A stretch of 64,000 nt of DNA, from the IMG/VR virus record IMGVR_UViG_3300042452_000786, positions 1 through 64,000 of that record; one strand, 5' to 3'. Both the position numbers and the translations under genes were made by a program. This document shows, piece by piece, positions 1 through 64,000 of the stretch. This DNA comes from a virus. The first letter of the stretch is position 1. Each line of letters begins with the position of its first letter. The notes under the pieces were generated by a model. That model saw only the letters and a program-made list of their open reading frames with translations, searched no databases and was not told where the DNA came from.

Positions 1-1
1 C

Positions 2-391
2 CAGAATCCCAATCACAAACTTCCACAAGATCTATTCCCTGCACCAATCAAGGTGCAACACGCTGATCAGAACTGGTCATTCTTCCAGCCATTTGACACC
101 CATCAATTGGCACAGTGGGGCCAAGCTGTACGTAACTGCGTAGGTAATGCCAGCAGTTACGCCGAAGGTGTACGCAAGAAACAACACTTTATTGTGTTGT
201 GTATGGTTGATGGTGCACCACGCTTTACCATCCAACTCGAAGTCAATATGGGACTCATGAGTGTCAAACAGATTGTTGGGATGCACAACTCCAGGCTGAC
301 GGAGACAGACCGTGATCTGTACTCAGCAGCTTTCGGCAAAGCTTTACAAGCTCAAGAAGAGCGTCTAAAGTCCGAAGCAGAAGCCGCCTGA
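2..391 (+). CDS. PcfJ-like protein, C-terminal part (cut by window start)
   Basis: The frame is open from base 2 to a TGA at 389-391, so the gene begins before the window; the GTG at 53 is only an internal codon. The visible 129 residues contain NCVGNASSYAEG followed by a strand with FTIQLEV and then IVGMHNSRL. This order (asparagine-cysteine-valine-glycine, a basic segment, a Thr-containing strand, then a Q/G-x-x-N motif) resembles the end of PcfJ-like proteins of plasmids and phages. Their biochemical role is unknown. It is the first gene of a tightly packed plus-strand run. Family assignment is by motif memory only. Confidence 0.55.
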   Translation, partial: QNPNHKLPQDLFPAPIKVQHADQNWSFFQPFDTHQLAQWGQAVRNCVGNASSYAEGVRKKQHFIVLCMVDGAPRFTIQLEVNMGLMSVKQIVGMHNSRLTETDRDLYSAAFGKALQAQEERLKSEAEAA

Positions 392-394
392 CCA

Positions 395-589
395 ATGCCT
401 AAATCACGTTCTGATGAGGGGCTCGTAGTCACTTACGATGAAGAGTCCCTTACTTTCTCGTTTGATTGGAATCCTAAAACTCATCCTGAGTACAACTTTC
501 TTGAAGAAATGACTTCAAGTGAGTTGCTAAAAATGCTTACACACTACCTTGAATTGACTGATGAAGAAACAAAACAACAACGCTCCTAA
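395..589 (+). CDS. Hypothetical acidic 64-residue protein
   Basis: ATG start 3 nt after the previous stop, inside the same transcriptional run. It encodes a small acidic protein with a predicted strand (LTFSFDW) and a C-terminal helix rich in Leu and Glu. No recognised domain. Its end overlaps the next gene by 29 nt, which suggests translational coupling. The compact packing and absence of a competing frame support it as a real gene. Confidence 0.6.
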   Translation: MPKSRSDEGLVVTYDEESLTFSFDWNPKTHPEYNFLEEMTSSELLKMLTHYLELTDEETKQQRS

Positions 590-881
590 GTTCTCTCCGG
601 GAGATAGAGTTGCTGAACGTCCAAAAGCATCTGCAATTCCAGGATTGCGGCCTGAATCAATTAAACGTACAGCACAGTACAGAACACAACGTTATGGAAC
701 TGTGATAGAAACAATTACAAAAGAATCTAAAACAAGAACAAACAAAACAACCATGTTGACTTACATCCGTGTTCTATGGGATGGCATGCAATCGCCATCT
801 GACCACGCACAAATGAGGATTTGCCTTGAATCAGATCTGCCCCAGGTGATTGATGAGTACTGCGCTGTTATCGGAGGCTAA
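561..881 (+). CDS. Hypothetical protein with KOW/SH3-like start
   Basis: A 106-residue basic protein starting inside the preceding gene. Residues 10-17 (KFSPGDRV) followed by a Tyr-Gly-Thr-Val strand and YIRVLWDG look like a small beta-barrel of the SH3/KOW kind, as found in many phage early proteins of unknown function. The C-terminus is acidic. No enzymatic motif is visible. The fold is inference from pattern only. Confidence 0.6.
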   Translation: MKKQNNNAPKFSPGDRVAERPKASAIPGLRPESIKRTAQYRTQRYGTVIETITKESKTRTNKTTMLTYIRVLWDGMQSPSDHAQMRICLESDLPQVIDEYCAVIGG

Positions 882-885
882 TCTA

Positions 886-1116
886 ATGTCAATCAGGAAC
901 ATGAAAAAAGACAGACTTACTGATGCAGTCTGTGATTACTTAGATGAAAAAGAACTCATGGAATTTCTTACAGATTTAAAAAGCATTCTGCAAAAAGAAG
1001 AAGATAGGCTTACTGTGCAAATTGATATTTTTAAAACTGCAAAAACTTTGATTTTTGATTCACTTGTATTCACTGAAAAGCCAATCGATGAAACCAAAGA
1101 TTCTACCTTTGATTGA
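886..1116 (+). CDS. Hypothetical helical protein
   Basis: The ATG at 886 is chosen over an upstream in-frame start because GGAGG (874-878) sits about 8 nt before it and it avoids overlapping the preceding gene. It encodes 76 residues, largely helical and charged, with an alternating Leu/Lys/Glu pattern that could form a short coiled coil. No known family. Its 3' end overlaps the next gene by about 29 nt. Confidence 0.6.
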   Translation: MSIRNMKKDRLTDAVCDYLDEKELMEFLTDLKSILQKEEDRLTVQIDIFKTAKTLIFDSLVFTEKPIDETKDSTFD

Positions 1117-1273
1117 AGAATGTGTAGAAAATGGCGCGACGAGAGGTTATCATCGCGCTTATAAATATACAGAAAATCCAGGAGTAGAACAAATTCTTGA
1201 TTCAATTTCTGAATGCATTATGAGTGAATTCCATGAACGTTTTTATTTTGATCAAAAGGAGTACCAGGAATGA
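1088..1273 (+). CDS. Hypothetical protein, 61 residues
   Basis: The start at ATG 1088 is the first methionine consistent with a short overlap; a longer reading from 1055 is possible. The product has basic and aromatic residues around GYHRAYKYTE and an acidic C-terminal half. No domain recognised. It ends in a 4-nt ATGA overlap with the following gene, a sign of coupled translation in a compact operon. Confidence 0.55.
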   Translation: MKPKILPLIEECVENGATRGYHRAYKYTENPGVEQILDSISECIMSEFHERFYFDQKEYQE

Positions 1274-1614
1274 CTAACCAACACCCAATCACCCCACCGC
1301 CTGAGCTGGTGCAGCAGTGGGTGGGCAACGCCTACCTATCAGATGTGCACCACAACGAAGAAGACTGGGCGTACGAACAACACATCGCCACCCGCGCCGC
1401 CCAATGGGGCGCCGACCAGGAGCTGGAGGCGTGCGTTGGATGGCTCGACCGAAATGATTACTTCGACTCTGCAGGTGAACTCCGCGCCGTCAGACGCCCC
1501 AAGCCGCCGAGCTTGAAGGAGCAGGCGCTGGAAATCTTGCAAAGGCTTTCTAAATATCAAGAAGATTCTGATTGGGACACTATCCGCCGCGCACTGGAGG
1601 CGCTACCTGAATGA
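1270..1614 (+). CDS. Hypothetical protein, GC-rich codon use
   Basis: A 114-residue protein starting at an ATGA junction. Composition changes sharply here: third positions become G/C rich (runs of CGCC and GAGCTG), unlike the AT-rich genes on both sides, and this continues to about 2960. The C-terminal segment, EQALEILQRLSK to IRRALEALPE, resembles small proteins common in Synechococcus phages, whose function is unknown. The composition suggests acquisition from a GC-richer genome such as Synechococcus or Cyanobium. Confidence 0.6.
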   Translation: MTNQHPITPPPELVQQWVGNAYLSDVHHNEEDWAYEQHIATRAAQWGADQELEACVGWLDRNDYFDSAGELRAVRRPKPPSLKEQALEILQRLSKYQEDSDWDTIRRALEALPE

Positions 1615-1811
1615 CTGAACTATCACCACAAGCGCAGGCGGTACTAGATGGATTTCGTGCTGTGCCAACTCTTATGGATAGACCGTCTATTGCCGGTGCC
1701 CTGAAAGCTGCTGCGGATCAGGTAGTGCCGGCCAACGGAAGCCGTAAGAACAACGAGATCCGCGCCGAACTCCTCGCCATCGCCGCCGAGCTGGAGGGTG
1801 GCAATGACTGA
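1611..1811 (+). CDS. Hypothetical alanine-rich small protein
   Basis: 66 residues, ATGA overlap with the preceding gene and 8-nt overlap with the next. Alanine-rich helices (AAADQV, AELLAIAAELEG) dominate. The C-terminal EIRAELLAIAAELE pattern is typical of short helical cyanophage proteins. No function can be assigned. It belongs to the GC-rich block by codon use. Confidence 0.55.
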   Translation: MTELSPQAQAVLDGFRAVPTLMDRPSIAGALKAAADQVVPANGSRKNNEIRAELLAIAAELEGGND

Positions 1812-2136
1812 CTTTCGTGCGCTGTGCGTCGAGCTGCTCCAATTTGGAGATCAAGCAGGAGAAATTGCAGCAAATGAAGGACTGTGGCCGGATTGCGACC
1901 CAGGCCCTGATTGGCTGCTAGACCGAGCCCGCGCCGCCCTGGCCCAGCCTGAGCCGCAGGGGCCGACGGATGAGGAACTGTGTAAGTTTTTCCGTGCAAA
2001 TGATGATCTAATGCGACACTGTGAGGCGGGGACTGATTGGGATGAGCCCTTGATGACGGAGCATGAGTTTCCGGCGGTTGCCCGCGCCGTCCTCGCCCTC
2101 TGGGGCCGCACCGCCACTACCGGAGAACAACAATGA
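1804..2136 (+). CDS. Hypothetical protein with AQPEPQGPTDEEL segment
   Basis: 110 residues from ATG 1804. The N-terminus MTDFRALCVELL is nearly the same as that of the next gene (MTESNFRSLCQELMDAI), so the two are probably diverged duplicates. The middle carries LAQPEPQGPTDEEL, one of three nucleotide-level copies of the same GC-rich segment in this region. The rest is helical and acidic with no known catalytic motif. It ends in an ATGA overlap with its paralogue. Confidence 0.6.
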   Translation: MTDFRALCVELLQFGDQAGEIAANEGLWPDCDPGPDWLLDRARAALAQPEPQGPTDEELCKFFRANDDLMRHCEAGTDWDEPLMTEHEFPAVARAVLALWGRTATTGEQQ

Positions 2137-2430
2137 CTGAATCCAATTTCCGTTCGCTGTGCCAAGAGCTGATGGATGCCATCGACTCTGGTATTCCTCG
2201 TGGACGTATCAAACAATCGCCACTTGCTGTTCGTGTTGACGCCGCGCTGGCCCAGCCCGAGCCGCAGGGGCTAATGCCCGAAGTAGATGACATTCTGCGT
2301 TTGGCTGCAATCATCCGTAGGGTTGACGGCAACCACGACAAAGGCGCTGCTGCGTTGGCGGAGGCAATCTTGAGCCATCCCGACAGCCGCTGGCAACACG
2401 CCCAGCCCGAGCCGCAGGGGCCGACGGGCC
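1932..2430 (+). repeat. Three dispersed in-frame copies of an AQPEPQG-coding segment
   Basis: Copies begin near 1937, 2247 and 2400. Each holds GGCCCAGCC(T/C)GAGCCGCAGG or a one-base variant, and all are read in the same frame to give (L)AQPEPQG; the first and third continue as GPT. Identity at DNA level across different genes, always in frame and next to helix boundaries, suggests a propagating linker-coding element rather than conserved protein function. Confidence 0.6.
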
Positions 2431-2651
2431 GCCCCACTATCGAGCCGGTGCCGGTGAGCGATCCGCCGGGGCCGGAGGATTGCGATGCGGAGGGGAGGTG
2501 TTGGTGGTTTTCACCTCCAGCCTGTGGGCCTAACACGATCCGTCCGTGCTGGACTTTTGACTCGGAAACTCTGGAAGGGGACACCCACTGGCTGCCCCAC
2601 TGGGCGCTGCCGGTGCCTGCACCCGCCAACACTATTAACCAGGAGGACTAA
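2133..2651 (+). CDS. Paralogue of the preceding protein with two AQPEPQG segments
   Basis: 172 residues. The N-terminal part matches the preceding protein, and the product contains two AQPEPQG segments (residues about 38-45 and 89-97). After these comes a proline-rich linker (PVSDPPGPED) and a C-terminal domain with CDAEGRCWWFSP, CGPNT and PCWTF, whose cysteines and tryptophans suggest a small independently folded module. It looks assembled from a repeated linker plus distinct domains. Function unknown. Confidence 0.6.
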   Translation: MTESNFRSLCQELMDAIDSGIPRGRIKQSPLAVRVDAALAQPEPQGLMPEVDDILRLAAIIRRVDGNHDKGAAALAEAILSHPDSRWQHAQPEPQGPTGRPTIEPVPVSDPPGPEDCDAEGRCWWFSPPACGPNTIRPCWTFDSETLEGDTHWLPHWALPVPAPANTINQED

Positions 2652-2941
2652 TGGCCATGGAAATCCAAACACTTCGCGGCAACTTTTCTCAATTCAGCAA
2701 AGGCTTGTCAATTCGCGTATCAGACGGAAATGCAACGCTTGATACTTACATTGACCACAAGAAATTGCGAGCTTTTGCTGCCATGCTTGTTGATATTGCC
2801 GATGACGCACTTTCCAAGATTGGAGAAGAAGCTCAAGATTGCCAATCGAAACTACGCGACTGTTTTAATGATCTGCAAAGCGGCGATTGGAAAGCGCCCC
2901 TTGTCGAGCCGGTGCCTGGGGTGGAGGGTGCCGATGCTTAA
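2651..2941 (+). CDS. Hypothetical protein
   Basis: 96 residues; starts 1 nt into the TAATG junction after the preceding gene, with AGGAGG at 2641-2646 as a strong ribosome binding site. The N-terminal beta-rich part (QTLRGNFSQFSKGLSIRVSDG) is followed by a helix. The last codons (VEPVPGVEGADA) return to GC-rich usage. No known family. A start two codons downstream (ATG 2657) is also possible. Confidence 0.6.
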   Translation: MAMEIQTLRGNFSQFSKGLSIRVSDGNATLDTYIDHKKLRAFAAMLVDIADDALSKIGEEAQDCQSKLRDCFNDLQSGDWKAPLVEPVPGVEGADA

Positions 2942-3047
2942 CATCCTGCTCGCCCTCACCCTGCTGCTCGCCCTCGGCGCAGCGGTTGAACTAAGTGTGA
3001 TGATGATTTTTGTTAAGTTACTACCACTGTTGCTTAGGTTGCATTAA
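2934..3047 (+). CDS. Small single-span membrane peptide
   Basis: A 37-residue frame from ATG 2934, preceded by GGAGG about 5 nt upstream. Almost entirely hydrophobic: LNILLALTLLLALGAAVEL then VMMIFVKLLPLLL, enough for one or two membrane passes. It overlaps the previous gene by 8 nt and ends in TAATG with the next gene. The good ribosome site and tight junctions support it, though composition alone could produce such a frame by chance. Confidence 0.45.
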   Translation: MLNILLALTLLLALGAAVELSVMMIFVKLLPLLLRLH

Positions 3048-3394
3048 TGAAATGTCGTCAATGTAATAGCAAGAACACACGTGTTACTTGCACTGATCAC
3101 TTTGATACATTTACTAAGCGTTACTGCCGATGCCTTGATTGTCATTCAAAGTTTCGAACTGTTGAGCATTACGAAAAACCAAAACCTGGGCCCTTAAAAG
3201 GCTTACCTAGAGGTGGCAACATTGCCAAAGGCTCTGCTCATGGTAGTGCAATTCTTACTGAAAAGAATATATTTCAAATTCGAAATTTGTATCAAGAAGG
3301 TAAAACTTACAAGGTAATTGCAGAAAAATATGGTATTTCAACTTCTTATGTTTCAAAAATTGTTAATCTTAAAGCATGGAAACACTTGATCTAA
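3047..3394 (+). CDS. Zinc-ribbon plus helix-turn-helix protein
   Basis: 115 residues. An N-terminal zinc ribbon is visible as C3-x2-C6 and C27-x2-C32-type pairs (MKCRQCNSK, RCLDCHSKF), like Ogr/NrdR-type fingers. After a basic Gly/Pro-rich linker, the C-terminal half reads ILTEKNIFQIRNLYQEGKTY, then AEKYGISTSYVSKIV, a classic helix-turn-helix. The same helix-turn-helix style occurs at the end of homing endonucleases. Likely a DNA-binding regulator or a nuclease fragment without its catalytic part. Confidence 0.65.
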   Translation: MKCRQCNSKNTRVTCTDHFDTFTKRYCRCLDCHSKFRTVEHYEKPKPGPLKGLPRGGNIAKGSAHGSAILTEKNIFQIRNLYQEGKTYKVIAEKYGISTSYVSKIVNLKAWKHLI

Positions 3395-3567
3395 ACGAAA
3401 CTCCTATTCAAGCATGTGGAAGTTTTGATCCTTTGATTGATGAATACGCGCTGACCGTCACCAGTGGTTCTCTTGTTGTTACTTTTGAATTTCTAAAGAA
3501 AAAAGACATTGAGCACCTGATCTCATGTCTTTCTTGTATGATTGCTACCGAAGAAGAACCTAACTGA
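3376..3567 (+). CDS. Hypothetical protein, 63 residues
   Basis: The start lies in the last codons of the preceding gene (19-nt overlap). The small protein has a beta strand (YALTVTSGSLVVTFEF) followed by a helix with two cysteines (LISCLSCMIA). No recognised domain. It ends 1 nt before the thyX start codon, so it is probably co-translated with thyX. Confidence 0.5.
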   Translation: METLDLNETPIQACGSFDPLIDEYALTVTSGSLVVTFEFLKKKDIEHLISCLSCMIATEEEPN

Positions 3568-3568
3568 A

Positions 3569-4222
3569 ATGACTGCTGTCAAACTCACTTGGTGCACACC
3601 AAACGCAGAAGAAATGATTGTGCACATGGCGCGTGTCAGTGCACCTAAAAATCAAGGAAACATTGAAACAGCGCCTAAACTTCTTCGTTATCTCATCAAA
3701 CACAAACACCTGTCTCCTTTTGAGATGGCAAACATGTGTGTAGAAATTAATACAACCAGAGCAATTGCTCCTCAAATTCTTCGTCATCGCTCATTCTCCT
3801 TCCAAGAGTTTAGTCAAAGATACGCAGATACAACTGAGATTGGTAACGCTGTAATGCCACATTTGCGCAGACAAGATTTAAAAAATCGTCAAAACTCTAT
3901 TGATGATCTTGATACTGAACAGATTAGCCAGTACTACAGAAGAATGAGTCAACTCTTTGAAGATGCTGAACATCTTTACAAGGAAATGACAAGCAGCGGT
4001 ATAGCAAAAGAGTGCGCCAGGTCGGTGCTTCCTCTTGCAACACCAACGCGCCTCTACATGAATGGTTCGTTGCGTTCCTGGTTGACGTACATCGCTCTCC
4101 GGGAAAAACACGGAACCCAGATGGAACACATGATCATTGCAAAAGATATCAAAACCATTTTTTGCGGTCAATTCCCAACCATCGCTGACGCCATAGGCGG
4201 TGAAGAACCTTGGGAAATTTAA
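3569..4222 (+). CDS. thyX: Flavin-dependent thymidylate synthase ThyX
   Basis: 217 residues, about the family's normal length. The ThyX signature RHRSFSFQEFSQRY (RHR-x7-S type) is at residues 72-85, preceded by HLSPFEMANMCVEI, the usual helix that binds flavin and dUMP. ECARSVLPLATPT and the C-terminal LREKHGTQMEHMIIA fit the dUMP/FAD site. It makes dTMP from dUMP with methylene-tetrahydrofolate, NADPH and FAD. With the dCMP deaminase at 11009 it supplies thymidylate for phage DNA synthesis. The start is ATG 3569, just after the preceding stop. Confidence 0.95.
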   Translation: MTAVKLTWCTPNAEEMIVHMARVSAPKNQGNIETAPKLLRYLIKHKHLSPFEMANMCVEINTTRAIAPQILRHRSFSFQEFSQRYADTTEIGNAVMPHLRRQDLKNRQNSIDDLDTEQISQYYRRMSQLFEDAEHLYKEMTSSGIAKECARSVLPLATPTRLYMNGSLRSWLTYIALREKHGTQMEHMIIAKDIKTIFCGQFPTIADAIGGEEPWEI

Positions 4223-4270
4223 ATTACGTACCAAAAACATAAGATACAGGTCAACAACAATTGATTAACT

Positions 4271-4300
4271 GCCTGGGCACCGAAAGGATAAGTCCCAGGC
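4271..4300 (+). promoter_or_regulatory. GC-rich hairpin in leader before the ArdC-like gene
   Basis: Arms GCCTGGG (4271-4277) and CCCAGGC (4294-4300) are perfect complements around a 16-nt loop. They lie in the gap between thyX and the next gene, after CATAAGATA, which looks like a -10 element. The downstream bases TTCGTTGTATTT are only weakly T-rich, so this may be an attenuator or mRNA-stabilising hairpin rather than a full terminator. Confidence 0.5.
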
Positions 4301-4326
4301 TTCGTTGTATTTACACGCACAACCAG

Positions 4327-5277
4327 ATGGACAACGCAGTAACTGCACCAGCAAAACTTCCTAAAGTTCCAGATAAAGCTTTGGAAGCATTAAAGGAAGG
4401 AATTCAATCAGTCCTTGATTCCAAAGACTGGTCTGGATTTCTTACCGCAATCAGACGTATCCACAGCTACAGCTTCAACAATCGCATGTTGATCATGCTG
4501 GGACAATCCAAGCGTGGCTGGGATTTATCTCCGTTTGTTGCAGGTAAAACAAAATGGAACACTGAATTCAATCGCCAACTAAAAGAAGGCGAATACATCA
4601 AACCAATTTGGATTCTTGCTCCTGTTCTCATTGATAAGCGTGACGACAATGGCAATACCATTCGGAAGCCAGATGGTTCTACGGAAAAGGTCCCGATTCG
4701 TTTCCGTGGCGTACGAGTTTATGACCACCGTCAAACTCACGGTGATCCGATCCCTGAACCTGACACAGAAAAAATGATGTCTGAATTGACTGCAGACATT
4801 TCAGAGCAAGTAATGAATGGGATGGTCAACGTTGCTACAGCAAGATCTATTAACGTCGAACAAGAAATTTCAAAAGGTAACATGGGCGGCGCACACGGAC
4901 GCTGTTGGTTCTTGAATCAAGGTCGCGCCAGCAAGATTGAAATCTTGGAAGGTCTTAACCTTGCAACGCGTGTCAGTGTCATGGCTCACGAGCTAGGCCA
5001 CGCTATCCTCCACAACCGTGATGAGTACCAAGAACACGACTCCGCATCAATCAAAGAACTTGAAGCAGAGTCCGTGGCGTATCTTGTTTGTTCTCATTAC
5101 GGTGTGGATCTTGGTAGTCGCAGCTTCCAGTACATTGTTCATCACAACACTGCATCTGATGATGTCGTCGCGGATCTCCTGAAGTCAGGTGACAGGATCT
5201 TCAAGGCGTATGCTGAAATCACAACGGTCGTAGACAAGCACCTGGAAACGTTTAACCTGAAACCTGTGGTACATTAG
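4327..5277 (+). CDS. ArdC-like zincin antirestriction-type protein
   Basis: 316 residues from ATG 4327; a longer TTG start at 4261 would run through the leader hairpin and is unlikely. The N-terminal domain (LDSKDWSGFLTAIRRIHSYS, NNRMLIMLGQ, FVAGKTKW) matches the ssDNA-binding region of ArdC-like proteins. The C-terminal domain carries a zinc protease motif MAHELGHAILH, followed by ELEAESVAYLV with the third zinc ligand Glu. Family members protect incoming DNA from host restriction or act on DNA-bound proteins; the role here is inference. Confidence 0.8.
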   Translation: MDNAVTAPAKLPKVPDKALEALKEGIQSVLDSKDWSGFLTAIRRIHSYSFNNRMLIMLGQSKRGWDLSPFVAGKTKWNTEFNRQLKEGEYIKPIWILAPVLIDKRDDNGNTIRKPDGSTEKVPIRFRGVRVYDHRQTHGDPIPEPDTEKMMSELTADISEQVMNGMVNVATARSINVEQEISKGNMGGAHGRCWFLNQGRASKIEILEGLNLATRVSVMAHELGHAILHNRDEYQEHDSASIKELEAESVAYLVCSHYGVDLGSRSFQYIVHHNTASDDVVADLLKSGDRIFKAYAEITTVVDKHLETFNLKPVVH

Positions 5278-5280
5278 TCC

Positions 5281-5451
5281 GGTCCGGCCGGACCCAGTGG
5301 CCACTGGTAACGCAGCTATCCTCGTCAATGGCTGTGTTAAAAGAGGAGTCACCGTTGAGTTGAAGCAACGGTGAAGCCAACATAAAGTAAGCGAGACAGC
5401 AGGCCTACCTGCCGTTAAAATCCGTGCATCCGGAATCTCGCTCACTTTTTT
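5281..5451 (+). ncRNA. Candidate structured RNA: overlapping palindromes and hairpins
   Basis: Starting 4 nt after the ArdC-like stop are two overlapping perfect palindromes, 5281-5294 (GGTCCGGCCGGACC) and 5294-5307 (CCAGTGGCCACTGG). A perfect hairpin ACCGTTG/CAACGGT follows at 5351-5372, then a large closing stem AGCGAGA (5390-5396)/TCTCGCT (5436-5442) that encloses GCAGG/CCTGC. No frame with a convincing start is present. It could be a small RNA, a processed 3' UTR, or protein-binding DNA palindromes. Confidence 0.45.
5387..5451 (+). terminator. Terminator-like stem and T-run abutting the next start codon
   Basis: The stem GTaAGCGAGA (5387-5396) with TCTCGCTcAC (5436-5445) is followed directly by TTTTTT (5446-5451). 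The next gene's ATG is at 5455, so no ribosome binding site fits between them. Either the structure is a conditional attenuator, or translation of the next gene starts without a Shine-Dalgarno sequence. Confidence 0.55.
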
Positions 5452-5454
5452 GTA

Positions 5455-6045
5455 ATGAAACTCCAGGCTGATCTTTTTCCTTTTCTTACAACGCTGGAAG
5501 ATAACTGGCAAGTAATCCTTGAAGAACTGGATAACATTCTTTACAACGAAGTTGAATCAAATAAAAGTTACTTTGCACCCTGGCATGAAACAGACATCTA
5601 CAACGGAAGCTGGGATGTCTACGGTCTCTATTCTTTTGGAGACAAACTAGACAGTAACTGTAAGTTCTGCCCCAGGACTACAGAAATTGTTGAACAGATT
5701 CCAGGTCTTGTAACTGCTGGGTTTTCTGCTCTTGGTTTGAATACACACATCAAACCGCACGTCGGCTACACAAATGAAGTGTTGCGCTGTCACCTTGGTT
5801 TAATGGGGCCACAGCTCCACAAACCAGAAAAGATCAAGAATCCCTGGCTTAGAGTTGGTATCGCACCAGAAGACATGCTTCCTGCTTGTGGACTGCGAGT
5901 GGACGACAAAATTCTGCAATGGGAACCAGGCAAAGCTTTTGTGTTTGATGACACGTACGAGCATGAAGCCTGGAACTACGGCGAGCGCACGCGGTTTATT
6001 CTCCTTATCGACTTTAAGAAGAACGAATTTTCTGCTTTGCTTTGA
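5455..6045 (+). CDS. Asp/Asn beta-hydroxylase-like 2-oxoglutarate/Fe(II) oxygenase
   Basis: 196 residues. The double-stranded beta-helix core is seen in NTHIKPHVGYTNEVLRCHLGL (iron His and cosubstrate region) and in FVFDDTYEHEAWNYGERTRF, where the distal His precedes the 2-oxoglutarate-binding Arg, as in the Asp_Arg_Hydrox family. These enzymes hydroxylate Asp or Asn side chains of proteins. Phage copies have no settled substrate. The start directly follows a terminator-like structure, which suggests regulated expression. Confidence 0.85.
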   Translation: MKLQADLFPFLTTLEDNWQVILEELDNILYNEVESNKSYFAPWHETDIYNGSWDVYGLYSFGDKLDSNCKFCPRTTEIVEQIPGLVTAGFSALGLNTHIKPHVGYTNEVLRCHLGLMGPQLHKPEKIKNPWLRVGIAPEDMLPACGLRVDDKILQWEPGKAFVFDDTYEHEAWNYGERTRFILLIDFKKNEFSALL

Positions 6046-6050
6046 GGGTG

Positions 6051-6118
6051 GGACTGCACCGTGATCATCGGTACAGTCCGTCAGTTACCAGACAAGGGAA
6101 GCGATAAAAACCTTGTCT
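6051..6118 (+). other. Two hairpins in the 3' region after the hydroxylase
   Basis: GGACTG (6051-6056) pairs with CAGTCC (6074-6079), with an inner ACCG/CGGT. AGACAAGG (6090-6097) pairs with CCTTGTCT (6111-6118). Neither is followed by a real T-run, so they look like mRNA-stabilising or processing structures rather than intrinsic terminators. The whole gap 6046-6313 has no convincing long frame. Confidence 0.45.
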
Positions 6119-6173
6119 CCCTCTAGAATAAGGCCCTGTCATCGCTCTTCTTCAGGCCCCAAGCAAATCTAAC

Positions 6174-6251
6174 ATGCACACAATGATTAATCTCTCTGAG
6201 CACCTTGAAGATGCTATACAGTATCGAAACTATTTATTAACACTACCTTGA
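6174..6251 (+). CDS. Possible 25-residue peptide
   Basis: ATG 6174 to TGA 6251 encodes a short peptide starting MHTMINLSEHLEDAIQ and ending LLTLP, helical in pattern. No clear ribosome binding site is seen and the length is within chance. It is the only small frame in the gap that reads like a protein. Confidence 0.2.
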   Translation: MHTMINLSEHLEDAIQYRNYLLTLP

Positions 6252-6275
6252 CTGATCTTTCTTCTCCACCCCCGT

Positions 6276-6284
6276 TGGTATAAT
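6276..6284 (+). promoter_or_regulatory. Extended -10 promoter (TGGTATAAT)
   Basis: TGGTATAAT is a perfect TGnTATAAT extended -10 element, placed 30 nt before the GTG start at 6314. A TTGACT at 6248 is about 25 nt upstream, too far for a standard -35, so recognition would rest on the extended -10. It would be read by the host housekeeping sigma factor. Confidence 0.6.
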
Positions 6285-6313
6285 AGTATCTATGTGCTTA
6301 TTGAAAATGTACT

Positions 6314-6544
6314 GTGGCTACCCTGACAAAACCTAAGTTAATAGGATGTGTTTCCAGTGATTCCGGCTGCCTCTCTGTGTTGGATCCTGCTCATCTCCAG
6401 GTATCTGAAACTGGTTCAATCAACTTTCCAAAGTGGAACCTCTATACTTCTTTTGAGACTGAAGTCGGGGACGGAGAATTTACCGTCTTTGAACAACGTG
6501 ACAACAAAGGAAGACTTCGTCGCATCGTTATTGAATTGGAATGA
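6314..6544 (+). CDS. Hypothetical 76-residue protein
   Basis: GTG start just downstream of a good extended -10 promoter, so this is probably the first gene of a new transcript. The product is beta-rich (FTVFEQRDNKG, RRIVIELE) with two N-terminal cysteines. No recognised family. It ends in an ATGA overlap with the next gene. Confidence 0.5.
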   Translation: MATLTKPKLIGCVSSDSGCLSVLDPAHLQVSETGSINFPKWNLYTSFETEVGDGEFTVFEQRDNKGRLRRIVIELE

Positions 6545-6798
6545 AGATCGTTGATCCGGCAAAAGAACCTAATCGTTGGTTGGAAGCAGTACTTTTGGAC
6601 ATGCTAGAAGAAGGTACGCCTGAATCAAAAAAGATGCTTGCAGACGGCATACGAATGCTGTCTAACTGGATAGAACCAGGCTTAATAGATCAGTTATTTG
6701 GTCACTGGGTAGAGCGTTACAACCAGCTTTTGGCCGAACACGAAAAGTCTCAAAGTAGTTCTCACCAACAGTATTCATCAACAGATCTTCTGGCGTAA
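6541..6798 (+). CDS. Hypothetical helical protein
   Basis: 85 residues, acidic N-terminal helix (WLEAVLLDMLEEGTPESKKM) and a serine/glutamine-rich tail. The tail lies in a 137-nt overlap with the 3' end of the convergent minus-strand gene at 6662-7261. The unusual low-complexity C-terminus may therefore be shaped by the opposing gene. ATGA overlap with the preceding gene supports co-translation. Confidence 0.5.
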   Translation: MKIVDPAKEPNRWLEAVLLDMLEEGTPESKKMLADGIRMLSNWIEPGLIDQLFGHWVERYNQLLAEHEKSQSSSHQQYSSTDLLA

Positions 6799-7261
6799 TA
6801 GGAGCAATATCAAACAGCTTTCGCACAGGATCATCTACGTAAGGCGGCCTGTACCAAAGAAATTCCAGCTTGTTGTAATCAATAACCCATTCAGAATGGT
6901 GCCGATGCCAGCGGCTCCAGGCGTGGAACTGACGCTCAGGGTCTCTTGAAGTGCAGTCCAGCACAATTCCGTCGCCAGGTTCAATGTGCCAGCGCAAACG
7001 AAGAACCTCCTCAAAGCCACGACGGATTGCTTTTAATCCAGAGCGGCCAACCAGTTGCTTTGTTACTGAGCGTGAACGTTTGTTCTTACGCTTTTTATAC
7101 CAATCATTAAGTTGGCGTGAAGATTTACCGATGCAGAATCCCACATTCCACATATAAAACCCAGGTTGATACTCAACTAAAGGTTCCAGAAAGACTTTAC
7201 AGAGTTGCCCTTCCACTCGGAATGTAGAGCTTGTAAACTTGCGGCAAACTCGGTAACTCAT
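6662..7261 (-). CDS. Unrecognised protein on the opposite strand
   Basis: 199 residues, the only gene explaining 6799-7262. Rich in Trp, Arg and His (HIEPGDGIVLDC, FHAWSRWHRHHSEW), suggesting a compact globular domain, possibly nucleic-acid related because of the basic stretch KKRKNKRSRS. AGGAG lies about 10 nt before the ATG. It is inverted relative to the surrounding plus-strand operon, as expected for an inserted moron. I cannot name a family. Confidence 0.6.
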   Translation of the reverse strand: MSYRVCRKFTSSTFRVEGQLCKVFLEPLVEYQPGFYMWNVGFCIGKSSRQLNDWYKKRKNKRSRSVTKQLVGRSGLKAIRRGFEEVLRLRWHIEPGDGIVLDCTSRDPERQFHAWSRWHRHHSEWVIDYNKLEFLWYRPPYVDDPVRKLFDIAPITPEDLLMNTVGENYFETFRVRPKAGCNALPSDQITDLLSLVLSS

Positions 7262-7262
7262 T

Positions 7263-7547
7263 TTGGAAGAACTCCTAAAGCTAATTCAGTCAGACCCCGA
7301 ACTGTGGGACATCGTTGAGCAATTGAAGCACCAGGATGAGGATCTTGTTGACTTCCTACTCAGCGTAGCTCAAATGCTTTCGATTGAGTTCGAAGAAATG
7401 CACAGGACAGATCTCAGTGACAAGCTGTCTGCTCTTTTTGGTGGCCTGCCTGAAAAAGCTTTTGTCATGGTTCCTCTGTTTCTGCACATTGCTCTTGACA
7501 TCTTCTTAATGAGAGCAATCCCTGATGCAAAGTCTATCCGGGATTGA
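7263..7547 (+). CDS. Hypothetical acidic helical protein
   Basis: 94 residues starting with TTG at 7263, one base away from the divergent minus-strand ATG. The product is acidic and helical (DPELWDIVEQLKHQDEDLVDFL) with a hydrophobic C-terminal part (FVMVPLFLHIALDIFLM) that might associate with membrane. No Shine-Dalgarno is visible, so the true start is uncertain. The gene is followed after 3 nt by the next frame. Confidence 0.5.
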   Translation: MEELLKLIQSDPELWDIVEQLKHQDEDLVDFLLSVAQMLSIEFEEMHRTDLSDKLSALFGGLPEKAFVMVPLFLHIALDIFLMRAIPDAKSIRD

Positions 7548-7550
7548 ACA

Positions 7551-7784
7551 ATGCAAATCGGTTACGTACTATGCTCTCCAGATCTGAACCGTATTCTGTG
7601 TCTGGATAACAAGAAGCAAGGTGTAGAACTTGTTGAAGTTAAAAGCACCAAAGAAATCAACAGATCGATCTGTTTATCTGATCTAACAGAAGTCAAAAAT
7701 GTTTACGAAAGACTTCGTGAAGCTGGTCTCGTCCAGGGCTTGGACATTGTTAACGTGGCAAAGCTCTACAAAAAGTTCTATTGA
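7551..7784 (+). CDS. Hypothetical protein before DNA polymerase
   Basis: 77 residues. N-terminal strands (IGYVLCSPDLNRILCLD, VELVEVKSTKEI) and a C-terminal helix ending in a basic LYKKFY. No known family. It lies 12 nt before the DNA polymerase gene, so it is probably co-transcribed and may be an accessory replication protein; this is inferred from position only. Confidence 0.55.
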   Translation: MQIGYVLCSPDLNRILCLDNKKQGVELVEVKSTKEINRSICLSDLTEVKNVYERLREAGLVQGLDIVNVAKLYKKFY

Positions 7785-7796
7785 GTTGGTATTGAC

Positions 7797-9650
7797 ATGA
7801 GTCCACTGCGAGTCGTGCTAGACGTAGAGACCAACGGTCTGCTGCACGAGCTTGATCGTGTGCATAGCCTTGTCCTGCGTAACATCGATACAGAAGAGGT
7901 TTACAGCTGCACTGATCAACCTGGTTACCTTCCTGTCGCCAGGGGGTTGGCGCTGCTGTCAGAGGCCACGCAGATCGTTGGCCACAACATCATCTCCTTT
8001 GACTTCAGGGCAATACAAAAGGTATATCCCTCATTTCAGATGAGGCAAGACTGCGACATTTACGACACCTTGGTTGTCAGTCGTGTGCTGTGGCCTGAGC
8101 TGGAACCTGTTGATCGGCAAAAGTTTGCTCACATTGCATCTAAATACATTGGTCGTCATTCCCTGGCTGCCTGGGGTGAACGACTCGGTGTAGCCAAAAT
8201 CAAGTTCCAAGAAGAAAGTAAGAAGGATCCAGATGTCGATAATGTCTGGGATGTATGGAGTGATTCCATGCAAACTTACTGCGAAGGTGACACTCTGGTC
8301 TCCTTAAAGCTGTACGAATACTTCCAGACGCAGCCACTGGATCCTCGTTGCCAAGAACTGGAACATGAATTTGCTAAGGTCATGGCCAGGCAAGAGCAAT
8401 TTGGTTTCCCGTTTGACGAAAAGAAAGCGTTTGCTCTCGTCAACATGCTTAAGGTAAAGCGTGATGAGATCAATGACAAACTTCAAGAGGTGTTCCCTCC
8501 GGTCAGGACTGAGCGGTGGTCAAGTAAGACTGGAAAACGCCTGAAGGATCACGTTGAAGTATTCAATCCAGCATCCAGACATCAGACATCAACACGGCTT
8601 ACTCGTAAATATCCCGAGATCATGTTTGGTGTTACGGAGAAGGGCTCTCCGAAAGTTGATGACGACGTACTAGAAACACTAGGTGAAAAGTATCCAGAAG
8701 CAAAACTGCTTGCAGAATACCAGCTGCTTAACAAACGCCTGGGTCAAATTGCAGAAGGAAAAGAAGCGTGGTTAAAACACAGTCAAAAGTATAAAGATGG
8801 AAGGATACATGGTAGTGTAAAAACTAATGCTTGTGTCAGCGGTAGGTGCAGTCACGTATCTCCGAACATGGCTCAAGTTCCCAGTGTTGGTCATCCTTAT
8901 GGAGCTGATTGTCGTGCTCTCTTCTATGCTCCTGATTCTTGGCGTCTGGTGGGTGCTGATGCTTCTGGACTCGAACTCAGAGCCCTAGGCGCTTGGCTTG
9001 CTCACTTCGATGGCGGTGAATATGCCAAGCTTGTTAGTACTGAAGGTTTTGATATTCACACCTACAATGCTAAACTTTTTGGCATCTATGATGGCAACGA
9101 AGATATAACTAAAGCAACAAGAGATCTTTCAAAGAGGCTTATTTATTGCATCCTATATGGCGGCGGTTCAAAGAAAACAGGATCAATTGTTTCTCCAGGT
9201 TTAAGTGAGACAAAGCAATATGAAGTCGGTAAAGCAACTATTGATACGTTTTATAGAAACCTTCCGGCTATTAAAAGACTTAAAGATAAAATCGAAGAGC
9301 GCATTGATGCTCGCGGTTACCTTGTTGGCATTGACGGCAGACGGCTACAGATTCGCTCTAAGCACTCGGCTCTTAACCAGCTCCTGCAGTCGACGGGTGC
9401 AATCTCAGTAAAAAAAGCTACAGTTATTTTGTATGATGCTTTAAATAATGAAGGTCTTAAGTGGGGAGAAGATTATGCTTTTGTAGCGCACATTCATGAT
9501 GAAGTACAGGCAATGGTTCGTCCTAAGTATACAGAATTGTATAAGAAATTGGCTATTGATTCTTTCCGTAAATCAGGTGAGTACTTTCAGTTGCTTTGTC
9601 CTTTCACTGGTGAAGCTAGGGAAGGACAGAACTGGATGGAGACTCATTGA
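7797..9650 (+). CDS. Family A DNA polymerase with 3'-5' exonuclease (T7-like)
   Basis: 617 residues, shorter than T7 gp5 but with all core elements. Exonuclease: LDVETNGLL (Asp, Glu metal ligands), HNIISFDFRAI, and the HSLAAWG region. Polymerase motif A is VGADASGLELRALGAWL, motif B (O-helix) is ATRDLSKRLIYCILYGGG, motif C is VAHIHDEVQ. The O-helix residue equivalent to E. coli Phe762 appears to be Tyr, as in T7. It replicates the phage genome together with the primase-helicase at 22324. Confidence 0.95.
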   Translation: MSPLRVVLDVETNGLLHELDRVHSLVLRNIDTEEVYSCTDQPGYLPVARGLALLSEATQIVGHNIISFDFRAIQKVYPSFQMRQDCDIYDTLVVSRVLWPELEPVDRQKFAHIASKYIGRHSLAAWGERLGVAKIKFQEESKKDPDVDNVWDVWSDSMQTYCEGDTLVSLKLYEYFQTQPLDPRCQELEHEFAKVMARQEQFGFPFDEKKAFALVNMLKVKRDEINDKLQEVFPPVRTERWSSKTGKRLKDHVEVFNPASRHQTSTRLTRKYPEIMFGVTEKGSPKVDDDVLETLGEKYPEAKLLAEYQLLNKRLGQIAEGKEAWLKHSQKYKDGRIHGSVKTNACVSGRCSHVSPNMAQVPSVGHPYGADCRALFYAPDSWRLVGADASGLELRALGAWLAHFDGGEYAKLVSTEGFDIHTYNAKLFGIYDGNEDITKATRDLSKRLIYCILYGGGSKKTGSIVSPGLSETKQYEVGKATIDTFYRNLPAIKRLKDKIEERIDARGYLVGIDGRRLQIRSKHSALNQLLQSTGAISVKKATVILYDALNNEGLKWGEDYAFVAHIHDEVQAMVRPKYTELYKKLAIDSFRKSGEYFQLLCPFTGEAREGQNWMETH

Positions 9651-10440
9651 CTAAAGACTCAGGTTGCTCTTTTTGTTTTTTTCTGTTCTTAAGCTTGTTT
9701 TTGACTGCTCTAATTACTCTACCTTGCGCAACAGACATTAAACCTTGGGCTGCAGGTGCCAATAAATAACTCAATGGTTGCATTAACGATGTAGATGCAG
9801 GAGATTCAATTCCTGCTGTTTTTAAATACTGTCCGCCAATCCTTGTAGCATTTATTTCAGAAACAATTTTTGGTAAGTGTAAAGCATAAGAAGCAAGCAT
9901 ACCTTTGGCAAATGCTCCTCTATTTGTTTCTGCTTTAGCACTTAAAGCAGCGGCTGCATAAGGAGCGGCGCCAGACAGAACACCGCTTGCTAATTGAGAA
10001 GGTCCTGCAAACTTTTGATAATCTTGTGCTCTATGTCCAAGCTCGTGAGCAAGAATAAAATCCGTTGTTTGCGGACCAGTTACAAGCATTCCTTGATTAT
10101 TTGGGATACCTGTTGCAATGTATTTAGAAGCTAAATGGGGTATATATGCACCAGCTTCAAAGTTTTTTGGCAAACCTGGAATGTCTTTTGGAGAAACAAC
10201 AAAAGGATCTGATAAACTTGTTGCTGCTTTGTGCACATCTACGATTTTTTGTCTTAATGCATCTCCTTCTGGTGTATTAATGTTTGTATGTAAACGGCTG
10301 TTGTGTGTCATAAAGGCGTTGTTTACGCCCATTATTCCCAATCCCGTTCCCATTCCAGCTATCTGAGTAACTAAAGCAAATCGCTTGTAGCCACCTTTCT
10401 TTTTCTCTTCTTCTTGTGTTCCTGTAGTTGTTAATTCCAT
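9616..10440 (-). CDS. HExxH membrane-associated putative metallopeptidase
   Basis: 274 residues. ILAHELGHRAQDY is a zincin-type HExxH motif. A glycine-rich hydrophobic segment sits near residues 23-42 (ALVTQIAGMGTGLGIMG), with further Ala-rich hydrophobic stretches later. The C-terminus is strongly basic (KNKLKNRKKQKEQ) and Ser-rich at the end. Such architecture occurs in neutral zinc metallopeptidases and in virion ejection proteins. It is convergent with the DNA polymerase, overlapping its 3' end by 35 nt, and is last in a minus-strand operon of tiny genes. Confidence 0.65.
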   Translation of the reverse strand: MELTTTGTQEEEKKKGGYKRFALVTQIAGMGTGLGIMGVNNAFMTHNSRLHTNINTPEGDALRQKIVDVHKAATSLSDPFVVSPKDIPGLPKNFEAGAYIPHLASKYIATGIPNNQGMLVTGPQTTDFILAHELGHRAQDYQKFAGPSQLASGVLSGAAPYAAAALSAKAETNRGAFAKGMLASYALHLPKIVSEINATRIGGQYLKTAGIESPASTSLMQPLSYLLAPAAQGLMSVAQGRVIRAVKNKLKNRKKQKEQPESLVNESPSSSVLP

Positions 10441-10517
10441 ATCGTTAACTTAATTGTTGCAATTAAGGTTCCTACCAGGCAGCTGATGATGTAAACAATC
10501 ACTGGGCGGTTGTTCAT
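10431..10517 (-). CDS. Tiny membrane peptide, 28 residues
   Basis: ATG 10517 to TAA 10431. MNNRPVIVYIISCLVGTLIA then TIKLTIWN: a basic start followed by one membrane span. It overlaps the start of the HExxH gene by 10 nt and begins 7 nt after the preceding tiny gene's stop. Holin-like, spanin-like or membrane anchor functions are all possible. Confidence 0.5.
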   Translation of the reverse strand: MNNRPVIVYIISCLVGTLIATIKLTIWN

Positions 10518-10523
10518 TTTTTG

Positions 10524-10676
10524 TTAAGCAGGAGGGAATCCTTCGTCAAGATTCGGAATAGCAGTTGTGGTCGGTTTTACACTTCCCATTGTCTGGTATT
10601 TTTTGTTTCCAGCTCCAAGACGTTCTTCAATAAAGTTCCTCAAGAATTCCTCTGTTACTGCATTGTCTCTGTTCAT
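10524..10676 (-). CDS. Small protein, 50 residues
   Basis: ATG 10676 overlaps the TGA of the upstream gene (ATGA). The protein starts MNRDNAVTEEFLRNFIEERL, with a short amphipathic helix, then a Thr/Pro-rich tail ending in DEGFPPA. No known family. The start and stop overlaps with its neighbours argue for a real co-translated gene. Confidence 0.6.
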   Translation of the reverse strand: MNRDNAVTEEFLRNFIEERLGAGNKKYQTMGSVKPTTTAIPNLDEGFPPA

Positions 10677-10774
10677 TTCTTTTTACCTCCGTTTTTTGCT
10701 TTCTTGGCAGCAGCATTGCCAGCATTCTGCTTGGCATTTGCTGACTGTGTTTTCTTGTTTGTAGCTTTTGCCAT
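10673..10774 (-). CDS. Lys/Ala/Asn-rich peptide, 33 residues
   Basis: Runs from ATG 10774 with GAGGAAAA upstream. The sequence is almost entirely Lys, Ala, Asn, Gln and Gly (MAKATNKKTQSANAKQ, AAAKKAKNGGKKK). Such peptides are typical of phage nucleic-acid-binding or virion-packaged small proteins. It is the first gene of the minus-strand operon that ends with the HExxH protein. Confidence 0.5.
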   Translation of the reverse strand: MAKATNKKTQSANAKQNAGNAAAKKAKNGGKKK

Positions 10775-10841
10775 TTTAATACTATTTTCCTCTTGCCATC
10801 CTACCAAAAGCAACTACACTGGTTGCGCTCCACCCAAAACC

Positions 10842-11012
10842 ATGGAACCTCAGCGTATCAACGACATCAAAAAATCCCTTCACGACATGACCATGGAGGA
10901 GCTTCAGGAAATGTCGGATGATCTCGGTAATCTCATTGCAGTCTTGGTTACGCGCCAGGTCGCAATTGAAGACACAATCCTCGATCGCCTTGAGGCTGCA
11001 TTCAGTAAATGA
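10842..11012 (+). CDS. Small helical protein before dCMP deaminase
   Basis: ATG 10842 gives 56 residues: MEPQRINDIKKSLHDMTMEE followed by a helix ending LDRLEAAFSK. A much longer reading upstream (from 10521) is antisense to three small minus-strand genes and is rejected. It is likely a small helical dimer. ATGA overlap with the dCMP deaminase gene suggests coupling. Confidence 0.6.
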   Translation: MEPQRINDIKKSLHDMTMEELQEMSDDLGNLIAVLVTRQVAIEDTILDRLEAAFSK

Positions 11013-11479
11013 CTCCTCAAGAAGAAAAGTGGCACATCCGTTTCTTGCGGTTAGCTGCTGAAGTTTCTACCTGGAGCATCGATCCATCAACGAAAGTCGG
11101 TTGTGTCCTGGTAAAAAACAAAAGAGTTATTTCAACAGGATACAACGGCTTTCCTAAAAACATCAGCGATAGCTTTGATCGTTTGATGGACCGTGAACAA
11201 AAGTACGAAATTACTGTTCATGCAGAAGTTAATGCTGTCACAACAGCTGCACTCCACGGTGTCAGTACTGAAAACTGTACTGCTTACGTCACTTTCTCTC
11301 CATGCAGTCGCTGTGCTTCTGTACTTGTTAACGCTGGTGTTACTGCCGTCTACGTTGCGGGAGGCAGTGTTATTCCTGACCGTTGGTTAGATAACTTCAT
11401 ACTAGCCAGCAAGATCCTGGCAGAGGCCAGGGTAAAGTACAAAGTCGTCGACGCTTCTCAACCTCTTCAATTGCCATGA
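11009..11479 (+). CDS. Deoxycytidylate (dCMP) deaminase
   Basis: 156 residues. The cytidine-deaminase-fold zinc site is clear: HAEVNAV (zinc His and catalytic Glu) and FSPCSRCASVLVNAG (PCxxC zinc cysteines). The N-terminal WHIRFLRLAAEVSTWS and STKVGCVLVKNKRVISTGYNG are the standard substrate region. It converts dCMP to dUMP, feeding ThyX. It is encoded upstream of the SSB-like gene with an ATGA overlap, within the replication block. Confidence 0.92.
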   Translation: MTPQEEKWHIRFLRLAAEVSTWSIDPSTKVGCVLVKNKRVISTGYNGFPKNISDSFDRLMDREQKYEITVHAEVNAVTTAALHGVSTENCTAYVTFSPCSRCASVLVNAGVTAVYVAGGSVIPDRWLDNFILASKILAEARVKYKVVDASQPLQLP

Positions 11480-12183
11480 ACCTCATCTTTGCTTCTGCTT
11501 TTTACGTCGGAGAAACTTTTACAGACAGTGGTCTGCGTTTTATGCAACTCACTATCCCTTCAACTGGGAAGAATGCGGCTCCGGTACCTCTGTATGTTGT
11601 CCCCAACAAAGCTGCAGGTGAAACATTCGATGCATTCGCTCCAGGGTGTAACCTCCTGGTAAGTGGTCGCCTCTACCCAAACCGTAACGACTACAAGATG
11701 TATGTCGTACCAAACCAACCCCTTCAGGTTGTCGCTAAAGAAGTAAACGTCAACCAGGTAAATCTTGCAGGCGGTGTTGGTTACATCGCAGAACAAAAGA
11801 TGGAAGATCTCTACAGTTTCTCGCTGATGTGTAAAGCTCCCTCCCAGGCAATCCTCAACCACTCCTGGCAGGACAGCATGGGTTTCCGCGTGGAAAGCTG
11901 GGGTGACGACGCTAAGCGGCTGAACAACTTGCTCTACGTCGGTCGCCAGATGGCTTTGGCTGGTTCGCTTCGTTACAACACCTGGCAAGCTCAGGACGGT
12001 TCTCATCGCGCCACATACCAAGTCAGGGTTCGGGCGTCACAGTACTCCCTCTTTGGTAAAAATCAAGCCAAGGACACGCAGCAAGCAGCCCCTGCACTGC
12101 CTGTTCAGCAAGGGGGAGAGGTCAGAACCGTTGTGGCAGCAGCGCCCTCATCCTTTGAAGAGACCGTTGACCCGCCGTTCTGA
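11476..12183 (+). CDS. Single-stranded DNA-binding protein (OB fold)
   Basis: 235 residues that read as two OB-fold-like halves: strands around residues 3-90 (FMQLTIPSTG, GCNLLVSGRLY), then 95-200 (FRVESWGDDAKRLNNLLYVG, MALAGSLRYNTW, YQVRVRASQYSLFG). The end is a disordered Gln/Ala-rich tail closing with EETVDPPF, like the acidic SSB tip that recruits partner proteins (canonical DDDIPF). Position between dCMP deaminase and other DNA genes fits. The two-domain reading is inferred. Confidence 0.75.
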   Translation: MNLIFASAFYVGETFTDSGLRFMQLTIPSTGKNAAPVPLYVVPNKAAGETFDAFAPGCNLLVSGRLYPNRNDYKMYVVPNQPLQVVAKEVNVNQVNLAGGVGYIAEQKMEDLYSFSLMCKAPSQAILNHSWQDSMGFRVESWGDDAKRLNNLLYVGRQMALAGSLRYNTWQAQDGSHRATYQVRVRASQYSLFGKNQAKDTQQAAPALPVQQGGEVRTVVAAAPSSFEETVDPPF

Positions 12184-12199
12184 TCCATAAGATAAAGTA

Positions 12200-12337
12200 A
12201 TGAATGATGGGTGGGACAGGGTGTCCTACTCGACTACGCTTGCACAGGTGGAACCGGCTGCAGTTGCTTCGGCTGCAGCTTTTCATCCTTGGGCCGACGC
12301 CGGTGGTGGCTTTAAACCATCCGCTGTTCAGGTTTAA
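12200..12337 (+). CDS. Possible 45-residue protein
   Basis: ATG 12200 to TAA 12335-12337 encodes MNDGWDRVSYSTTLAQVEPA followed by an Ala/Gly-rich stretch. It lies in the 190-nt gap between SSB and the DUF5895-like gene, after CATAAGATAAAG, which looks like a -10 region with TTGACC 15 nt upstream. The same DNA contains the hairpins GGACA/TGTCC and GCTGCAG/CTGCAGC, so it could instead be a leader. Confidence 0.3.
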   Translation: MNDGWDRVSYSTTLAQVEPAAVASAAAFHPWADAGGGFKPSAVQV

Positions 12338-12374
12338 CTCCTGTTCCAAGGACAACTGCCCACTTACAAAAGAC

Positions 12375-13298
12375 ATGTCTGTTCTCGACCGTTACCTAAA
12401 CACTGAAAAGTATCAAGGTGAAATGCGTGATCTGGTTAATGCCCAGATCCTCAATGACAAAACTCAGTGTGGTCTCTTCTTGAAAGATACTGCACTTGCA
12501 CGTATCGGCTGGTCTGGAAACGCTAAGCAGTTTCCTAAAGCTGAAGAGTACGTCCACACGTACAACAATGGCGACAAGAACGAAGGCATCTTCTTTAAGA
12601 CGCCGCGCATGGTGGTTCTCCACTGTGGTTTCCGTAAAGATGTAACCTTCATCGAAAACTCTGATAAAGGTGGCATCGAAGGTCTCTACCCCAGGGATTC
12701 ATTTCTGTATGACGATTGGGAAGCTGCTAACCCCAACAAGCCAAGCCCCTACAAGCGTCGTCGCCTTGTACTGATCTTCCTGGTGGACGCAAACGGTGTA
12801 GCTGTGCACAAAAAACCGTTGATCCTTTCGATTCACGGCGGTGCATCGAACCTGTTCTGCGACGCTTACTCCACGTTCATCGAGCAGCTTGAATCTGCTT
12901 TTGCTGATCGTATGGGTCTTAAGTCTGCTGCAGGTTTTGACCCCAAGCAAACTGCCGCTGCTATCTTCACTCCGACATTTGGCTCGCAGCTCTACGGCGG
13001 TGACAAAGCCAAGTCTTGGATTGCTTATCCCGAAAAGTGGGTGACGCCTACTGCTGAAACCGTGGAAGATTTCTTCCCCAAAGCAGAAGATGACATCGAT
13101 TTCATCGAGAGCGTCTGGGAAACCTGCCCTCCTGAAGTGTACGCCTCCAGCTTCTTCAAGCAGTGTGAAAAGGAGATTGGCTATCACGCCATCAAGCCGG
13201 GTCTTGACTTCACCCTTCCGCCCGTTGAGTCCTCAAAAAACTCCCGTGTTCTGCTCGGGGCCAGGGATGAAGACACGGGTGAAATCACCCTCGACTGA
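12375..13298 (+). CDS. DUF5895-like phage/cyanobacterial protein
   Basis: 307 residues from ATG 12375; the longer reading from 12204 has no typical start and crosses the leader. Features include RIGWSGNAKQF, FFKTPRMVVL, a Tyr-Lys-Arg-Arg-Arg segment and ILSIHGGASNLF. The pattern recalls the DUF5895 family found in cyanobacteria and their phages or plasmids, with no known activity. It is the last gene before a strong terminator. The family name is from memory and should be treated as tentative. Confidence 0.6.
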   Translation: MSVLDRYLNTEKYQGEMRDLVNAQILNDKTQCGLFLKDTALARIGWSGNAKQFPKAEEYVHTYNNGDKNEGIFFKTPRMVVLHCGFRKDVTFIENSDKGGIEGLYPRDSFLYDDWEAANPNKPSPYKRRRLVLIFLVDANGVAVHKKPLILSIHGGASNLFCDAYSTFIEQLESAFADRMGLKSAAGFDPKQTAAAIFTPTFGSQLYGGDKAKSWIAYPEKWVTPTAETVEDFFPKAEDDIDFIESVWETCPPEVYASSFFKQCEKEIGYHAIKPGLDFTLPPVESSKNSRVLLGARDEDTGEITLD

Positions 13299-13317
13299 TC
13301 GTTGACTGTTGTTTATG

Positions 13318-13343
13318 GCCGGGCCGTTTGGTCCGGCTTTTTT
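13318..13343 (+). terminator. Rho-independent terminator
   Basis: GCCGGGCC (13318-13325) pairs with GGTCCGGC (13330-13337) through 8 base pairs around a 4-nt loop, followed by TTTTTT (13338-13343). It is a textbook intrinsic terminator ending the operon that includes thyX-side replication genes, dCMP deaminase and SSB. Confidence 0.85.
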
Positions 13344-13344
13344 C

Positions 13345-13569
13345 GTGGCTAGCAAATTATCTGAGATCAAGAAGCACCTAAAAAAGTATGGGTGGCTCCT
13401 AGTAAAAAACGGAACAAATCATTTCATCTATGGCAAAGATGAAAAGATGATCCTTATACCAAAAGGCAGGAAGATATACTCCAGGAGTTATAAGCAACTC
13501 CTGTGGAAGATTGAAGGTAGGACTGATGTCAGTAAAGAGCGTCAGCTCAGTTTTGATATCGAGTCTTAA
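13345..13569 (+). CDS. HicA-like small protein (orphan)
   Basis: 74 residues from GTG 13345; an ATG at 13309 would put the terminator inside the gene. IKKHLKKYGWLLVKNGTNHF with a later MILIPKGRK and a Lys-rich helix matches the alpha-beta-beta-beta-alpha double-stranded-RNA-binding-like fold of HicA mRNA interferases, with the catalytic-type His kept in GTNH (usually GSH). No HicB partner is adjacent; the neighbour on the opposite strand is unrelated in appearance. It could be a host-mRNA-targeting toxin or a degenerate relative. Confidence 0.6.
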   Translation: MASKLSEIKKHLKKYGWLLVKNGTNHFIYGKDEKMILIPKGRKIYSRSYKQLLWKIEGRTDVSKERQLSFDIES

Positions 13570-13828
13570 TTACATCAGCTTCTAGGTTTGCAAGCCTTTT
13601 AACCAGGCCACGAATCACTCCTTGACGGAGAACTGCTAAATGCAAAAGCTTCAACGCACCTAGCTTGATTTGTTCTATGTCAGTTACAGCTTCAATTTCT
13701 TTTGTGAGTTTTGCAATCAAAAACTCATCTTCAAGTGTTGACTCAAAGTTCATCGCGTCAAACGGAACTTCAGTCAGCTCAAACTCAGACATTGTCTTTG
13801 AGCATAATGCCCAGTCTACATAGTTCAC
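13547..13828 (-). CDS. Hypothetical helical protein, minus strand
   Basis: 93 residues from a GTG at 13828, or 81 from ATG 13792. Helical and acidic N-terminal half, then a leucine-rich helix (LGALKLLHLAVLRQGV) and a basic end. It converges on the HicA-like gene with a 23-nt overlap and diverges from the cysteine-rich gene at 13861. A convergent antitoxin is conceivable but nothing in the sequence shows HicB features. Confidence 0.5.
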   Translation of the reverse strand: MNYVDWALCSKTMSEFELTEVPFDAMNFESTLEDEFLIAKLTKEIEAVTDIEQIKLGALKLLHLAVLRQGVIRGLVKRLANLEADVIKTRYQN

Positions 13829-13860
13829 GCCTTGCTTGTGTTACCACGTATACAAAAAAC

Positions 13861-14553
13861 ATGAACAGCGCACTCACTCTTGAATCCAGCAACGGTAAAA
13901 CCGGTCCCATTGCAGTCAGCACAACCTCAAGAACTAGCTGTGCTCCAGGGTGCCCGCTGTCTGGTGTAAACGGCTGCTACGCAGAGGCTGGTTACTACAC
14001 CAGGATGCACTGGGATGCTGTAACAGCGGGTACACGTGGTCAAGGTCCAGTAGATTTCATCAACCGCGTTGCTACCCTGCCAGTCGGTTCATTGTTTCGT
14101 CACAACGTTGCTGGCGATCTGTGGCCTGGTGTCAGACCAAACCTGATCGATGGCGTCAGGCTCACCATGCTGGCTGAGGCTTCTCGTCACCTGACAGCTT
14201 GGACCTATACGCACCACGAAAGAAACCTGGAAAACCTGGCTGCAATCAGAGCTGCACTCCGCAGAGGGTTCACCGTCAACCTTTCGACCGAGTCCAAGAG
14301 GGATGCAGCCACCTTCTACAAGCGTGGTTATCCGGTTACCTGCGTCGTACCTGCGGATTCCCCCAGGTCGTTTAGGTACAAAGAGACTCTGTTCAGGCAG
14401 TGCCCAGCAACGGTAGAAGGCTCGACGGTAACGTGTGCAACTTGCGGTGGCGCTAAGGGTAAACCCCTGTGCTCCCTGGCAAACCGTAATTTTGTCATTA
14501 CTTTTCCCGTCCACGGTTCCCGCTCGAAAGCTGCAGCGTTGCAGTGCAGTTGA
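13861..14553 (+). CDS. Cysteine-rich phage protein (gp88/DUF7227-like)
   Basis: 230 residues from ATG 13861. The N-terminus has KTGPIAVSTTSRTSCAPGCP then GCYAEAGYYTRMHW, a pattern I associate with a phage family (DUF7227, gp88-like) whose cysteines probably bind metal. A second cysteine set occurs late (TCATCGGAKGKPLC). The middle resembles an alpha/beta barrel-like fold with TYTHHERN and STESKRDAA. No activity has been established to my knowledge. The stop codon lies in the first of three tandem 23-bp repeats. Confidence 0.65.
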   Translation: MNSALTLESSNGKTGPIAVSTTSRTSCAPGCPLSGVNGCYAEAGYYTRMHWDAVTAGTRGQGPVDFINRVATLPVGSLFRHNVAGDLWPGVRPNLIDGVRLTMLAEASRHLTAWTYTHHERNLENLAAIRAALRRGFTVNLSTESKRDAATFYKRGYPVTCVVPADSPRSFRYKETLFRQCPATVEGSTVTCATCGGAKGKPLCSLANRNFVITFPVHGSRSKAAALQCS

Positions 14554-14607
14554 CTCTCCGTTTGCAGTGCAGTTGACTCTCCGTTTGCAGTGCAGTTGAC
14601 TCTGCGG
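14541..14607 (+). repeat. Three tandem 23-bp repeats
   Basis: Units at 14541-14563, 14564-14586 and 14587-14607 read GCAGTGCAGTTGACTCTCCG plus TTT, the last unit diverging at its end. The first unit contains the stop codon of the upstream gene. Each unit holds TTGACT, a near-consensus -35 hexamer, and the third one is correctly spaced from a -10. Units are contiguous, with no spacers. Confidence 0.85.
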
Positions 14608-14623
14608 AGGAAAAACCTAGACT
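14596..14623 (+). promoter_or_regulatory. Promoter built on the third repeat unit
   Basis: TTGACT (14596-14601), 16-nt spacer, TAGACT (14618-14623). Transcription would start about 14630 and lead into the small basic protein at 14651. The two upstream repeat units place extra TTGACT hexamers at 23-bp spacing, which could be a regulator's operator array. Confidence 0.5.
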
Positions 14624-14650
14624 GTCACTGCAATCTCGCCTTGTCCTAGG

Positions 14651-14785
14651 ATGGCTAGCAAGTCCCTGAGCGGCTCACCACATAAAGATGGGGTGCCAAA
14701 ACGCACCTCGATCGGTCACGGTCGACGTAAGCGCGGCTCATTCAAGGTCCGCAGCCAGAAGAAATACCGGGGACAAGGTCATTGA
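14651..14785 (+). CDS. Small basic protein, 44 residues
   Basis: ATG 14651 to TGA 14785, with CCTAGG just upstream. Starts MASKSLSGSPHKDGVPK and ends with a strongly basic stretch (HGRRKRGSFKVRSQKKYRG). Basic, glycine-rich and short, it looks nucleic-acid binding. It follows a good promoter and precedes a small membrane protein. No family recognised. Confidence 0.6.
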   Translation: MASKSLSGSPHKDGVPKRTSIGHGRRKRGSFKVRSQKKYRGQGH

Positions 14786-14802
14786 TTCTGAAACCACAAC
14801 GT

Positions 14803-15000
14803 ATGTCTGACTCTTCTTCTTCTAGTTCTGGTGGAACTGGATTCATTGGTCTTTTGCAAGTTTTGTTTATCGGTTTAAAGCTGACCAATTACATTACTTG
14901 GCCATGGTGGCAAGTGCTTTTGCCAACCATCATTGGTTTATCTCTAGTTGGTATTCTTCTTTTGTTTGCGCTACTTATTATTTATTTACCACGCAAATAA
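14803..15000 (+). CDS. Phage transmembrane Fragile-X-F-like protein
   Basis: 65 residues from ATG 14803. After a Ser/Gly-rich start comes GFIGLLQVLFIGLKLTNYIT, then WPWWQVLLPTIIG and a second hydrophobic helix. The phrase LLQ-x-x-F-I-x-LKL followed by W-x-WW is typical of the small phage proteins named transmembrane Fragile-X-F. Two membrane spans are predicted. Function unknown; holin-like or superinfection roles are possible. Confidence 0.65.
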   Translation: MSDSSSSSSGGTGFIGLLQVLFIGLKLTNYITWPWWQVLLPTIIGLSLVGILLLFALLIIYLPRK

Positions 15001-15054
15001 AGTCCAACGGTCCTGGGCATGACCTAAAAAGGCTCACACACAACACCACCCACC

Positions 15055-15888
15055 ATGTCTACAGTTGTATCTCAACTGACGACTGCACAACAGCTGATCT
15101 ACAGCCGTACTCGCATCGTCAACTCCACATCAAGGATTAGCCCTGAATTGTATGGCAGCCTTGAACCCAGAGACATCCTTTCAATCTCCCTGCAAGGAGA
15201 CAAAGTTCACTGCCTACTTGCAGATGGAGAGATTGCAGTTGATCGCTCAACTGTTATTGCCAACTTCTGGGAGTACAGGACACGTACACCCTCGTTCTTT
15301 GACTACAAGATTTGGCGCCAGGTAGAAAATCCGGAGGGGTTTTCAGGTGTTGCAGTTGGTGCAATTAATTATTCAATGATTCCAAACCGCATTGCCGTTG
15401 ATCGACACGGGGTCCGCAAGCTTTACTTTGTTAACGAAAACGAGAAGCTGTGCACCTGTGGTTCCTGGCAACAACTTAATGAACACAAGTTGGAACTGGA
15501 AAAAGAGTTTAAAGAGCACGGTCAACGTTGCTTTGAACCTACCTGTAAGCACTTAAGGTGGGCTGAAGCCAACACCAAGCTGCAGGCGCTGCGTTACCTG
15601 ACAAAAGATAACAAGGGAGAATACAACCCACGGCTTTGTGTTTACACTTTTGATCACCGCCGTGGCATGCTTCTCTATCGCATCACCTATGACGGAGTAA
15701 AAAGTAAAGGTCAATGGTTTCCAGTTGAAGGCTGGAAAGAAAAAGAAGTCTATGGAAAGAGCGGTATTCCTAGCGGAGAATGCTGGGATACTTTCTTTTC
15801 TGCTCTAAGTCAGACTGAACCATTCAAGCTTGTCAAGTTTTCGCACGGTGTTGCAAGCTTGATGAACAGCACACGTTCCAAAAACTGA
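15055..15888 (+). CDS. SWIM-type zinc-finger protein
   Basis: 277 residues. [11 protein letters not shown] followed about 25 residues later by [11 protein letters not shown] gives the C-x-C...C-x-H arrangement of SWIM zinc fingers. The flanks are beta-rich, with aromatic residues and [16 protein letters not shown] near the end. SWIM domains bind DNA or proteins and are associated with recombination factors. The gene lies between small plus-strand genes and the Gp157-like gene, which suggests DNA metabolism. The rest of the protein is unrecognised. Confidence 0.55.
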
Positions 15889-15905
15889 TTACCCACGAAC
15901 ACATC

Positions 15906-16502
15906 ATGGCTGACAAACAGAGTTACATTCAATTGGCAGAATCCGTTCAGCACATTACTTTTCTCAAAGATTTTCCTGACGCCAGTGAAGATGAGAAGGC
16001 TGAGCTGGAGGCGCACCTCAAGGATCTTGCTTCCAGGCAAGAGTCCAAGTTTGATTCAATCATTGGATTGATCAAGAAGTGTGATGCTTATATAGATGCA
16101 TTGCAGAGTGAGCTTGATGAGATTAAAACAAATCTTGATGCTTGGAAGAAGAACAAGGAGAAGATTACGAACATTATTAAGTTTGCTTATCAACAGGATC
16201 TGATTGGTGGTACGCCAACAGGTGTTAAGTATCAAGCAACTATTAAGCGCGTTAAACCTAGGTTGGTTGATAACTTTGAGCACTGGAGCGATGCGGAAAA
16301 AACGGAGTACGGACTGCGTAAAACAACGACCGTTACACGGATCAAAGATGACGTTGTTGTTGACGTTAAGCAGGAGGATCTTCCTGATAAAACACGAGTC
16401 AGGGAATCGTTGACTGCGGATGACGGGGCTGCTCCAGTGTCGTCCCAGCTTGTTCCTGGGTTTGCGTTTGTGTACGAACGTCGTAAGAGGTTGACAAACT
16501 GA
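15906..16502 (+). CDS. Siphovirus Gp157-like protein
   Basis: 198 residues. Acidic N-terminal helix, then a coiled coil ([34 protein letters not shown]) and a C-terminal beta domain ([25 protein letters not shown]-like end). This order matches the Gp157 family of siphophages, often next to single-strand annealing recombinases or SSB. It probably helps recombination or replication, but no activity is known. ATG 15906 is 17 nt after the SWIM gene. Confidence 0.65.
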
Positions 16503-16524
16503 TAAGATAAAAAGCGGGTGCGCG

Positions 16525-16690
16525 TCAGGCACATAGCCTGAAAGGCGGCCCTTGCTAAGTCCTGGGTTTCCAGGCCAGGGGGATGGCCTCCCCTGCTCGA
16601 AGGGTGCAACAAGGAACGTTGCATTAAACGAAGGATCCCCTCAGCCACATCGTAGAAGCACTGTTAAGGTGATCGTGGGTGGACATCCTC
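16525..16690 (+). ncRNA. Multi-hairpin non-coding region after the Gp157-like gene
   Basis: In 16503-16715 no frame is credible but several stems are exact: TCAGGC/GCCTGA (16525-16541), CCTGG/CCAGG (16561-16574), CAGGGG/CCCCTG (16576-16595), TGCAAC/GTTGCA (16605-16623), and an outer GGAT (16633-16636)/ATCC (16685-16688). It begins right after TAAGATAAAA. It could be a leader RNA for the 54-residue gene that follows or an independent small RNA. Confidence 0.45.
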
Positions 16691-16715
16691 GCCCTACATT
16701 TAATCTGTGTTAATC

Positions 16716-16880
16716 ATGCCTCAAAAGAAACCCGGCGACCCCGGCCTTTACGCAAACATTCGAGCTAAACAAGAGCGCATCAAGCAAGGCAGCGGTGAAA
16801 CCATGCGCAAGCCTGGCGAGAAAGGCGCTCCAACAGAAAAAGCATTTAAGGATTCCGCTAAGACTGCAAAGAAAAAGTAA
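16716..16880 (+). CDS. Small basic KPG-rich protein, 54 residues
   Basis: ATG 16716 to TAA 16880: MPQKKPGDPGLYANIRAKQE, then a stretch with MRKPGEKGAPTEKAF, and a Lys-rich end (AKTAKKK). Small proteins with the RKPG-x-KGAPT pattern recur in tailed phages near structural or DNA genes. They may be packaged or bind DNA; no function is proven. Confidence 0.65.
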   Translation: MPQKKPGDPGLYANIRAKQERIKQGSGETMRKPGEKGAPTEKAFKDSAKTAKKK

Positions 16881-16956
16881 GTAAAACGATTTCCTAACAC
16901 TGCTTGTCGTTGCAGGGCTTCTGTGGTTACGCTGTACGCGGACACCGGAGCCCTCA

Positions 16957-17283
16957 ATGACCGAGTTTTACGTTGAGAATTTTAAGTCTTATTCAGCGAT
17001 TTTCAAAAAACACGCATGTTACATTGCGGAACTCATGGAGATCCTAGAAAATGCAATTGTTTTTAGGGGTATCCCGCCAGTGGGCAGAACAGAAAAACTG
17101 TTCAGGATAACCCTAGACCTGCTCTATCACGTCGACCAATCTTATAAGAAAAAGTATGAGATTGATGAGCCTGAGTTCAAGCTGACAACTTACATGAGTG
17201 AAGAAGATGTCATTGGTGCACTGCGAACTGCAATCAAAGAAGAACTTATTGATCTCAACGGTAACAACAATGGAACCAAATGA
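16957..17283 (+). CDS. Hypothetical helical protein
   Basis: 108 residues, mostly helical, with a basic stretch around QSYKKKYEIDE and an acidic C-terminal helix. No recognised domain. It overlaps the start of the AbrB-like gene by 14 nt. A good ORF with no competing frame on either strand. Confidence 0.55.
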   Translation: MTEFYVENFKSYSAIFKKHACYIAELMEILENAIVFRGIPPVGRTEKLFRITLDLLYHVDQSYKKKYEIDEPEFKLTTYMSEEDVIGALRTAIKEELIDLNGNNNGTK

Positions 17284-17452
17284 AAAAACGGAAACCAAGC
17301 GTTGGACACTTCCTGTTGATGAGGACGGTGTTCTTATCCTCCCAGATGAACTCTGGGCTGAGTTGGGGTGGAAAGAAGATGACTCCCTGGAATGGGTTGA
17401 TCAAGAAGATGGTTCATTTCTTCTCGTAAAAGTTGAAGAAAGTGACGAGTAA
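17270..17452 (+). CDS. AbrB/SpoVT-like small DNA-binding protein
   Basis: 60 residues from ATG 17270. RWTLPVDEDGVLILPDELWA then LGWKEDDSLEW and SFLLVKV follow the swapped-hairpin AbrB pattern (strand, Gly, strand, PxEl(l/w), helix, Gly-W-x-x-(G/D)D-x-L). Such proteins are antitoxins of the MazE type or transition-state-like regulators. No MazF-like toxin is next to it. The start is chosen because it keeps the fold intact. Confidence 0.65.
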   Translation: MEPNEKTETKRWTLPVDEDGVLILPDELWAELGWKEDDSLEWVDQEDGSFLLVKVEESDE

Positions 17453-17642
17453 AGATCAACCGGACTGGGTCTGCAACAACTGCAATGAACAGTTTGGAAA
17501 ATGGTGGGTCGATGATCAATACATCGGCCCTTCTTCTTATTACGCCACGTACCACTCAGGTCCCTGTGAAGTCTGTAACCAAGTCAAATACGTTACAGAA
17601 GCCAGGGATTTTGGTTATCTCAGATCTGACTGGAAGAATTAG
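17433..17642 (+). CDS. Small zinc-ribbon protein
   Basis: 69 residues. WVCNNCNEQFGKWWVDD and later GPCEVCNQVK give two CxxC pairs spaced about 30 residues apart, a zinc-ribbon layout. It overlaps the AbrB-like gene by 20 nt. Probably a nucleic-acid or protein-interaction module; no further assignment. Confidence 0.6.
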   Translation: MKKVTSKDQPDWVCNNCNEQFGKWWVDDQYIGPSSYYATYHSGPCEVCNQVKYVTEARDFGYLRSDWKN

Positions 17643-18952
17643 CGGCTGATCTCTTCGAAGTCCATCGAAGCGTAAATGTTTGCTCCATTTGAACTTGCAG
17701 CCGCAACTAACGTCAATTCATACGGCGTGCTAGTAAACGGTTCTCGTTCCAGCTGGAACTTAAACAACGCTTCTTTAAGGATGTCAATTGTGTTGCGGGA
17801 TTGGTTGGATGCACTGGAGTAACCAGAAGCAAGGATGCGTCCGCTAGCAAACGATGTTCCTGTGATGTTGTACTCAACTGCAGAATCTACTCCGGCGCTT
17901 ACCCACGTACCGCCTGTTGTTGTTCCGCTTGCAATGACTTGCCAGTTGTAGTTAGCGTTGTTTGTAATGCCCATAATTGAAAGGGCTGTAAGAATGACAA
18001 TTGCATCTAAACGATTGGGAGAAGCTTTAAGGCGAATTGAGATTACAGGGTAGTAAGTTCCTGCTGTGGTTAAAGCATGAGGTGTAGTAATCGGAACGCT
18101 GATTGCTTTCTGAGCGCCACGTAATTCGTATCCTCCTTCTGATAAAACAGAAGAGCAAATTTGTTTTAGCGTACTGCTACTTGCTGTTGTTGCTGTGTTT
18201 TCAATCTCATAACGCAGCGGCAGAGAAGCAGTCGTAATGTACGTTGATGCAATTACGTTTGCATGTTGGAACACGTGGCAAGCAACAAACTTGCCGTCAA
18301 TAACAAAACCCAGCCGCACACTGCCAAGACCTAACCACTCAATATCCATCCACAGGATTTGAGCTTTGGTAACATCCAAAGTCATTCCGGAGATCCCCGT
18401 TCCATCCAAGGGATCAAGGTTCCAGTTGGATTGAGAAACTCGTGTTTCAGTTACTGTTCCAGTAACAATGCTGCGTTCAACAAAAGAAAGGGAGTTAGCA
18501 CCTGTGCCGTTTAGCTCCAGGTACATGCCATTGTCGTTGCCGTAATAGCCGACACGCTGTCTCAACCCTGTTTTGGCAGGGCTCATTACAAAAGTACTCA
18601 GCACCAGCAAAGATTTGCCGGGTTGGTAAGAAAAAACTTTGGTGGTTTCGCGGTAAACCCTGGAGCCAGATGTAGTCGTTACGGCTAAATCAACTAAACC
18701 TTGGTTGGCGTTAAACGTTGTTGTGCCACCAGATGCAGTAGACGTTGCCCACAGCCCGTTCTCCCGGTAACGATGGCTGGAATCAAACAGAGTCAAGGGC
18801 GTAGAAACCCGAAGGCGACCAAAAGAATCAATAGAAGAAGGTTGTGCTGCTGTACCAGAGTCAAGAATGACCCTCAGTGGTTCATCCAATAAACCGGATA
18901 CCTTAACTACCTCGTAACGAGCTTCATCTCTTGGGTCAATAATTGTTGCCAC
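17639..18952 (-). CDS. Virion structural protein, paralogue of the 42843-45767 protein
   Basis: 437 residues on the minus strand inside the early region. SSIDSFGRLRVSTPLTLFDS, then VFSYQPGKSLL, YYGNDNGMYLEL, QSNWNLDPLDGTG and WMDIEWLGLGSVRLGFV are matched one for one in the 974-residue protein (GKLRVSTPQALIDTD, RYQSGKGIQF, QSQWNLDRCNGTG, YIDYSWYGAGAIRFGF). These blocks occur in cyanophage tail or fibre proteins. The last 4 nt overlap the zinc-ribbon gene on the other strand. Confidence 0.75.
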   Translation of the reverse strand: MATIIDPRDEARYEVVKVSGLLDEPLRVILDSGTAAQPSSIDSFGRLRVSTPLTLFDSSHRYRENGLWATSTASGGTTTFNANQGLVDLAVTTTSGSRVYRETTKVFSYQPGKSLLVLSTFVMSPAKTGLRQRVGYYGNDNGMYLELNGTGANSLSFVERSIVTGTVTETRVSQSNWNLDPLDGTGISGMTLDVTKAQILWMDIEWLGLGSVRLGFVIDGKFVACHVFQHANVIASTYITTASLPLRYEIENTATTASSSTLKQICSSVLSEGGYELRGAQKAISVPITTPHALTTAGTYYPVISIRLKASPNRLDAIVILTALSIMGITNNANYNWQVIASGTTTGGTWVSAGVDSAVEYNITGTSFASGRILASGYSSASNQSRNTIDILKEALFKFQLEREPFTSTPYELTLVAAASSNGANIYASMDFEEISR

Positions 18953-19037
18953 GCCGCGCCTAAAAAACTATCTACTCAGTTTAACGGTTGCATTCCAGAT
19001 TAGAAAGGTTAAGCTGTCCCTGTTACTACTTCCTGTC

Positions 19038-19277
19038 ATGCGGGAATCTAAAAAGATCAGGTACAAGGGAAAGCCTTCTGAGATCCTGGAGTCTATCCTT
19101 TACGAAGGCTACGAAATTAAAAGTCTTAAGCACGGCAACACAGGCCACACTCTATACAGCTCGCCAAGCAAGGAATATGAGTGGGAAAACTGCTGGGGCA
19201 TGGATCTTCAGACAGCAAAAAACAATGTGCTGAAGTACAACCAACACCTGACTGAAACAAGTTCGGTGCCAGGGTGA
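19038..19277 (+). CDS. Hypothetical protein, 79 residues
   Basis: ATG 19038. Basic N-terminus (MRESKKIRYKGKPSEIL), then an alpha/beta pattern with EYEWENCWGMDLQTAKNNVL. No known family. It restarts plus-strand coding after the inserted minus-strand structural gene and precedes a winged-helix protein. Confidence 0.55.
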   Translation: MRESKKIRYKGKPSEILESILYEGYEIKSLKHGNTGHTLYSSPSKEYEWENCWGMDLQTAKNNVLKYNQHLTETSSVPG

Positions 19278-19338
19278 AACGCCCGTAGAATCAACACTGT
19301 ATCGATTTTGTGGTAGCTGAGAAGTGGTTCGCCCGGTG

Positions 19339-19584
19339 ATGACTGATCTCATGGATGACCTGGCAATGGACATCCATGCTTATCTTCTTGAAATTTCTAC
19401 CGAATACCAAGGAAATAACTACGTCCTGATTCCAATTACGGATGTCGTTAAGAAGTTTCAACGGAATCACCGCACCATTCAGCGGCGCATTGGTGCGCTT
19501 AAAGATGAAGGGCTTCTTGTTCCTGTCATCCGCAAAAACACGATTGCGCTCTACCACGTTAAAGAACAGGAGGACCAACCATGA
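19339..19584 (+). CDS. Winged helix-turn-helix protein
   Basis: 81 residues from ATG 19339 (GTG 19324 also possible). VLIPITDVVKKFQRNHRTIQ then RRIGALKDEGLLVPVIRKN and a strand IALYHV give helix-turn-helix plus wing. Likely a small transcriptional regulator acting on phage early genes. It ends 4 nt into the next gene. Confidence 0.65.
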   Translation: MTDLMDDLAMDIHAYLLEISTEYQGNNYVLIPITDVVKKFQRNHRTIQRRIGALKDEGLLVPVIRKNTIALYHVKEQEDQP

Positions 19585-19886
19585 CGGATAAGCCGAGTGA
19601 TAGCAGTCATCTTGAAGCTCTTTCGTTCCTCCTTTCTTCTTTTACAGACAACGGCAGATCGCTTAGAGCATTTACAGCTAACCCTCAGGAACTGGCTATC
19701 ACAATCTTGACTGCAGGTCTGCTTGCCAATTCAAAGCTGATGGTCAGCCCAGAGGATGCGGTCAAATGTGCTTTTGATATTCACTCCAGGATTCAAAGGC
19801 ACGTGAGCCAGCATCAGTCGATGACGTTTGCAGCCAACATCGAGAACTGTTTTACGGGATCGCACCCTGAAGTTGAAGGCGATTGA
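19581..19886 (+). CDS. Hypothetical helical protein
   Basis: 101 residues, ATGA overlap with the winged-helix gene and AGGAGG upstream of the start. Helical, with LSFLLSSFTDNGRSLRAF and later AVKCAFDIHSRIQ. Its 3' end overlaps the 3' end of the convergent speD gene by 35 nt. No family recognised. Confidence 0.6.
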   Translation: MTDKPSDSSHLEALSFLLSSFTDNGRSLRAFTANPQELAITILTAGLLANSKLMVSPEDAVKCAFDIHSRIQRHVSQHQSMTFAANIENCFTGSHPEVEGD

Positions 19887-20277
19887 CGCTGTGACCTTCT
19901 CGGGATAGCAGCTTCATTGATCCTGCTGTTGCCTTTAAGGATTTTCTTAGGCTGCGGCACGCTGCTTCTGGATTGGTGTGGTCACCGCAGGTAAACGCGT
20001 CAATTGCTGCGTATCCGTGCTCAGGCCAGGTGTGAATTGAGAGGTGTGATTCGGATAAAAGGGCAACCGCAGTCACCCCCTGGGGTTCAAATTTATGGGA
20101 AACCATGCCCAAAAGCGTTGCGCCAGAAGCGTCTGCTGCTTGCGTCATGGCTTCCTTGATGAAGGCTTCATCATCGAGCAGGTTCGGATCGCCGCCCTGT
20201 AACTCGTAAATGCAATGCCGTCCTACAACACCAGGAACTTCATACACCTCTGCTGAACCATGCAATTTTCTCTCCAT
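19852..20277 (-). CDS. speD: S-adenosylmethionine decarboxylase proenzyme (SpeD)
   Basis: 141 residues from ATG 20277; a longer frame upstream is antisense to the nuclease gene and is not needed. GRHCIYELQGGDPNLLDDEA, FEPQGVTAVALLSESHLSIH and AIDAFTCGDH match bacterial class 1B AdoMetDC. Self-cleavage occurs before the Ser in SESH to make the pyruvoyl group; the His of the SIHTW segment and the Cys of FTCGD are the other active residues. It makes decarboxylated AdoMet for spermidine synthesis. speD is a known auxiliary gene of cyanophages. Confidence 0.95.
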   Translation of the reverse strand: MERKLHGSAEVYEVPGVVGRHCIYELQGGDPNLLDDEAFIKEAMTQAADASGATLLGMVSHKFEPQGVTAVALLSESHLSIHTWPEHGYAAIDAFTCGDHTNPEAACRSLRKSLKATAGSMKLLSREGHSVNRLQLQGAIP

Positions 20278-20355
20278 TTTACGCAGGGTGTATCGATCTA
20301 AAACGTAGACAGGCACTGGTTTAGGCGGTACCTTTTGTTGAACTGCTGCACCCTC

Positions 20356-21267
20356 ATGCCCCCTGCGTTGCTTGAAATTCCTGCAGCAGTTCTTGGAAGA
20401 GAAGAACTGGAGCGCAAAATTCATACAACGTACGATCGGACTGCATCGTATAAGCAGTTCGTGGATTATCGATCGGAAGGAGATACCCGGCTCCAGGATA
20501 ATATCGGAAGGCTGTACCGAACTCCCTACGGTGCATTGGCATCCACTACCACAATCTTGAGTGCTACTGGTGGTAACAAAGCTGCTCTTGAACGTTGGAA
20601 TCAGAAAAACCCGGGTAAACGAGAGGAGGCGGCAAAGCGTGGAACTCTTGTACACTCTTACATGGAGCGGTACATGCTGGGAGAGCGCAATTTTGAAATC
20701 GATTCTGCTGTTGAACCGTTTTGGCGAGACCTTCCTAAAAACCTGGATAAACTGGGTCGTTGTATTTGGGCAGAAAATCCTCTCCACGATGCGTTTCCTT
20801 GGTGCGTAGGAGCAGATGGCATCTCCAGGGTGTGGCATCCTGGTCGATGCGAATCCGAGGTTCGTGGCTGGGCCGGGGCGCCAGATTTAATTTTTGAATA
20901 CAAAGGTAAAATTGTATTAGGAGATCTAAAGACAAGCGCAAACCGATACTACGCACGCTGGCCAGGGCCTGAAACACCAAAATCGGAATACGGCTTGAAG
21001 CGTGCAGGATTCCTCAAGTACGAAAAGTGCCAACGTCAAATGGCTTCCTACGCTTTAGCGTGTGAGCACACCATCGGCATTAAGCCCGAAATCTTAATGA
21101 CCTTTGTGTGTACAGAAGAAACTACTCAAGTATTTGCTATTCAAGGCTCTACAATCGACAAGTACAAAGAAAAATGGTGGGACACTGTAGATAAGTTTTA
21201 CGATGAACTCAGCAACAAAAAGCTAAACGAAATTGACATGAAAGTTGTTGATGGAGATAAAGGCTAA
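20356..21267 (+). CDS. PD-(D/E)XK exonuclease (RecB/Cas4-like)
   Basis: 303 residues from ATG 20356. RGTLVHSYMERYMLG (motif with catalytic His), GWAGAPDLIFEYKGK (the G-x-PD motif), IVLGDLKTS (D-x-K) and KCQRQMASYALACE (Q-x3-Y) are the four RecB-family nuclease motifs in order. Such phage nucleases process DNA ends for recombination or degrade host DNA. It is translationally coupled to the homing endonuclease downstream (TAATG). It diverges from speD with a very short shared promoter gap. Confidence 0.9.
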   Translation: MPPALLEIPAAVLGREELERKIHTTYDRTASYKQFVDYRSEGDTRLQDNIGRLYRTPYGALASTTTILSATGGNKAALERWNQKNPGKREEAAKRGTLVHSYMERYMLGERNFEIDSAVEPFWRDLPKNLDKLGRCIWAENPLHDAFPWCVGADGISRVWHPGRCESEVRGWAGAPDLIFEYKGKIVLGDLKTSANRYYARWPGPETPKSEYGLKRAGFLKYEKCQRQMASYALACEHTIGIKPEILMTFVCTEETTQVFAIQGSTIDKYKEKWWDTVDKFYDELSNKKLNEIDMKVVDGDKG

Positions 21268-22184
21268 TGAAAGAGAAAAAATATAACTATGTTTATGCTG
21301 TTATCAATTTTGATCAGCGCCTTGCTTATATTGGCTCCAGAGGTAGCAATAAACCACCCCTGGAAGACTCCTACATGGGCAGTTTCAAAAAAGACTCAAA
21401 GTTTGTACCTGTTAAAAAAATTATCCTTAGTGAACATCCTGCAAGAAAAGAAGCTTATGATGCCGAGAGAGAATGGCAAATAAGGTTCAATGTGGCAAAA
21501 AGTAAACTCTTTGTTAACAGAGGTATCCTGACTTCTTCGGGTTTCAGTAACGCTGGAAATATCGGAGGCATCGGGCACATGAAAGGAAAAACGCACACAA
21601 AAGAAACAAAAAGACAAATTAGAAATAAAATGAAAAGCCGATTTAAAAATGTAACAGTCAAAAATATTGATACAGGAGAAGTGTTTAGTTTTGACTCTAT
21701 CGGCCAAGCGTCTCGCGAGTTGAAGATTTCCTCTACTCAGTTAACTTTTTTGTTGCAAGGCAAATACAAAAGAACTCACAATTACTGCCTTGAAAACACT
21801 GATACAAGCATTTTTGAAACAAAGTTTGTTTTAAAGAACTCCACTACCGGAGAACTTGTTGAGGCTACATCTCAAGCTGAGATGGCTAATAAAATTGGTG
21901 CCGGCTCAGGAAGCGTGTCCCGTGTCTTCAGCGGTTTAAGGCTTTCCGTTAAAGGTTATTGTTTACCGGAAACAGACGTTAGCTTGCTTGGTATTAAAAA
22001 CCGCACTATAAAATTATTCAATACTTGCACTGAAGCAGTTGAAGAATTTAAGGGAGTTACTTCAGCCGCTAAGAAAATTGGCGTCAGCCACTCGTTGGTG
22101 TCAATGGTATTGAAAGGAAAGAGGCCGCGAGCGGGTAATTACGTGCTCTGTCCGGTGTTTAAAGGCGGGGACTCACAGGACTAA
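21267..22184 (+). CDS. GIY-YIG homing endonuclease with NUMOD repeats
   Basis: 305 residues. NYVYAVINFDQRLAYIGSRG is the GIY-YIG motif in variant form (VYA...YIG), with Arg and Glu residues following in the expected spacing. Residues 95-125 (GHMKGKTHTKETKRQIRNKM) look like NUMOD3. Then three NUMOD1-like units, each a strand-turn (KNIDTGEVFSF, KNSTTGELVEA, FNTCTEAVEEF) plus helix-turn-helix and G(K/L)-(Y/R). It is free-standing between nuclease and helicase genes and would target the cognate site in related phages. Confidence 0.85.
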   Translation: MKEKKYNYVYAVINFDQRLAYIGSRGSNKPPLEDSYMGSFKKDSKFVPVKKIILSEHPARKEAYDAEREWQIRFNVAKSKLFVNRGILTSSGFSNAGNIGGIGHMKGKTHTKETKRQIRNKMKSRFKNVTVKNIDTGEVFSFDSIGQASRELKISSTQLTFLLQGKYKRTHNYCLENTDTSIFETKFVLKNSTTGELVEATSQAEMANKIGAGSGSVSRVFSGLRLSVKGYCLPETDVSLLGIKNRTIKLFNTCTEAVEEFKGVTSAAKKIGVSHSLVSMVLKGKRPRAGNYVLCPVFKGGDSQD

Positions 22185-22192
22185 TGGTGAGA

Positions 22193-22219
22193 CGGGAAAA
22201 TGCAGATGCATTCCCCGTA
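22193..22219 (+). other. Imperfect hairpin between endonuclease and primase-helicase
   Basis: ACGGG and AATGCA (22193 onward) are complemented by TGCATT and CCCGT, giving a stem of about 10 pairs with one mismatch and a bulge. The 139-nt gap 22185-22323 holds no credible frame. It could be mRNA processing or part of the homing endonuclease's insertion scar. Confidence 0.35.
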
Positions 22220-22323
22220 CATTGGAAGGACAGAAAGACTACAGGATCGATGGCTGCCACGGGCTGCGCCAGGGGCTACTCTCAATCTGATGTCAACCCT
22301 CAAAAGCTCGAAATAAAGACATC

Positions 22324-24927
22324 GTGACGACAGCAACCCCGGAGCCACAGCGTCCAAGGAAAGGTCTCAAGCCTGGACAGATTGATCTCAGTCTGATACC
22401 GGTTGATTGGGCGCTTACTCCGCTGCGGGATAAGCGTGCATACGTTGCTGGTTGGACATCTCAACCTTTTTCCATTGAGCAAATCCGCAAGGAGCTGGAT
22501 GAAGGGCGTGCGACTGGGGTTGGCCTTCTGAGTGGACAGTGGTCCAATGAATACGCGCTTGTTTGGGTTGATATTGATGGTCCGGATGCCATCCCAGCCT
22601 TAGAAGAGCTGGCTGGTGGTCAACTTGATGTTATTTTCCCGCCCACACTGACTGTTTCATCGGGTAAGCCCGGCAGGCAGCGGATGCTTTACAGCGTCCC
22701 GACAGCCAAAATTCCGCTGTTGCCGGATAAAGCAACAATCAAAATCGGAATTCCGTCGTTTGAAATCCTGTTTCGCTCCAGGCAAGGAGCAATCATGGGT
22801 GTCCATCCTGAAACGGAAGGATACTATACAACAACCCACGGTGGCTTTGAGTTTGCTAAGAATCCTCCGGAGCTGCCGGAGTGGATGTATGCCGCAATTG
22901 GTCGTGCTTTTCCCACCAACAAGTACCGCAAACCTGTAACCGGTGGTGTAGTAACTCAGAGCATCAACATTCACTACGAGGATGGCTCTAAGTTCCAGAT
23001 GGAAGAAGCCGTCAACGAGGCCAAGGTTTACCTGGAGCACCTTGACCTTGAACGGGCTATCGATTACGAAGAGTGGTTAGCCGTAGGTATGGCTCTCCAC
23101 CAGGTGGATGATTGCTTGCTCAGTTCCTGGATTGAGTGGTCTGCTCAGGCAGAGAACTTTGAGGCGGGTGCTTGTGAAGATAAGTGGCGCACATTTGAAC
23201 GGCTTCCAGGTGGTCCAAGTCCTGAAGGTGCTCGTGGTCTGCAGACGCTCAGGGCAAAGGCAAAGGAAGATGGTTACTTAGAGCTTGGTGGTTTTGTTGT
23301 TGAATCACCTGAAACTCTTGCACAGCGTGCTCAAGAATTGTTTGGTGAAGAAGGAGAAGGCGAAGAAGGTGCTTTTGTTCCTGGTATTGCTGGTCTTTTT
23401 CAACGGAACATGCGGCATCTTTTTGGTGGCCCTGATGAAGATGAGGAAGAGGAAATCAGGAGCACTGCAAAAGGACGTGGTCGTCCAAAAACTCCACCGT
23501 CGTCGGAGCTGGCAAATCTTGTTACCGGAATGGTTAATGAGATTGGTTGGAGGTACGACCCCAAATACGACACCTTTATGTTCTACCACCGCGATCGTGG
23601 TATCTGGCGTCGTGAAGACTATGCTCAAGAATTTAAGCACACGGTTCAAGATCTGTTTATTCGTGAAGCAATCCCCACGCCAAGTGGTTTTACCTCTCAC
23701 TTAATCAATGACGTTGTCAACCTGACTCAGGCGTACATCTCGCAGCCTGATTGGAATGACGACGACGACATGCTGGCTTTCAGTAACGGTGTCCTAGAGA
23801 TCAGTACCGGTGAATTTTTGGACCACGACCAGGAAAACTACCTGACCTGGGGTTTGGATTTTGATTATGATCCCAGTGCTGACCCTGGTCCCATCATTGA
23901 TTGGCTGCGTCGGACGCAATACAACGATGAGGATCGGGTCCAGGTGCTCAGGGCCTGGTTAAGAGCTTGTCTGCTTGGGCAAGGTCACGAGCTGCAGCGT
24001 TTCATGGAGGTCATTGGTCCGGGAGGTCGTGGTAAATCGACTTTTGCTAACCTCTGCTGTGCTCTTGTTGGCTCAGGCAATTACGCCAGTACAACGTTGA
24101 ACCAGCTGGAGCAGAGTCGGTTTGAGGTGGCATCTATTAAAGGGAAGCGGCTGACACTGATCAATGACTCGGAACGTTACGGCGGTTCTGCTCAAATCTT
24201 TAAGGCCCTGACCGGTGGTGACAATCTTCGCTTTGAAGAAAAGAATAAGAATGTGGGTGAACCGTTTGTGTACACCGGCATGGTTATGGTCTGTGCCAAC
24301 GAACCAATTCAAACTACAGACAATACTTCGGGTCTTACCAGGAGGAGGCTGACGCTTGAGTTTAATCGTCCCCTCTACGATAAAAACTCGGAAGCCAAAG
24401 AGATGATTAAGCTCGATAACGGTATTGTAAGAGGCTTATGGAAGAATTATTTACCCGGCTTGGTGAACTGGGTTCTGCAGATGACCGACAAAGAAATGCG
24501 GGAATATCTGTTGGATACTTATGACAAAGTCCCATCGTTGCGTCGCGTCAGGAATGAAATCCTACTGAACAGTAACAACTTGATTGAGTGGCTGCAGTCA
24601 GAAGTTGTGCATGCTCCAGATCACACCTCTTCTGTTGGTAAGAAGATTCCAGCAGCAAAGGATGCTCCAGAGCGGTACAACAACAGCAATCACCACCTGT
24701 ATGCAAGCTACTGTTCTTACGCGGAAGATACTGGTAGTAAGCCAGTGGGCCAGAAACGATTTATTGCTTTGCTGTTAGATTGTTGTGTCAACCAGCTTGG
24801 CCTGAAAGATGTGCGTCAGTTCAGCAAGCAAGGTCGTCCATTTATTAAAGGACTTGCTATCCGAGCTGGAGATACCAAGTTTCAGGATTATCCGACTATT
24901 CTTCCTGAAGGAATGAAGGATTTGTAA
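22324..24927 (+). CDS. Primase-helicase: Prim-Pol domain plus D5-like SF3 helicase
   Basis: 867 residues from GTG 22324. The N-terminal primase-polymerase domain shows ATGVGLLSGQWSNEYALVWV then DIDGPDAI and a later HPETEGYY. Residues about 230-330 form a PriCT-like helical part (VGMALHQVDDCLLSSWIEWS). The C-terminal D5/SF3 helicase has Walker A GPGGRGKSTF, Walker B LTLINDSERYG, and motif C MVMVCANEPIQ with RRLTLEFNRP. It unwinds and primes phage DNA in concert with the family A polymerase. Confidence 0.92.
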   Translation: MTTATPEPQRPRKGLKPGQIDLSLIPVDWALTPLRDKRAYVAGWTSQPFSIEQIRKELDEGRATGVGLLSGQWSNEYALVWVDIDGPDAIPALEELAGGQLDVIFPPTLTVSSGKPGRQRMLYSVPTAKIPLLPDKATIKIGIPSFEILFRSRQGAIMGVHPETEGYYTTTHGGFEFAKNPPELPEWMYAAIGRAFPTNKYRKPVTGGVVTQSINIHYEDGSKFQMEEAVNEAKVYLEHLDLERAIDYEEWLAVGMALHQVDDCLLSSWIEWSAQAENFEAGACEDKWRTFERLPGGPSPEGARGLQTLRAKAKEDGYLELGGFVVESPETLAQRAQELFGEEGEGEEGAFVPGIAGLFQRNMRHLFGGPDEDEEEEIRSTAKGRGRPKTPPSSELANLVTGMVNEIGWRYDPKYDTFMFYHRDRGIWRREDYAQEFKHTVQDLFIREAIPTPSGFTSHLINDVVNLTQAYISQPDWNDDDDMLAFSNGVLEISTGEFLDHDQENYLTWGLDFDYDPSADPGPIIDWLRRTQYNDEDRVQVLRAWLRACLLGQGHELQRFMEVIGPGGRGKSTFANLCCALVGSGNYASTTLNQLEQSRFEVASIKGKRLTLINDSERYGGSAQIFKALTGGDNLRFEEKNKNVGEPFVYTGMVMVCANEPIQTTDNTSGLTRRRLTLEFNRPLYDKNSEAKEMIKLDNGIVRGLWKNYLPGLVNWVLQMTDKEMREYLLDTYDKVPSLRRVRNEILLNSNNLIEWLQSEVVHAPDHTSSVGKKIPAAKDAPERYNNSNHHLYASYCSYAEDTGSKPVGQKRFIALLLDCCVNQLGLKDVRQFSKQGRPFIKGLAIRAGDTKFQDYPTILPEGMKDL

Positions 24928-25010
24928 AGGGTGCGCCCGGATGTGGTCAGGATCGCCGCCATCGAGTCACCAGTCCTTCGTTGCCATCATAGGAGTCCTT
25001 TCGGCTGGGC

Positions 25011-25160
25011 TCAGCGGTTGCGGGTGAACTGATCGACAAACCACGCCTGGTACTCAGCGGGTTTGGTGGCTGCTTCCAGGATGACCTGGCGCTGCTCAGG
25101 CGACACTTGATACGTGTCCAATAATTGAAGAACGCGGGAGGAGGGGTTAGAACAGGTCAT
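25011..25160 (-). CDS. Small protein overlapping the tail-spike stop
   Basis: ATG 25160 gives 49 residues: MTCSNPSSRVLQLLDTYQVS then EQRQVILEAATKPAEY. It overlaps the end of the tail-spike gene by 14 nt on the same strand and is the last gene of the minus-strand block. Helical and Gln-rich, perhaps a chaperone or tail accessory. The overlap supports coupling. Confidence 0.5.
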   Translation of the reverse strand: MTCSNPSSRVLQLLDTYQVSPEQRQVILEAATKPAEYQAWFVDQFTRNR

Positions 25161-27114
25161 TCCAGGTCGATCCGTTATGGCACTGCAGCTTATTAGTCGT
25201 TTGGTCGTAGTACACGTCGCCCGCTTGTGCTGAAGCGGGAGTGTTCTGAGGGATAAATCGCACTTGGCCAGATTGCTTAATCCGAAGACGTTCAACGGCA
25301 GTGGTTGATCCAGAGGGGGTGGTTAAAAACTCTATTCTTCCGGGACAGCTATTGGCGGCCGCGACTCCATCAACTCTAAAATCTATTGACGTAAATACTC
25401 TGTAATCAACTCCGTCGCTTCCGCGCGAAATAACCGAGGCGATCAAATCTCCGTCAAGAACAAGACCTGGGGAGTAGGGACTTGTGGACCTCGTTTTATT
25501 GAATCTGATCCCGGCTCCGTTTACGTCGTCGCCCCAAGCCAGAAGATGAACGGGTGGGATTCCGCCGCTTGAGGCCACCGTCAACGCTGCCCCAAATGTG
25601 GCAGGTGACAACCTAACTCCGACCTTACCATCGTTATCGATAACGAATGGAGTGGCGTCGGGGGAGGCTTGATCTTCAACCACAAAAGCGTGGCCAGTTC
25701 CTGTCTGGGTGACTGTAAGCGCAGCGTTGCTGTTGTCTTCAACTAGGATGTGGCGGCGCGAGTATTCTCTTGTTAAGCGAGTAGAGGCGTCGGCATCGAT
25801 GACCTGAGTCGTGGCAGAAAGCTGACTGGGCTGCGTGAAGGCTAAAACCTGGCCAGCAAATGGATTTACAACAAAGTAACCAATTCTTGAGGTGCTTACA
25901 TTTTGAACAGCATTATTCAAGAGAAGAACGTTGACGGCATTTGTTTGGACAACTATGCCAAACTCCGTCTTGGAAGGCGTGTTTGTGTCACTGATTGCGT
26001 TATTGCTTACCGTTACGTTCTGCGAAGTGTGAACCGCAATGGCGCAAAATCGGATATTGCTGTTTTGCATGGCATTGACGATGGTGTTGCCCGCCACCAA
26101 TGCGTCCCTGGTGCCTGAAAAGATTCCAATGGCAGCCGTGTCGCAACCATAGACAGAGTTTCCAGCCAGCACCAGTCCCCTGACATCAGGCAAGTCAAAA
26201 ACTACAGGTGGCACTGCAGTGCCAGCTGTGAACTCTGAGCAGTTTCCAACCACGTTGCCTTGCACAACCAGGTTAGTCACAAAATGCGGGCTTGGGTTGT
26301 TGTAGAGAAGTGTGTAGCTGTCAACAGAAAGGTTGTTCAGGACGGCAACGTTGTCAATGTCTTCCAGAGAAATGCAGTCAAGGCCTTGGCGGTAGAAATA
26401 GCATCCTTCGATCACAGCGTTCTTGCATCGGTATGGCGCGTCGTTGGTAAAGGCAATGGCTTGCCACCTGTAGCCGTCCGAGTTGTCCGGATTTCCACCG
26501 CACTCCAGGAACTGGCAGTCTTGAATTTTAATGTCATCAATGTCTGTTGAAAGAAAAACGCTAATGCCTTCTACATTTTCAAAAATGCAGTTTCTAAGTT
26601 TTATGTTTTGGGATCTAAAGAAAGCAATTAGAGGACTTCTGTTTGTGCCAATGTTGCCCTTGTTTCCGTCAATGCGTAAAGACTCTAGTTCAATGTCTAC
26701 GAGCAGGGATGCGTTGAATAAAATCCCGGTTTGCGCAGGCCAGTTTTGAGTCGCCAGTTTAAGTATTGACTGCCCGCTCTCCCCCTTAAGATGAGTGTTA
26801 GAAATAAACGTAATTCTGCTGGCTACAATGTATGTGCCAGGGGGGAAGTAAATTGTCTTTCCTGCACAGGCATTTACCGCAGCCTGAATAGCCGCAGCGT
26901 CGTTTGTTACGCCATCGCCAACCGCTCCGAAGTCTTTTACTGACACCACATCGCGCAGCTTGCTCTCAACCGTCCGCGCAACTGCGCCGGTGCCGGACTG
27001 CGTAAAACTTAACTTTGTTGCTTCAATTGCCGCATTTACAGCAACTTGTGGATTGGTAATTGAGCTATTGCCGGGTACAGCAACTACGTCAGGTTGCTTT
27101 CCTATATATGACAC
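25147..27114 (-). CDS. Pectate-lyase-like tail spike
   Basis: 655 residues. The N-terminus SYIGKQPDVVAVPGNSSITN is a short virion-attachment-like region. VVSVKDFGAVGDGVTNDAAA starts a right-handed beta-helix of the Pectate_lyase_3 type. Repeated strand-turns follow (NIKLRNCIFENVEG, DIKIQDCQFLECGG, NAVIEGCYFYRQG). The C-terminal part (GKVGVRLSPATFGAAL to DVYYDQTTNKLQCHNG) is a fibre tip. It probably binds or degrades host surface polysaccharide. Confidence 0.9.
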   Translation of the reverse strand: MSYIGKQPDVVAVPGNSSITNPQVAVNAAIEATKLSFTQSGTGAVARTVESKLRDVVSVKDFGAVGDGVTNDAAAIQAAVNACAGKTIYFPPGTYIVASRITFISNTHLKGESGQSILKLATQNWPAQTGILFNASLLVDIELESLRIDGNKGNIGTNRSPLIAFFRSQNIKLRNCIFENVEGISVFLSTDIDDIKIQDCQFLECGGNPDNSDGYRWQAIAFTNDAPYRCKNAVIEGCYFYRQGLDCISLEDIDNVAVLNNLSVDSYTLLYNNPSPHFVTNLVVQGNVVGNCSEFTAGTAVPPVVFDLPDVRGLVLAGNSVYGCDTAAIGIFSGTRDALVAGNTIVNAMQNSNIRFCAIAVHTSQNVTVSNNAISDTNTPSKTEFGIVVQTNAVNVLLLNNAVQNVSTSRIGYFVVNPFAGQVLAFTQPSQLSATTQVIDADASTRLTREYSRRHILVEDNSNAALTVTQTGTGHAFVVEDQASPDATPFVIDNDGKVGVRLSPATFGAALTVASSGGIPPVHLLAWGDDVNGAGIRFNKTRSTSPYSPGLVLDGDLIASVISRGSDGVDYRVFTSIDFRVDGVAAANSCPGRIEFLTTPSGSTTAVERLRIKQSGQVRFIPQNTPASAQAGDVYYDQTTNKLQCHNGSTWNDLF

Positions 27115-27131
27115 AGCATTTCATCTTTGCT

Positions 27132-27302
27132 TTATTCTACTTTACAAGAACAAGACTTACATTTTTTGCAGTTCTTTTTCTTGCTCCAGGTTTTGTCTCC
27201 TGGGATTACCTCAGTCCCGTACTCAAAGTCATCGTAGTCAGTCTGGTTACGCAACCAACTTGCAAATTCCTGCATGTATTTTTTGATAAGCTGTGTCGGC
27301 AT
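27132..27302 (-). CDS. Small protein with C-terminal cysteine cluster
   Basis: 56 residues from ATG 27302, which overlaps the previous stop as TGATG. MPTQLIKKYMQEFASWLRNQ is followed by an acidic segment and ends KKNCKKCKSCSCKVE. Four cysteines in nine residues suggest metal binding. It lies directly upstream of the tail-spike gene in a minus-strand operon. No family recognised. Confidence 0.6.
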   Translation of the reverse strand: MPTQLIKKYMQEFASWLRNQTDYDDFEYGTEVIPGDKTWSKKKNCKKCKSCSCKVE

Positions 27303-27664
27303 CAGATAGAAAGTCTTTTGCGGTTCTGTTTTATGATTCCTGGAGATTTTTCTTGAAAGTCTTTCCAGGTTGGATATGCTTCCATGTATCGGTTTGTACC
27401 AGTGCGATTCTCCCGCATCCACCTGTCAACACTTCGATCATCAATGTAAGGAACCATATCAAAAGAAGCAGCCTGTTTTACGCCAGGTTGGCCAAATTTT
27501 CTGCGAAGATCGTCAAAAAAACCAGGTGGCGGGGGAGTCCCTGGCTTGTTCATTTTTTCTAGTACATCAGGAGGTACCTCTTGTCCAGGTGATCCTCCCC
27601 ATGCAGGCTGCTCTTGATTGCTTGCAAGAAAATTTTTCAAAAAAGCAATGCCACTATAGTCCAT
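27302..27664 (-). CDS. Hypothetical virion-region protein
   Basis: 120 residues. N-terminal hydrophobic start, Gly/Pro-rich middle (GTPPPPGFFDDLRRKFG) and a C-terminal stretch with SVDRWMRENRTGTNRYMEAY. Sits 2 nt after the larger gene upstream. Proline-rich sequence and location in the fibre cluster suggest a structural or assembly role. No family known. Confidence 0.55.
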   Translation of the reverse strand: MDYSGIAFLKNFLASNQEQPAWGGSPGQEVPPDVLEKMNKPGTPPPPGFFDDLRRKFGQPGVKQAASFDMVPYIDDRSVDRWMRENRTGTNRYMEAYPTWKDFQEKSPGIIKQNRKRLSI

Positions 27665-27666
27665 GA

Positions 27667-28563
27667 TCAGGAACCAAAAGCTCCTTTACCCTGCATCCCC
27701 TTAAGAACACCTAAGTTCTTCAAGAAATCTTCGGCTCGGTCGCCCACCGGCATCTGGGAAGACGCGTTCTGAGGGTTTGTTTTGGCAGCAGCCAGAGCAT
27801 TAGCTTGAAAGTACGGTGCGCTTACAGCTTGACCCTGGGTCATGGCGCCGCCGGGAAGCTCAAAAGGCTTCATGATAGGGTCTGTACCAGCAAGGGAGCT
27901 GGTGTCAAAGCCACCTGCAGCGTAGTCGGCGGCTTCTGGTTGTGCGGTCGTGCCAAGGAGTTGAGAAGCTTTACCGCTCTTGGCGTACTCACGCTGAGCC
28001 AGCATGGGGTTAGCTCGGGCCCACTCAGCCATTGGTCCCTGGTAACCCATGGCAGAGATGATCTCCTCCATGTTCCCACGGCCTGCAGCGCTCTGAGAGC
28101 GGTAGTAGCTTGCCAGGGGAGTGTCGGTCGGAGCTTTTGTCTGGCCCGCTAACGCCTGCATAGCCGCAAGGTCCTTGGGGGCTCCAGCGCCACGGGAAGC
28201 AGCACCAAAATAAGGATCCATTTCGCTGCTGCCGAAGTAGCGATCAAATTGACCCTGAGGATTCAAAGCGTATTGCTTGTAGAGATCGGATTGAGTGCGG
28301 TCAGGTGTTACGCCGTCACGGGTGCCACGAACAATGGGAGTGGGGCGTTGCCCAGGAAATCCTGCACCTGCACGAAAATTCTCTGCTGCCTGTCCAGCCG
28401 CTAACTCAGCCTGTTTGTAGTTAGTGGGAAGGTTGCGGACGCCAGGTTGCCACATTTTGTCGGGGCGATCAGTTAAACCTTGCACACGATTTAACCAATC
28501 AACTGCATCTTGGAGTGGGCCCCAAGGCTTCCCACCTGTTGGACGACTAATAGGAACAGGCAT
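27667..28563 (-). CDS. Hypothetical Gln/Ala/Gly-rich structural protein
   Basis: 298 residues, low in charge contrast and rich in Ala, Gly, Gln, Pro. Segments such as YFGAASRGAGAPKDLAAMQA and AYFQANALAAAK-like stretches recall internal virion or tail-tape-like proteins of small cyanophages, though it is far too short for a tape measure. It heads the minus-strand run that ends in the tail spike. No recognised domain. Confidence 0.55.
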   Translation of the reverse strand: MPVPISRPTGGKPWGPLQDAVDWLNRVQGLTDRPDKMWQPGVRNLPTNYKQAELAAGQAAENFRAGAGFPGQRPTPIVRGTRDGVTPDRTQSDLYKQYALNPQGQFDRYFGSSEMDPYFGAASRGAGAPKDLAAMQALAGQTKAPTDTPLASYYRSQSAAGRGNMEEIISAMGYQGPMAEWARANPMLAQREYAKSGKASQLLGTTAQPEAADYAAGGFDTSSLAGTDPIMKPFELPGGAMTQGQAVSAPYFQANALAAAKTNPQNASSQMPVGDRAEDFLKNLGVLKGMQGKGAFGS

Positions 28564-28612
28564 TTAATTACAACAATCCTTTCTTACAATAATAGTATCG
28601 ATAAACGTAACA

Positions 28613-28801
28613 ATGGACGTTCTTCAAACTTTTGATAACGGAACAACAATTGAATTTGGTGAAGATAATCACGGCAACCAAGTTCATCGCATCTGTACTC
28701 CCAGTGGGTCGATGTGCCGGTTTGCAGAGCCATACCACGTAGCACTCACCTATGCGCAGCAATACGAAGAGTTCTACGCGGTTAAGCCGGACTCAAAGTG
28801 A
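28613..28801 (+). CDS. Small hypothetical protein
   Basis: 62 residues. MDVLQTFDNGTTIEFGEDNH starts a beta-rich fold; HRICTPSGSMCRFAEPYHVA follows with two cysteines. It opens the plus-strand cargo segment. The upstream AATAGTATCGATA may be a -10. No family recognised. Confidence 0.55.
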   Translation: MDVLQTFDNGTTIEFGEDNHGNQVHRICTPSGSMCRFAEPYHVALTYAQQYEEFYAVKPDSK

Positions 28802-28827
28802 GTCTTGTTGAGACAGACCTAAGAACT

Positions 28828-29161
28828 GTGTGGGTACTACTTGTGCCAGTACATTCTTAAAGTGCACGGCTATGTACTCTCACAGGTAGAACCCACACTC
28901 AGAAACCACCGCTTGGTCCGCCCCAAAGGGGCAGAAATTTGTCTTGAAATGGTAGCGTTGTGAACATTTCGGTGTTTGTGGTTCTCAAGAAATTGCTTTG
29001 TTTGGCTGAGATCCCTTGCGGTGCAAGGGCATCTGATAAACGACCAAGAGGAGTCAAGATTTCGGCTATTTCACTTCCCGTGTAATTTTGTGGGTACTAC
29101 TCTTGACCGTATATTGGAGGCCCAAAAAGCCAAAAATGTACGGGCACAGGGCTAACCCACA
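28828..29161 (+). ncRNA. Novel-looking structured RNA with twin terminal hairpins
   Basis: No coding frame explains 28802-29272. Hairpin A (28828-28898): stem TGTGGGTACTAC with GTAGAACCCACA plus two inner helices, about 24 pairs. Hairpin B (29089-29161) repeats the arm TTGTGGGTACTAC and ACCCACA with inner CCGTATA/TGTACGG. Between them, CTTGGTC (28912-28918) pairs with GACCAAG (29042-29048), enclosing GCCCC/GGGGC (28920-28932), TCTTGA/TCAAGA (28942-28990) and AGAT-CCCTTG/CAAGGG-c-ATCT (29009-29034). Strand is assigned from the downstream gene; it could be the other strand. Confidence 0.6.
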
Positions 29162-29272
29162 AAAAGTCTTCTAAGATAAAAAAGGCGTTTTTTTGACTCC
29201 TTTTGGTCGTTTATTAAAACCCTTGACACGACAGGGGTTTCGACCTACTCTGCACTTGAACACTAAAACCTC

Positions 29273-30439
29273 ATGGAAATTCTGCGTTTTTTCTTTGAGT
29301 CCAGCCTGTCCAGCGATGATGCAGTGGCTTTTGCCAAAGCTGTTCAGATCTGCTTCCACACCCTTGGTGGCGACAGGTGTTGGTGTATGGACAAGAGCAA
29401 ACACTCTTCTTTTCAGGGGTTTGTCACCAGTCACGGTTCCCGGTTGCTCTACAAAAACCAAGACGCCAGACCGTTTCTTCTTGCTCTCAGCAACCGCTTC
29501 TACAGTGACGACAGGCCAGTTATTGTTCGCAGGTCCTGCTGCACCTCTAAGTACTGTCTGAACCCCTCCCACGTTTATTACGGCACCAGGAGCGACGTTG
29601 CGCTTGAAAACGAAACCAAAAAACCACAAGCAAAAAAACGCCGCACTGTGGTAACAGTAGAAATGGCGGAACAAATGCGTCAATGTCGAGACGCAGGTGA
29701 GACTATCCTGAAACTGTCAAGACGATACAAGCTGCCTTATCACGTTGCACGTCGCATCTGCAGTGAAAATGCATATTCCAGTTACAACGGAAACTTCAGT
29801 ACGAAATATTTAGAAAAGTTGTGGCAAAAAACGATTGAAAACTGCGTCGAAATTTGTAAGAATAATCCAGAAGCATCCCGCTCCTACAACCTGGCGTATC
29901 ACGTGTCAACTCATCTTGAATGCCCCTGGCACCGGAAAGGACAATCCAGTCACAAAGGCAACTTTGGCCTCATGGGAGAATGCCTGGACTGCATGGAAGA
30001 GATTAAGAAAGGACGCTGCACGGTTGATGTGCGGGAGTTTGATCTTGACTGGTATTGGCAGGTCAAGCGCTTCTGGGAACAGGTTGATATTAAATCCAAT
30101 GACGAGTGTTGGCCTTGGCGCGGAGCAACACGTCGGGACAACAAAGAATCGTTGGCGTATTTTCCGTCTCCTTTTCACTCGGGTAAAGTTCATTCCGCTC
30201 CCAGGGTTGCTTTTTGGTTGAGCCGTGGGTACACAGGCAAATATCGCGTCTTTAACAAAAATACGTGCGAGCCCTTTTGCTGCAACCCGTTGCACATTAC
30301 AATAAGGGAATTGAAAGGCTGCCCTGATCCAACGGGTATTGCCGATATACAACTGGTTCATACCAATGTCTTCCAGCACTACAGAAAAAATCTTCAGCAA
30401 GAGCAGTCAAATTCTGCCGTCGAACTACCACCTTCCTGA
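29273..30439 (+). CDS. HNH-like protein with two HNH-type zinc halves and a central HTH
   Basis: 388 residues. Near residue 85 SCCTSKYCLNPSHVYYGTRS resembles the C-terminal half of an HNH domain (C..CxNPxH....GT). Residues 125-165 hold a helix-turn-helix (MAEQMRQCRDAGETILKLSR, YKLPYHVARRIC). The C-terminal part has SNDECWPWRGATRRD, HSAPRVAFWLSRG and EPFCCNPLHI, a more complete HNH_3-like domain. It is probably a homing-type endonuclease or a derived DNA-binding protein. The structured RNA lies directly upstream. Confidence 0.65.
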   Translation: MEILRFFFESSLSSDDAVAFAKAVQICFHTLGGDRCWCMDKSKHSSFQGFVTSHGSRLLYKNQDARPFLLALSNRFYSDDRPVIVRRSCCTSKYCLNPSHVYYGTRSDVALENETKKPQAKKRRTVVTVEMAEQMRQCRDAGETILKLSRRYKLPYHVARRICSENAYSSYNGNFSTKYLEKLWQKTIENCVEICKNNPEASRSYNLAYHVSTHLECPWHRKGQSSHKGNFGLMGECLDCMEEIKKGRCTVDVREFDLDWYWQVKRFWEQVDIKSNDECWPWRGATRRDNKESLAYFPSPFHSGKVHSAPRVAFWLSRGYTGKYRVFNKNTCEPFCCNPLHITIRELKGCPDPTGIADIQLVHTNVFQHYRKNLQQEQSNSAVELPPS

Positions 30440-30704
30440 AAAACAATACGTCGGTTGCGTTCGCATCGGCCCCAAAAATTACTACACTCCTTACTACGCT
30501 TCAATTGATGAAGCTGCATTGGAGTTGCGTTGCTTGGAAAAACAACTCAGTTATGAGCTGATTAAAACTGTAGAGGAAGACGGCTTCTACCCTCATCGCG
30601 CTATACTTATAGAAGAAAAGTATCAACAATCCGGCAGGACTAATGGTCTATATACCGGATTGAACATGCAAGATGGCTCGTTATCTGTCGACAGTCCCGA
30701 ATAA
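30366..30704 (+). CDS. Possible AP2-like small protein
   Basis: 112 residues from ATG 30366 (longer start at 30339 possible). KQYVGCVRIGPKNYYTPYYA, then a helix (IDEAALELRCLEKQL), recalls the three-strand plus helix AP2-type DNA-binding domain seen in phage homing endonucleases. It overlaps the HNH gene by 74 nt and ends overlapping the next gene. It may be a separated DNA-binding part of the HNH system. Confidence 0.4.
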   Translation: MSSSTTEKIFSKSSQILPSNYHLPEKQYVGCVRIGPKNYYTPYYASIDEAALELRCLEKQLSYELIKTVEEDGFYPHRAILIEEKYQQSGRTNGLYTGLNMQDGSLSVDSPE

Positions 30705-31347
30705 TCTAGGGTTTTTTAACCTAGGGACTGTACAAAGTTATCCAACGGGTGGAACAGGGCCGACAGCATATGGACCTACATCATATTTCGGTTCTGATCC
30801 ACTCCCTGCGAACGCTGGAGATAGCCTCTACACTGCTGTTGATCTGGGCAATTTTAGCTCTCCGTTCAGGTCTATAACAATAACCAACTCACATGGTGGC
30901 TTATCTCGGCGTCAAACAACATTTTACAGGCTGAGTTTAACGACACCTAGGGCTATTCAGTTTACCCAGAATTACAGCCAGTTTGCTTACACGGCAAACA
31001 CAAACAAGAACACCCTGGTAGCTTTCTATAAAATTGCAGAAGGCACAAAAAGAGTAGAGCTGCCAATCAACAACTTAGGTTACGTTTACAAAAGCACTGG
31101 TCTGGATTACGACAGCGAAGACGTTGATTATTCTGACTATCCAATTACCAGGCTCGACCCAGGGGAATACCTTTTTTTAATTACAAACGATATCCGTTAC
31201 TTAGAAACAACGTATTCGATTACATTAAACATTGCTTCAACCGACTGGCGTTATGTATATGAAGGCGTTGATGATGCGCTTGACTTTGGCTTAGTAACAG
31301 AAGCGCTAAACACAGAAAGTGTTGACTTTGGTCTTATCAGGTCTTAA
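30673..31347 (+). CDS. Structural or adhesin-like protein
   Basis: 224 residues, beta-rich. GSDPLPANAGDSLYTAVDLG then TTFYRLSLTTPRAIQF and DPGEYLFLITNDIRY resemble bacterial pre-peptidase C-terminal or calcium-binding-type beta-sandwich modules. The end repeats ALDFGLVTEALN and SVDFGLIRS. It is encoded on the plus strand while other virion genes here are minus. Function uncertain: a virion decoration or secreted protein is possible. Confidence 0.5.
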   Translation: MARYLSTVPNNLGFFNLGTVQSYPTGGTGPTAYGPTSYFGSDPLPANAGDSLYTAVDLGNFSSPFRSITITNSHGGLSRRQTTFYRLSLTTPRAIQFTQNYSQFAYTANTNKNTLVAFYKIAEGTKRVELPINNLGYVYKSTGLDYDSEDVDYSDYPITRLDPGEYLFLITNDIRYLETTYSITLNIASTDWRYVYEGVDDALDFGLVTEALNTESVDFGLIRS

Positions 31348-31371
31348 GCTGTACTGAAATTCAGCAATGCC

Positions 31372-31626
31372 ATGAAAGTCATCACTGTGCAGAAACTTCA
31401 AGAGGATCTTGAGGCAATCCTGGATGACGTGTCAGACAACAAAGCTATCTATAAAATCCAAACCGAAAACGGCGATCTTATTTTGATGCCTTACGACCAC
31501 TACGAAGTAATGGCAGACGCATACAAAGAATGGGTTGACGAACCTAAAAGTAGTTTAAAAGAGGAATTCGACCCTTATCCTTTGCCTGTTATGTATGTTG
31601 ACGATGCTGAACCTAAACCGCTTTAA
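31372..31626 (+). CDS. Phd/YefM-like antitoxin (orphan)
   Basis: 84 residues. MKVITVQKLQEDLEAILDDV, followed by YKIQTENGDLILMPYDHYEV, is the Phd_YefM DNA-binding dimer fold. The C-terminal tail is acidic and proline-rich, as expected for the toxin-neutralising part. No Doc/YoeB-like toxin is encoded next to it. An orphan antitoxin could neutralise a host toxin or repress transcription. Confidence 0.75.
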   Translation: MKVITVQKLQEDLEAILDDVSDNKAIYKIQTENGDLILMPYDHYEVMADAYKEWVDEPKSSLKEEFDPYPLPVMYVDDAEPKPL

Positions 31627-31647
31627 CTGTTAAACCTACACCAATTT

Positions 31648-32289
31648 TTACATAGCCCAGATAGTTGCATTCGTGTTTTTGCCGAGAGCTGGAACTTTTC
31701 TCGCGCCTCTTGCAATGTACCAAGCATCGCTTCCCATCGGAGGCTCAGGAGCAGGAGCAGGAGCAGGAGCAGGCGGGGGCGGAGGCTCAGGAGCAGGTGC
31801 AGGAGCGGGTGCAGGAGCAGGAGCCGGTGCAGGTGCAGGAGCAGGCGGTTTCCTTTCTTCTTCAACCTTTTCTACAGCTCTACCGTATTCTTTTTGTGCT
31901 GCTGTTAACTGCTCTCTTGCAACATTAGCTGCTTCTTTAAACATGTTCTCCCATTCAACTTGCTGACCTCCTTGAGGTTGCTCGGTGCCTTCTTTTTGTT
32001 GCGCAAAAGGTTGCTTAGCTTCTTTTAAGTATCTGTCGCCAGTTGGAAGCGAGCTGAGATAAGAAGCAATTTCTTGAGTGCGACGACCAGCTTGCCTTGC
32101 ACCTAATTCAGCAGGAGTACCAACTTCTTTATACCGCTCTCCCAGGGCAACTTGTGTATCCGCTTTAATACGACCAAGTCTTTCCTCTAAACGTTTATAA
32201 TCTTCTTCAGGCACAATGCTCCGATACACCGTAGCAGAGGTTGGCGACGGCATGTAAACCGTTGGTGCGCTTGGGCTAGATCCACCCAT
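31648..32289 (-). CDS. Virion-associated protein with Pro-Ala repeat
   Basis: 213 residues. Starts GGSSPSAPTVYMPSPTSATV, then a charged helical part, then a long alternating Pro-Ala stretch (residues about 149-183) interrupted by EPPPPP, and a short globular tail (GSDAWYIARGARKVPA). The Pro-Ala rod acts as a rigid spacer. The reverse strand of the repeat gives open frames of Gly/Ala, which are shadows. Confidence 0.65.
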   Translation of the reverse strand: MGGSSPSAPTVYMPSPTSATVYRSIVPEEDYKRLEERLGRIKADTQVALGERYKEVGTPAELGARQAGRRTQEIASYLSSLPTGDRYLKEAKQPFAQQKEGTEQPQGGQQVEWENMFKEAANVAREQLTAAQKEYGRAVEKVEEERKPPAPAPAPAPAPAPAPAPAPEPPPPPAPAPAPAPEPPMGSDAWYIARGARKVPALGKNTNATIWAM

Positions 32290-32294
32290 TTTTT

Positions 32295-32420
32295 TTACTT
32301 GACACGTACTTCTATACTGATTTTACTGTCGATGAATCCGTACAGATGCTGAAGACCGACGAGTCCCAGCGGTCCCAAGATGAGAACCAGGAGAAGTTCA
32401 GCCCAAGTGATTCGGCGCAT
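32295..32420 (-). CDS. Small single-span membrane protein
   Basis: 41 residues from ATG 32420: MRRITWAELLLVLILGPLGL then VGLQHLYGFIDSK. One membrane helix with positive N-terminus. Directly upstream of the Pro-Ala protein on the same strand. It is antisense to the first codons of the plus-strand frame at 32346, so one of the two N-termini is misassigned; the well-formed membrane helix favours this one. Confidence 0.5.
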   Translation of the reverse strand: MRRITWAELLLVLILGPLGLVGLQHLYGFIDSKISIEVRVK

Positions 32421-32750
32421 GGTAATTGTTATCCCTATCTGAACGAGTTTAGCGAATTTATCTCTGGAGTGTCCATTGATGCGTTGAAATACAAGTTGAT
32501 GACACACCGTCAACGTTTAACTGCAGAAGCAATGTGGGCAGCAAACAACTACGGTGGATCAAAAGCCAATTGCGCAAAACACCTAAAAGAAATTTACGGC
32601 CCTCGCTGGTACAAAGTAGTAAAAATAGAGGATTACATGGAGCCAGTCAGACTGTACTACGAATATGTTTTGATACTGGCGCACCAAAACCAGTGGAATA
32701 AACGCCAAGAATTGGCTAAGCTAATCGAAAGCAAGGCGACCGAGGTTTGA
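32346..32750 (+). CDS. Hypothetical protein (N-terminus uncertain)
   Basis: 134 residues in the longest reading. Codons before about 32469 are antisense to the small membrane gene; GTG 32469 or ATG 32499 are alternative starts. The solid part is YKLMTHRQRLTAEAMWAANN to KHLKEIYGPRWYKV and a helical C-terminus. AANNYGGSKANCAKHLKEIY is helix-turn-helix-like. No named family. Confidence 0.5.
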   Translation: MLKTDESQRSQDENQEKFSPSDSAHGNCYPYLNEFSEFISGVSIDALKYKLMTHRQRLTAEAMWAANNYGGSKANCAKHLKEIYGPRWYKVVKIEDYMEPVRLYYEYVLILAHQNQWNKRQELAKLIESKATEV

Positions 32751-32751
32751 A

Positions 32752-33336
32752 TTGGAGTCCGTAGATTGGCTGGATGTATTGGATCGTACAGAGTACGAGC
32801 CTGTTTCTGGCAGCATAAATACATACCAGAGCTACCGGTTTTCCAATTTAAACATCGAGGAAGTAACAGTAGACAACTACGAAGATAAACTTGTTCCATC
32901 GTTGGCTGAACAAGTCAGTATGTTCATTCCACCATCTGGTAGCTTTGAAACTCCCGACTTAAGTCGATACTTAGAACTTGTTTGCAGTTACGAGACAAGC
33001 ACTGCAGACATTGTTTTTGGTTTATCTTTGGCTGACCAAATTCGGTTGACGTTCAGCGATATGAAAACCAGTACAATTTGCGACCGTTACCCAGAAATCA
33101 ACTTGGCTGAAAAACGAAGGTATCGTTGTGTTGCTGAGTACCTGATTCGCCAGGGGGAACTGACCAAACTACGAGATGAAAACGGGAAACTCATCAAGAA
33201 AATTGGTAACATGCAAAAAGCTGTTGTGCTTTACAAGCCGTTACCAAAACTGCTTGAAACCTTAAAGAAATCAGGACTCGGTCACCTTATCAAGAAAAGC
33301 CAGAAATCCGAACTGGAAGTTAATGCAGAATCTTGA
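32752..33336 (+). CDS. Hypothetical protein
   Basis: 194 residues from a TTG start immediately after the previous stop. Acidic N-terminal part, then a helical C-terminal half ending in a Lys-rich segment (KKSGLGHLIKKSQKSEL). The C-terminal region may bind nucleic acid. ATG-in-frame overlap with the next gene (14 nt). No domain recognised. Confidence 0.5.
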   Translation: MESVDWLDVLDRTEYEPVSGSINTYQSYRFSNLNIEEVTVDNYEDKLVPSLAEQVSMFIPPSGSFETPDLSRYLELVCSYETSTADIVFGLSLADQIRLTFSDMKTSTICDRYPEINLAEKRRYRCVAEYLIRQGELTKLRDENGKLIKKIGNMQKAVVLYKPLPKLLETLKKSGLGHLIKKSQKSELEVNAES

Positions 33337-33766
33337 TAAACTAAATCAACTGGAAAAAACCATGAGCACACGCCGCAAAGAAATGATTGCAAAAATGCTG
33401 TTGTCAGCCCCAACTGAAACAGAACAAGCAATGATGAAAGTTGCTATCGAGCGCATCTGCGCCGATATGTGCGAATATTTCAGAGGGTTTTACAGCATTG
33501 AAGGCCCCGGAGCAATGGTGTATGTTCCAGAAGCAGACGAAAAGGATAGCATGTTTTATTTGACAGTTGAGTGCTTAATGAACGCACTTACTGATTTCAA
33601 TAAACGAGATATGGAAGGTCCAGCAGAGATAATGAAAAAAGCTATTGCACGCGCAGAATCTATTGAACCAGACAAAGAATCTCTTTTTATCATTCAAGAT
33701 GCGCAACAAATGTCCTTGATTCATTACAAACATGACAACCAAGAACACAGCTTTATGCGGATGTGA
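33323..33766 (+). CDS. Hypothetical helical protein
   Basis: 147 residues. Helical throughout with CADMCEYFRGFYS and MVYVPEADEKDS in the middle, a Met-rich end. It overlaps the upstream gene by 14 nt and the methyltransferase-like gene by 4 nt (GTGA junction). No known family. Confidence 0.55.
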   Translation: MQNLDKLNQLEKTMSTRRKEMIAKMLLSAPTETEQAMMKVAIERICADMCEYFRGFYSIEGPGAMVYVPEADEKDSMFYLTVECLMNALTDFNKRDMEGPAEIMKKAIARAESIEPDKESLFIIQDAQQMSLIHYKHDNQEHSFMRM

Positions 33767-34389
33767 ACAAACCAAAAATTCCGTGGCATGAATACAAGAA
33801 TTTTCTTGGCCGTGTAAAACACATTACTCATGATTGGCTCACCCCAGTTGATTATTTACCTTATATTGACGCATTACTTGGTGATATTGATCTTGATCCT
33901 TGTTCAACACATCATGCAAATGCGCAATTTTTAAGGGCAAGAAAAGTTTACACCCTAAAAGAAGACGGTCTGAACATCAATGAACCTTGGACTGGTAAGG
34001 TTTATCTGTTTCCACCAACCTATGGTCGCTGTTCTTTCAGTAAAGAACGTGGTACATGGCGCTGGAGTATGAGAGCTTCAGGAGTTTCAAAAGCTCCTTC
34101 AGTTATTTGGTTTAGGCGCTTGCTAAAAGAGTGGAAGCTTCGGAATATCAGCGAAGCTTTGTTTTATACTATCTACCCAGAAATGCTAAGGGTGTGCCCA
34201 GAGGTGTGGGATTATCCGATGTGTTTCCCAAAAGACCGAGCAAATCTAGTTCACGGACACAAGTTATTTACTTTGAAAGCCCCTGTCCATTGGGGGTACT
34301 TCATCTATTTACCTCCAATGGATCTTGGCTCAAATCAGATAGAGAAATTTGACGAAATTTTTTCGCACATTGGCAAGGTTATTTACTAG
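33763..34389 (+). CDS. Phage N6-adenine methyltransferase-like protein, altered motif IV
   Basis: 208 residues. HDWLTPVDYLPYIDALLGDI, DLDPCSTHHANAQF and KEDGLNINEPW follow the phage Dam-type family (eW-x-TP, idlDPc/as, dGL..W). The catalytic NPPY/DPPY position reads VYLFPPTYG instead, and the next segment is not the usual W-x-K follow-up. Activity may be lost or altered. It sits just before a DUF1599 (Nmad1) protein, hinting at a nucleotide- or DNA-modification module. Confidence 0.7.
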   Translation: MNKPKIPWHEYKNFLGRVKHITHDWLTPVDYLPYIDALLGDIDLDPCSTHHANAQFLRARKVYTLKEDGLNINEPWTGKVYLFPPTYGRCSFSKERGTWRWSMRASGVSKAPSVIWFRRLLKEWKLRNISEALFYTIYPEMLRVCPEVWDYPMCFPKDRANLVHGHKLFTLKAPVHWGYFIYLPPMDLGSNQIEKFDEIFSHIGKVIY

Positions 34390-34600
34390 CCCTGAACGAG
34401 TTTTTAAACGAATACGTTCCATCACCAGGACCAGCAACTACGAAACGGTCTTCCGATGCTCTTTCCTGACCTAAACGGTCAGCAATTTTACGACGCTTGA
34501 TGTAACTGGCAACAAACTGCTTGCTTGTTTTGTTGTCGACAGCACGTTTTGTTTCTGCGTACCTTGCGTCAACGTCGTATGTTTGGCTAAGCTGTTGCAT
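34379..34600 (-). CDS. Small basic minus-strand protein
   Basis: 73 residues. QQLSQTYDVDARYAETKRAV followed by SYIKRRKIADRLGQ and a Gly-rich end (AGPGDGTYSFKNSF). Basic, helical, with a short beta end. It overlaps the 3' end of the methyltransferase-like gene by 11 nt on the opposite strand. Probably a small virion or assembly protein of the minus-strand block. Confidence 0.5.
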   Translation of the reverse strand: MQQLSQTYDVDARYAETKRAVDNKTSKQFVASYIKRRKIADRLGQERASEDRFVVAGPGDGTYSFKNSFRASK

Positions 34601-34620
34601 AGAAGTATTCTAGACCCACC

Positions 34621-34908
34621 ATGGCTTGCGGAGAAGCAACAGCCCATCAAATCTGTACTGTCTGCGATTCGGTTAAAAACTTGCTGCTGGACAAGAACAA
34701 AAAATATGGAGACTCAGCGTTAAACCCTGTTCGTATTTTCAGTCAAGCAACTGAAATTGAACAACTTCTTGTGCGTATCGACGACAAGCTAAGCCGCATC
34801 CAGAAAGGAGCCGGTTTGGTTGCTAACGACGAAGACATCATTCAAGATCTAATTGGTTACTTGGTTTTGTTGAAAATTGCTACTTCTAAATTCGCTATTC
34901 GCAAATAG
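34621..34908 (+). CDS. DUF1599/Nmad1-like nucleotide-modification-associated protein
   Basis: 95 residues. LLLDKNKKYGDSALNPVRIF, then LLVRIDDKLSRIQKG and DEDIIQDLIGYLVLLKI match the DUF1599 family, also named nucleotide modification associated domain 1. Family members occur in phages with modified nucleotides, and the all-alpha fold resembles MazG-like pyrophosphatases. The partner methyltransferase-like gene lies just upstream. Substrate unknown. Confidence 0.8.
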   Translation: MACGEATAHQICTVCDSVKNLLLDKNKKYGDSALNPVRIFSQATEIEQLLVRIDDKLSRIQKGAGLVANDEDIIQDLIGYLVLLKIATSKFAIRK

Positions 34909-34928
34909 CGAATACAGGGATTGATTAA

Positions 34929-35132
34929 ATGAATTACGAAGACTTCATTGAAAACTATCCTCTTGAATTGCAGTTAGTCGATGCTTTAGACCGTCTTAAT
35001 CCCTTTTCTACTGTTGCTGCGGAGACTGTTGACCACCTGGCTTCATGCTCCAGTAACGAAAAAATCTCCTCATTACCTCTCCAGATTCATCCCAAGCAGA
35101 AATCTTTCTCTCTAAATATTCAACAGCTTTAA
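34929..35132 (+). CDS. Uncertain small frame overlapping lysozyme 3' end
   Basis: 67 codons starting MNYEDFIENYPLELQLVDAL, of which the last two thirds are antisense to the lysozyme-like gene. The first 27 residues read like a protein (NYPLELQLVDALDRLNPF), the rest is Ser/Lys/Gln-rich low quality. It follows the DUF1599 gene by 20 nt. Possibly a truncated gene. Confidence 0.3.
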   Translation: MNYEDFIENYPLELQLVDALDRLNPFSTVAAETVDHLASCSSNEKISSLPLQIHPKQKSFSLNIQQL

Positions 35133-35742
35133 TTTGATACGGAGACCCATTCCAAGTCTCGCAAAGATTGAGCAAACAATACTTGTTTTCACAGGTGTGT
35201 TTGAAGTACGTCGTTATTTCCCTGTCTGGCTCCAGGTAAGTATTCAACTCTGCACGTCTACGCGCAACAACAATATCGCCACCTGACTGCCAAAGAGTGT
35301 TGATGTAAGGGCTCCACTCACGTATGATCTCTTTACGAGGAGCACCGCTATTAATCAACTGCAGAAGCCTGCTGTTTTTAAATGAAACAATTCCCAAGTT
35401 GTAAGCAAAACTTACAAGTGCGGCTTTTTTGTTATCGTTTAGCCTGACAAAAATGTACGGTTCCAGCTCTTTAGAAAACGCTTTTAAATCTTCTACCAGT
35501 TGTTTGTCAATTTTCTCTTTATCTGTTCTATCGTAAAAATTAACGGAGCGTTTTCCAAGTTTGCGGCTGCCGTATCCAATGCGCCAAAAATCTTCCCCAT
35601 ACAACTTGTATGCTGCATACCGGTTCATCCCAATGCAAGTTTGCGGGATCGTGTATTTTTTGATTAGGTCCACTCCTTTTTGCACCAGTAGCGGGTAGAC
35701 CGTTTTATTTTTCTCGTGTTCCTGTTCTTTTTTATGGGACAT
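35008..35742 (-). CDS. GH24 lysozyme-like protein lacking the usual catalytic Glu
   Basis: 244 residues. IGYGSRKLGKRS, KKAALVSFAYNLGIVSFKNS and VVARRRAELNTYL are T4/P22 lysozyme (GH24) motifs, and a Trp-rich C-terminal extension follows. Where active members have FEG or DEG before the Tyr-Lys/Cys strand, this protein reads TCIGMNRYAAYKLYGE, so the catalytic Glu is not in place. It may be a structural tail or binding protein, or Glu in YGEDF could substitute. First part lies downstream of the NblA-like gene. Confidence 0.7.
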   Translation of the reverse strand: MSHKKEQEHEKNKTVYPLLVQKGVDLIKKYTIPQTCIGMNRYAAYKLYGEDFWRIGYGSRKLGKRSVNFYDRTDKEKIDKQLVEDLKAFSKELEPYIFVRLNDNKKAALVSFAYNLGIVSFKNSRLLQLINSGAPRKEIIREWSPYINTLWQSGGDIVVARRRAELNTYLEPDREITTYFKHTCENKYCLLNLCETWNGSPYQIKAVEYLERKISAWDESGEVMRRFFRYWSMKPGGQQSPQQQ

Positions 35743-36118
35743 TCACTGATGCTACGTAGCTTACTTCAGAGTAGGCATCTAGCTCTAAAATGACAACGTA
35801 ATTTTTAGTAGCGTCTGTTACAGTAACGCCGACGGCTCCTTTTCCTTTGCCATCTTTTGCAATGTTAGTAAACTTTTTATATCCAGTTGGAGCAGTGCTT
35901 GCTGTGTAAGCATCTTCTTGAAAAATTTCTACTGTGTTAACGCCAGAGGTTTTAACCATGTTTACCGTGATGTCTCCAGTAGAACCTGGATCGATTCTGA
36001 ATGCACGAAAACTTAAGCCGCCGGTAGAGCCAGCCGTGCTGTTACCAAGATAAGTGATTTCACTACCTGCATTAACAAAAAAATTATCTAGTGTTGCAGT
36101 AATTGTGCGAATTGGCAT
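35732..36118 (-). CDS. Beta-rich virion-type protein
   Basis: 128 residues of beta-sandwich type: VNAGSEITYLGNSTAGSTGG, DIDPGSTGDITVNM-like strands and YVVILELDAYSEVSYV. Gly/Thr/Ser-rich, like tail-fibre or decoration proteins. It overlaps the lysozyme-like start by 11 nt on the same strand and follows the NblA-like gene. Confidence 0.55.
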   Translation of the reverse strand: MPIRTITATLDNFFVNAGSEITYLGNSTAGSTGGLSFRAFRIDPGSTGDITVNMVKTSGVNTVEIFQEDAYTASTAPTGYKKFTNIAKDGKGKGAVGVTVTDATKNYVVILELDAYSEVSYVASVNVP

Positions 36119-36123
36119 GGCGG

Positions 36124-36339
36124 TTACGAGACTTGTCCTAAGGTAGAAAAATTAAAATTGATGTTGGCATCAATCCCATGATCCTTGAGAATGCCTAAAA
36201 ACATTTGACGATCAAGTGCTTTTTGGTGAAGGATCTCAATAAACGCTTCTTCCAGTTCATCCCTATCTAGGTTTTGAATTGCAAGGGCAGCAGCGTGGAT
36301 TGAAAACTCCACATCCATTGGAAGGCCTACAGCGTCCAT
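36124..36339 (-). CDS. nblA: NblA-like phycobilisome degradation protein
   Basis: 71 residues, or 64 if it starts at the second Met. FSIHAAALAIQNLDRDELEE, then AFIEILHQKALDRQMFLGIL and KDHGI, align well with cyanobacterial and phage NblA (pattern FSI-x8-Q-x-(L/M)-(S/D)R, then L-x3-(L/H)-x-Q-x4-R-x2-(Y/F)). NblA links phycobilisomes to Clp protease for breakdown. It sits in a minus-strand operon between a 52-residue gene and a virion-type gene. The match is by eye but long; helix lengths are right. Confidence 0.65.
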   Translation of the reverse strand: MDAVGLPMDVEFSIHAAALAIQNLDRDELEEAFIEILHQKALDRQMFLGILKDHGIDANINFNFSTLGQVS

Positions 36340-36385
36340 GGTTGATCTGAACCGTGTACCTATCCTAACAGCGCTGAATTAAACA

Positions 36386-36544
36386 TCAACAAGAAGGCCG
36401 AACCATTTCTGGGAGCGGGCGATAGGTTTGATCCACTGCAAAATGCGGATCATCAAATGCGCCGTCAAAAACTTTTTCAGAGTTGTCAGGGAATAGTGAC
36501 GTTACGTATTTTTGCAGGTGGTCTTTTGGTGTAATGTGATCCAT
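36386..36544 (-). CDS. Small protein upstream of the NblA-like gene
   Basis: ATG 36544 to TGA 36386, 52 residues: MDHITPKDHLQKYVTSLFPD, then DGAFDDPHFAVDQTY and RPLPEMVRPSC. Reads as a genuine acidic protein. It overlaps another small frame on the same strand. It may be co-expressed with the NblA-like protein; no family known. Confidence 0.55.
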   Translation of the reverse strand: MDHITPKDHLQKYVTSLFPDNSEKVFDGAFDDPHFAVDQTYRPLPEMVRPSC

Positions 36545-36632
36545 GGATTTGCAAGATTTTTCGGATGTAAACAGAACTCATCCCGTAAGCACTCAAAAAA
36601 GCTACGGCAAAAGTTAAGACAACAGGTTCCAC
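36486..36632 (-). CDS. Possible small membrane protein
   Basis: GTG 36632 to TGA 36486, 48 residues: VEPVVLTFAVAFLSAYGMSS then VYIRKILQIHG and a basic tail. One membrane helix near the N-terminus. It overlaps the 52-residue gene in another frame by 59 nt. The start codon lacks a clear ribosome site. Confidence 0.3.
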   Translation of the reverse strand: MEPVVLTFAVAFLSAYGMSSVYIRKILQIHGSHYTKRPPAKIRNVTIP

Positions 36633-36681
36633 TTGAAAGTCGCCTTTAAACTACTATATTGTAAACAGCCTGAGACCCTGA

Positions 36682-37476
36682 ATGAACACGAGTTTTCTTG
36701 CTGAAGAACTTATGCACTCAGCCGTAGGAGGTGTAAGCAAAAGCTTAATTACAAGGACATTTAAAGAGCAGTACGGTTGCACAGAAGAGGAAGTAGAGCA
36801 ACTAATCCGCTTGTGCCGATTCAAGTCAAAGCCAGACAGGATTGATTACGACAGGTTTTACGATATTCCTTTGACACTGAAAGCAAAAAAATACTGCTAT
36901 CCGTTTACGCAGCTTTACGAAATTGCTGGGTTTCTGCCAGAGAAGGACTGTGAAAAGCTGATTGAGCTAGCAGACGGAAATTTACGGCCGTCTACGGTGG
37001 CCGATCCGACTGACACAGGCACTGTTAACGATTACAGAACAAGCCATACCGCAGACTTTAATTGTTTCACCGATCCTTTGTTTTTTTCAGTAGATAAACG
37101 AATCACGCAAATGCTTGGTCTTTATCCGTTCCTGGGAGAGACTATGCAAGCGCAGAAATATGAGATTGGTCAGTACTACAAAGAGCACTGGGACTTCTTT
37201 AACCCGATTACGGAAGAATATAAAACCTACTGTGAGTGGATGGGACAGAGAACTTGGACTGCAATGATCTATTTAAATGATGTAAAAGAAGGAGGAGAAA
37301 CTTACTTCAAACACTTAAAGTTGCGCATTAAACCTAAAAAAGGAACGCTTATTGCCTGGAATAATCTTTATAGAAACGGCTTACCTAATATGAAAACTAT
37401 GCACGAAGCTTGTCCACCCGTGAGTGGGCCAAAATATGTAATCACTAAATGGTTTCGCAGCTGGAGTTTAATTTAG
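36682..37476 (+). CDS. Prolyl-4-hydroxylase-like 2OG-Fe(II) oxygenase
   Basis: 264 residues. QAQKYEIGQYYKEHWDFFNP contains the H-x-D iron ligands; TAMIYLNDVKEGGETYF, KPKKGTLIAWNN and TMHEACPPVSGPKYVITKWF give the second half with the distal His and the 2OG-binding Lys. This is the P4H alpha-subunit fold known in cyanophages. N-terminal 90 residues form a separate helical domain (CTEEEVEQLIRLCR). Substrate unknown. It is a plus-strand insertion in the structural region. Confidence 0.92.
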   Translation: MNTSFLAEELMHSAVGGVSKSLITRTFKEQYGCTEEEVEQLIRLCRFKSKPDRIDYDRFYDIPLTLKAKKYCYPFTQLYEIAGFLPEKDCEKLIELADGNLRPSTVADPTDTGTVNDYRTSHTADFNCFTDPLFFSVDKRITQMLGLYPFLGETMQAQKYEIGQYYKEHWDFFNPITEEYKTYCEWMGQRTWTAMIYLNDVKEGGETYFKHLKLRIKPKKGTLIAWNNLYRNGLPNMKTMHEACPPVSGPKYVITKWFRSWSLI

Positions 37477-37817
37477 TTTGCTGAGATCCTGAATGTGACA
37501 ATAGCATTAGTTCCACCAATTTCTTTGTAGAAATTAGCACGAACTTTTTTCATTGGAAATCCATAACTGTTATAAACGTAGTTACCGTTTTCTTTGATAA
37601 TCTCAGAAAGCAAAGGAGCATATGTCGTTCCATCTAGAGTTCCCTCAAGTCGGACAACTATACTTTCATCGATGTTAGTTACGTTTACATTAAGAGTGTA
37701 GTTTCTTGTCGAAAGATAGTTAATGACATAAACTTCAGCAGGATCGGTGTATCCAGGAAAATCCAAAGCGTCATAAATAAAAAACGCTGTTTGCTGGTAA
37801 CTCTCAAAGAAACTCAT
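37473..37817 (-). CDS. Beta-rich virion protein
   Basis: 114 residues. YTLNVNVTNIDESIVVRLEG, TLDGTTYAPLLSE and AIVTFRISAN are strands of a beta-sandwich, as seen in DUF6385-type phage structural proteins. It is the last gene of a tail-fibre operon and overlaps the P4H stop by 4 nt on the opposite strand. Confidence 0.6.
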   Translation of the reverse strand: MSFFESYQQTAFFIYDALDFPGYTDPAEVYVINYLSTRNYTLNVNVTNIDESIVVRLEGTLDGTTYAPLLSEIIKENGNYVYNSYGFPMKKVRANFYKEIGGTNAIVTFRISAN

Positions 37818-37878
37818 TAGCAGTGAATTTTTTTATGACTTGATTAACAGTATGCCGTATGTGATTTCAGCATTACTA

Positions 37879-40497
37879 TCAGTCGTGTGCCTTAATTAGG
37901 ACATAGCCAGGGGTGACGCCTAAGCCAGCTGCGCTTACTCTAACGCGCATCAGTGCAGCGTTGATATCAAGCACGGTCAACTGCACCGTGCTACTAGCCA
38001 CAGCGGTGAGCGGGGTGCCGATTGAATACCAGCTGGCTCCGTTGTCGTCTGAACCTTCCATCTGAAGCGCAGGGGCGGTGGTGGCAGCGCCGATGTTTAC
38101 CACCAGCTGGGCGCGGTTGCCTGCGTCCCTGGTATCGAGGCTTGGCGTCGTCGAGTTTAGTGTGGTCAGCACGATCGAGCGGTCAATCAGCTGGCGCACG
38201 GCTTCGGAGCTGTTGCTGTTCTGCAGGCGGTTGATTGCCCTGGTAAACGATGGCGTGGTGCCGCCCACGGTCTGCACATAGCGCACCCGGTTGCCGACAA
38301 TCCTAATCAGCGGTGAGCGGTAGATTCCCGTGCCGGTAATCCTCGGGAAGTCGTAGACCTTGAACCAGTTGCCGCCCGAATCGTCGGATTCTTCAATCGC
38401 CACATCCAGCGTTGGCGTGCTGCCCGTGACTGCGGTGACCGGGATGCTGACGCTGTAGCTGGTGCCAAATGTCGGCGTGAATGCCGCCGTGGTCGTGGTT
38501 GTTGTCAACGCGGCTGAGGCCACATCCGCGATGATGCCCGGCAGCGCCAGGTTGGCAGAGGTGACGGCTGCAACGGTGCCTGTGCCGATGTTGGCGGTGA
38601 CGGTGCCGCTCACCGGCTGGGTGCCCAACGCACCGCCCAGCACCTGCACCGGCAGCGCATGGCTGCCAACGGGATCGCTACTCGCTACTCGGATCTTCTG
38701 CCGTCCCTGATCCTCAATCTGAATAAATCCGGTTGTCAGTGTGGTGGTGCTGGCCGGCGCAGTGCTGCCGTTCTGCACCACGATGAACAGGTACAGCACC
38801 GTCTCAGGATCGGGGACGTTCTCGATCCTGCTGGCTCGGTTTGTCCACTGGTAACCGGTGTTACTGGCCACCAGCGCATCAGAGAATCCGGCCGTGAGTA
38901 CGTCGAAGTTGATCTGCCCGACATGGCCAGGCGATGCAGTGGTGTTGATCGTGGCGGTGGTGTTGCCGCTGTTCCAGCCACGGCGCTGTGCGTCGAAGCT
39001 GGCATTGGTCGCAGTGGTGCCGCTGTACTCCAGCTGGATGTAATTCCAGCCGTACAGGGTCAGGGTGCCACTACCGGATGCTGGCCATGCTGCAACGGTG
39101 AAGTTAACTGTGAGCCCTGAGACGCTGGCAATGGCATAGCGGCCTGGGATGCCAGCGGCGCCAGTGATTCGCGACAGTCGGACGCCCTGGCCGACATTGG
39201 CCGCTGTGAACGGGTTGGTGGTGGGGAAAGTAACCGTGACGCTGGTGGCGCTGTTGATTGTGTAGGACAGCGCCTCGCCAATGAGATCGGCCAGCTCGTA
39301 TCTGAATGTCTGGTTAGCGATCCTCTGAGACAGGATCACCTTCAGGCGTGCCAGCAATGAGCCTGAGAACGTATCAATCGAGCGGATCACCGTTTCGCTG
39401 TTGGTGGTGGTGCCGGTCGTGATGACAAGGTTCCCGGCCGACTGGTTCACCGTCATGCCGCTGCCCGTCTGCAGCAGGGTGAACTCCTCGGCCGCTTTGC
39501 CGACGATCCCGCTACCGACTTCAGCAAAGCCAGCACGCATAAATGCCGGGGCGCTGTTGGTGACCGGCACAGGCGAGGCCCGCAGCTCGCTGTTAGTCAG
39601 TCCGCTACCGCCAGCTGGCAAAACCACCGGCAGACGGCCGCTGTCCAGTGCCGGAAGCTTCCCGTTCACTGCTGCCAGCGTCGTCTCTGTTGCGGCGCCA
39701 GTCGGAAGCGGTAGGGCACTGGCGCTTACTGGCTGCGTGGCCTGCCAGAACGTGCCAGACACCGGCACCGCCGTGGCTCGCAGCTGGACATCAGTCAGTG
39801 GGCCGGAAACCGTGGGGGTTCCACTGATAGTGACCGCAGGGGTTCCAGTGATCGAAACACTTCCACTGATCGGCTGAGTCGCCTGCCAGAACGTGCCAGA
39901 CACCGGAACTGCCGTGGCTCGGAGCTGCGTGTCCGTGAGCGGGCCGCTTACGGAAACCGCTGCTGCGCGGAGTTGCGCATCAGTTAACGGTCCTGAGACT
40001 GCAGCTGTACCTGTAATTGAAACACTACCGCTGATTGGTTGCGTAACGCCGCTACCATCCACTGGCACGCGACCGCTTACCAGTGCTGGTGTTTTCCCGT
40101 CAATGCTGGTTAAACTGCTGTTACCACTTGTTTGATTGGCTGCAGTAGCTGCGCCTGTTGGCAATGGCAAACTGCTTACACTTGCCGATACAGCAGAAGC
40201 ACGTAATTCCGAATCCGTAAGGCCGCCAGAACTTGTACCTTCTTCTACAAAAATCTGAAGCCTATCACCAGAACTCATTGCACTGGTATCGTAGGTTAAC
40301 GCAAGAGTTGTATTACCCCCACCAGTACTAACTGTTCCCCCTAGAGAATTAACATCAAACTCGTAAATTATAATGTTGTCTGTTACATTTGTAATCAATA
40401 AAAACTTTTCTAACGTATACGTACCAGGAATTGTTACTGTTCCAACAGTAGAAACACCCGGCGTAAAGGTGTAACTTGTAATCAATTTCTTAGCCAT
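37879..40497 (-). CDS. Large repetitive tail-fibre protein
   Basis: 872 residues. The N-terminus is AT-rich; residues about 100-320 have repeated blocks built from VSGPLTDAQLRA, VPVSGTFWQATQPISG and SVSITG. The remainder is beta-rich with LRVRVSAAGLGVTPGYVLIK near the end. GC content is high between about 38.0 and 40.1 kb and drops at both ends, suggesting domain exchange. The repeats give a fibre shaft. It is preceded by a collagen-like small protein. Confidence 0.75.
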   Translation of the reverse strand: MAKKLITSYTFTPGVSTVGTVTIPGTYTLEKFLLITNVTDNIIIYEFDVNSLGGTVSTGGGNTTLALTYDTSAMSSGDRLQIFVEEGTSSGGLTDSELRASAVSASVSSLPLPTGAATAANQTSGNSSLTSIDGKTPALVSGRVPVDGSGVTQPISGSVSITGTAAVSGPLTDAQLRAAAVSVSGPLTDTQLRATAVPVSGTFWQATQPISGSVSITGTPAVTISGTPTVSGPLTDVQLRATAVPVSGTFWQATQPVSASALPLPTGAATETTLAAVNGKLPALDSGRLPVVLPAGGSGLTNSELRASPVPVTNSAPAFMRAGFAEVGSGIVGKAAEEFTLLQTGSGMTVNQSAGNLVITTGTTTNSETVIRSIDTFSGSLLARLKVILSQRIANQTFRYELADLIGEALSYTINSATSVTVTFPTTNPFTAANVGQGVRLSRITGAAGIPGRYAIASVSGLTVNFTVAAWPASGSGTLTLYGWNYIQLEYSGTTATNASFDAQRRGWNSGNTTATINTTASPGHVGQINFDVLTAGFSDALVASNTGYQWTNRASRIENVPDPETVLYLFIVVQNGSTAPASTTTLTTGFIQIEDQGRQKIRVASSDPVGSHALPVQVLGGALGTQPVSGTVTANIGTGTVAAVTSANLALPGIIADVASAALTTTTTTAAFTPTFGTSYSVSIPVTAVTGSTPTLDVAIEESDDSGGNWFKVYDFPRITGTGIYRSPLIRIVGNRVRYVQTVGGTTPSFTRAINRLQNSNSSEAVRQLIDRSIVLTTLNSTTPSLDTRDAGNRAQLVVNIGAATTAPALQMEGSDDNGASWYSIGTPLTAVASSTVQLTVLDINAALMRVRVSAAGLGVTPGYVLIKAHD

Positions 40498-40673
40498 TAG
40501 CTTAAAGCAATAACAAAGGGAACGGGGTTTTTGCCAGGGGCTCCAGCTGGTCCTGTATTTCCGATATCTCCTTTAGGTCCTTGCGGTCCAGCTGTGACAA
40601 CTTTGACAACTTCTGTTTGTACAGTTTTAACAAGGACGTTATTAATTGGAGTTGTTATGAGAATTGTTGTCAT
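40497..40673 (-). CDS. Small collagen-like protein
   Basis: ATG 40673 to TAA 40497, 58 residues. The N-terminal 30 residues are beta/Thr-Val-rich (MTTILITTPINNVLVKTVQT), then GPQGPKGDIGNTGPAGAPG, six collagen Gly-x-y triplets, and a hydrophobic end. It overlaps the next gene by 1 nt (TAATG) and the previous one by 4 nt (ATGA). Likely a fibre trimerisation or adaptor peptide. Confidence 0.75.
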   Translation of the reverse strand: MTTILITTPINNVLVKTVQTEVVKVVTAGPQGPKGDIGNTGPAGAPGKNPVPFVIALS

Positions 40674-41008
40674 GCTGTGTAACCCTCAGAAACGTAAAAA
40701 GTCCCTTCTAAATAATACTCTTTTCTTCCGCTTGGATTTGTTAATAGCACATCGTAGTAACACTTATCAGGCAAAGAAGTTGTTTGCGTATCTGTAAGAC
40801 TAAGCAAAATTTGTCCGTTAGGTCTACTTGTATATGTGACGGTAAAATCAACGTACTTTGTTGTACGGGTCAAGTCCCAAATTTGAGATGCAACAGTCCA
40901 ACCAGTTAAGTTAATGTTGGTGTTTTCTTCATCGATAAACTGCAGCGACATGTCATAAACAGCACGCCGCTGTATGGTGTCATCAAATTTGGCTGGGTGG
41001 ACCGACAT
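40670..41008 (-). CDS. Baseplate/fibre protein, BppU-N-like
   Basis: 112 residues. RRAVYDMSLQFIDEENTNIN, LTGWTVASQIWDL and PDKCYYDVLLTNPSGRKEYY follow the small beta-sandwich of phage receptor-binding or baseplate upper proteins (BppU N-terminal type). Coupled to the collagen-like gene by ATGA. Confidence 0.6.
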   Translation of the reverse strand: MSVHPAKFDDTIQRRAVYDMSLQFIDEENTNINLTGWTVASQIWDLTRTTKYVDFTVTYTSRPNGQILLSLTDTQTTSLPDKCYYDVLLTNPSGRKEYYLEGTFYVSEGYTA

Positions 41009-41059
41009 ATTAAAGCTTATTAGCCACTTTTAACTACCCCAATTTTAAGTGGGAAACAT

Positions 41060-41356
41060 TTAAAAAAACACCCGCACTGGCTGTTCAGGCGTGACGACAT
41101 AGACGTCCCACCCTTCAGGCAGCTCACCGATGTAGTTGACGTGCCAGCCGTTCAACAGCACGGGTGGGGTAAGCACCTCGCCGGTCTCGGGGTCGTAGGT
41201 GCCTCCTGTGTAGATGGGGCCGATGACATCCAAGGCGTGCGTGTGGCTGGCGGTGAGCACCACGGTGTCGCCGTCTTCATTGGTGGTGGTAAGGCCAGCA
41301 GCATCCAGCGCAGCCATGCCGGTGGATTCGTCGGGGAAGCGGATGTAGTGCGTCAT
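41060..41356 (-). CDS. Hypothetical tail-region protein
   Basis: 98 residues. RFPDESTGMAALDAAGLTTT, VVLTASHTHALDVIGPIYTG and VLLNGWHVNYIGELPEGWDV. Conserved short protein type found next to tail-fibre genes in phages; WHVNY-x-GELPEGW is a recognisable phrase. GC-rich like its neighbour. No enzymatic role seen. ATGA overlap with the preceding gene. Confidence 0.6.
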   Translation of the reverse strand: MTHYIRFPDESTGMAALDAAGLTTTNEDGDTVVLTASHTHALDVIGPIYTGGTYDPETGEVLTPPVLLNGWHVNYIGELPEGWDVYVVTPEQPVRVFF

Positions 41357-42393
41357 TGCGTGATCGCCTGCAAAGTGCTGTTGGGGAGGCGCTGGGGCCA
41401 GTAGGTGAGGCGGCGGATGGTGCCGTTGAAGTATGAGCTGGATACAGTTTCAAAACCAATCCGAGCCGTAGTTACCAAAGGCATGGATCCAGTAGCACTG
41501 GTTGCAACCGTTGATCCTGCAAGAACCACCCCAAAATCATTTACCTTGAATGCTGCGGCAGTTTTTCCTGATTGGCCGGGGGTGTAAGCATTTGTTGTAG
41601 TTGAAACTGATGAAACGCCACCGCTAACAACGTTCAGTCGGATTGTCTTTGCGCCTGGCAGCCTGTACTGCAAACCGATGTAGTTGTTATTTGTGCCGTC
41701 GTCAAAGTACGCGGGATTGGGCCAATGGCTTCCTGTGCTTGGATCACACTTCCACTCCGCAAACACCGTCCCCTCATCCTGCCGATACCAGGAGCTGAAG
41801 TTTGCCCCCGTGATGCTGGCAACGTCCGCGCTGCGGGTGGCTGCGGCGGTGGTGGTGGGGATGTAGCTGGTGGCAAAGGCGCCGGCTTCTAGTTGGGCGC
41901 TGGTGACACTGCCTGTCACCGTCAGCGTCAACGTGCCAGCAGATGGCGTAAATGTCAGTGTTGTCCGCGCCGGAAACGCACCGCTACCAACAGCTGGGCC
42001 TGCCGTGCTTGCTCCAGAAAGTGTGACAGTCCCCGAGCCGTAAAAGGACAAGGTGTGAGCGACCGCTGTAACGGTGACTGATTGAGTCGATAGCGTTGCT
42101 GTATTCAGTAGCAGATTCGTCCTCTGCTCCTCCGGCAGCAGGCCTAGGCTTTCGCCGGTCGTGGGGTTGTGGTCAAACCTCGGCACATCCACAGCTGCCG
42201 TCTGCAGCGTTCCCGCACTGTCGATGTAGGTTGCGCTGCTGGCGCGAGTAAACGTAACTAAATTTAGACCAGTTGCAGAATCAATTAAACTTTTAGTAGA
42301 CGCAAAGTTTAAATCTAGAACAGCAGATTTAAAAGTATTTGAAACAAAACTGCCAACAGCGGCGCCACGTGCACTAGGAATTGCTAAAAACAT
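41353..42393 (-). CDS. Head-spike/LamG-like fibre protein
   Basis: 346 residues. FTRASSATYIDSAGTLQTAA, FDHNPTTGESLGLLPEEQRT and NLLLNTATLSTQSVTV are characteristic of the phage head-spike/concanavalin-like domain family. C-terminal half is a LamG-type sandwich (YIGLQYRLPGAKTIRL, RRLTYWPQRLPNSTL). Likely binds surface glycans. The N-terminal 45 codons are AT-rich and the rest GC-rich, another sign of mosaic assembly. Confidence 0.75.
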   Translation of the reverse strand: MFLAIPSARGAAVGSFVSNTFKSAVLDLNFASTKSLIDSATGLNLVTFTRASSATYIDSAGTLQTAAVDVPRFDHNPTTGESLGLLPEEQRTNLLLNTATLSTQSVTVTAVAHTLSFYGSGTVTLSGASTAGPAVGSGAFPARTTLTFTPSAGTLTLTVTGSVTSAQLEAGAFATSYIPTTTAAATRSADVASITGANFSSWYRQDEGTVFAEWKCDPSTGSHWPNPAYFDDGTNNNYIGLQYRLPGAKTIRLNVVSGGVSSVSTTTNAYTPGQSGKTAAAFKVNDFGVVLAGSTVATSATGSMPLVTTARIGFETVSSSYFNGTIRRLTYWPQRLPNSTLQAITQ

Positions 42394-42398
42394 ATTTA

Positions 42399-42803
42399 TC
42401 AGGAAGTGGTATCACCAGCAAACAAGTACTCGTTTGCAACAACGCTAATTAACGATGAAACAGAATATTGCCCGCTAGTTTTATTTGCACTGGACCTTAA
42501 ACGCAAAGTGACGCCTGCACCAGCAGAAACCGCAACCTGACCTGTACCGTACTGAACAACGCTGCAGTTAAATCCAACGCCTAATCCACTTGGGATTGTT
42601 AAAGTAACTGCGGAACCGTTTGTAAAAACAATGACTTTACCGTTATCTGTTGTCTTTAAAGTATACGTTGTACCTGATTGAGTGTTAATAGCTTGCGCTG
42701 TAAACTGATAGTTATCAGCAAAAATGCCAGGAACATCAACATAGGAATTAAAAACCATTATCCCGTTGCTTGGGTTAAGTGAAACGTATCCAGAGATGTC
42801 CAT
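42399..42803 (-). CDS. Beta-rich fibre protein
   Basis: 134 residues. TYTLKTTDNGKVIVFTNGSA, VTLTIPSGLGVGFNCSVVQY and GQVAVSAGAGVTLRLRSS form a fibre-head-like beta structure common in phage tail proteins. Co-transcribed with the neighbouring minus-strand fibre genes. Confidence 0.65.
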   Translation of the reverse strand: MDISGYVSLNPSNGIMVFNSYVDVPGIFADNYQFTAQAINTQSGTTYTLKTTDNGKVIVFTNGSAVTLTIPSGLGVGFNCSVVQYGTGQVAVSAGAGVTLRLRSSANKTSGQYSVSSLISVVANEYLFAGDTTS

Positions 42804-42842
42804 AGTAAATTTTTATCTTGAGTCAATTTTAAAGCAAGATAA

Positions 42843-45767
42843 TCAAGCTTGTGCTTCTGTCCAGGACATACGCGCCTGGATGGAGTTAGTAGCAACTGAA
42901 CTTACATTTGTTACCCTAACGGTAACCACATCTGGACCATCAGGATAAAGATTCGCAACAGTAGTAGGAACGTTAGCGTTTACGCCACCGCCAAGAATAC
43001 TTGTACCTAAATCACGAACAAGAGTAAGTTCCTGTTGAACAACGGATGGAGTGTATACAAAGAATGAGAAGATGCTTTCACCGCCCGTCACAGTTGTGCC
43101 AGCTGAATGGTAGGAGACCTGTGCCAGGCTAGAGCCGCCAGCTGCCGAAAAAGTTCCGGAGCTTACCCGACCATTGAGGATGAGTTCAACGCGGAAGATA
43201 GCAGCGGTCCCAGTAGCAGCGATGTCCATCTGGCGCAAAGTCAGCTGCATACGATTAATCAGGTCTCTTGCACCAAGAGCACCGATCAAACCAGAGTCAA
43301 CGCTTGGTGCCAGGCGAACACTCATTAGAGCAACAGTACCGCTTGCAGCAATGTTAGTCAAGGCTGTTGTCATGCCAGCCTGGAATACGAATGATTTGTC
43401 GTCGTCGTAACGACCATCCATGATTACAGCGGAGCCCCAGTGCGAAAGCGTAGAAGCAAATTGCGCGGGGAAGGATGCAACCTGTACTGGTGCAGTTGCA
43501 CTATATGTAAAAGTTTGAGCTGTAGCTGCGCCGCCACCGCTGCTTAAACCACCAGAACCACTGATGTTTGTAACAGCCCTGGTCAAACCAGTAAACGTTG
43601 TTGCTGTCTTGCTGTTGTAACGGATGTATTCAATTGCAGCACCTGTATTACCCGGCGCAGTAACAATTACAACACCTGACTGCGGAAAGTTAGCGGTGCT
43701 TGCAACTGTAAGCGTGCTGAGTTCTGTGTTAGAAAGAGTTGCAGCTAACGTCGTAAAAAGCGGAATAGTATTGCACTCATAACGAGAGCACATGTTGCCG
43801 GAACGCATGTAAGCTTCCGTATTACGGTTGCTGTTAGAAATGCGGTGACAATAAATGACCTCACCGTTTTGATCTTTAAAGCCGAAGCGAATTGCGCCAG
43901 CACCGTACCAGGAGTAATCGATATACATCATCTGCATCTTTGTAAGATCCAGATTGAATCCGGCGCTTCCAGTGCCGTTGCAACGATCAAGATTCCACTG
44001 AGATTGCGAATATCTTTCATCAATACGCTTACTGGCAATACAGTTTGAAACGTTTGTAGCAGAACGGTATTCAGGATAAATAACCATTGAAGTATTACTG
44101 CTAATCGATTGGACCAAATAGGTCATGCCTCGAATAACAACGTAATCACCAGGAACTAACTGCTGTGCAAATTGAGTATTTGTACCGGTTACAGAACCAG
44201 AACCGGAGTTTACTGCCAGAGTTCCAGAAAGCTGTTTCGTACTGCTCCGTTTAACGGCGTACAAGGTTTGTCCATCAAACTCAAAAAAGAATCCGTTTTG
44301 TTCATCAAAAAGACCAATACGACTGCGAGCGCCGTACCAACCAGAAGGCGAAACAATGATAGCAGAACCTGTAGCTGTAGCAGCACTAGGAGTAGATGCT
44401 GCAGTGTAAGTAAAACTCAAGTCAGTTGGAACAGTTTGGACAAGAAACGTTCCGTTGTAAGCAGTTTCATTGCAACCAGTAACCACAACATAGGGTCCAC
44501 CTGGGACTGGATAGAGAGTTGATGTTGAGCCAGCAGCTGCAGTAATAGTTCCAGTTGGTGCGCTTCTTACATCAAACTGGAACACAGTCGGACTAAGAAC
44601 AGCTTTAACTGTCCAATTGCCATTAGGAGGGTTTGTAGTCGCTGTTGTACCTGTCACAAAAACAGGGTCACCAACAGCAAAACCGTGCGGGTTTGTCGTT
44701 GTGCAGTTGATTGTTAAACTGTTGTTGATGAATTGTGAATAGGTAAACGCCAGGCCTGCACCAGCGTTAACAGCAATGCCAGTGTCAGAGACGTAAGACG
44801 GGTTTAAGTTGTGTGGGAATTTAAGGTTGACAGTGACAGTAGCGCCAGAAGAAGTAATCGAATCTACGTTAAATTCTGGTTTTACGCATGTACCAGTACT
44901 GAATTGAATGCCTTTACCGGACTGGTAACGGAAATAACGACGCGTTTGGCGAATCAGTTGGTTACCTGAATAAGGATAGCCAGCAGTAAAAGCAACGCCA
45001 CCATCAAACGAACGATGGATAATGCTTCCGTACGGACGAGGATAAAGGTTGGTAGAACCTGCAGTGTTATTGATTGTGCCTGTTGGAGCGTTGATTACTG
45101 CAAAAGTAAACGTATTAGATGTTGGAGTAGTACGTACAACCCACGAACCGTTAGGTGGGTTTGTTGTTGCAGTAGTGCCAACAACATAAACGGCATCACC
45201 GATGCTTAAGCCGTGGGCATTTGTTGTTGTACAGGTAATAGTTGTAGTCGAAAAAGTAAATGCAGTTGTACCTGTTAACGGAATACCCGAGCCCGTATAA
45301 AAGTTACCGCTGAAAATATACGTTTTTGTTGCGTCAAAAATTGAACCAGCACCAATTGTATTAGTTGCTACATACGTAAAGTTCACACCAGCGCTGACAG
45401 TGTTTACTAGGAACCAACCGTCAGCCAAAGGATTGGTCGTACTCTGGACGTAAATAGGCGTACCGACTGCGGGAGGCGTGGTCGTCAGAACAGTGACAAC
45501 GCGTGTGCCAGCGCCGGATACACCTGTAATGGTTAACGGTGTAGTAACGTCATAGAATGCACTGGGCCGGTTACTTAACAGGTTCAGCGATTCCCACTTA
45601 GTTGACTGAGTGCTGTATTCAAAGTCAGTATCGATCAGTGCCTGCGGCGTAGAAACACGCAGTTTGCCCACAGGGTCCTGCAGAGTTTCACTGGGGGCAA
45701 TCGGAACGGGATTATAGAAACGATCAGTCCCGTCCGGGAACATGTGCTGAAAAGATGTAGCAGGCAC
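42843..45767 (-). CDS. Large virion structural protein (974 residues)
   Basis: Beginning PATSFQHMFPDGTDRFYNPV and GKLRVSTPQALIDTD, with internal Ig-like repeats that each carry a phrase like CTTTNAHGLSIGDAVYV, CTTTNPHGFAVGDPVFV or NLKFPHNLNP (residues about 175-460). A central block, YARS-like RYFRYQSGKGIQF to YIDYSWYGAGAIRFGF, is shared with the 17639-18952 protein. It is probably a long tail or collar fibre. Start is GTG 45767. Confidence 0.75.
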   Translation of the reverse strand: MPATSFQHMFPDGTDRFYNPVPIAPSETLQDPVGKLRVSTPQALIDTDFEYSTQSTKWESLNLLSNRPSAFYDVTTPLTITGVSGAGTRVVTVLTTTPPAVGTPIYVQSTTNPLADGWFLVNTVSAGVNFTYVATNTIGAGSIFDATKTYIFSGNFYTGSGIPLTGTTAFTFSTTTITCTTTNAHGLSIGDAVYVVGTTATTNPPNGSWVVRTTPTSNTFTFAVINAPTGTINNTAGSTNLYPRPYGSIIHRSFDGGVAFTAGYPYSGNQLIRQTRRYFRYQSGKGIQFSTGTCVKPEFNVDSITSSGATVTVNLKFPHNLNPSYVSDTGIAVNAGAGLAFTYSQFINNSLTINCTTTNPHGFAVGDPVFVTGTTATTNPPNGNWTVKAVLSPTVFQFDVRSAPTGTITAAAGSTSTLYPVPGGPYVVVTGCNETAYNGTFLVQTVPTDLSFTYTAASTPSAATATGSAIIVSPSGWYGARSRIGLFDEQNGFFFEFDGQTLYAVKRSSTKQLSGTLAVNSGSGSVTGTNTQFAQQLVPGDYVVIRGMTYLVQSISSNTSMVIYPEYRSATNVSNCIASKRIDERYSQSQWNLDRCNGTGSAGFNLDLTKMQMMYIDYSWYGAGAIRFGFKDQNGEVIYCHRISNSNRNTEAYMRSGNMCSRYECNTIPLFTTLAATLSNTELSTLTVASTANFPQSGVVIVTAPGNTGAAIEYIRYNSKTATTFTGLTRAVTNISGSGGLSSGGGAATAQTFTYSATAPVQVASFPAQFASTLSHWGSAVIMDGRYDDDKSFVFQAGMTTALTNIAASGTVALMSVRLAPSVDSGLIGALGARDLINRMQLTLRQMDIAATGTAAIFRVELILNGRVSSGTFSAAGGSSLAQVSYHSAGTTVTGGESIFSFFVYTPSVVQQELTLVRDLGTSILGGGVNANVPTTVANLYPDGPDVVTVRVTNVSSVATNSIQARMSWTEAQA

Positions 45768-45830
45768 TGGCTTACTATTAATCTAGGCTGTTTAAATTCT
45801 AGCAGCGTTGTCAATTAAGCAGAAATTCTT

Positions 45831-46286
45831 TTAGCAACCAAGGTTAGATTTAAGCAGCCATTGGAATTTTTTGTGCGCACGCGCCCGCTCTACTGCCAAA
45901 TCAAGAGTTAGGTCATCGCCAATAGCACCAGCTTGCTTTGCAATTTCAGCAAATTTATCTGCTAACAGATCAGAGTTTGCTGCCAGTGTGCCGATCAAAC
46001 CTTCCTGATCAAAGCAGTCGTCTGGAACAGCAGGAAGTGTGGAATAGTTGAGGTCTTCAACTGTTTTAGGAGCAGCAATATCCAAAGAACGAAGATGCTC
46101 AGCGATTGCATCAAGGCCATCTTGAAGCTCTTCATACATTGACTCCGTCAGTTTATGGATTGAGTAGAACTTACAGCCGATTAAATTCCAGTGCACAATA
46201 TACGTCTGATTAAGCAAGTAAGACGTATCACGCAATGCTTGCACCAATGCAATGTAGCAACCTGTTTTTTTGTCTGTTTTAGCCAT
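45831..46286 (-). CDS. dps: Dps-like ferritin-family protein
   Basis: 151 residues from ATG 46286. VQALRDTSYLLNQTYIVHWN then GCKFYSIHKLTESMYEELQD and GLDAIAEHLRSLDIAAPKTV match Dps: His of HWN, His of SIHKL, an acidic residue in KLTES, and Asp...Glu of LDAIAE are the inter-subunit ferroxidase set. Members bind DNA or iron and protect against oxidative damage. The distal Asp is a Glu here, so activity is uncertain. It lies in the structural gene block, so it may be packaged. Confidence 0.75.
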   Translation of the reverse strand: MAKTDKKTGCYIALVQALRDTSYLLNQTYIVHWNLIGCKFYSIHKLTESMYEELQDGLDAIAEHLRSLDIAAPKTVEDLNYSTLPAVPDDCFDQEGLIGTLAANSDLLADKFAEIAKQAGAIGDDLTLDLAVERARAHKKFQWLLKSNLGC

Positions 46287-46291
46287 AAGTG

Positions 46292-46591
46292 TCACCATTT
46301 TTCACGATTAGCCCAATATGCAGCTGAACCTTTGCCTTTAGCAATGTTTTTAGCATGTCGAGCTTTAAAACTTGCACGTTTTTGTTTCATGCGTTCAGAC
46401 TCACCTTCTTTAGGTTTGCCTGCTGTTTCTGCACCTTGCTCCCCAAACCGAATGATCTTTTCGCCGCCAGTGACATCTTTCCCGCACGCTTTAACAACAT
46501 GAGATTTGGTGGGATGCCCTGGAGTGCGGACAGGTTTATTGCACTGCATGTGTGCTTTGGATAGCTTTTTTGCTTTAGCTCGATCAGACAT
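46292..46591 (-). CDS. Conserved small basic phage protein
   Basis: 99 residues. MQCNKPVRTPGHPTKSHVVK, GEKIIRFGEQGAETAG and KARHAKNIAKGKGSAAYWAN are a conserved pattern in many tailed phages (small basic proteins near structural genes, I recall DUF6321). Probably nucleic-acid binding. It is followed after 5 nt by the Dps-like gene. Confidence 0.75.
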   Translation of the reverse strand: MSDRAKAKKLSKAHMQCNKPVRTPGHPTKSHVVKACGKDVTGGEKIIRFGEQGAETAGKPKEGESERMKQKRASFKARHAKNIAKGKGSAAYWANREKW

Positions 46592-46593
46592 TG

Positions 46594-46782
46594 TCAGACC
46601 TTGATTACCCCACGGGCTACTTTGTCATTAACACTGTCAGGAACTTCACCCTTTGTTAACTGATCGAACCCAGACGGAATCCGTCCCTTCTGCAAGGAAT
46701 CAATGCTGTCGATATAGTTAGCAAGAAAAACCGTTGAGTCGCGTTTAGCTTGCGATCCATCCGATGTAGGAATCACTGGCAA
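46594..46782 (-). CDS. Small hypothetical protein
   Basis: 62 residues. MPVIPTSDGSQAKRDSTVFL then DSIDSLQKGRIPSGFDQL and EVPDSVNDKVARGVIKV. It overlaps the end of the HNH gene by 38 nt and precedes the basic protein by 2 nt. No family recognised. Confidence 0.5.
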   Translation of the reverse strand: MPVIPTSDGSQAKRDSTVFLANYIDSIDSLQKGRIPSGFDQLTKGEVPDSVNDKVARGVIKV

Positions 46783-47164
46783 TGTACGGAATAGCCGCGT
46801 CAGTTTGCGGTAGCTTTATGGAACAAGGTTTTTGCTCCATCCATTGCTTTAGTTTACCAAGCCTCTCCTCCGAGTAACAGGGATGGCTGTCTGTATACCA
46901 GACTTCAAGAAGAGTCGACGCTTTCGACTTGTTGCAGTTTGTACAACAACAAGCTAGGTTGTTTTTTACGTTATGACCACCTCTATGTTTTGGTAAGATA
47001 TGGTCAATCGTAGCCGTACCTTCGCTTAATTGTTTATCGCAGTAAGCACATTTCCATTGCCACTCTTCAAAGATGTGCTGTCTGAATTTTCGACGCGCAA
47101 GCTTAGGACTGAGAACAATAAGATTTGCTAAAAGGTCTTGCTCACAGTGGAACATGTCTGTCAT
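46745..47164 (-). CDS. HNH endonuclease
   Basis: 139 residues from ATG 47164; the longer frame would run through tRNA-Leu. WKCAYCDKQLSEGTATIDHI, LPKHRGGHNVKNNLACCCTN and CNKSKA give a complete HNH with CxxC zinc pairs and the DH catalytic pair. Likely a free-standing homing endonuclease inserted beside the tRNA genes, since phage tRNA clusters are frequent targets. Confidence 0.8.
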   Translation of the reverse strand: MTDMFHCEQDLLANLIVLSPKLARRKFRQHIFEEWQWKCAYCDKQLSEGTATIDHILPKHRGGHNVKNNLACCCTNCNKSKASTLLEVWYTDSHPCYSEERLGKLKQWMEQKPCSIKLPQTDAAIPYIASDSYIGWIAS

Positions 47165-47225
47165 GCATCCATGACAAAACTGTATGGTGCATACACCTGC
47201 CTTTTGCGCTATGCTTTTGTCGCCA

Positions 47226-47309
47226 GGGAGCATGGCGGAATTGGTAGACGCAGCGGATTTAAAATCCGCAGGCGGCAACGCTGTGGGGGTTCAAGTCCCC
47301 CTGCTCCCA
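47226..47309 (+). tRNA. trnL: tRNA-Leu (anticodon UAA)
   Basis: Acceptor arms GGGAGCA (47226-47232) and TGCTCCC (47302-47308), discriminator A. Anticodon stem GCGGA/TCCGC with loop TTTAAAA, reading anticodon TAA. The extra variable arm and the GTTCAAGTC T-loop fit a class II tRNA. On the plus strand while the flanking genes are minus. Confidence 0.92.
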
Positions 47310-47311
47310 TT

Positions 47312-47384
47312 GCTGGATTAGCTCAGTGGTCAGAGCACTCGCCTTGTAAGCGAGGGGCCGTCAGTTCAAATCTGACATTCAGCT
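47312..47384 (+). tRNA. trnT: tRNA-Thr (anticodon UGU)
   Basis: Acceptor GCTGGAT (47312-47318) pairs with ATTCAGC (47377-47383) with one G-U pair. Anticodon stem CTCGC/GCGAG encloses loop CTTGTAA, giving anticodon TGT. T-loop GTTCAAATC is present. Only 2 nt separate it from tRNA-Leu, so they are co-transcribed. Confidence 0.9.
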
Positions 47385-47611
47385 TAATCAATCAAAGCGG
47401 AGATGTCGTTGCAATCTTCCGCTGGGTCATATTCAGCATCCTCTAGTAGCTTCAGTAAGAAGTAGTGGAGTTTGTCTGTAACCCAGCGTAAATCTTCATC
47501 GCTGACATTGCAAACGATGGCATTAAGACGAATTTCGCGGGAGGGTTCACGAATGTAATCAGCGATTAGCTCAAGCGCTCGATAACGACCTTTCGTAAAC
47601 TCTCCCAACAC
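47384..47611 (-). CDS. Small hypothetical protein
   Basis: 75 residues from GTG 47611. LGEFTKGRYRALELIADYIR then EDLRWVTDKLHYFLLKLLED. Helical and acidic. The stop touches the end of tRNA-Thr. It is coupled to the coiled-coil gene upstream (TGA g GTG). No known function. Confidence 0.55.
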   Translation of the reverse strand: MLGEFTKGRYRALELIADYIREPSREIRLNAIVCNVSDEDLRWVTDKLHYFLLKLLEDAEYDPAEDCNDISALID

Positions 47612-47612
47612 C

Positions 47613-47816
47613 TCAAAGAACCTCGCTGATTGCTTCTGCTTCGTTCATTTTTTGTTCCTCTTTCTGGAAAATTTCCAGCAGCTCCAAAGCACCTTGAACT
47701 TTTAAGTACCCTTCTTTAAGAGCAAAAACATTAGTTTCGGCTTGGCGAATTTGGTTGGCAAGGTCAGCCAGTTGCTCTTTGAGCTTGGGACCCATTTCTT
47801 TGATGATTGCTTCCAT
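47613..47816 (-). CDS. Small coiled-coil protein
   Basis: 67 residues with a continuous heptad pattern: LKEQLADLANQIRQAETNVF, then EGYLKVQGALELLEIFQK. Coiled-coil accessory proteins of this size accompany phage lysis or tail genes. It directly follows the endolysin gene (4 nt) and may belong to the lysis cassette. Confidence 0.6.
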   Translation of the reverse strand: MEAIIKEMGPKLKEQLADLANQIRQAETNVFALKEGYLKVQGALELLEIFQKEEQKMNEAEAISEVL

Positions 47817-47820
47817 GAGA

Positions 47821-49068
47821 TCAAAGTTTTTTAAAGTTTAACCAACACCAGCCACTTCCGCCACCCTCAACAAAAAACCTGGGGTCAGTGTTCTTGAAAC
47901 TGTAACGAACATTTTTTCCAGCTTCTGCGCCGGTCTTTGCCCAGCCTCCGTTAACGAGATCAAGCTCTCCATACGGGTCCTGTACCAGCCAGTATCCATC
48001 CCCATATCCAGAAATAACCACGAAGTGACCACTACCAGAAGGATCAGATACAGCTCCATGATGAAGAATACCGGCAACAACAGGTTTGCCTTTGTCGATC
48101 TGATCTTTGACATCTTGCTCATCTGCTGTCTGCGTGAATTTAGCATCAACGTTTAATTCTTTCAAGGCACAGATATGTGGGTAACGCGCTGGACTATCAC
48201 CGTACTTATTGACAATCTTTAAGTAATCTATATCGTCATTAATACCAGGCACGTCTAAGTACTTTAAGCACATAGCAATGCTGCTGGATTGGCATTGGCG
48301 CCAGCCTTGAGGACCGTTATCAACTTGATAAAAGTAAGGGAAGTTGCGCAGGTAACGAAGATCACCTGTAGTCGCATACGGCTTGACTTCTGTTGTTGTT
48401 ACAAGTCCCTCCCAATGTTCATCAAACACCCACCACTTACCGAGGCCAAAGCCTAATTCAAGAAGCGTGTGTTTATCTTTTTTATCAAGAACCTTACAGT
48501 TTCGAATTGTACGTTTTGCAACAACTGAAGACTTTTCATCATTGCTTAATTCCGATGAAGGAATAGGACGTTTTTTGAACCAGGTTTTTGTGTTGCTGGT
48601 AATCTCAACTGTTCCTGTTTTTAACTCGGGAGCAGCAGAACAAAAAACTTCAACTTCTTGAGTTCGTCTACGACTCAAACCTTCTAAAATTTTTCCATCT
48701 CCTTTGTTCCAGCGGGGCAGCTCTTCTTTGGCTACTGTGTTTGGGTCTTCTCCAGCATTTAGGCGCTTAAGTAGAGTGGATTGACCAAGGGCACCGGCCC
48801 CGACGTTAAAACAAAAAGAAACAAGAGCATCAAACTGATGCTGATTAATCGGCACCTTAACAAGGTTCTCTACTGCTTTTTCTGTGCTGGCAAGATCAGC
48901 CTTCAATAAAATTTCTGCATGCGCCGACGTAATCTGCGTATTTGGTTTAACGTCTGGACCTGTGTGACCGTAACCTACAGTCCAAATCCCTACGGCATCT
49001 TTATAGGAGACGCAACGTAAACCTTCAAAAGCTTTAATTAGTTCGATTCCAGCTTTAGATGTTTTCAT
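47821..49068 (-). CDS. Bifunctional endolysin: GH24 lysozyme plus C39-like peptidase
   Basis: 415 residues from ATG 49068. Residues 1-145 are GH24 with the catalytic Glu in AFEGLRCVSYKDAVGIWTVG, then DALVSFCFNVGAGALGQS. A middle SH3-like region follows (residues about 165-240, TWFKKRPIPSS, GKWWVFDEHW). The C-terminal third is a C39/papain-like fold: GWRQCQSSSIAMCLKYLDV (Cys), VVAGILHHGAV and SGHFVVISGYGDGY (His), WLVQDPYGE (Asp). It should cut glycan and possibly peptide cross-links. Confidence 0.85.
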   Translation of the reverse strand: MKTSKAGIELIKAFEGLRCVSYKDAVGIWTVGYGHTGPDVKPNTQITSAHAEILLKADLASTEKAVENLVKVPINQHQFDALVSFCFNVGAGALGQSTLLKRLNAGEDPNTVAKEELPRWNKGDGKILEGLSRRRTQEVEVFCSAAPELKTGTVEITSNTKTWFKKRPIPSSELSNDEKSSVVAKRTIRNCKVLDKKDKHTLLELGFGLGKWWVFDEHWEGLVTTTEVKPYATTGDLRYLRNFPYFYQVDNGPQGWRQCQSSSIAMCLKYLDVPGINDDIDYLKIVNKYGDSPARYPHICALKELNVDAKFTQTADEQDVKDQIDKGKPVVAGILHHGAVSDPSGSGHFVVISGYGDGYWLVQDPYGELDLVNGGWAKTGAEAGKNVRYSFKNTDPRFFVEGGGSGWCWLNFKKL

Positions 49069-49102
49069 TAACGCAGTCAACTCAACTTACATCTTAATTG
49101 AT

Positions 49103-51568
49103 TCAAGCCGTCTCCAGTGCGGTAACTTTGTTTTCTAAAGTTTCAATGCGATCCACTGCTTCTTGAAGTGCTTTAATGGCCATCCAATACATTTGTTGTT
49201 CTTTAACGCCGAGTTGATCAGGTTGGCTTTGTGTTGCTTTTTGGAATACTGTAATAACTTCCGGAGAAATTTCAGCAACCTGCTGAGCAATAACACCAAA
49301 ATTTAAATCACTTTCATTTGACTGATCTTTGTACTGATAGCTGACAATTTCCCACTGCTTTAAATGCTCCCACGTACTGTTTGCAGGTAAAATATTTTTT
49401 TTAAGATTGATGTCAGAAAGATTGACGTTATTTGCTTGAAAATTTGCAATGCCGCCGTTAGATCGAATTGCAGCTCTTGTTGCTGCGTTATCTGTGCATA
49501 ACAGAAAATCATTAACATTTCCGTTTGGAGCAGCGTTGTCATAAGCAATTAACAACCCATTACAATTTGACGCAGTACTGTCTACATTGCGAAAGGCGCA
49601 TCGATGGGAACCTTGCCAACAAAACTCGTGCGTTCCAATTGGAGCTACGCTTGTACCAAGTGCTAATGTCCCAATGCCAGTCAATCGCATGCGTTCAACA
49701 CTTGTAGTTCCAAAAACAAGTGGTGTTGCACCGTTTGTAAGAATTAAACCAGTGCTTGTATTCTGGAACGTTAAAACTCCAAGGTTTGCGTTTGCTTGTC
49801 CACCAGTTGTGCCAGTTGCAGTTGATCCATACTGTGAGATCGCAGTGCCAATAAATGTAGATCCTGATGTGTAATTTTGTACCTGGGCTTCAATGCGTGC
49901 TTCACCACCATTAGTCGCATTACGGCAAACAATACGATTACCGTCACCAATAACTTCAAATTTGTTTTCAGGACTACTCGTCCCAATTCCCACGCGGCCG
50001 GAGCTGTCGATGCGGAGGCGTTCCGTAGGACTAGCAGCGCCGTCGGCCGTAGTGGAGAACACTAGGCGGCCCGGCATGTCATTACTGCCAGGCGTTGCAT
50101 CTACCCCCGCTACAATACTGGCTCCTGGAGTATCAAGGTCGGTGCCATCTGCACCGCAGAAGTAAATTTCTCCTAGTGTATCGCCGTTTTGAACAATAGT
50201 ACTAGAGCCGTTAACACTACCACGGGATTTGCCCAGCATGAGCAAAGGGCCGGCTGTGCTCGCATTGTTGAGAATTATGTTTACACCTGATGATGCGTAA
50301 CCTGTGCCTTCTGTTTGAAGAACCCCTGTTTGGCCATAAAGACTACGTGCCGTACTCGATCCCACCAGCAGCTTGCCGGAGCTGTCGATGCGGAGACGCT
50401 CAGCATTCACTGTCCAGAGTGTTAATGCATTACTTTGATAACCTATGTATCCATTTGGGTCGACACTGTTAACAAAACGTAGATATAAATCCGCGTTAGA
50501 CGTTTGAAATGTTGCGGGCGTAATTGCGCTACCAGAAACGTGCAAAGATGTGCTAGGACTACTAGTCCCAATCCCCACGCGGCCGGTGCTGTCGATGCGC
50601 ATGGCCTCGAGCATCGTGCCGCCTGCATTATTAACTGAAAATTGCAAATAACCAGCATAGTTGGCTGATGTGGCATTTACTTTGCGGCCTGCTATTTGTC
50701 CAAAAGCGCTTGAGCCACCTCCGGTCTGGCTGACCCCACCTAGGCTGATTGCACCACCAGTGTCGGCAGCGAGTGCGCTGGATGTCCAAACACGGAGGGC
50801 ATTAGATCCGCCGCCGTTGTCGTTGATGGGGCTGGTAGCAAATCTGAGATCGAGCAGGCTTCCTGGGCTGCTTGTTCCGATGCCTACGTTGCCGGAACTG
50901 TCGATGCGGAGACGTTCGGTTGTACCGTCTGCAGTTCTAAACCGATGCTGGTTACTGTCAAAAACAGCTAAATTGGCAAGCGTTGGGTGCGAACCACCGT
51001 ACAATTCAATGTTTGCGCCGTTTCCTGCGCCACCGAATATGGTTAAGTTTCCTGTACTGTTAGAACAATCAATAATTCGACTACCACGTATATTTACTCC
51101 AGCAACATCAACAGTTAGTGATGATGTGTCAAATGTGACTGTTTTTGTTCCATTAGAAGTAAAACCAGCAGACCCTGAAGAAAGACGGTAAAAACCTGTA
51201 TCCGTATCTTGATCAAATGTAATAGAGGGAACAGTTGCAGTGCCGTCAGGGAAATTTGCTCCAACGTTGATGTAATCTGCTCCCGCTAAAATAATGCCGA
51301 AAAACGTGGCTCCTCCAGCTGGAGCATTTTTAAATACAATGTCTGTTCCTACAAGCCTAAAACCTTCTGTTGCGGTGTCGTCGGGACGCAAAACAACGCC
51401 GTTAACAGAAATCAAGCATTGTTGTGGGTTAATAGGAAACGGTACTGGAGAAGCTCCGCCGACCCTAAGTGGAAATGTTGTTGTGACTCCGTTAAAAGAA
51501 GCCCGAATATCATCAATGTTTAAGTAGCTGCTATAGGCTGCTTGAAGATTGTTACCAAGATAGGCCAC
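49103..51568 (-). CDS. Tail fibre with C-terminal S74 intramolecular chaperone
   Basis: 821 residues. The N-terminus (AYLGNNLQAAYSSYLNIDD, SVNGVVLRPDD) resembles fibre attachment domains of cyanophages. Repeats of LRIDSSGNVGIGTSSP (at least four, one as DSTGRVGIGTSSP) form the shaft. The C-terminal 110 residues, SDINLKKNILPANSTWEHLK to FGVIAQQVAEISPEVI, are the Peptidase_S74 chaperone that trims itself after trimer folding. Confidence 0.92.
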   Translation of the reverse strand: MAYLGNNLQAAYSSYLNIDDIRASFNGVTTTFPLRVGGASPVPFPINPQQCLISVNGVVLRPDDTATEGFRLVGTDIVFKNAPAGGATFFGIILAGADYINVGANFPDGTATVPSITFDQDTDTGFYRLSSGSAGFTSNGTKTVTFDTSSLTVDVAGVNIRGSRIIDCSNSTGNLTIFGGAGNGANIELYGGSHPTLANLAVFDSNQHRFRTADGTTERLRIDSSGNVGIGTSSPGSLLDLRFATSPINDNGGGSNALRVWTSSALAADTGGAISLGGVSQTGGGSSAFGQIAGRKVNATSANYAGYLQFSVNNAGGTMLEAMRIDSTGRVGIGTSSPSTSLHVSGSAITPATFQTSNADLYLRFVNSVDPNGYIGYQSNALTLWTVNAERLRIDSSGKLLVGSSTARSLYGQTGVLQTEGTGYASSGVNIILNNASTAGPLLMLGKSRGSVNGSSTIVQNGDTLGEIYFCGADGTDLDTPGASIVAGVDATPGSNDMPGRLVFSTTADGAASPTERLRIDSSGRVGIGTSSPENKFEVIGDGNRIVCRNATNGGEARIEAQVQNYTSGSTFIGTAISQYGSTATGTTGGQANANLGVLTFQNTSTGLILTNGATPLVFGTTSVERMRLTGIGTLALGTSVAPIGTHEFCWQGSHRCAFRNVDSTASNCNGLLIAYDNAAPNGNVNDFLLCTDNAATRAAIRSNGGIANFQANNVNLSDINLKKNILPANSTWEHLKQWEIVSYQYKDQSNESDLNFGVIAQQVAEISPEVITVFQKATQSQPDQLGVKEQQMYWMAIKALQEAVDRIETLENKVTALETA

Positions 51569-51624
51569 GTTTTTGAGTCACACTTATTGTTCTATTGTAT
51601 TTGTGGTTGACGCAGGTCGCCGTG

Positions 51625-51969
51625 TTATGGCGTTTGCTCTAGATAGCTTACAGAAATATCCAGGGCACTTGAAGTATCCGCACGTGCTCGCAGGATGTCA
51701 TTTGAACTCAAGATAATTTTGTTACCGTTGATTAATTCAAGGGTAGAGCCGCCAGGAATAGGTGCGTTACGGATTAAGTAAACGTCGTCTCCGGTGCTTG
51801 TTACTAGATAAACATCTGCACTAGCACTTGATCCAACCTTATTGGAAATAAGAACGCTAAGAACTATAGACGTTGCTGTGGAGCCAATTGACAAAACGTT
51901 TGTTGTTGAGTTGCTTACCGCATCAGTAACCAAACTGGATTTGGTAGCCATTTTAAAAATATTGGCCAT
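51625..51969 (-). CDS. Small beta-rich virion protein
   Basis: 114 residues. SIVLSVLISNKVGSSASADV, YLVTSTGDDVYLIRNAPIPG and GGSTLELINGNKIILSSNDI form a beta-sandwich typical of phage tail accessory proteins. Part of the fibre operon between the S74 fibre and the Mtd-like gene (1 nt gap). Confidence 0.65.
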   Translation of the reverse strand: MANIFKMATKSSLVTDAVSNSTTNVLSIGSTATSIVLSVLISNKVGSSASADVYLVTSTGDDVYLIRNAPIPGGSTLELINGNKIILSSNDILRARADTSSALDISVSYLEQTP

Positions 51970-51970
51970 A

Positions 51971-52375
51971 TTAGCTCAGAGCAACTATAAGCGCAAGGTT
52001 ATCGGAAGAACTAAATCCTCCGGTTACAGAAAGATTTCCTGCGATAGATACATTACCTGGGATAGTAATTGCACCAGCCGCATCTGCTGTAAGTCTAGCA
52101 ACTCCCCCAGTTACAATTGCAAATTGATCCGTGCCGGGGGAAATAAAACCTGTGTTCGGATCTCCAAAGAACTTTAACGCACAATTGCTTAAAGATCCTG
52201 GAAACAATGCAGAGTTGTTTCCATTTTCAAGCATAAGCGGATATCCGCCAGCTTGTGTACCGTCGTGAACAACGCAAACATGTTTTGTTGTATCGACAGT
52301 AACTTCACCGACAACACCAGTAAAATTGCTGGTTTCAGCTGTAGTGCCGCGTCGAAACTGTACTTGTGTTGCCAT
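51971..52375 (-). CDS. Mtd-N-like receptor-binding/fibre protein
   Basis: 134 residues. QFRRGTTAETSNFTGVVGEV, TVDTTKHVCVVHDGTQAGGY is the N-terminal major-tropism-determinant-type repeat (R-x-G-T...GE-x-x-x-DT...HDG). Then a Gly/Ala-rich shaft (GAITIPGNVSIAGNLSVTGG). Likely a short fibre. Confidence 0.75.
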   Translation of the reverse strand: MATQVQFRRGTTAETSNFTGVVGEVTVDTTKHVCVVHDGTQAGGYPLMLENGNNSALFPGSLSNCALKFFGDPNTGFISPGTDQFAIVTGGVARLTADAAGAITIPGNVSIAGNLSVTGGFSSSDNLALIVALS

Positions 52376-52475
52376 TTTAGAACTTTAAACCGGGCGCACC
52401 GGTAGCCGCAAACTACTTCTGAAATTCATTATAGGTTGTTAAACACTTTAGAATAGGAGAAAAAGCAAGCTTCGC

Positions 52476-52727
52476 GTGGCACCTGACACAATTATTGCAA
52501 TCTTATCTGGTATCGCAGGTGCGGTCACTGGTTTTTCTAAGGCGTTGTCAAATTTTAATCAAAAAATCAATTCAAGGTTTGAGTCAATTGAGAAAGATTT
52601 GGACAGGCTTGAAGAGCGTGTTCTTCACGATTACGTTTTAAAAGAAGACTTTCTACGCGAAATTGAAGCCGTCCATAACAAGCTTGACAGAATTTTAGAC
52701 TATCTCCTCAGTTTAAATAAAAACTGA
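52476..52727 (+). CDS. Membrane-anchored coiled-coil protein (holin-like?)
   Basis: 83 residues from GTG 52476. IIAILSGIAGAVTGFSKALS is a membrane helix, then FESIEKDLDRLEERVLHDYV and EIEAVHNKLDRILDYLL form a coiled coil. Architecture recalls small XhlA-type or holin-associated proteins. It is on the plus strand, opposite the structural genes, with its own upstream region (52376-52475) containing TTAGAATAGGAG. Confidence 0.55.
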   Translation: MAPDTIIAILSGIAGAVTGFSKALSNFNQKINSRFESIEKDLDRLEERVLHDYVLKEDFLREIEAVHNKLDRILDYLLSLNKN

Positions 52728-53153
52728 CTACACAGCCAACCAAGAAACTGTTGTGGAATTGTACATGAATAAACCAGGAACTAAATTGTCGTAGTGTAGC
52801 TGACCATCAATAGGATTTGCAGGCTTGCCATTACCCCTGGAAGCAACAGCTTTTGGAGTTTGCCAGCTAGTCCCATCAAATAATTTATGGATGTAAGTAC
52901 TAGATGTGTCTAACCAAGATTCACCTTTTGAAAATGAAACAAATCCTGCCGCTGGCGTATTGGGTGCAGTTGCACCAATGTAAGTAGGGCCAACTTTAAT
53001 GAGCCCTGTTGAAGGCGAAGAAGTACTATCAGCGAAGAACAAACCTGGATCGCCAGAGTTGTAATTAATTGCAACTTCACCAGTACCTAATCTGATTGGG
53101 TAAGGGCGATCATAAAGAACATTAGAACGACGACCGAGAACTTGAATAGCCAT
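52728..53153 (-). CDS. Tail-associated beta protein
   Basis: 141 residues from ATG 53153. RPYPIRLGTGEVAINYNSGD, PGLFFADSTSSPSTGLIKVG and IDGQLHYDNLVPGLFMYNS resemble fibre hinge proteins carrying a GE-x-A/I-N motif like Mtd-N modules. It lies immediately downstream of the 766-residue protein gene. Confidence 0.65.
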   Translation of the reverse strand: MAIQVLGRRSNVLYDRPYPIRLGTGEVAINYNSGDPGLFFADSTSSPSTGLIKVGPTYIGATAPNTPAAGFVSFSKGESWLDTSSTYIHKLFDGTSWQTPKAVASRGNGKPANPIDGQLHYDNLVPGLFMYNSTTVSWLAV

Positions 53154-53155
53154 AA

Positions 53156-55456
53156 TCAAACGTTAATGTACAATCCGGCATCAACCACTGCATCCTGATC
53201 GGTCAGCGGTGAGTAGGTGCTACAGTCAATTGTACTTGTAGAAGAAGCAGGGTCAACAGGATCCCCGTTTAAGTAAGAACCACTATCAACAAGACCTGAC
53301 TCAAAATTTTGATTGTAGTTGATTAAAGGTTGATTAAGCGTTCCAAATTTAATATCGTTTATAAGGGTAGGATCTACATTTAAAAGCTTGCTAAGCATTG
53401 AAATCATACGGTTTGTTGTATTTAAAGGTTTACCACTGCGGTCTAATTGATTAGTGTAATCTTTTCGAATGTTGTCAGTTACCAACATAGTCAAAAGCTG
53501 CGGATCGTAATTTGCAACTTGTTGTGGTTGATTGTAATCACCAATAATAGGTTTGTTTCCGGACCACGGCATTCCTTTTTGTACAAGCATTAATCTTTCT
53601 GCTGCTTGTTTTAACTTCTCATTCTCTTTATCAAAGTTACGATAAAAAGTATCTAGATCGTCGCCAATAGGTTTATCACTTGGCTCAAGCAACCAGTTTG
53701 AAACATATTCATGTTCTCTTAAATTATTGACAGTGCAATAACCGCTAGTTGCATTGGAAAATGGGTAAACAATTACAAAACTGTCTTTGTTTAGAACACT
53801 TGTAATTGTGTACTCGCCTGATATAGCAGAGCCGCTTGTAAAATCAAGTTGAATTTTAGTGTTTGCTTCTAAGCCGTGATCTGATGCATAAACTGTAACG
53901 TTTGGACCGGTCTGAATATAACGTGCAGTTAAATCAATCTCCTGGTTTCCTTCATTGTGTTGAAGAGAAAACATTGCTGCATAAATGTGTTTGCACCAGC
54001 GCAACTGATAGTACATCAAGTTAGGATACGAGGTGCCTGCTTTATCTTTGTAATTTGGAAGTTGATAAAAATTGTTAATTGAAATATAACCTAAATCAGA
54101 AAAACTACCTGGAATGTCTCGGGTATCGGTGATTGTGCCGTCTTTATTTTGGGTTTGACCTGGTTTTGTAGACGTAATTGCAGTTACAGGAAATTTTCTA
54201 GCCTGTACTTCTTTGTACAAGTTATAACCAGAGCGACGAATGTAGTCTTGACAGCCGCACTGCCAACGTAATTCAGTTGTTAAAAACCTACCAACAGCAA
54301 AACCTCTGTGGGCTGGGACAATTGTTTCTGTAATACCGTTTGCAGTTCTTGCTCCATAGCTGTCGTCTCTTTGGAAAATAATTTCACTTGTTGTTACATC
54401 TACACCTGTAACGGTATATCCTACATAGTCATCGTACCTGTAACCGGGGATTAATCTGTTTAACGTCAAGTTACCAGAAGTACTGCCGCTATCAATTGTT
54501 GAAAAAGTAAGTTGAGTTGGCGTTATTACTGTAATCTCATATTGCCCAGAAGAAACAACTCCTCCAGTAATAGAAACAAAAACTTTATTTCCAGTTGACA
54601 ACCCGTGCTGTGAAGAACAATTTACAGTAACAATTGAACCGGTTCTGGAGTAAGTTGAAATTACTCCTGGATCACGTTCTACAATTCGATCGGCAAGCCG
54701 TTCTCCTGCAAAAAGAAGGGCTGGCGTAGGCAAAAAACGAAGTTGTACTCTAGTTGAAACCCAACGAGTATCGTTAAATGTTGTTGAAAGGTAGTATTTT
54801 ACAGTTCCACTTGTTGTTAGTGGAGAAGCCGAAGTCACCGTAAAAGTGTTTTGCGTTTTACTTACAACAGGAAGTGTTACGTCTAATGCGCCACCAGATT
54901 GAAAATCAAGATAAACGTTTTCACCAACCAAAAACCCATGGTCACTTTTGGTTACTGTTATGGAAGTACCTACTTGAGCGTAGCTTGCGTTTATAACTTC
55001 TCCGAGATAACGAACAGCAAGAATAGGTAAACCAAATTTGTAAAAACTAAATGAGTTGGTATCTCGCATACCAACAAACTGCCCGCCTGTTTCTTGATTT
55101 ATTGACGGAAAAGTAAATACACGCGCAGGGATAAATTCTCCAGGGTACTGTTGATATGCACAGTACACTCTGTAATCTCCTCTGGATTTTCGTTCTGATG
55201 CAGAAGAACCTAAAACACTTTGGGTTATTGCGTATAACTCGTAACCGCGTCTCCATCTGGCCCAAAGAGAATCTTGATCGTAGTACTTAATTCGACTACG
55301 AACTTCATCTTTATCCGGCGTAAACTTAAACGGGTTTGCATCTAATGAATATGCAGGTGATTTCCGAAACTGTTTTGGATCTTCAAAACCACCAAAAGAC
55401 TTTCCGTTGAAATTTAATTTAGCTGGATTTTTGAATCCGCTAGAATTAAAGGGCAT
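53156..55456 (-). CDS. Large tail protein (766 residues)
   Basis: The N-terminus is Lys/Phe-rich (FNSSGFKNPAKLNFNGKSFG), then DEVRSRIKYYDQDSLWARWR and YELYAITQSVLGSSASERKS. Ig-like repeats in the middle have VTKSDHGFLVGENVYLDF, CSSQHGLSTGNKVFVS and YASDHGLEANTKIQLDF. WQCGCQDYIRRSGYNLYKEV is a distinctive Cys/Trp segment. The C-terminus is Asn/Asp-rich. Probably a tail-tip or tubular tail component; I cannot name a family. Confidence 0.65.
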   Translation of the reverse strand: MPFNSSGFKNPAKLNFNGKSFGGFEDPKQFRKSPAYSLDANPFKFTPDKDEVRSRIKYYDQDSLWARWRRGYELYAITQSVLGSSASERKSRGDYRVYCAYQQYPGEFIPARVFTFPSINQETGGQFVGMRDTNSFSFYKFGLPILAVRYLGEVINASYAQVGTSITVTKSDHGFLVGENVYLDFQSGGALDVTLPVVSKTQNTFTVTSASPLTTSGTVKYYLSTTFNDTRWVSTRVQLRFLPTPALLFAGERLADRIVERDPGVISTYSRTGSIVTVNCSSQHGLSTGNKVFVSITGGVVSSGQYEITVITPTQLTFSTIDSGSTSGNLTLNRLIPGYRYDDYVGYTVTGVDVTTSEIIFQRDDSYGARTANGITETIVPAHRGFAVGRFLTTELRWQCGCQDYIRRSGYNLYKEVQARKFPVTAITSTKPGQTQNKDGTITDTRDIPGSFSDLGYISINNFYQLPNYKDKAGTSYPNLMYYQLRWCKHIYAAMFSLQHNEGNQEIDLTARYIQTGPNVTVYASDHGLEANTKIQLDFTSGSAISGEYTITSVLNKDSFVIVYPFSNATSGYCTVNNLREHEYVSNWLLEPSDKPIGDDLDTFYRNFDKENEKLKQAAERLMLVQKGMPWSGNKPIIGDYNQPQQVANYDPQLLTMLVTDNIRKDYTNQLDRSGKPLNTTNRMISMLSKLLNVDPTLINDIKFGTLNQPLINYNQNFESGLVDSGSYLNGDPVDPASSTSTIDCSTYSPLTDQDAVVDAGLYINV

Positions 55457-55465
55457 TGTCTTGCA

Positions 55466-56257
55466 TCAATAGTATCCGCCTTGGACACCTACATAGAAAC
55501 CATTAGTTAGCGCAGTGGGACCGCTTACTGCTGCATAAAGAGCTTGTCCACGTTGCAACATTAAACCACGAATTTTAGGCGATGTCAGGCTGTTTGTACT
55601 TGTAAAGTTTGCGCCAGCCTGAGGAACTGGGTGGTTAATGAGAGGAAGAACGTTATTAGAGCTGAGGCTAAAAAACTGGTTATCGTAAGTTGCGGGGATG
55701 CTAGCAACAAATAAAGGAAAGAACTGGTTTGTATTTGTAAGAGTTGCTGCGTTAACAAGATAGAAACAAAAGTCAAGTGGCAGGTAAGCATTGACATTAC
55801 CGGTAATTGGTCCTGAGACAGAGGCCGCTGTTGTGCCGGTAAAGGTTGTTAGAGTTACGGAAGTAACTGTAATAATTTCATCTGCTGGTAAGCTGCCAGA
55901 GCTGTAGCTGGTGTAATCCAGAACAACTTTTTGTCCAATCTGCGCGTTGTGACCAGCTGCAATTGTTACGGTAACTGTTGTTCCATTTGCAGAGTAAGTT
56001 CCCGTTGTTGGGGACTGCGCGTCAATAGCTGTGTTATTTCGTTTTGCGTATTGAAACCAAATTTCGTCAATGTATGCGCCACTGACAGATGTATCAGTTA
56101 GAGAGGAATCAACATCAAAAATTTTTGTAGCGTTGCCAACAGATGTCGGCACCAGTGTGGTAGAAAATGTTTGGCCCGAAGCAACAGTGACAAGAGTGCT
56201 TGTAGTTGCTGGACGATCAACCAGCATTGGTTGTTTATTTGAACTAGAAGACGACAC
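55466..56257 (-). CDS. Virion structural protein
   Basis: 263 residues of beta-rich sequence (SGQTFSTTLVPTSVGNATKI, TYSANGTTVTVTIAAGHNAQ, IGQKVVLDYTSYSSGSLPAD). The middle repeat is of the same GHNAQIGQ-type Ig-like unit as the two large tail proteins. It ends NGFYVGVQGGYY. Part of the tail operon with its downstream gene 9 nt away. Confidence 0.65.
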   Translation of the reverse strand: MSSSSSNKQPMLVDRPATTSTLVTVASGQTFSTTLVPTSVGNATKIFDVDSSLTDTSVSGAYIDEIWFQYAKRNNTAIDAQSPTTGTYSANGTTVTVTIAAGHNAQIGQKVVLDYTSYSSGSLPADEIITVTSVTLTTFTGTTAASVSGPITGNVNAYLPLDFCFYLVNAATLTNTNQFFPLFVASIPATYDNQFFSLSSNNVLPLINHPVPQAGANFTSTNSLTSPKIRGLMLQRGQALYAAVSGPTALTNGFYVGVQGGYY

Positions 56258-56311
56258 TGCGTTTTACGTTTCTGATTTTTAGATTCTAGTCTAGGTCAAC
56301 AGTTATGGCAT

Positions 56312-56626
56312 TCAGTAGAGAAAGGGAACCCTGATTTCTGCTCTTCCTACATCAGGCAACGGCTCTGTGGATGGCGTACCAGTTGAGTTTATGAACGCTT
56401 GAAGGGCTTCTCCTGCCATACGCGCTTTACGAGGAGCGCCGGTCATTCCAGGCCCTGTACTGGTTGCAGATGGACGTTCGTAGGGAGGAGCGTTGCGGTT
56501 CAGTCCCAGGGTGTAGCCAAGTTTAAAGTCGCCTGGCCTTGCCACGGGAGGCTCATTTTTCCTACCCCAATCGTCTGGATGCTCCGTAGGCTGCACAAAA
56601 CGATTAAAGCTGCTAAGACGTCGCAT
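56312..56626 (-). CDS. Small structural-region protein
   Basis: 104 residues. RRLSSFNRFVQPTEHPDDWG, then Pro/Gly/Ala-rich stretches (APPYERPSATSTGPGMTGAP) and an end with RAEIRVPFLY. Largely disordered by composition. Two nt after the M23-like gene. No family recognised. Confidence 0.55.
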   Translation of the reverse strand: MRRLSSFNRFVQPTEHPDDWGRKNEPPVARPGDFKLGYTLGLNRNAPPYERPSATSTGPGMTGAPRKARMAGEALQAFINSTGTPSTEPLPDVGRAEIRVPFLY

Positions 56627-57298
56627 CTATCCCAACCCAAATGAGGAATACACGTTGGAAGGAGCAGCAGCTGATGTCAGCATTTTATAGATGGAGTTAG
56701 CTGAAAGAGGCGACTCTTTTTGTTGCTGAAGGTTTTCTTCAATAAAAGAAGTAAGGTAGTCTTTAGAAGATTTTTGTTTTTTTGGTTGAACGTAGAAGTT
56801 GTATGTAACGTTTGTACCAAAAGCGTCAGTTAATTGAGTTTGAGGTTGCGGTTGAACAGTTGTTTGCTGTGTGGGTTGAAGCTGAGTTTCTTTTCCTCCT
56901 TTGGTGTGAAGAAGACGAACTTCGTATCCTTCTGGGGTTGTAATGCTTCCGTACCCTTTGCCAGGTTTAAAAGTTCCTGGGCCCTCCCAGAACAGCTGCT
57001 CTCCTCCTGCAATACCGTAATCAATGCCCTTGTGGTCTGTTGATGCACCAGCCGTAGGAGCGACCCTAGGGCCGTAACCAGAAGTAATTGCAAATCCCGG
57101 AGACCACTTGTCTCCTTGTTGCCGATAGAGCGGTGTACGAGCAGATCCAATTTTTAAACGTTGTAAACCTGAGCGCCAAGTAGATGGATCAATATACTGA
57201 CCGTCTTTAAGAACACGAACATCGAGATGTGGGCCAGTAGAAGGGAGAACGTCTTCTCCGCTTTTTGCTACATATCCGACGTGCATGCTGTTGGTCAT
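56627..57298 (-). CDS. M23-like (LytM fold) tail-associated protein
   Basis: 223 residues. STGPHLDVRVLKDGQYIDPS, ITSGYGPRVAPTAG and STDHKGIDYGIAGGEQLFW match M23 peptidase strands (H-x3-D zinc pair in HKGIDYG). The final HxH is not clear (EVRLLHTKGGKE), so metal binding may be incomplete. The C-terminal half is Gln/Pro-rich and ends with SSFGLG, nearly the same ending as the neighbouring muramidase. It probably acts with it at the tail tip. Confidence 0.6.
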   Translation of the reverse strand: MTNSMHVGYVAKSGEDVLPSTGPHLDVRVLKDGQYIDPSTWRSGLQRLKIGSARTPLYRQQGDKWSPGFAITSGYGPRVAPTAGASTDHKGIDYGIAGGEQLFWEGPGTFKPGKGYGSITTPEGYEVRLLHTKGGKETQLQPTQQTTVQPQPQTQLTDAFGTNVTYNFYVQPKKQKSSKDYLTSFIEENLQQQKESPLSANSIYKMLTSAAAPSNVYSSFGLG

Positions 57299-58026
57299 CA
57301 GCTCATACCAAAACCAAAGTTCTGAGGAGTGCTGGCGGCGCCAGCAATTGCACTAGCCATGTCAGCAACGTTTAAATTGTTACGGCGACCAAGAGCTAAG
57401 GTTCGCATGAAATCCATGGGATCAACAGATTCTTTTTGGTCTTCATCTGTTAAATAAATGTTGTAGGTAATTCCACCTGGGGTTTGAGCTTGTCTTGCAG
57501 CTACGGGTTGTTGTGTAAGTTGTTGTGTGGGTTGCGTTGTTTTTGGAGTTGTGCCAAAAACTTTTTGTAGATCTTTTAAAGACTTGACCGGTTGTCCGTA
57601 ATAGCTTTTACCGCTTTGCGTGGGGAACGATGCCCACTCCGGAGATAAAGCGGCCGCAACTTCTGGAGACAACCCTTCTTTTTCTAAACGTGCAAAACCA
57701 CCAATTGGTTTTAAACGTTGATGCGCTAAGTACGTACCAGCAATGTCTTGCTCTTTAGGGCCAAAACCTTTTAGTCCAAGTTTTTTTGAAACAGATTGCC
57801 AAGTCGGTGTTAAAAATTGATAGGCTCCAGCGGCGGTGCTGGTGTATCCACCTGAACTGATTGCTTGATCTGGATGGCGACTTAAATCAGAAAACTTTTT
57901 ACCACTGAACTGTGTTTGGTAGCCTTGAGGACCAGCTGTTCCTTCTGCGTAACGAATTGCGTTAAGCAGCTTTTGCACAGAAGGATTCTGTACTTGTTGT
58001 TGGTAAAAAGCTAGATCTTCTGCCAT
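57298..58026 (-). CDS. Lambda-R/GH104-type muramidase, virion-associated
   Basis: 242 residues from ATG 58026; a longer frame would overlap the upstream gene. KLLNAIRYAEGTAGPQGYQT, FSGKKFSDLSRHP and GGYTSTAAGAYQFLTPTWQS are the lytic transglycosylase-like endolysin motifs (Glu in YAEG; AAGAYQFL). Glu catalysis breaks peptidoglycan glycans. A Gln/Thr-rich linker and a conserved tail (NIYLTDEDQKESVDPMDFMR) follow, shared in style with the M23-like protein. Both probably help DNA entry. Confidence 0.85.
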   Translation of the reverse strand: MAEDLAFYQQQVQNPSVQKLLNAIRYAEGTAGPQGYQTQFSGKKFSDLSRHPDQAISSGGYTSTAAGAYQFLTPTWQSVSKKLGLKGFGPKEQDIAGTYLAHQRLKPIGGFARLEKEGLSPEVAAALSPEWASFPTQSGKSYYGQPVKSLKDLQKVFGTTPKTTQPTQQLTQQPVAARQAQTPGGITYNIYLTDEDQKESVDPMDFMRTLALGRRNNLNVADMASAIAGAASTPQNFGFGMS

Positions 58027-58048
58027 GACTGATGCAGCTGATGAGGAT

Positions 58049-58528
58049 TTAGCGGAAGCTGTTGTTGAGCATAAGTCGAGTGCCAACAGCAACGTCAGCG
58101 GGGCCAGGAAGTGCTTGGATAAACTCAGCGCCTTCCCGATTAAACCGATACCTCGCTTGTTCAGGATTTCGGTAATTGGGGACATAAAGATGAAGGGCTA
58201 GTCGATCCGTCTCGTATAGATAAATTGCCGTCCAGGTTTTTAGCGTGTCCCTAAAATCAGAAGTTGCAATCGTACGATCAACGTCACCAGCGATGCTTTC
58301 AATACGATTACGAGGAACGGTGTTATTGTTCACGCTACCTGTCATGTCTGTGCGTTTTTCAGCCTCATCGCACCGACCGACCTGTTCGACAATCTTGCTA
58401 TACCAGAACGAATCTGGGATGTTGTTGACAGCTTCCTCTAGCCGCGCTTGGTCACCAGCGGGGATGGATGTAGTGTTGTACCCCAGGTGCCAGCGGACCT
58501 TTGATTTAAGGAAGGTATCGAGTTGCAT
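58049..58528 (-). CDS. Head-tail connector-like structural protein
   Basis: 159 residues. DTFLKSKVRWHLGYNTTSIP, RLEEAVNNIPDSFWYSKIVE and GDVDRTIATSDFRDTLKTWT, then HLYVPNYRNPEQARYRFNRE. Mixed helical with conserved aromatic positions, like gp4/gp15-type adaptors, located between capsid and tail genes. Assignment is from position and length. Confidence 0.5.
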   Translation of the reverse strand: MQLDTFLKSKVRWHLGYNTTSIPAGDQARLEEAVNNIPDSFWYSKIVEQVGRCDEAEKRTDMTGSVNNNTVPRNRIESIAGDVDRTIATSDFRDTLKTWTAIYLYETDRLALHLYVPNYRNPEQARYRFNREGAEFIQALPGPADVAVGTRLMLNNSFR

Positions 58529-58602
58529 TAGTTTTTATTAATGCGTTTTTGGGTATCGCAGGCTATAGCTATACCCAGTAACACACTAGCACGCGCAAAT
58601 TA

Positions 58603-59043
58603 TCACTCTACGCGGACAAGATTTTCTTTAAAAATCTCATCCCAATCGACGCGTTTAATTGATCGGAGTTGCTCTAACTTCTGGAAACGTTCAGCTGGCA
58701 ACGACGTTTGCAAGTCTTTAATGTCACGGGCTGTCTTAAGTCCGACGCCAGGGAGAGAGTCTGCGATCTGACGTGCAGTTGCTGTGTTGATATTGATGCG
58801 GACATCAAGAGGGAAAGTTTCCCGTGTTGTTGGCTTGGCTGGACGAACGCCTTCAGCTTCAAGCTGAGCAGTTAGACGTTCTTCCGTCCGAATTTTTTCG
58901 TTGGTGGCTTCAAGATGAGGCGTCAAGTCGTTTTCTTCGACATAGATAACCTCATCTTGAGAGTCCACACACATTAAGACACCGTCTCCGTGTTTAGAAA
59001 CAACTTCAACGAGTCCGCCAGTCAGTTTGTATTGGTAGAGCAT
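58603..59043 (-). CDS. Helix-hairpin-helix (ComEA-like) protein
   Basis: 146 residues. ININTATARQIADSLPGVGL then KTARDIKDLQTSLPAERFQK is a ComEA/HhH DNA-binding module (NTA...L..LPG(I/V)G...A). The N-terminal half has beta strands (GGLVEVVSKHGDGVLMCVD). Placed between capsid and connector genes, it may contact packaged DNA or be a head-completion protein. The HhH call is strong; the virion role is inference. Confidence 0.8.
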   Translation of the reverse strand: MLYQYKLTGGLVEVVSKHGDGVLMCVDSQDEVIYVEENDLTPHLEATNEKIRTEERLTAQLEAEGVRPAKPTTRETFPLDVRININTATARQIADSLPGVGLKTARDIKDLQTSLPAERFQKLEQLRSIKRVDWDEIFKENLVRVE

Positions 59044-59100
59044 TCCATAGGAGTGACAACTACCAATACAATACCAACATTAACCTTGTTGCGCTACTGA

Positions 59101-59907
59101 TCAGATGTCGTCGCCACCCACTTGGGAAGCAAAGTCAATCAGACCCTCAATGTCGCGCCAGGAGACGGCGGCTTGAGGACGAATGTAGTTCACGCGACAC
59201 ACAAGGTAGCCTGCACGTCCAGCATCAAAATCAGTTTGGCTGATGAAGATACCGGCGCCATTTACCGTTGTGGAGGTGATGGCAGTGGTGTTGAACACCT
59301 TGAAGGTGGTGTCCGAAGTTACTTTGTACATCATGCTGTTGGCAAGGTCGCCAGCAACAATTGTGCTAGTAACGCTGGACGGGAAGGGAAGACCAGCAGC
59401 CGTAACGCCAGACAGGCCCTGAGTAAACAGGGAGCTGGCAGCAGTGATGCTTGATGTAGCAGCGGCAAGACCGTTCAGCTGAGTAGCAGGAATACCAAAA
59501 GGTACGCCAGCGTTGTTAGGACCAAGAACCAGCAGCTCGGAAGTGGTACCACCAATGTTGGCAGTCACAGGATCAGCGGGGAAACCAGTAACTGTGTAGT
59601 CTTGGGCCACCGCGATCGACGCACCCACAACGTAGGTAGGACGAGCTGAAGAAGCTGGCACCACGAGAGAGGTGCGGTTGTCGCGCACACGGTCGTCAGG
59701 ACGACGATCCGGGGAAGGCACGGTGATGTCAAAGCTCTTGAAGTTAGCTTTGTCAGCAGCAAGGTTGCTGATCCTGACGTAACCAATAGTTTCGTAAGCT
59801 TCAACACCTGGCCAACCAAACACACCCTCGCCGTTGTAACCAGAGAGGCGGTTAACCTGGTTGCCTGGTTGCAGAATTGCACCAGCGTTTGATTTATAAG
59901 TAGCCAT
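59101..59907 (-). CDS. Capsid-associated (decoration-like) protein
   Basis: 268 residues following the major capsid gene by 14 nt. SNAGAILQPGNQVNRLSGYN, DITVPSPDRRPDDRVRDNRT and GIFISQTDFDAGRAGYLVCR. Beta-rich, many Ala/Thr/Ser. Position and composition suggest a minor capsid, decoration or head-vertex protein. Not matched to a named family. Confidence 0.65.
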   Translation of the reverse strand: MATYKSNAGAILQPGNQVNRLSGYNGEGVFGWPGVEAYETIGYVRISNLAADKANFKSFDITVPSPDRRPDDRVRDNRTSLVVPASSARPTYVVGASIAVAQDYTVTGFPADPVTANIGGTTSELLVLGPNNAGVPFGIPATQLNGLAAATSSITAASSLFTQGLSGVTAAGLPFPSSVTSTIVAGDLANSMMYKVTSDTTFKVFNTTAITSTTVNGAGIFISQTDFDAGRAGYLVCRVNYIRPQAAVSWRDIEGLIDFASQVGGDDI

Positions 59908-59921
59908 TGTTAGTTACCTCC

Positions 59922-61060
59922 TCAAACGATGGTGAAAGCTGCGGTGACGAAGTCCTTGTTCAGGTTGGCAAAGCCAGCGTACAGCTGCCAAATCAAGATG
60001 ATAAAGCGGCTGAAGTCATCGTTGTTGTTGATGAGAACCTGAGCGTTGGGGCCACCGATGCCCACGCCAACGGCCTGAGGACCGAAGAACAGAGCAGGAG
60101 GAGTGTTGTGAGACACAGCGCCGAGACCGTCGCCAGTGTCCACAGTGATGGACTTGTCAGCAAAGTTGGTGGACTCGAAGAAACGTACGCCTTCAAAGAC
60201 AAAGCCAGAAGGCATGATCGGTTCACCAGCCACGAATTGAGCTTGGCCGTACTGACCGCCGCCATAGATGGAGGCGTTGGGAGCCATGGCACCCATAAGG
60301 GGGTTAGGCTGGCCCATGCCAGGGTAACGAGCCACTTCACGGAAACCTTGGTCAGCACGCAGATCCTTCATGAAAGAGGGATCAGCAATACAGCGGTAGT
60401 AACCGTCAGCAAAGACAGGCACATTGCGCTTGCGGAGTTGCTTGACAACTTCCAGAAGGTCAGTTTTGACGTTGAACTTATAACGCTCAGAAGCGTATTC
60501 TGTAGCGGAATAAGCAGTCAGCGTGGTAGAGCCAGTCTTGATCTTACCGTTGGGGTAGTAGTAACCACCTTGGGTGTCAGAAGAGGCACCACGAGCTTCC
60601 GATTTCGAAAACTCATCAAGGAACACACGATCGCGCCAGCGGCGATAGTCGTCTAGCAGGGTCAGCGAACCGATGGACTGGTGGAACATGTTAAGGTTCC
60701 CGGTGTCCAGCAGCAGACGCTGAGCGGTCATCAGAGTCTCACGAGCAATTTTGAAAGTGCTCGGGAGGTTGGAGTTGTTCGGGTCGGCAGGACCAGTGTA
60801 CTCACGCAGAGAGACGAGCACTTTGTCCTTAACGATGGAGCGGCTATTAGCCGTACCAATCGTTTGGTCTTGGGTACGCTCACGCTGAGTTTTGGTGCCG
60901 GGGTTGCCCCAGAAACGGTACCGGTCTAACTGAACAGTTTGACCAGGCTGTTTAGTGAAGTCGTGGACAACAACAGGCTCGGCTGCCATTTCCACAATAT
61001 AAGCCGGGTGGGGACGGTACAGCTCCGCGCCCAACAGCTTGGGAAAATCGTTCTCCTGAT
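59922..61060 (-). CDS. Major capsid protein, 3' exon (3' splice site approximate)
   Basis: The open frame reads ENDFPKLLGAELYRPHPAYI and continues for about 375 residues to FVTAAFTIV. It has typical capsid features: LDRYRFWGNPGTKTQRERTQ (N-arm), LLLDTGNLNMFHQSIGSL, GYYRCIADPSFMKDLRAD and FFESTNFADKS. Upstream the frame runs into group I intron core sequence with no credible start or ribosome site, so it needs splicing to the small exon near 61.9 kb. The boundary lies somewhere in 61040-61080. Start at TTG 61034 would be implausible. Confidence 0.85.
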
Positions 61061-61890
61061 CTCCAGTCTCCTGAAGGGGTGGACTATCTCTTCACCCTGT
61101 AAGGGTGCCGGGCGCTAATGGCGTATTACGAATGAAGCGTCATTCACCGCCTAGTCTCTGCACCTTCCAACTACGTACTTAGTTGGCTTGGCTCAGGATT
61201 ACCCTCGACTTGACGTTAGGGCTTCCCTGAATTCACCCGGTTTTCACTGATCAGTTGCCTGATCAGGCGACAACGTTGACTACTCAGCTAAGTCGTGTTA
61301 GGATTGGAATCAAGTTGTTTTTATACAACATGGAACCAAAACTTGTTCCTGGATTTGAAAACCTTTACTTGAGCTTTTCTGGGACTCCTTATCAAAAAAT
61401 CAATGAAGACTTTGTTGAATTAAAGGTCAGCTCATCAAGCATGTACGACAGGGTTTCTGTTCTTAAAAATGAAAAGAAAGAAAGGCACCATGTACACGTT
61501 CTTATGGCTGTGACATTTTTAGATTTAGATTTAGCTTTACACGGAACCGGAAGTGCTTCTCTTCAAGTTGATCACAAAGACGGAAACAAAAGAAACAATT
61601 CTCTTGAAAACCTTGAAGTTGTTACAAAAAGAGAGAATTACGATAGGGCGTTAAAAGCTGGGTGCTACTCTAAAAATGGTTACGCCAGTAAAGGTAGGCC
61701 AAAGAAAACATTAAGAAAGTTTTCGGAGGATGACATTGTGCAGATTAAAGAAATGAGATCAGACGGTCTTTCTTATAGAAAAATTGCTGCTTACTTTAAC
61801 TGCAATCACTTGGCCATTTATCAAATCTTAAAAGGAAAAACCTATCAGGATCTGAGTTAGCTATCGATAAACATGTTGGTAATTCAGCGT
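61061..61890 (-). ncRNA. Group I intron interrupting the major capsid gene
   Basis: Minus-strand core elements in order: P at 61219-61233 (AATTCAGGGAAGCCC), Q at 61185-61200 (AATCCTGAGCCAAGCC), R at 61147-61164 (GGTGCAGAGACTAGGCGG), S at 61081-61093 (GAAGAGATAGTCC). GACTA of R pairs with TAGTC of S as P7; GAATG/CATTC is P8; CCAACTA/TAGTTGG is P6a. These match group I consensus closely, near the tRNA-Leu-type introns. Splice points are approximate; the region between P1 and P3 holds the endonuclease ORF on the other strand. Confidence 0.88.
61330..61860 (+). CDS. HNH homing endonuclease, coded antisense inside the group I intron
   Basis: 176 residues from ATG 61330 (upstream in-frame codons overlap the intron core). 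VHVLMAVTFLD, GSASLQVDHKDGNKRNNSLE and NLEVVTKRENYDRA form the HNH_3 domain with the His-Asn nuclease pair. The C-terminus, FSEDDIVQIKEMRSDGLSYR then KIAAYFNCNHLAIYQILKG, is a helix-turn-helix. It lies entirely within the intron but on the opposite strand, so it needs its own promoter. The protein should cut intron-less capsid alleles to mobilise the intron. Confidence 0.88.
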   Translation: MEPKLVPGFENLYLSFSGTPYQKINEDFVELKVSSSSMYDRVSVLKNEKKERHHVHVLMAVTFLDLDLALHGTGSASLQVDHKDGNKRNNSLENLEVVTKRENYDRALKAGCYSKNGYASKGRPKKTLRKFSEDDIVQIKEMRSDGLSYRKIAAYFNCNHLAIYQILKGKTYQDLS

Positions 61891-61982
61891 AAGTTTTAGC
61901 TGAAACCAGGATCTGGAGGATCCTTGGGTACAGTAGTTTCCGGTTTCCCGTAACCGCTGCTTGCCTGGAACTTCCGTCCCAT
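61891..61982 (-). CDS. Major capsid protein, putative 5' exon
   Basis: From ATG 61982: MGRKFQASSGYGKPETTVPK then DPPDPGF, a protein-like 27-residue start that has no stop until just inside the intron. Its 3' end (5' splice site) is uncertain within about 61880-61900; TGGTTTCAGC and GCTGAATTACCA can pair as an extended P1. Frame joining to the 3' exon is consistent with several splice choices. An extended -10 lies just upstream. Confidence 0.55.
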
Positions 61983-61989
61983 TGAAAAA

Positions 61990-61998
61990 ATTATAGCA
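61990..61998 (-). promoter_or_regulatory. Extended -10 promoter of the capsid gene
   Basis: On the minus strand TGCTATAAT (61998 to 61990) fits TGnTATAAT exactly. Transcription would begin about 7 nt later, essentially at the ATG at 61982, so the capsid mRNA may be leaderless or very short-leadered. No -35 at the right spacing is seen. Confidence 0.6.
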
Positions 61999-62026
61999 AC
62001 CCTTTATCAATCCAGATTATTTAAGT

Positions 62027-62290
62027 TCAGTAGTTGACCATATGCGGAGCATTGTGACCGGCAAGCATATTACCTGCTGTATATGACGTTGGAGCCATTG
62101 TACCGGTTGCTCGATAAGGATTGATGTAACCGTCTGCTGGTTGCAGTGAGATGGAAGAAGCTTGAACTTCAGGGTTAATTCCAGCGGTAGCACTCATCAT
62201 GCCAAGGGCTGCTGCTGGATCTTCCTGTTGCGCAGTTTTTTTACGACCTTTTGATTTGCTAACTGCTTTTTTTGCTTTTGCTTTGTCCAT
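62027..62290 (-). CDS. Small basic structural-region protein
   Basis: 87 residues. MDKAKAKKAVSKSKGRKKTA starts with a Lys-rich arm, then ALGMMSATAGINPEVQASSI and Met/Ala-rich sequence ending PHMVNY. It overlaps the preceding gene by 1 nt (TGATG-type junction). Possibly a capsid assembly or DNA-binding minor head protein. Confidence 0.6.
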   Translation of the reverse strand: MDKAKAKKAVSKSKGRKKTAQQEDPAAALGMMSATAGINPEVQASSISLQPADGYINPYRATGTMAPTSYTAGNMLAGHNAPHMVNY

Positions 62291-62727
62291 CAGCGGTTAC
62301 CTTTCTTTTGGGGAACGGGAGGCATAATACCCATGGGAAGTTGTCCACGCATCGGCATCATTTGTGACATCATCATTTGCTCACTGGCGAGCATCTGATC
62401 TTGTGTAATTTCTGTTGCTTTAACATTACGATCTGTAAACAAACCATGTTGTGGCAACGGAGATCCTGGAAGGTTTAACTTTAGGTAGGCAGCATCCAGG
62501 TTTTGTGCCATTGGAGGTTGCGGAGCACGAGGATCACCAACACCGGTTCCGTCACTCATCATTCGCACAGCAGCAAAATGATCTGTGTTACCTGCTTGAA
62601 CCTGCTGTGCAAGATCGTAACCACCAAAACCAACCAATGAAGGTGAGCCAATTGGTCCGCCAGCTGTGCCAATACTGGCCAAGAACTGTTGCGTCCTGGC
62701 ACCCACACTGGCTTTTTTTGATGCCAT
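62290..62727 (-). CDS. Head-region protein, Gln/Met-rich
   Basis: 145 residues. ASKKASVGARTQQFLASIGT, then FGGYDLAQQVQAGNTDHFAA and a Met-rich stretch (MLASEQMMMSQMMPMRGQLP). Located between scaffold-like and capsid genes. Probably a small head protein. No family recognised. Confidence 0.6.
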   Translation of the reverse strand: MASKKASVGARTQQFLASIGTAGGPIGSPSLVGFGGYDLAQQVQAGNTDHFAAVRMMSDGTGVGDPRAPQPPMAQNLDAAYLKLNLPGSPLPQHGLFTDRNVKATEITQDQMLASEQMMMSQMMPMRGQLPMGIMPPVPQKKGNR

Positions 62728-62735
62728 TTTTTTAG

Positions 62736-62765
62736 AAACAAAAACGGGGCAGCTATTGCTACCCC
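62736..62765 (-). terminator. Minus-strand intrinsic terminator after the scaffold-like gene
   Basis: On the minus strand GGGGT-AGC (62765 downward) pairs with GCT-GCCCC (to 62746) around a short loop, followed by GTTTTTGTTT. It separates the scaffold-like gene from the head genes, but the next start is only a few nt downstream, so read-through or a new promoter is needed there. Confidence 0.7.
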
Positions 62766-62820
62766 TTATTTTACAGTTACTATGTTTTCTAATAAACGGA
62801 TTATATCAACAATCCGAGTA

Positions 62821-63822
62821 TCACTCCATCACCATCAGCTTCTGACGGAAAGCATCGGGAGATGCCATGTTCAGATAGCGCCAGGCATTGGAAGGATCAC
62901 GTTCGGCCAGAGCACCAAAACCGTTCCAGAAGTCAGCGGGGTTGCCCTGAACTTGGGGCTGCGGGGGAGCAGGCATTTCAGGACGCTGAGGAGCCACAGG
63001 ACGCTGGAACTGTTGACCAACGGCTTGAGGGGCACGGCTGTAACCAATTTCTTCATCGGGCACCGGATAGGGGCCATTTTCACCGAAAAACTCACAAGTG
63101 TAGTCAGCCAGGACGTCCGGATCGGTCAGGATGGTCTCATAGGAGCGGTGCTCGTTAGAGAGTTCCTGGAGCAGACCAACAGCCTCAGTGAGCTGCTGGT
63201 TGGTAGCAATCAGAGCATCTTCTAACTGACACGCGTAGCTATTGAGAATAGCTGGCACGTCAGCACCGAAGTGATCAATGACCTGAAGACTAGCTTCGCT
63301 TACCCCGCTTGCGCGGAGTTGGTCCGGGCTGATTTCCTGCGAAGTTTGGGAATAACCGTTGGAGTAAGCCTGGTTGTTGTTGATCCCAGGCATAGAGGTC
63401 GGCATCCCCGCGTTGTTGTACTGGGGAACCGGTTGGGAATTGTAGTTGACCGGTGCGACTTGTTGGTTCGCGCTCGATTGTTGACCCTGGAACGGGAATT
63501 GGACGGGCGAACTCAGGAGCCCCACTACCCGGTTGAATGCCTCCTTGTAAGGGTTCTCCGATTGTGGTGCTGTTTGTTGGGGCGCCAGGGATTCCTGGTG
63601 GTAGTACGGTGTAGGGCTGGATTGGTAGTTGCTGACCCCCATCTGGGCCTGCATTTGCGGGGCTGGGGCCACCGCTTGCTGGTAAGGCGCCACCCATTGG
63701 GGAGACGTTGCCACCGCCGGGGCCTGAGCCGCCGTCTGTGCTACCGGAGCCGCGTAGCTGATCGGCTGGGTCTGGGATACTTGGGGTACCGATTGGATCG
63801 GCGCTGCGGTATCGGCCTGCAT
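62821..63822 (-). CDS. Scaffold-like protein
   Basis: 333 residues from ATG 63822, preceded by AAGAGGTAACCT (good ribosome site). Residues 1-175 are Gln/Pro/Ala/Ser-rich and disordered (PQWVAPYQQAVAPAPQMQAQ). Residues 175-333 are helical: SGVSEASLQVIDHFGADVPA, ALIATNQQLTEAVGLLQELS, and a C-terminal ERDPSNAWRYLNMASPDAFR. This layout suits a scaffolding protein encoded just before the capsid. Its first 178 codons overlap another open frame on the same strand. Confidence 0.7.
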   Translation of the reverse strand: MQADTAAPIQSVPQVSQTQPISYAAPVAQTAAQAPAVATSPQWVAPYQQAVAPAPQMQAQMGVSNYQSSPTPYYHQESLAPQQTAPQSENPYKEAFNRVVGLLSSPVQFPFQGQQSSANQQVAPVNYNSQPVPQYNNAGMPTSMPGINNNQAYSNGYSQTSQEISPDQLRASGVSEASLQVIDHFGADVPAILNSYACQLEDALIATNQQLTEAVGLLQELSNEHRSYETILTDPDVLADYTCEFFGENGPYPVPDEEIGYSRAPQAVGQQFQRPVAPQRPEMPAPPQPQVQGNPADFWNGFGALAERDPSNAWRYLNMASPDAFRQKLMVME

Positions 63823-64000
63823 AGGTTACCTCTTTTTGTAGGCTTTCGAGAGTTCGGTAAAGGAAGGGAGTGAGATCTAATCTCGGATCCGCAGCCATCG
63901 GAAGATTGGGTTGCTGCGGATGTGGTGTTCGCATCTCTTGATTGATTAGATCAATAAATGCGGAGTAGGCCCTCTGTACTTCCCCTACCATTCGGAATGG
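63290..64000 (-). CDS. Open frame overlapping the scaffold-like gene (portal C-terminus?), cut by window end
   Basis: The frame is open through 64000, so it starts outside. It reads FRMVGEVQRAYSAFIDLINQ, then MAADPRLDLTPFLYRTLESL, a Gly/Pro-rich linker and ends PTPRKRGKRS. The first 60 residues look like the end of a folded protein, possibly portal. The last 178 codons lie over the scaffold-like gene in another frame. Both frames have protein-like composition, so overlap seems real, but a sequencing frameshift cannot be excluded. Confidence 0.6.
   Translation of the reverse strand, partial: PFRMVGEVQRAYSAFIDLINQEMRTPHPQQPNLPMAADPRLDLTPFLYRTLESLQKEVTYAGRYRSADPIGTPSIPDPADQLRGSGSTDGGSGPGGGNVSPMGGALPASGGPSPANAGPDGGQQLPIQPYTVLPPGIPGAPTNSTTIGEPLQGGIQPGSGAPEFARPIPVPGSTIEREPTSRTGQLQFPTGSPVQQRGDADLYAWDQQQPGLLQRLFPNFAGNQPGPTPRKRGKRS

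Follow-up and report, generated by a model that had tools for sequence, protein, structure and literature searches.

The pRNA of phage phi29 oligomerises by loop-loop contacts. GOLLD and ROOL, phage-encoded structured RNAs which are often found near tRNA genes, are described as homo-oligomers with kissing loops, and GOLLD can exceed 800 nt (PMC12286853). In HIV-1, the dimerisation initiation site is described as a hairpin-loop palindrome that starts RNA dimers (PMC4588261). Structured or small RNAs have also been described from cyanophages, namely manA, wcaG, PhotoRC-II, glnA and CfrI, the last being reported as antisense to psbA (PMC2864571, PMC12197685). The element discussed here, RNA A, is a strongly folded stretch of about 170 letters, found at positions 5279-5451 (+ strand) of 64,000 nucleotides of viral DNA (the window), part of a 75,874-base IMG/VR virus record. 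It is closest in kind to GOLLD and ROOL without being a member of either. Like them it is phage-encoded, and a tRNA-Thr or tRNA-Leu lies directly 3' of its P5 stem in 20 of the 31 distinct sequences of the class named after Synechococcus phage S-CBS4, but not in the other 11, nor in 17 window- and S-EIV1-type loci scanned. A likeness in assembly is suggested for RNA A by one feature, the self-complementary H1 and H2 loops. Unlike GOLLD, however, it measures about 170-190 nt, and it has no match in Rfam. The parallel with HIV-1 is an analogy of mechanism only, the virus and the RNA being unrelated; in contrast to the phi29 pRNA, RNA A is not consistently found beside packaging genes, and in contrast to CfrI it has no fixed adjoining gene.

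The window shares 27 of its 142 ORFs with Synechococcus phage S-EIV1, including PolA and ThyX, versus 6 of 142 with S-CBS4 (ORFs of at least 60 aa, E no higher than 1e-6), so that its source is most likely an S-EIV1-related freshwater phage of Synechococcus. RNA A is flanked there by the genes of an M78/IrrE-like peptidase and an aspartyl/asparaginyl beta-hydroxylase. The initial annotation had pointed to two palindromes, a small perfect hairpin, a large closing stem and a T-run, all of which are found where it placed them, the palindromes corresponding to hairpins H1 and H2 with one base in common (Table 1). The small hairpin is indeed present, with a stem of 9 bp and not the 7 bp given, and the hydroxylase ATG does follow closely on the T-run, after three bases instead of four. 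This ATG was also correctly said to lack a ribosome site, but the situation is ordinary in the window, since AGGA, GGAG or GAGG stands upstream of only 7 of the 45 ATG ORFs of at least 150 aa.

Table 1. Features of RNA A and its immediate surroundings in the window.
Feature	Position	Strand	Basis and remarks
-10-like box TACATT	5270-5275	+	4/6 matches to TATAAT; overlaps the upstream peptidase stop codon; starts 18 nt 5' of the H1 centre
H1, perfect 14-bp palindrome GGTCCGGCCGGACC, hairpin with self-complementary centre	5281-5294	+	Palindrome scan; 61/63 relatives
H2, perfect 14-bp palindrome CCAGTGGCCACTGG, hairpin, GGCC loop	5294-5307	+	Fold and palindrome scan; loops GGCC, AGCU, GCGC in relatives
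H3, 12-bp hairpin, loop CCUCGUCA	5308-5339	+	Predicted fold
P4, 9-bp hairpin, loop AGUUGAAG	5349-5374	+	Predicted fold; covariation in A2
Linker CAUAAAGUA, equivalent to GAUGAAGCA in relatives	5381-5389	+	Alignments A1 and A2
P5, stem closing the three-way junction	about 5384-5448	+	Fold, covariation, R1 match at 5347-5453
P6, hairpin, loop CCUA (CCGA or CCGCA in relatives)	5399-5412	+	Fold and alignments
P7, hairpin, loop UGCAUC (UGAA or UAAUGC in relatives)	5421-5434	+	Fold and alignments
T6 run 3' of P5; possible terminator, in the window genome only	5446-5451	+	Sequence; T5 or more in 7/63 relatives
Aspartyl/asparaginyl beta-hydroxylase gene (neighbour, outside RNA A)	5455-6045	+	PF05118, E 3.4e-43

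A single perfect palindrome is no rarity here, with six of at least 14 bp observed in the window versus 3.64 expected (besides the two of RNA A, three perfect ones of 16 bp are at 7659, 25631 and 26209), but none of 100 dinucleotide shuffles contained two 14-bp palindromes within 30 nt. The + strand of 5270-5470 folds at -77.0 kcal/mol against an average of -54.0 for shuffles (z = -4.87), a stability reached by none of 200. Since the minus strand of the element is stable as well (z = -4.20), fold energy cannot tell the strand. The + strand is favoured by the paired positions, where 42 G-U cells stand against 16 A-C cells, by the -10 box, and by the tRNAs downstream. By eye only, the H3 loop could also form a candidate pseudoknot with a downstream GGGGAU or GAGGA.

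Used as a blastn query against phages, the window element found no match, nor did the elements of loci L191, L286 and L364, and the hydroxylase used as bait retrieved no viral contig. A protein search with the peptidase gave 20 loci, many of which show hairpins in the same order, though in other letters, between the peptidase and PolA, behind a TATAAT box. Motif scans, a stem filter and the covariance model R1, which covers P4, the linker and P5-P6-P7, extended the set to 76 curated loci. These amount to 63 distinct sequences, drawn from IMG/VR contigs and from the isolates S-CBS4 and S-EIV1; the loci of the two isolates came to light when relatives were used as blastn queries, and both are unannotated. 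By our own sorting, 17 of the distinct sequences are of window type, 15 of S-EIV1 type and 31 of S-CBS4 type. A first degenerate pattern had returned 120 stretches, nearly all due to chance. Of 61 matches, 41 passed one of the stem filters; among the 20 failures, eight also have long palindromes and were judged by eye to be homologs, with a predicted fold that lacks P5 in some. These eight are excluded from the 63, and the other 12 were taken as chance. Over genome contigs, a weak test of host genomes, a pattern gave one match, which falls by chance within a Clostridia MAG coding frame. Some positions are invariant by construction, because the search patterns prescribe them: parts of the linker, two pairs of P6 together with its loop, and the loop of P7 along with the pair that closes it. 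Loci L005-L019 come from the protein search and are free of both pattern and stem filters.

On the window, R1 scores 71.2 bits, and it finds S-CBS4-type members outside its own alignment, such as L101 at 29.3 bits; in S-CBS4 itself and in L301 it has no match, both having been placed by blastn and by eye. Each record has one convincing match (further weak ones occur in 6 of 37 records) and not the several copies of a REP-like repetitive palindrome. The architecture is not uniform: S-EIV1 and members of L381 type are without the P4/GAUGAAGCA module, which is therefore not essential, L410 has no H1, and L403 is cut off. Downstream of the same peptidase, L002-L004 carry a reduced element in which the CUCGUC-type hairpin loop is kept, with no R1 match (as in L002 and L004).

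Do the stems hold when the letters change? Since MAFFT misaligned P6 and P7 across all classes, pairs were counted lineage by lineage; alignment A3, which contains weak matches, was dropped. In sets for which the selection filters require stems, 90.0% of 402 cells are paired in A2 (15 sequences; slid controls 35-49%), 95.9% of 220 in A5 (11 sequences) and 98.0% of 252 in A6 (14 sequences), so 90-98% for the structure versus 28-50% for slid controls across lineages. Both sides change in 21 of 28 pairs in A2, including 8 of the 10 pairs of P4, in 9 of 20 in A5 and in 12 of 18 in A6, and for each alignment none of 500 shuffles has as many of these pairs, or as high a covariation score, as the alignment itself. 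For further pair types, the result is weak in A5, where 25 of 500 shuffles score as high, and unexceptional in A6, where 452 of 500 do. The initial annotation had proposed covariation analysis in relatives; compensatory changes in three phage lineages support the stems. The H3 loop is CUCGUC also in L007, L275, L286, L343 and many other loci, and UUCAGGC in most other relatives. The P6 and P7 loops are conserved within classes, which the search patterns impose in part. For the S-CBS4-type 5' domain, a tRNA-like reading was considered and dropped.

In 61 of the 63 sequences H1 is centred on a self-complementary hexamer, of which six kinds occur (CTGCAG in 37, TCGCGA in 11, CTCGAG in 5, TGATCA and TTGCAA in 3 each, CGGCCG in 2), a list compiled after inspection of the sequences. 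In many members H1 consists of a 3-bp stem, a single unpaired base and a palindrome of six bases, which reads CUGCAG, CUCGAG or UCGCGA; in others the palindrome is longer. A random hexamer has a 1/64 chance of being self-complementary, and it is therefore unlikely that this property would be kept through six different hexamers without a pairing constraint. As the innermost positions of H1 cannot pair within one hairpin, the constraint would be either intermolecular pairing or a palindrome at the DNA level, and RNA is preferred because in many copies the extra base of H1 is confined to its 5' side. The H2 loops of the window type and the S-EIV1 type are self-complementary too (GGCC, AGCU, GCGC), as are some of those in the S-CBS4 type; those of S-CBS4 and its closest relatives are not. 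These self-matching loops suggest that copies of RNA A pair with each other; for the homodimer as such, we put the case for and the case against at equal weight.

A -10-like hexamer with at least 4 of 6 matches precedes H1 in 55 of 61 sequences. It reads TATAAT, TATAGT, TATACT or TACAAT in relatives and lies mostly 18-21 nt before the H1 centre; the best hexamer has only three matches in the remaining six sequences and lies elsewhere in some others. The window's own box is weak, and no good -35 box was found.

At the gathering score, Rfam 15 has nothing at 5279-5451 of the window, and lax searches of the window, S-CBS4 and L380 gave sub-threshold chance matches or none. Neither the GOLLD nor the ROOL model matches RNA A, nor do the models of those cyanophage RNAs listed above that have one. 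Among the titles and abstract openings found by searches for cyanophage RNAs, none describes RNA A. The window also holds a group I intron at 61060-61300 (-) (RF00028, 93.7 bits) and, at 6044-6165 (+), a second recurrent structured element, TTACCAG N5 GGAANC N3 AAAAAC, also present in L002-L021 and others (38 of 442 loci). This element contains an apparent pseudoknot whose arms co-change by eye (GCGAT/ATCGC, CCGT/ACGG, CTAC/GTAG, CCAT/ATGG), and has a weak minus-strand similarity to CyVA-1, under the gathering score.

What, then, could RNA A be doing? The initial annotation offered a conditional terminator, or a small RNA fused to a leader, ahead of the hydroxylase, with 2-oxoglutarate or iron as candidate ligands. 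A cis-acting attenuator, riboswitch or conditional terminator would suit the window, where T6 follows P5 just before the ATG, and it would suit L007 and L275, where the hydroxylase is directly downstream as well. These three are nevertheless the only ones of 35 loci with the gene nearby, L021 has peptidase and hydroxylase with no RNA A (and no model match) between them, and a T-run of five or more ends only 7 of the 63 sequences. RNA A thus does not sit consistently in the 5' UTR of a single class of gene, as a riboswitch of the hydroxylase would, and what is found is not the GC-rich stem with a conserved T-run before a gene that marks an intrinsic terminator or attenuator. What lies downstream varies: other loci have a tRNA there, or a glutamine-II riboswitch, or genes with no relation to the hydroxylase. 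Control of the hydroxylase is accordingly very improbable, and the gene context lends no support to an aptamer for either ligand. A processed 5' leader aiding tRNA maturation or expression would account for the tRNAs behind S-CBS4-type members, but hardly for the 11 sequences and 17 loci with no adjoining tRNA, and we give it little credence. Glutamine-II riboswitches follow RNA A and its tRNA in L256 (3777-3833), L232 (2802-2856, -) and L101 (9823-9875), and in S-CBS4 one precedes the small gp007 gene. S-CBS4 gp086 (L440 26648-27379, +) is annotated as RNase E. The window has a tRNA-Leu(TAA) and a tRNA-Thr(TGT) side by side at 47226-47384 (+), the two kinds that alternate directly after S-CBS4-type RNA A.

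Equally hard to sustain is a packaging RNA of the phi29 pRNA kind. S-CBS4-type phages do carry RNA A on the strand of terL, some 600-900 nt downstream of that gene (about 1450 in L232), but window-type and S-EIV1-type phages carry it near ThyX, and the motors differ, since S-CBS4 terL matches no other record at 1e-30 and the window and S-CBS4 share few ORFs. A DNA-level element, whether palindromic operator, cruciform, origin or recombination site by the promoter, would explain the near-perfect palindromic symmetry of H1 and H2 next to that promoter, and the good folding of both strands. It is improbable, if slightly less so, given the excess of G-U over A-C cells on the + strand, the covariation of P4 to P7 with their conserved non-palindromic loops, and the 5'-only extra base of many H1 copies, which breaks DNA symmetry and fits an RNA loop. 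There is also the possibility, which we find doubtful though worth keeping in mind, of a monomeric antisense-type regulator, in which the H3 loop (CUCGUC or UUCAGGC) and the P4 loop would be seeds for phage or host mRNAs and the palindromic hairpins only stabilising caps. The two conserved, alternating types of H3 loop agree with this; the self-complementarity of H1 through six hexamers is left unexplained by it.

The reading we prefer is that of an autonomous structured RNA, which from the sequence evidence is very probably what RNA A is. The small-RNA half of the initial annotation accordingly stands, with covariation in three lineages, a -10-like box and one convincing copy per record. We lean somewhat towards action in trans inside the host cell, as opposed to the virion, and the full description, an autonomous, trans-acting, probably homodimeric and single-copy Synechococcus phage ncRNA of about 170-190 nt, appears likely from the comparative data. 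Its layout begins with the -10-like box about 12 nt before H1, followed by H1/H2, a specificity-like H3 with one of two conserved loops, P4 with a loop of GAGUNGAAG type, the linker, and the P5/P6/P7 junction. RNA A would be transcribed by the host RNA polymerase during infection, its 3' end coming from tRNA processing where a tRNA adjoins and from a terminator in the window. Two molecules would then kiss through their H1 loops, with H2 perhaps as a second contact, and the remaining loops would contact, in trans, an RNA or protein of the host or the phage. More speculatively, and with the balance against it for now, RNA A may be a new class of small phage RNA that self-assembles through H1 and H2 kissing hairpins into dimers or open chains with conserved loops in multiple copies, a compact counterpart of GOLLD and ROOL that spread between unrelated Synechococcus phages by manipulating their shared host.

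RNA A is a conserved RNA family with no Rfam model, and its presence in two isolated phages with named host strains, Synechococcus CB0101 for S-CBS4 and PCCC-A2c for S-EIV1, makes it testable at the bench. It is common to phages with little other homology, and its flanking genes vary between lineages; both features favour a function inside infected Synechococcus cells over packaging or the control of one neighbouring gene. If its loops really pair, it would offer a small system for asking what self-assembling phage RNAs do.
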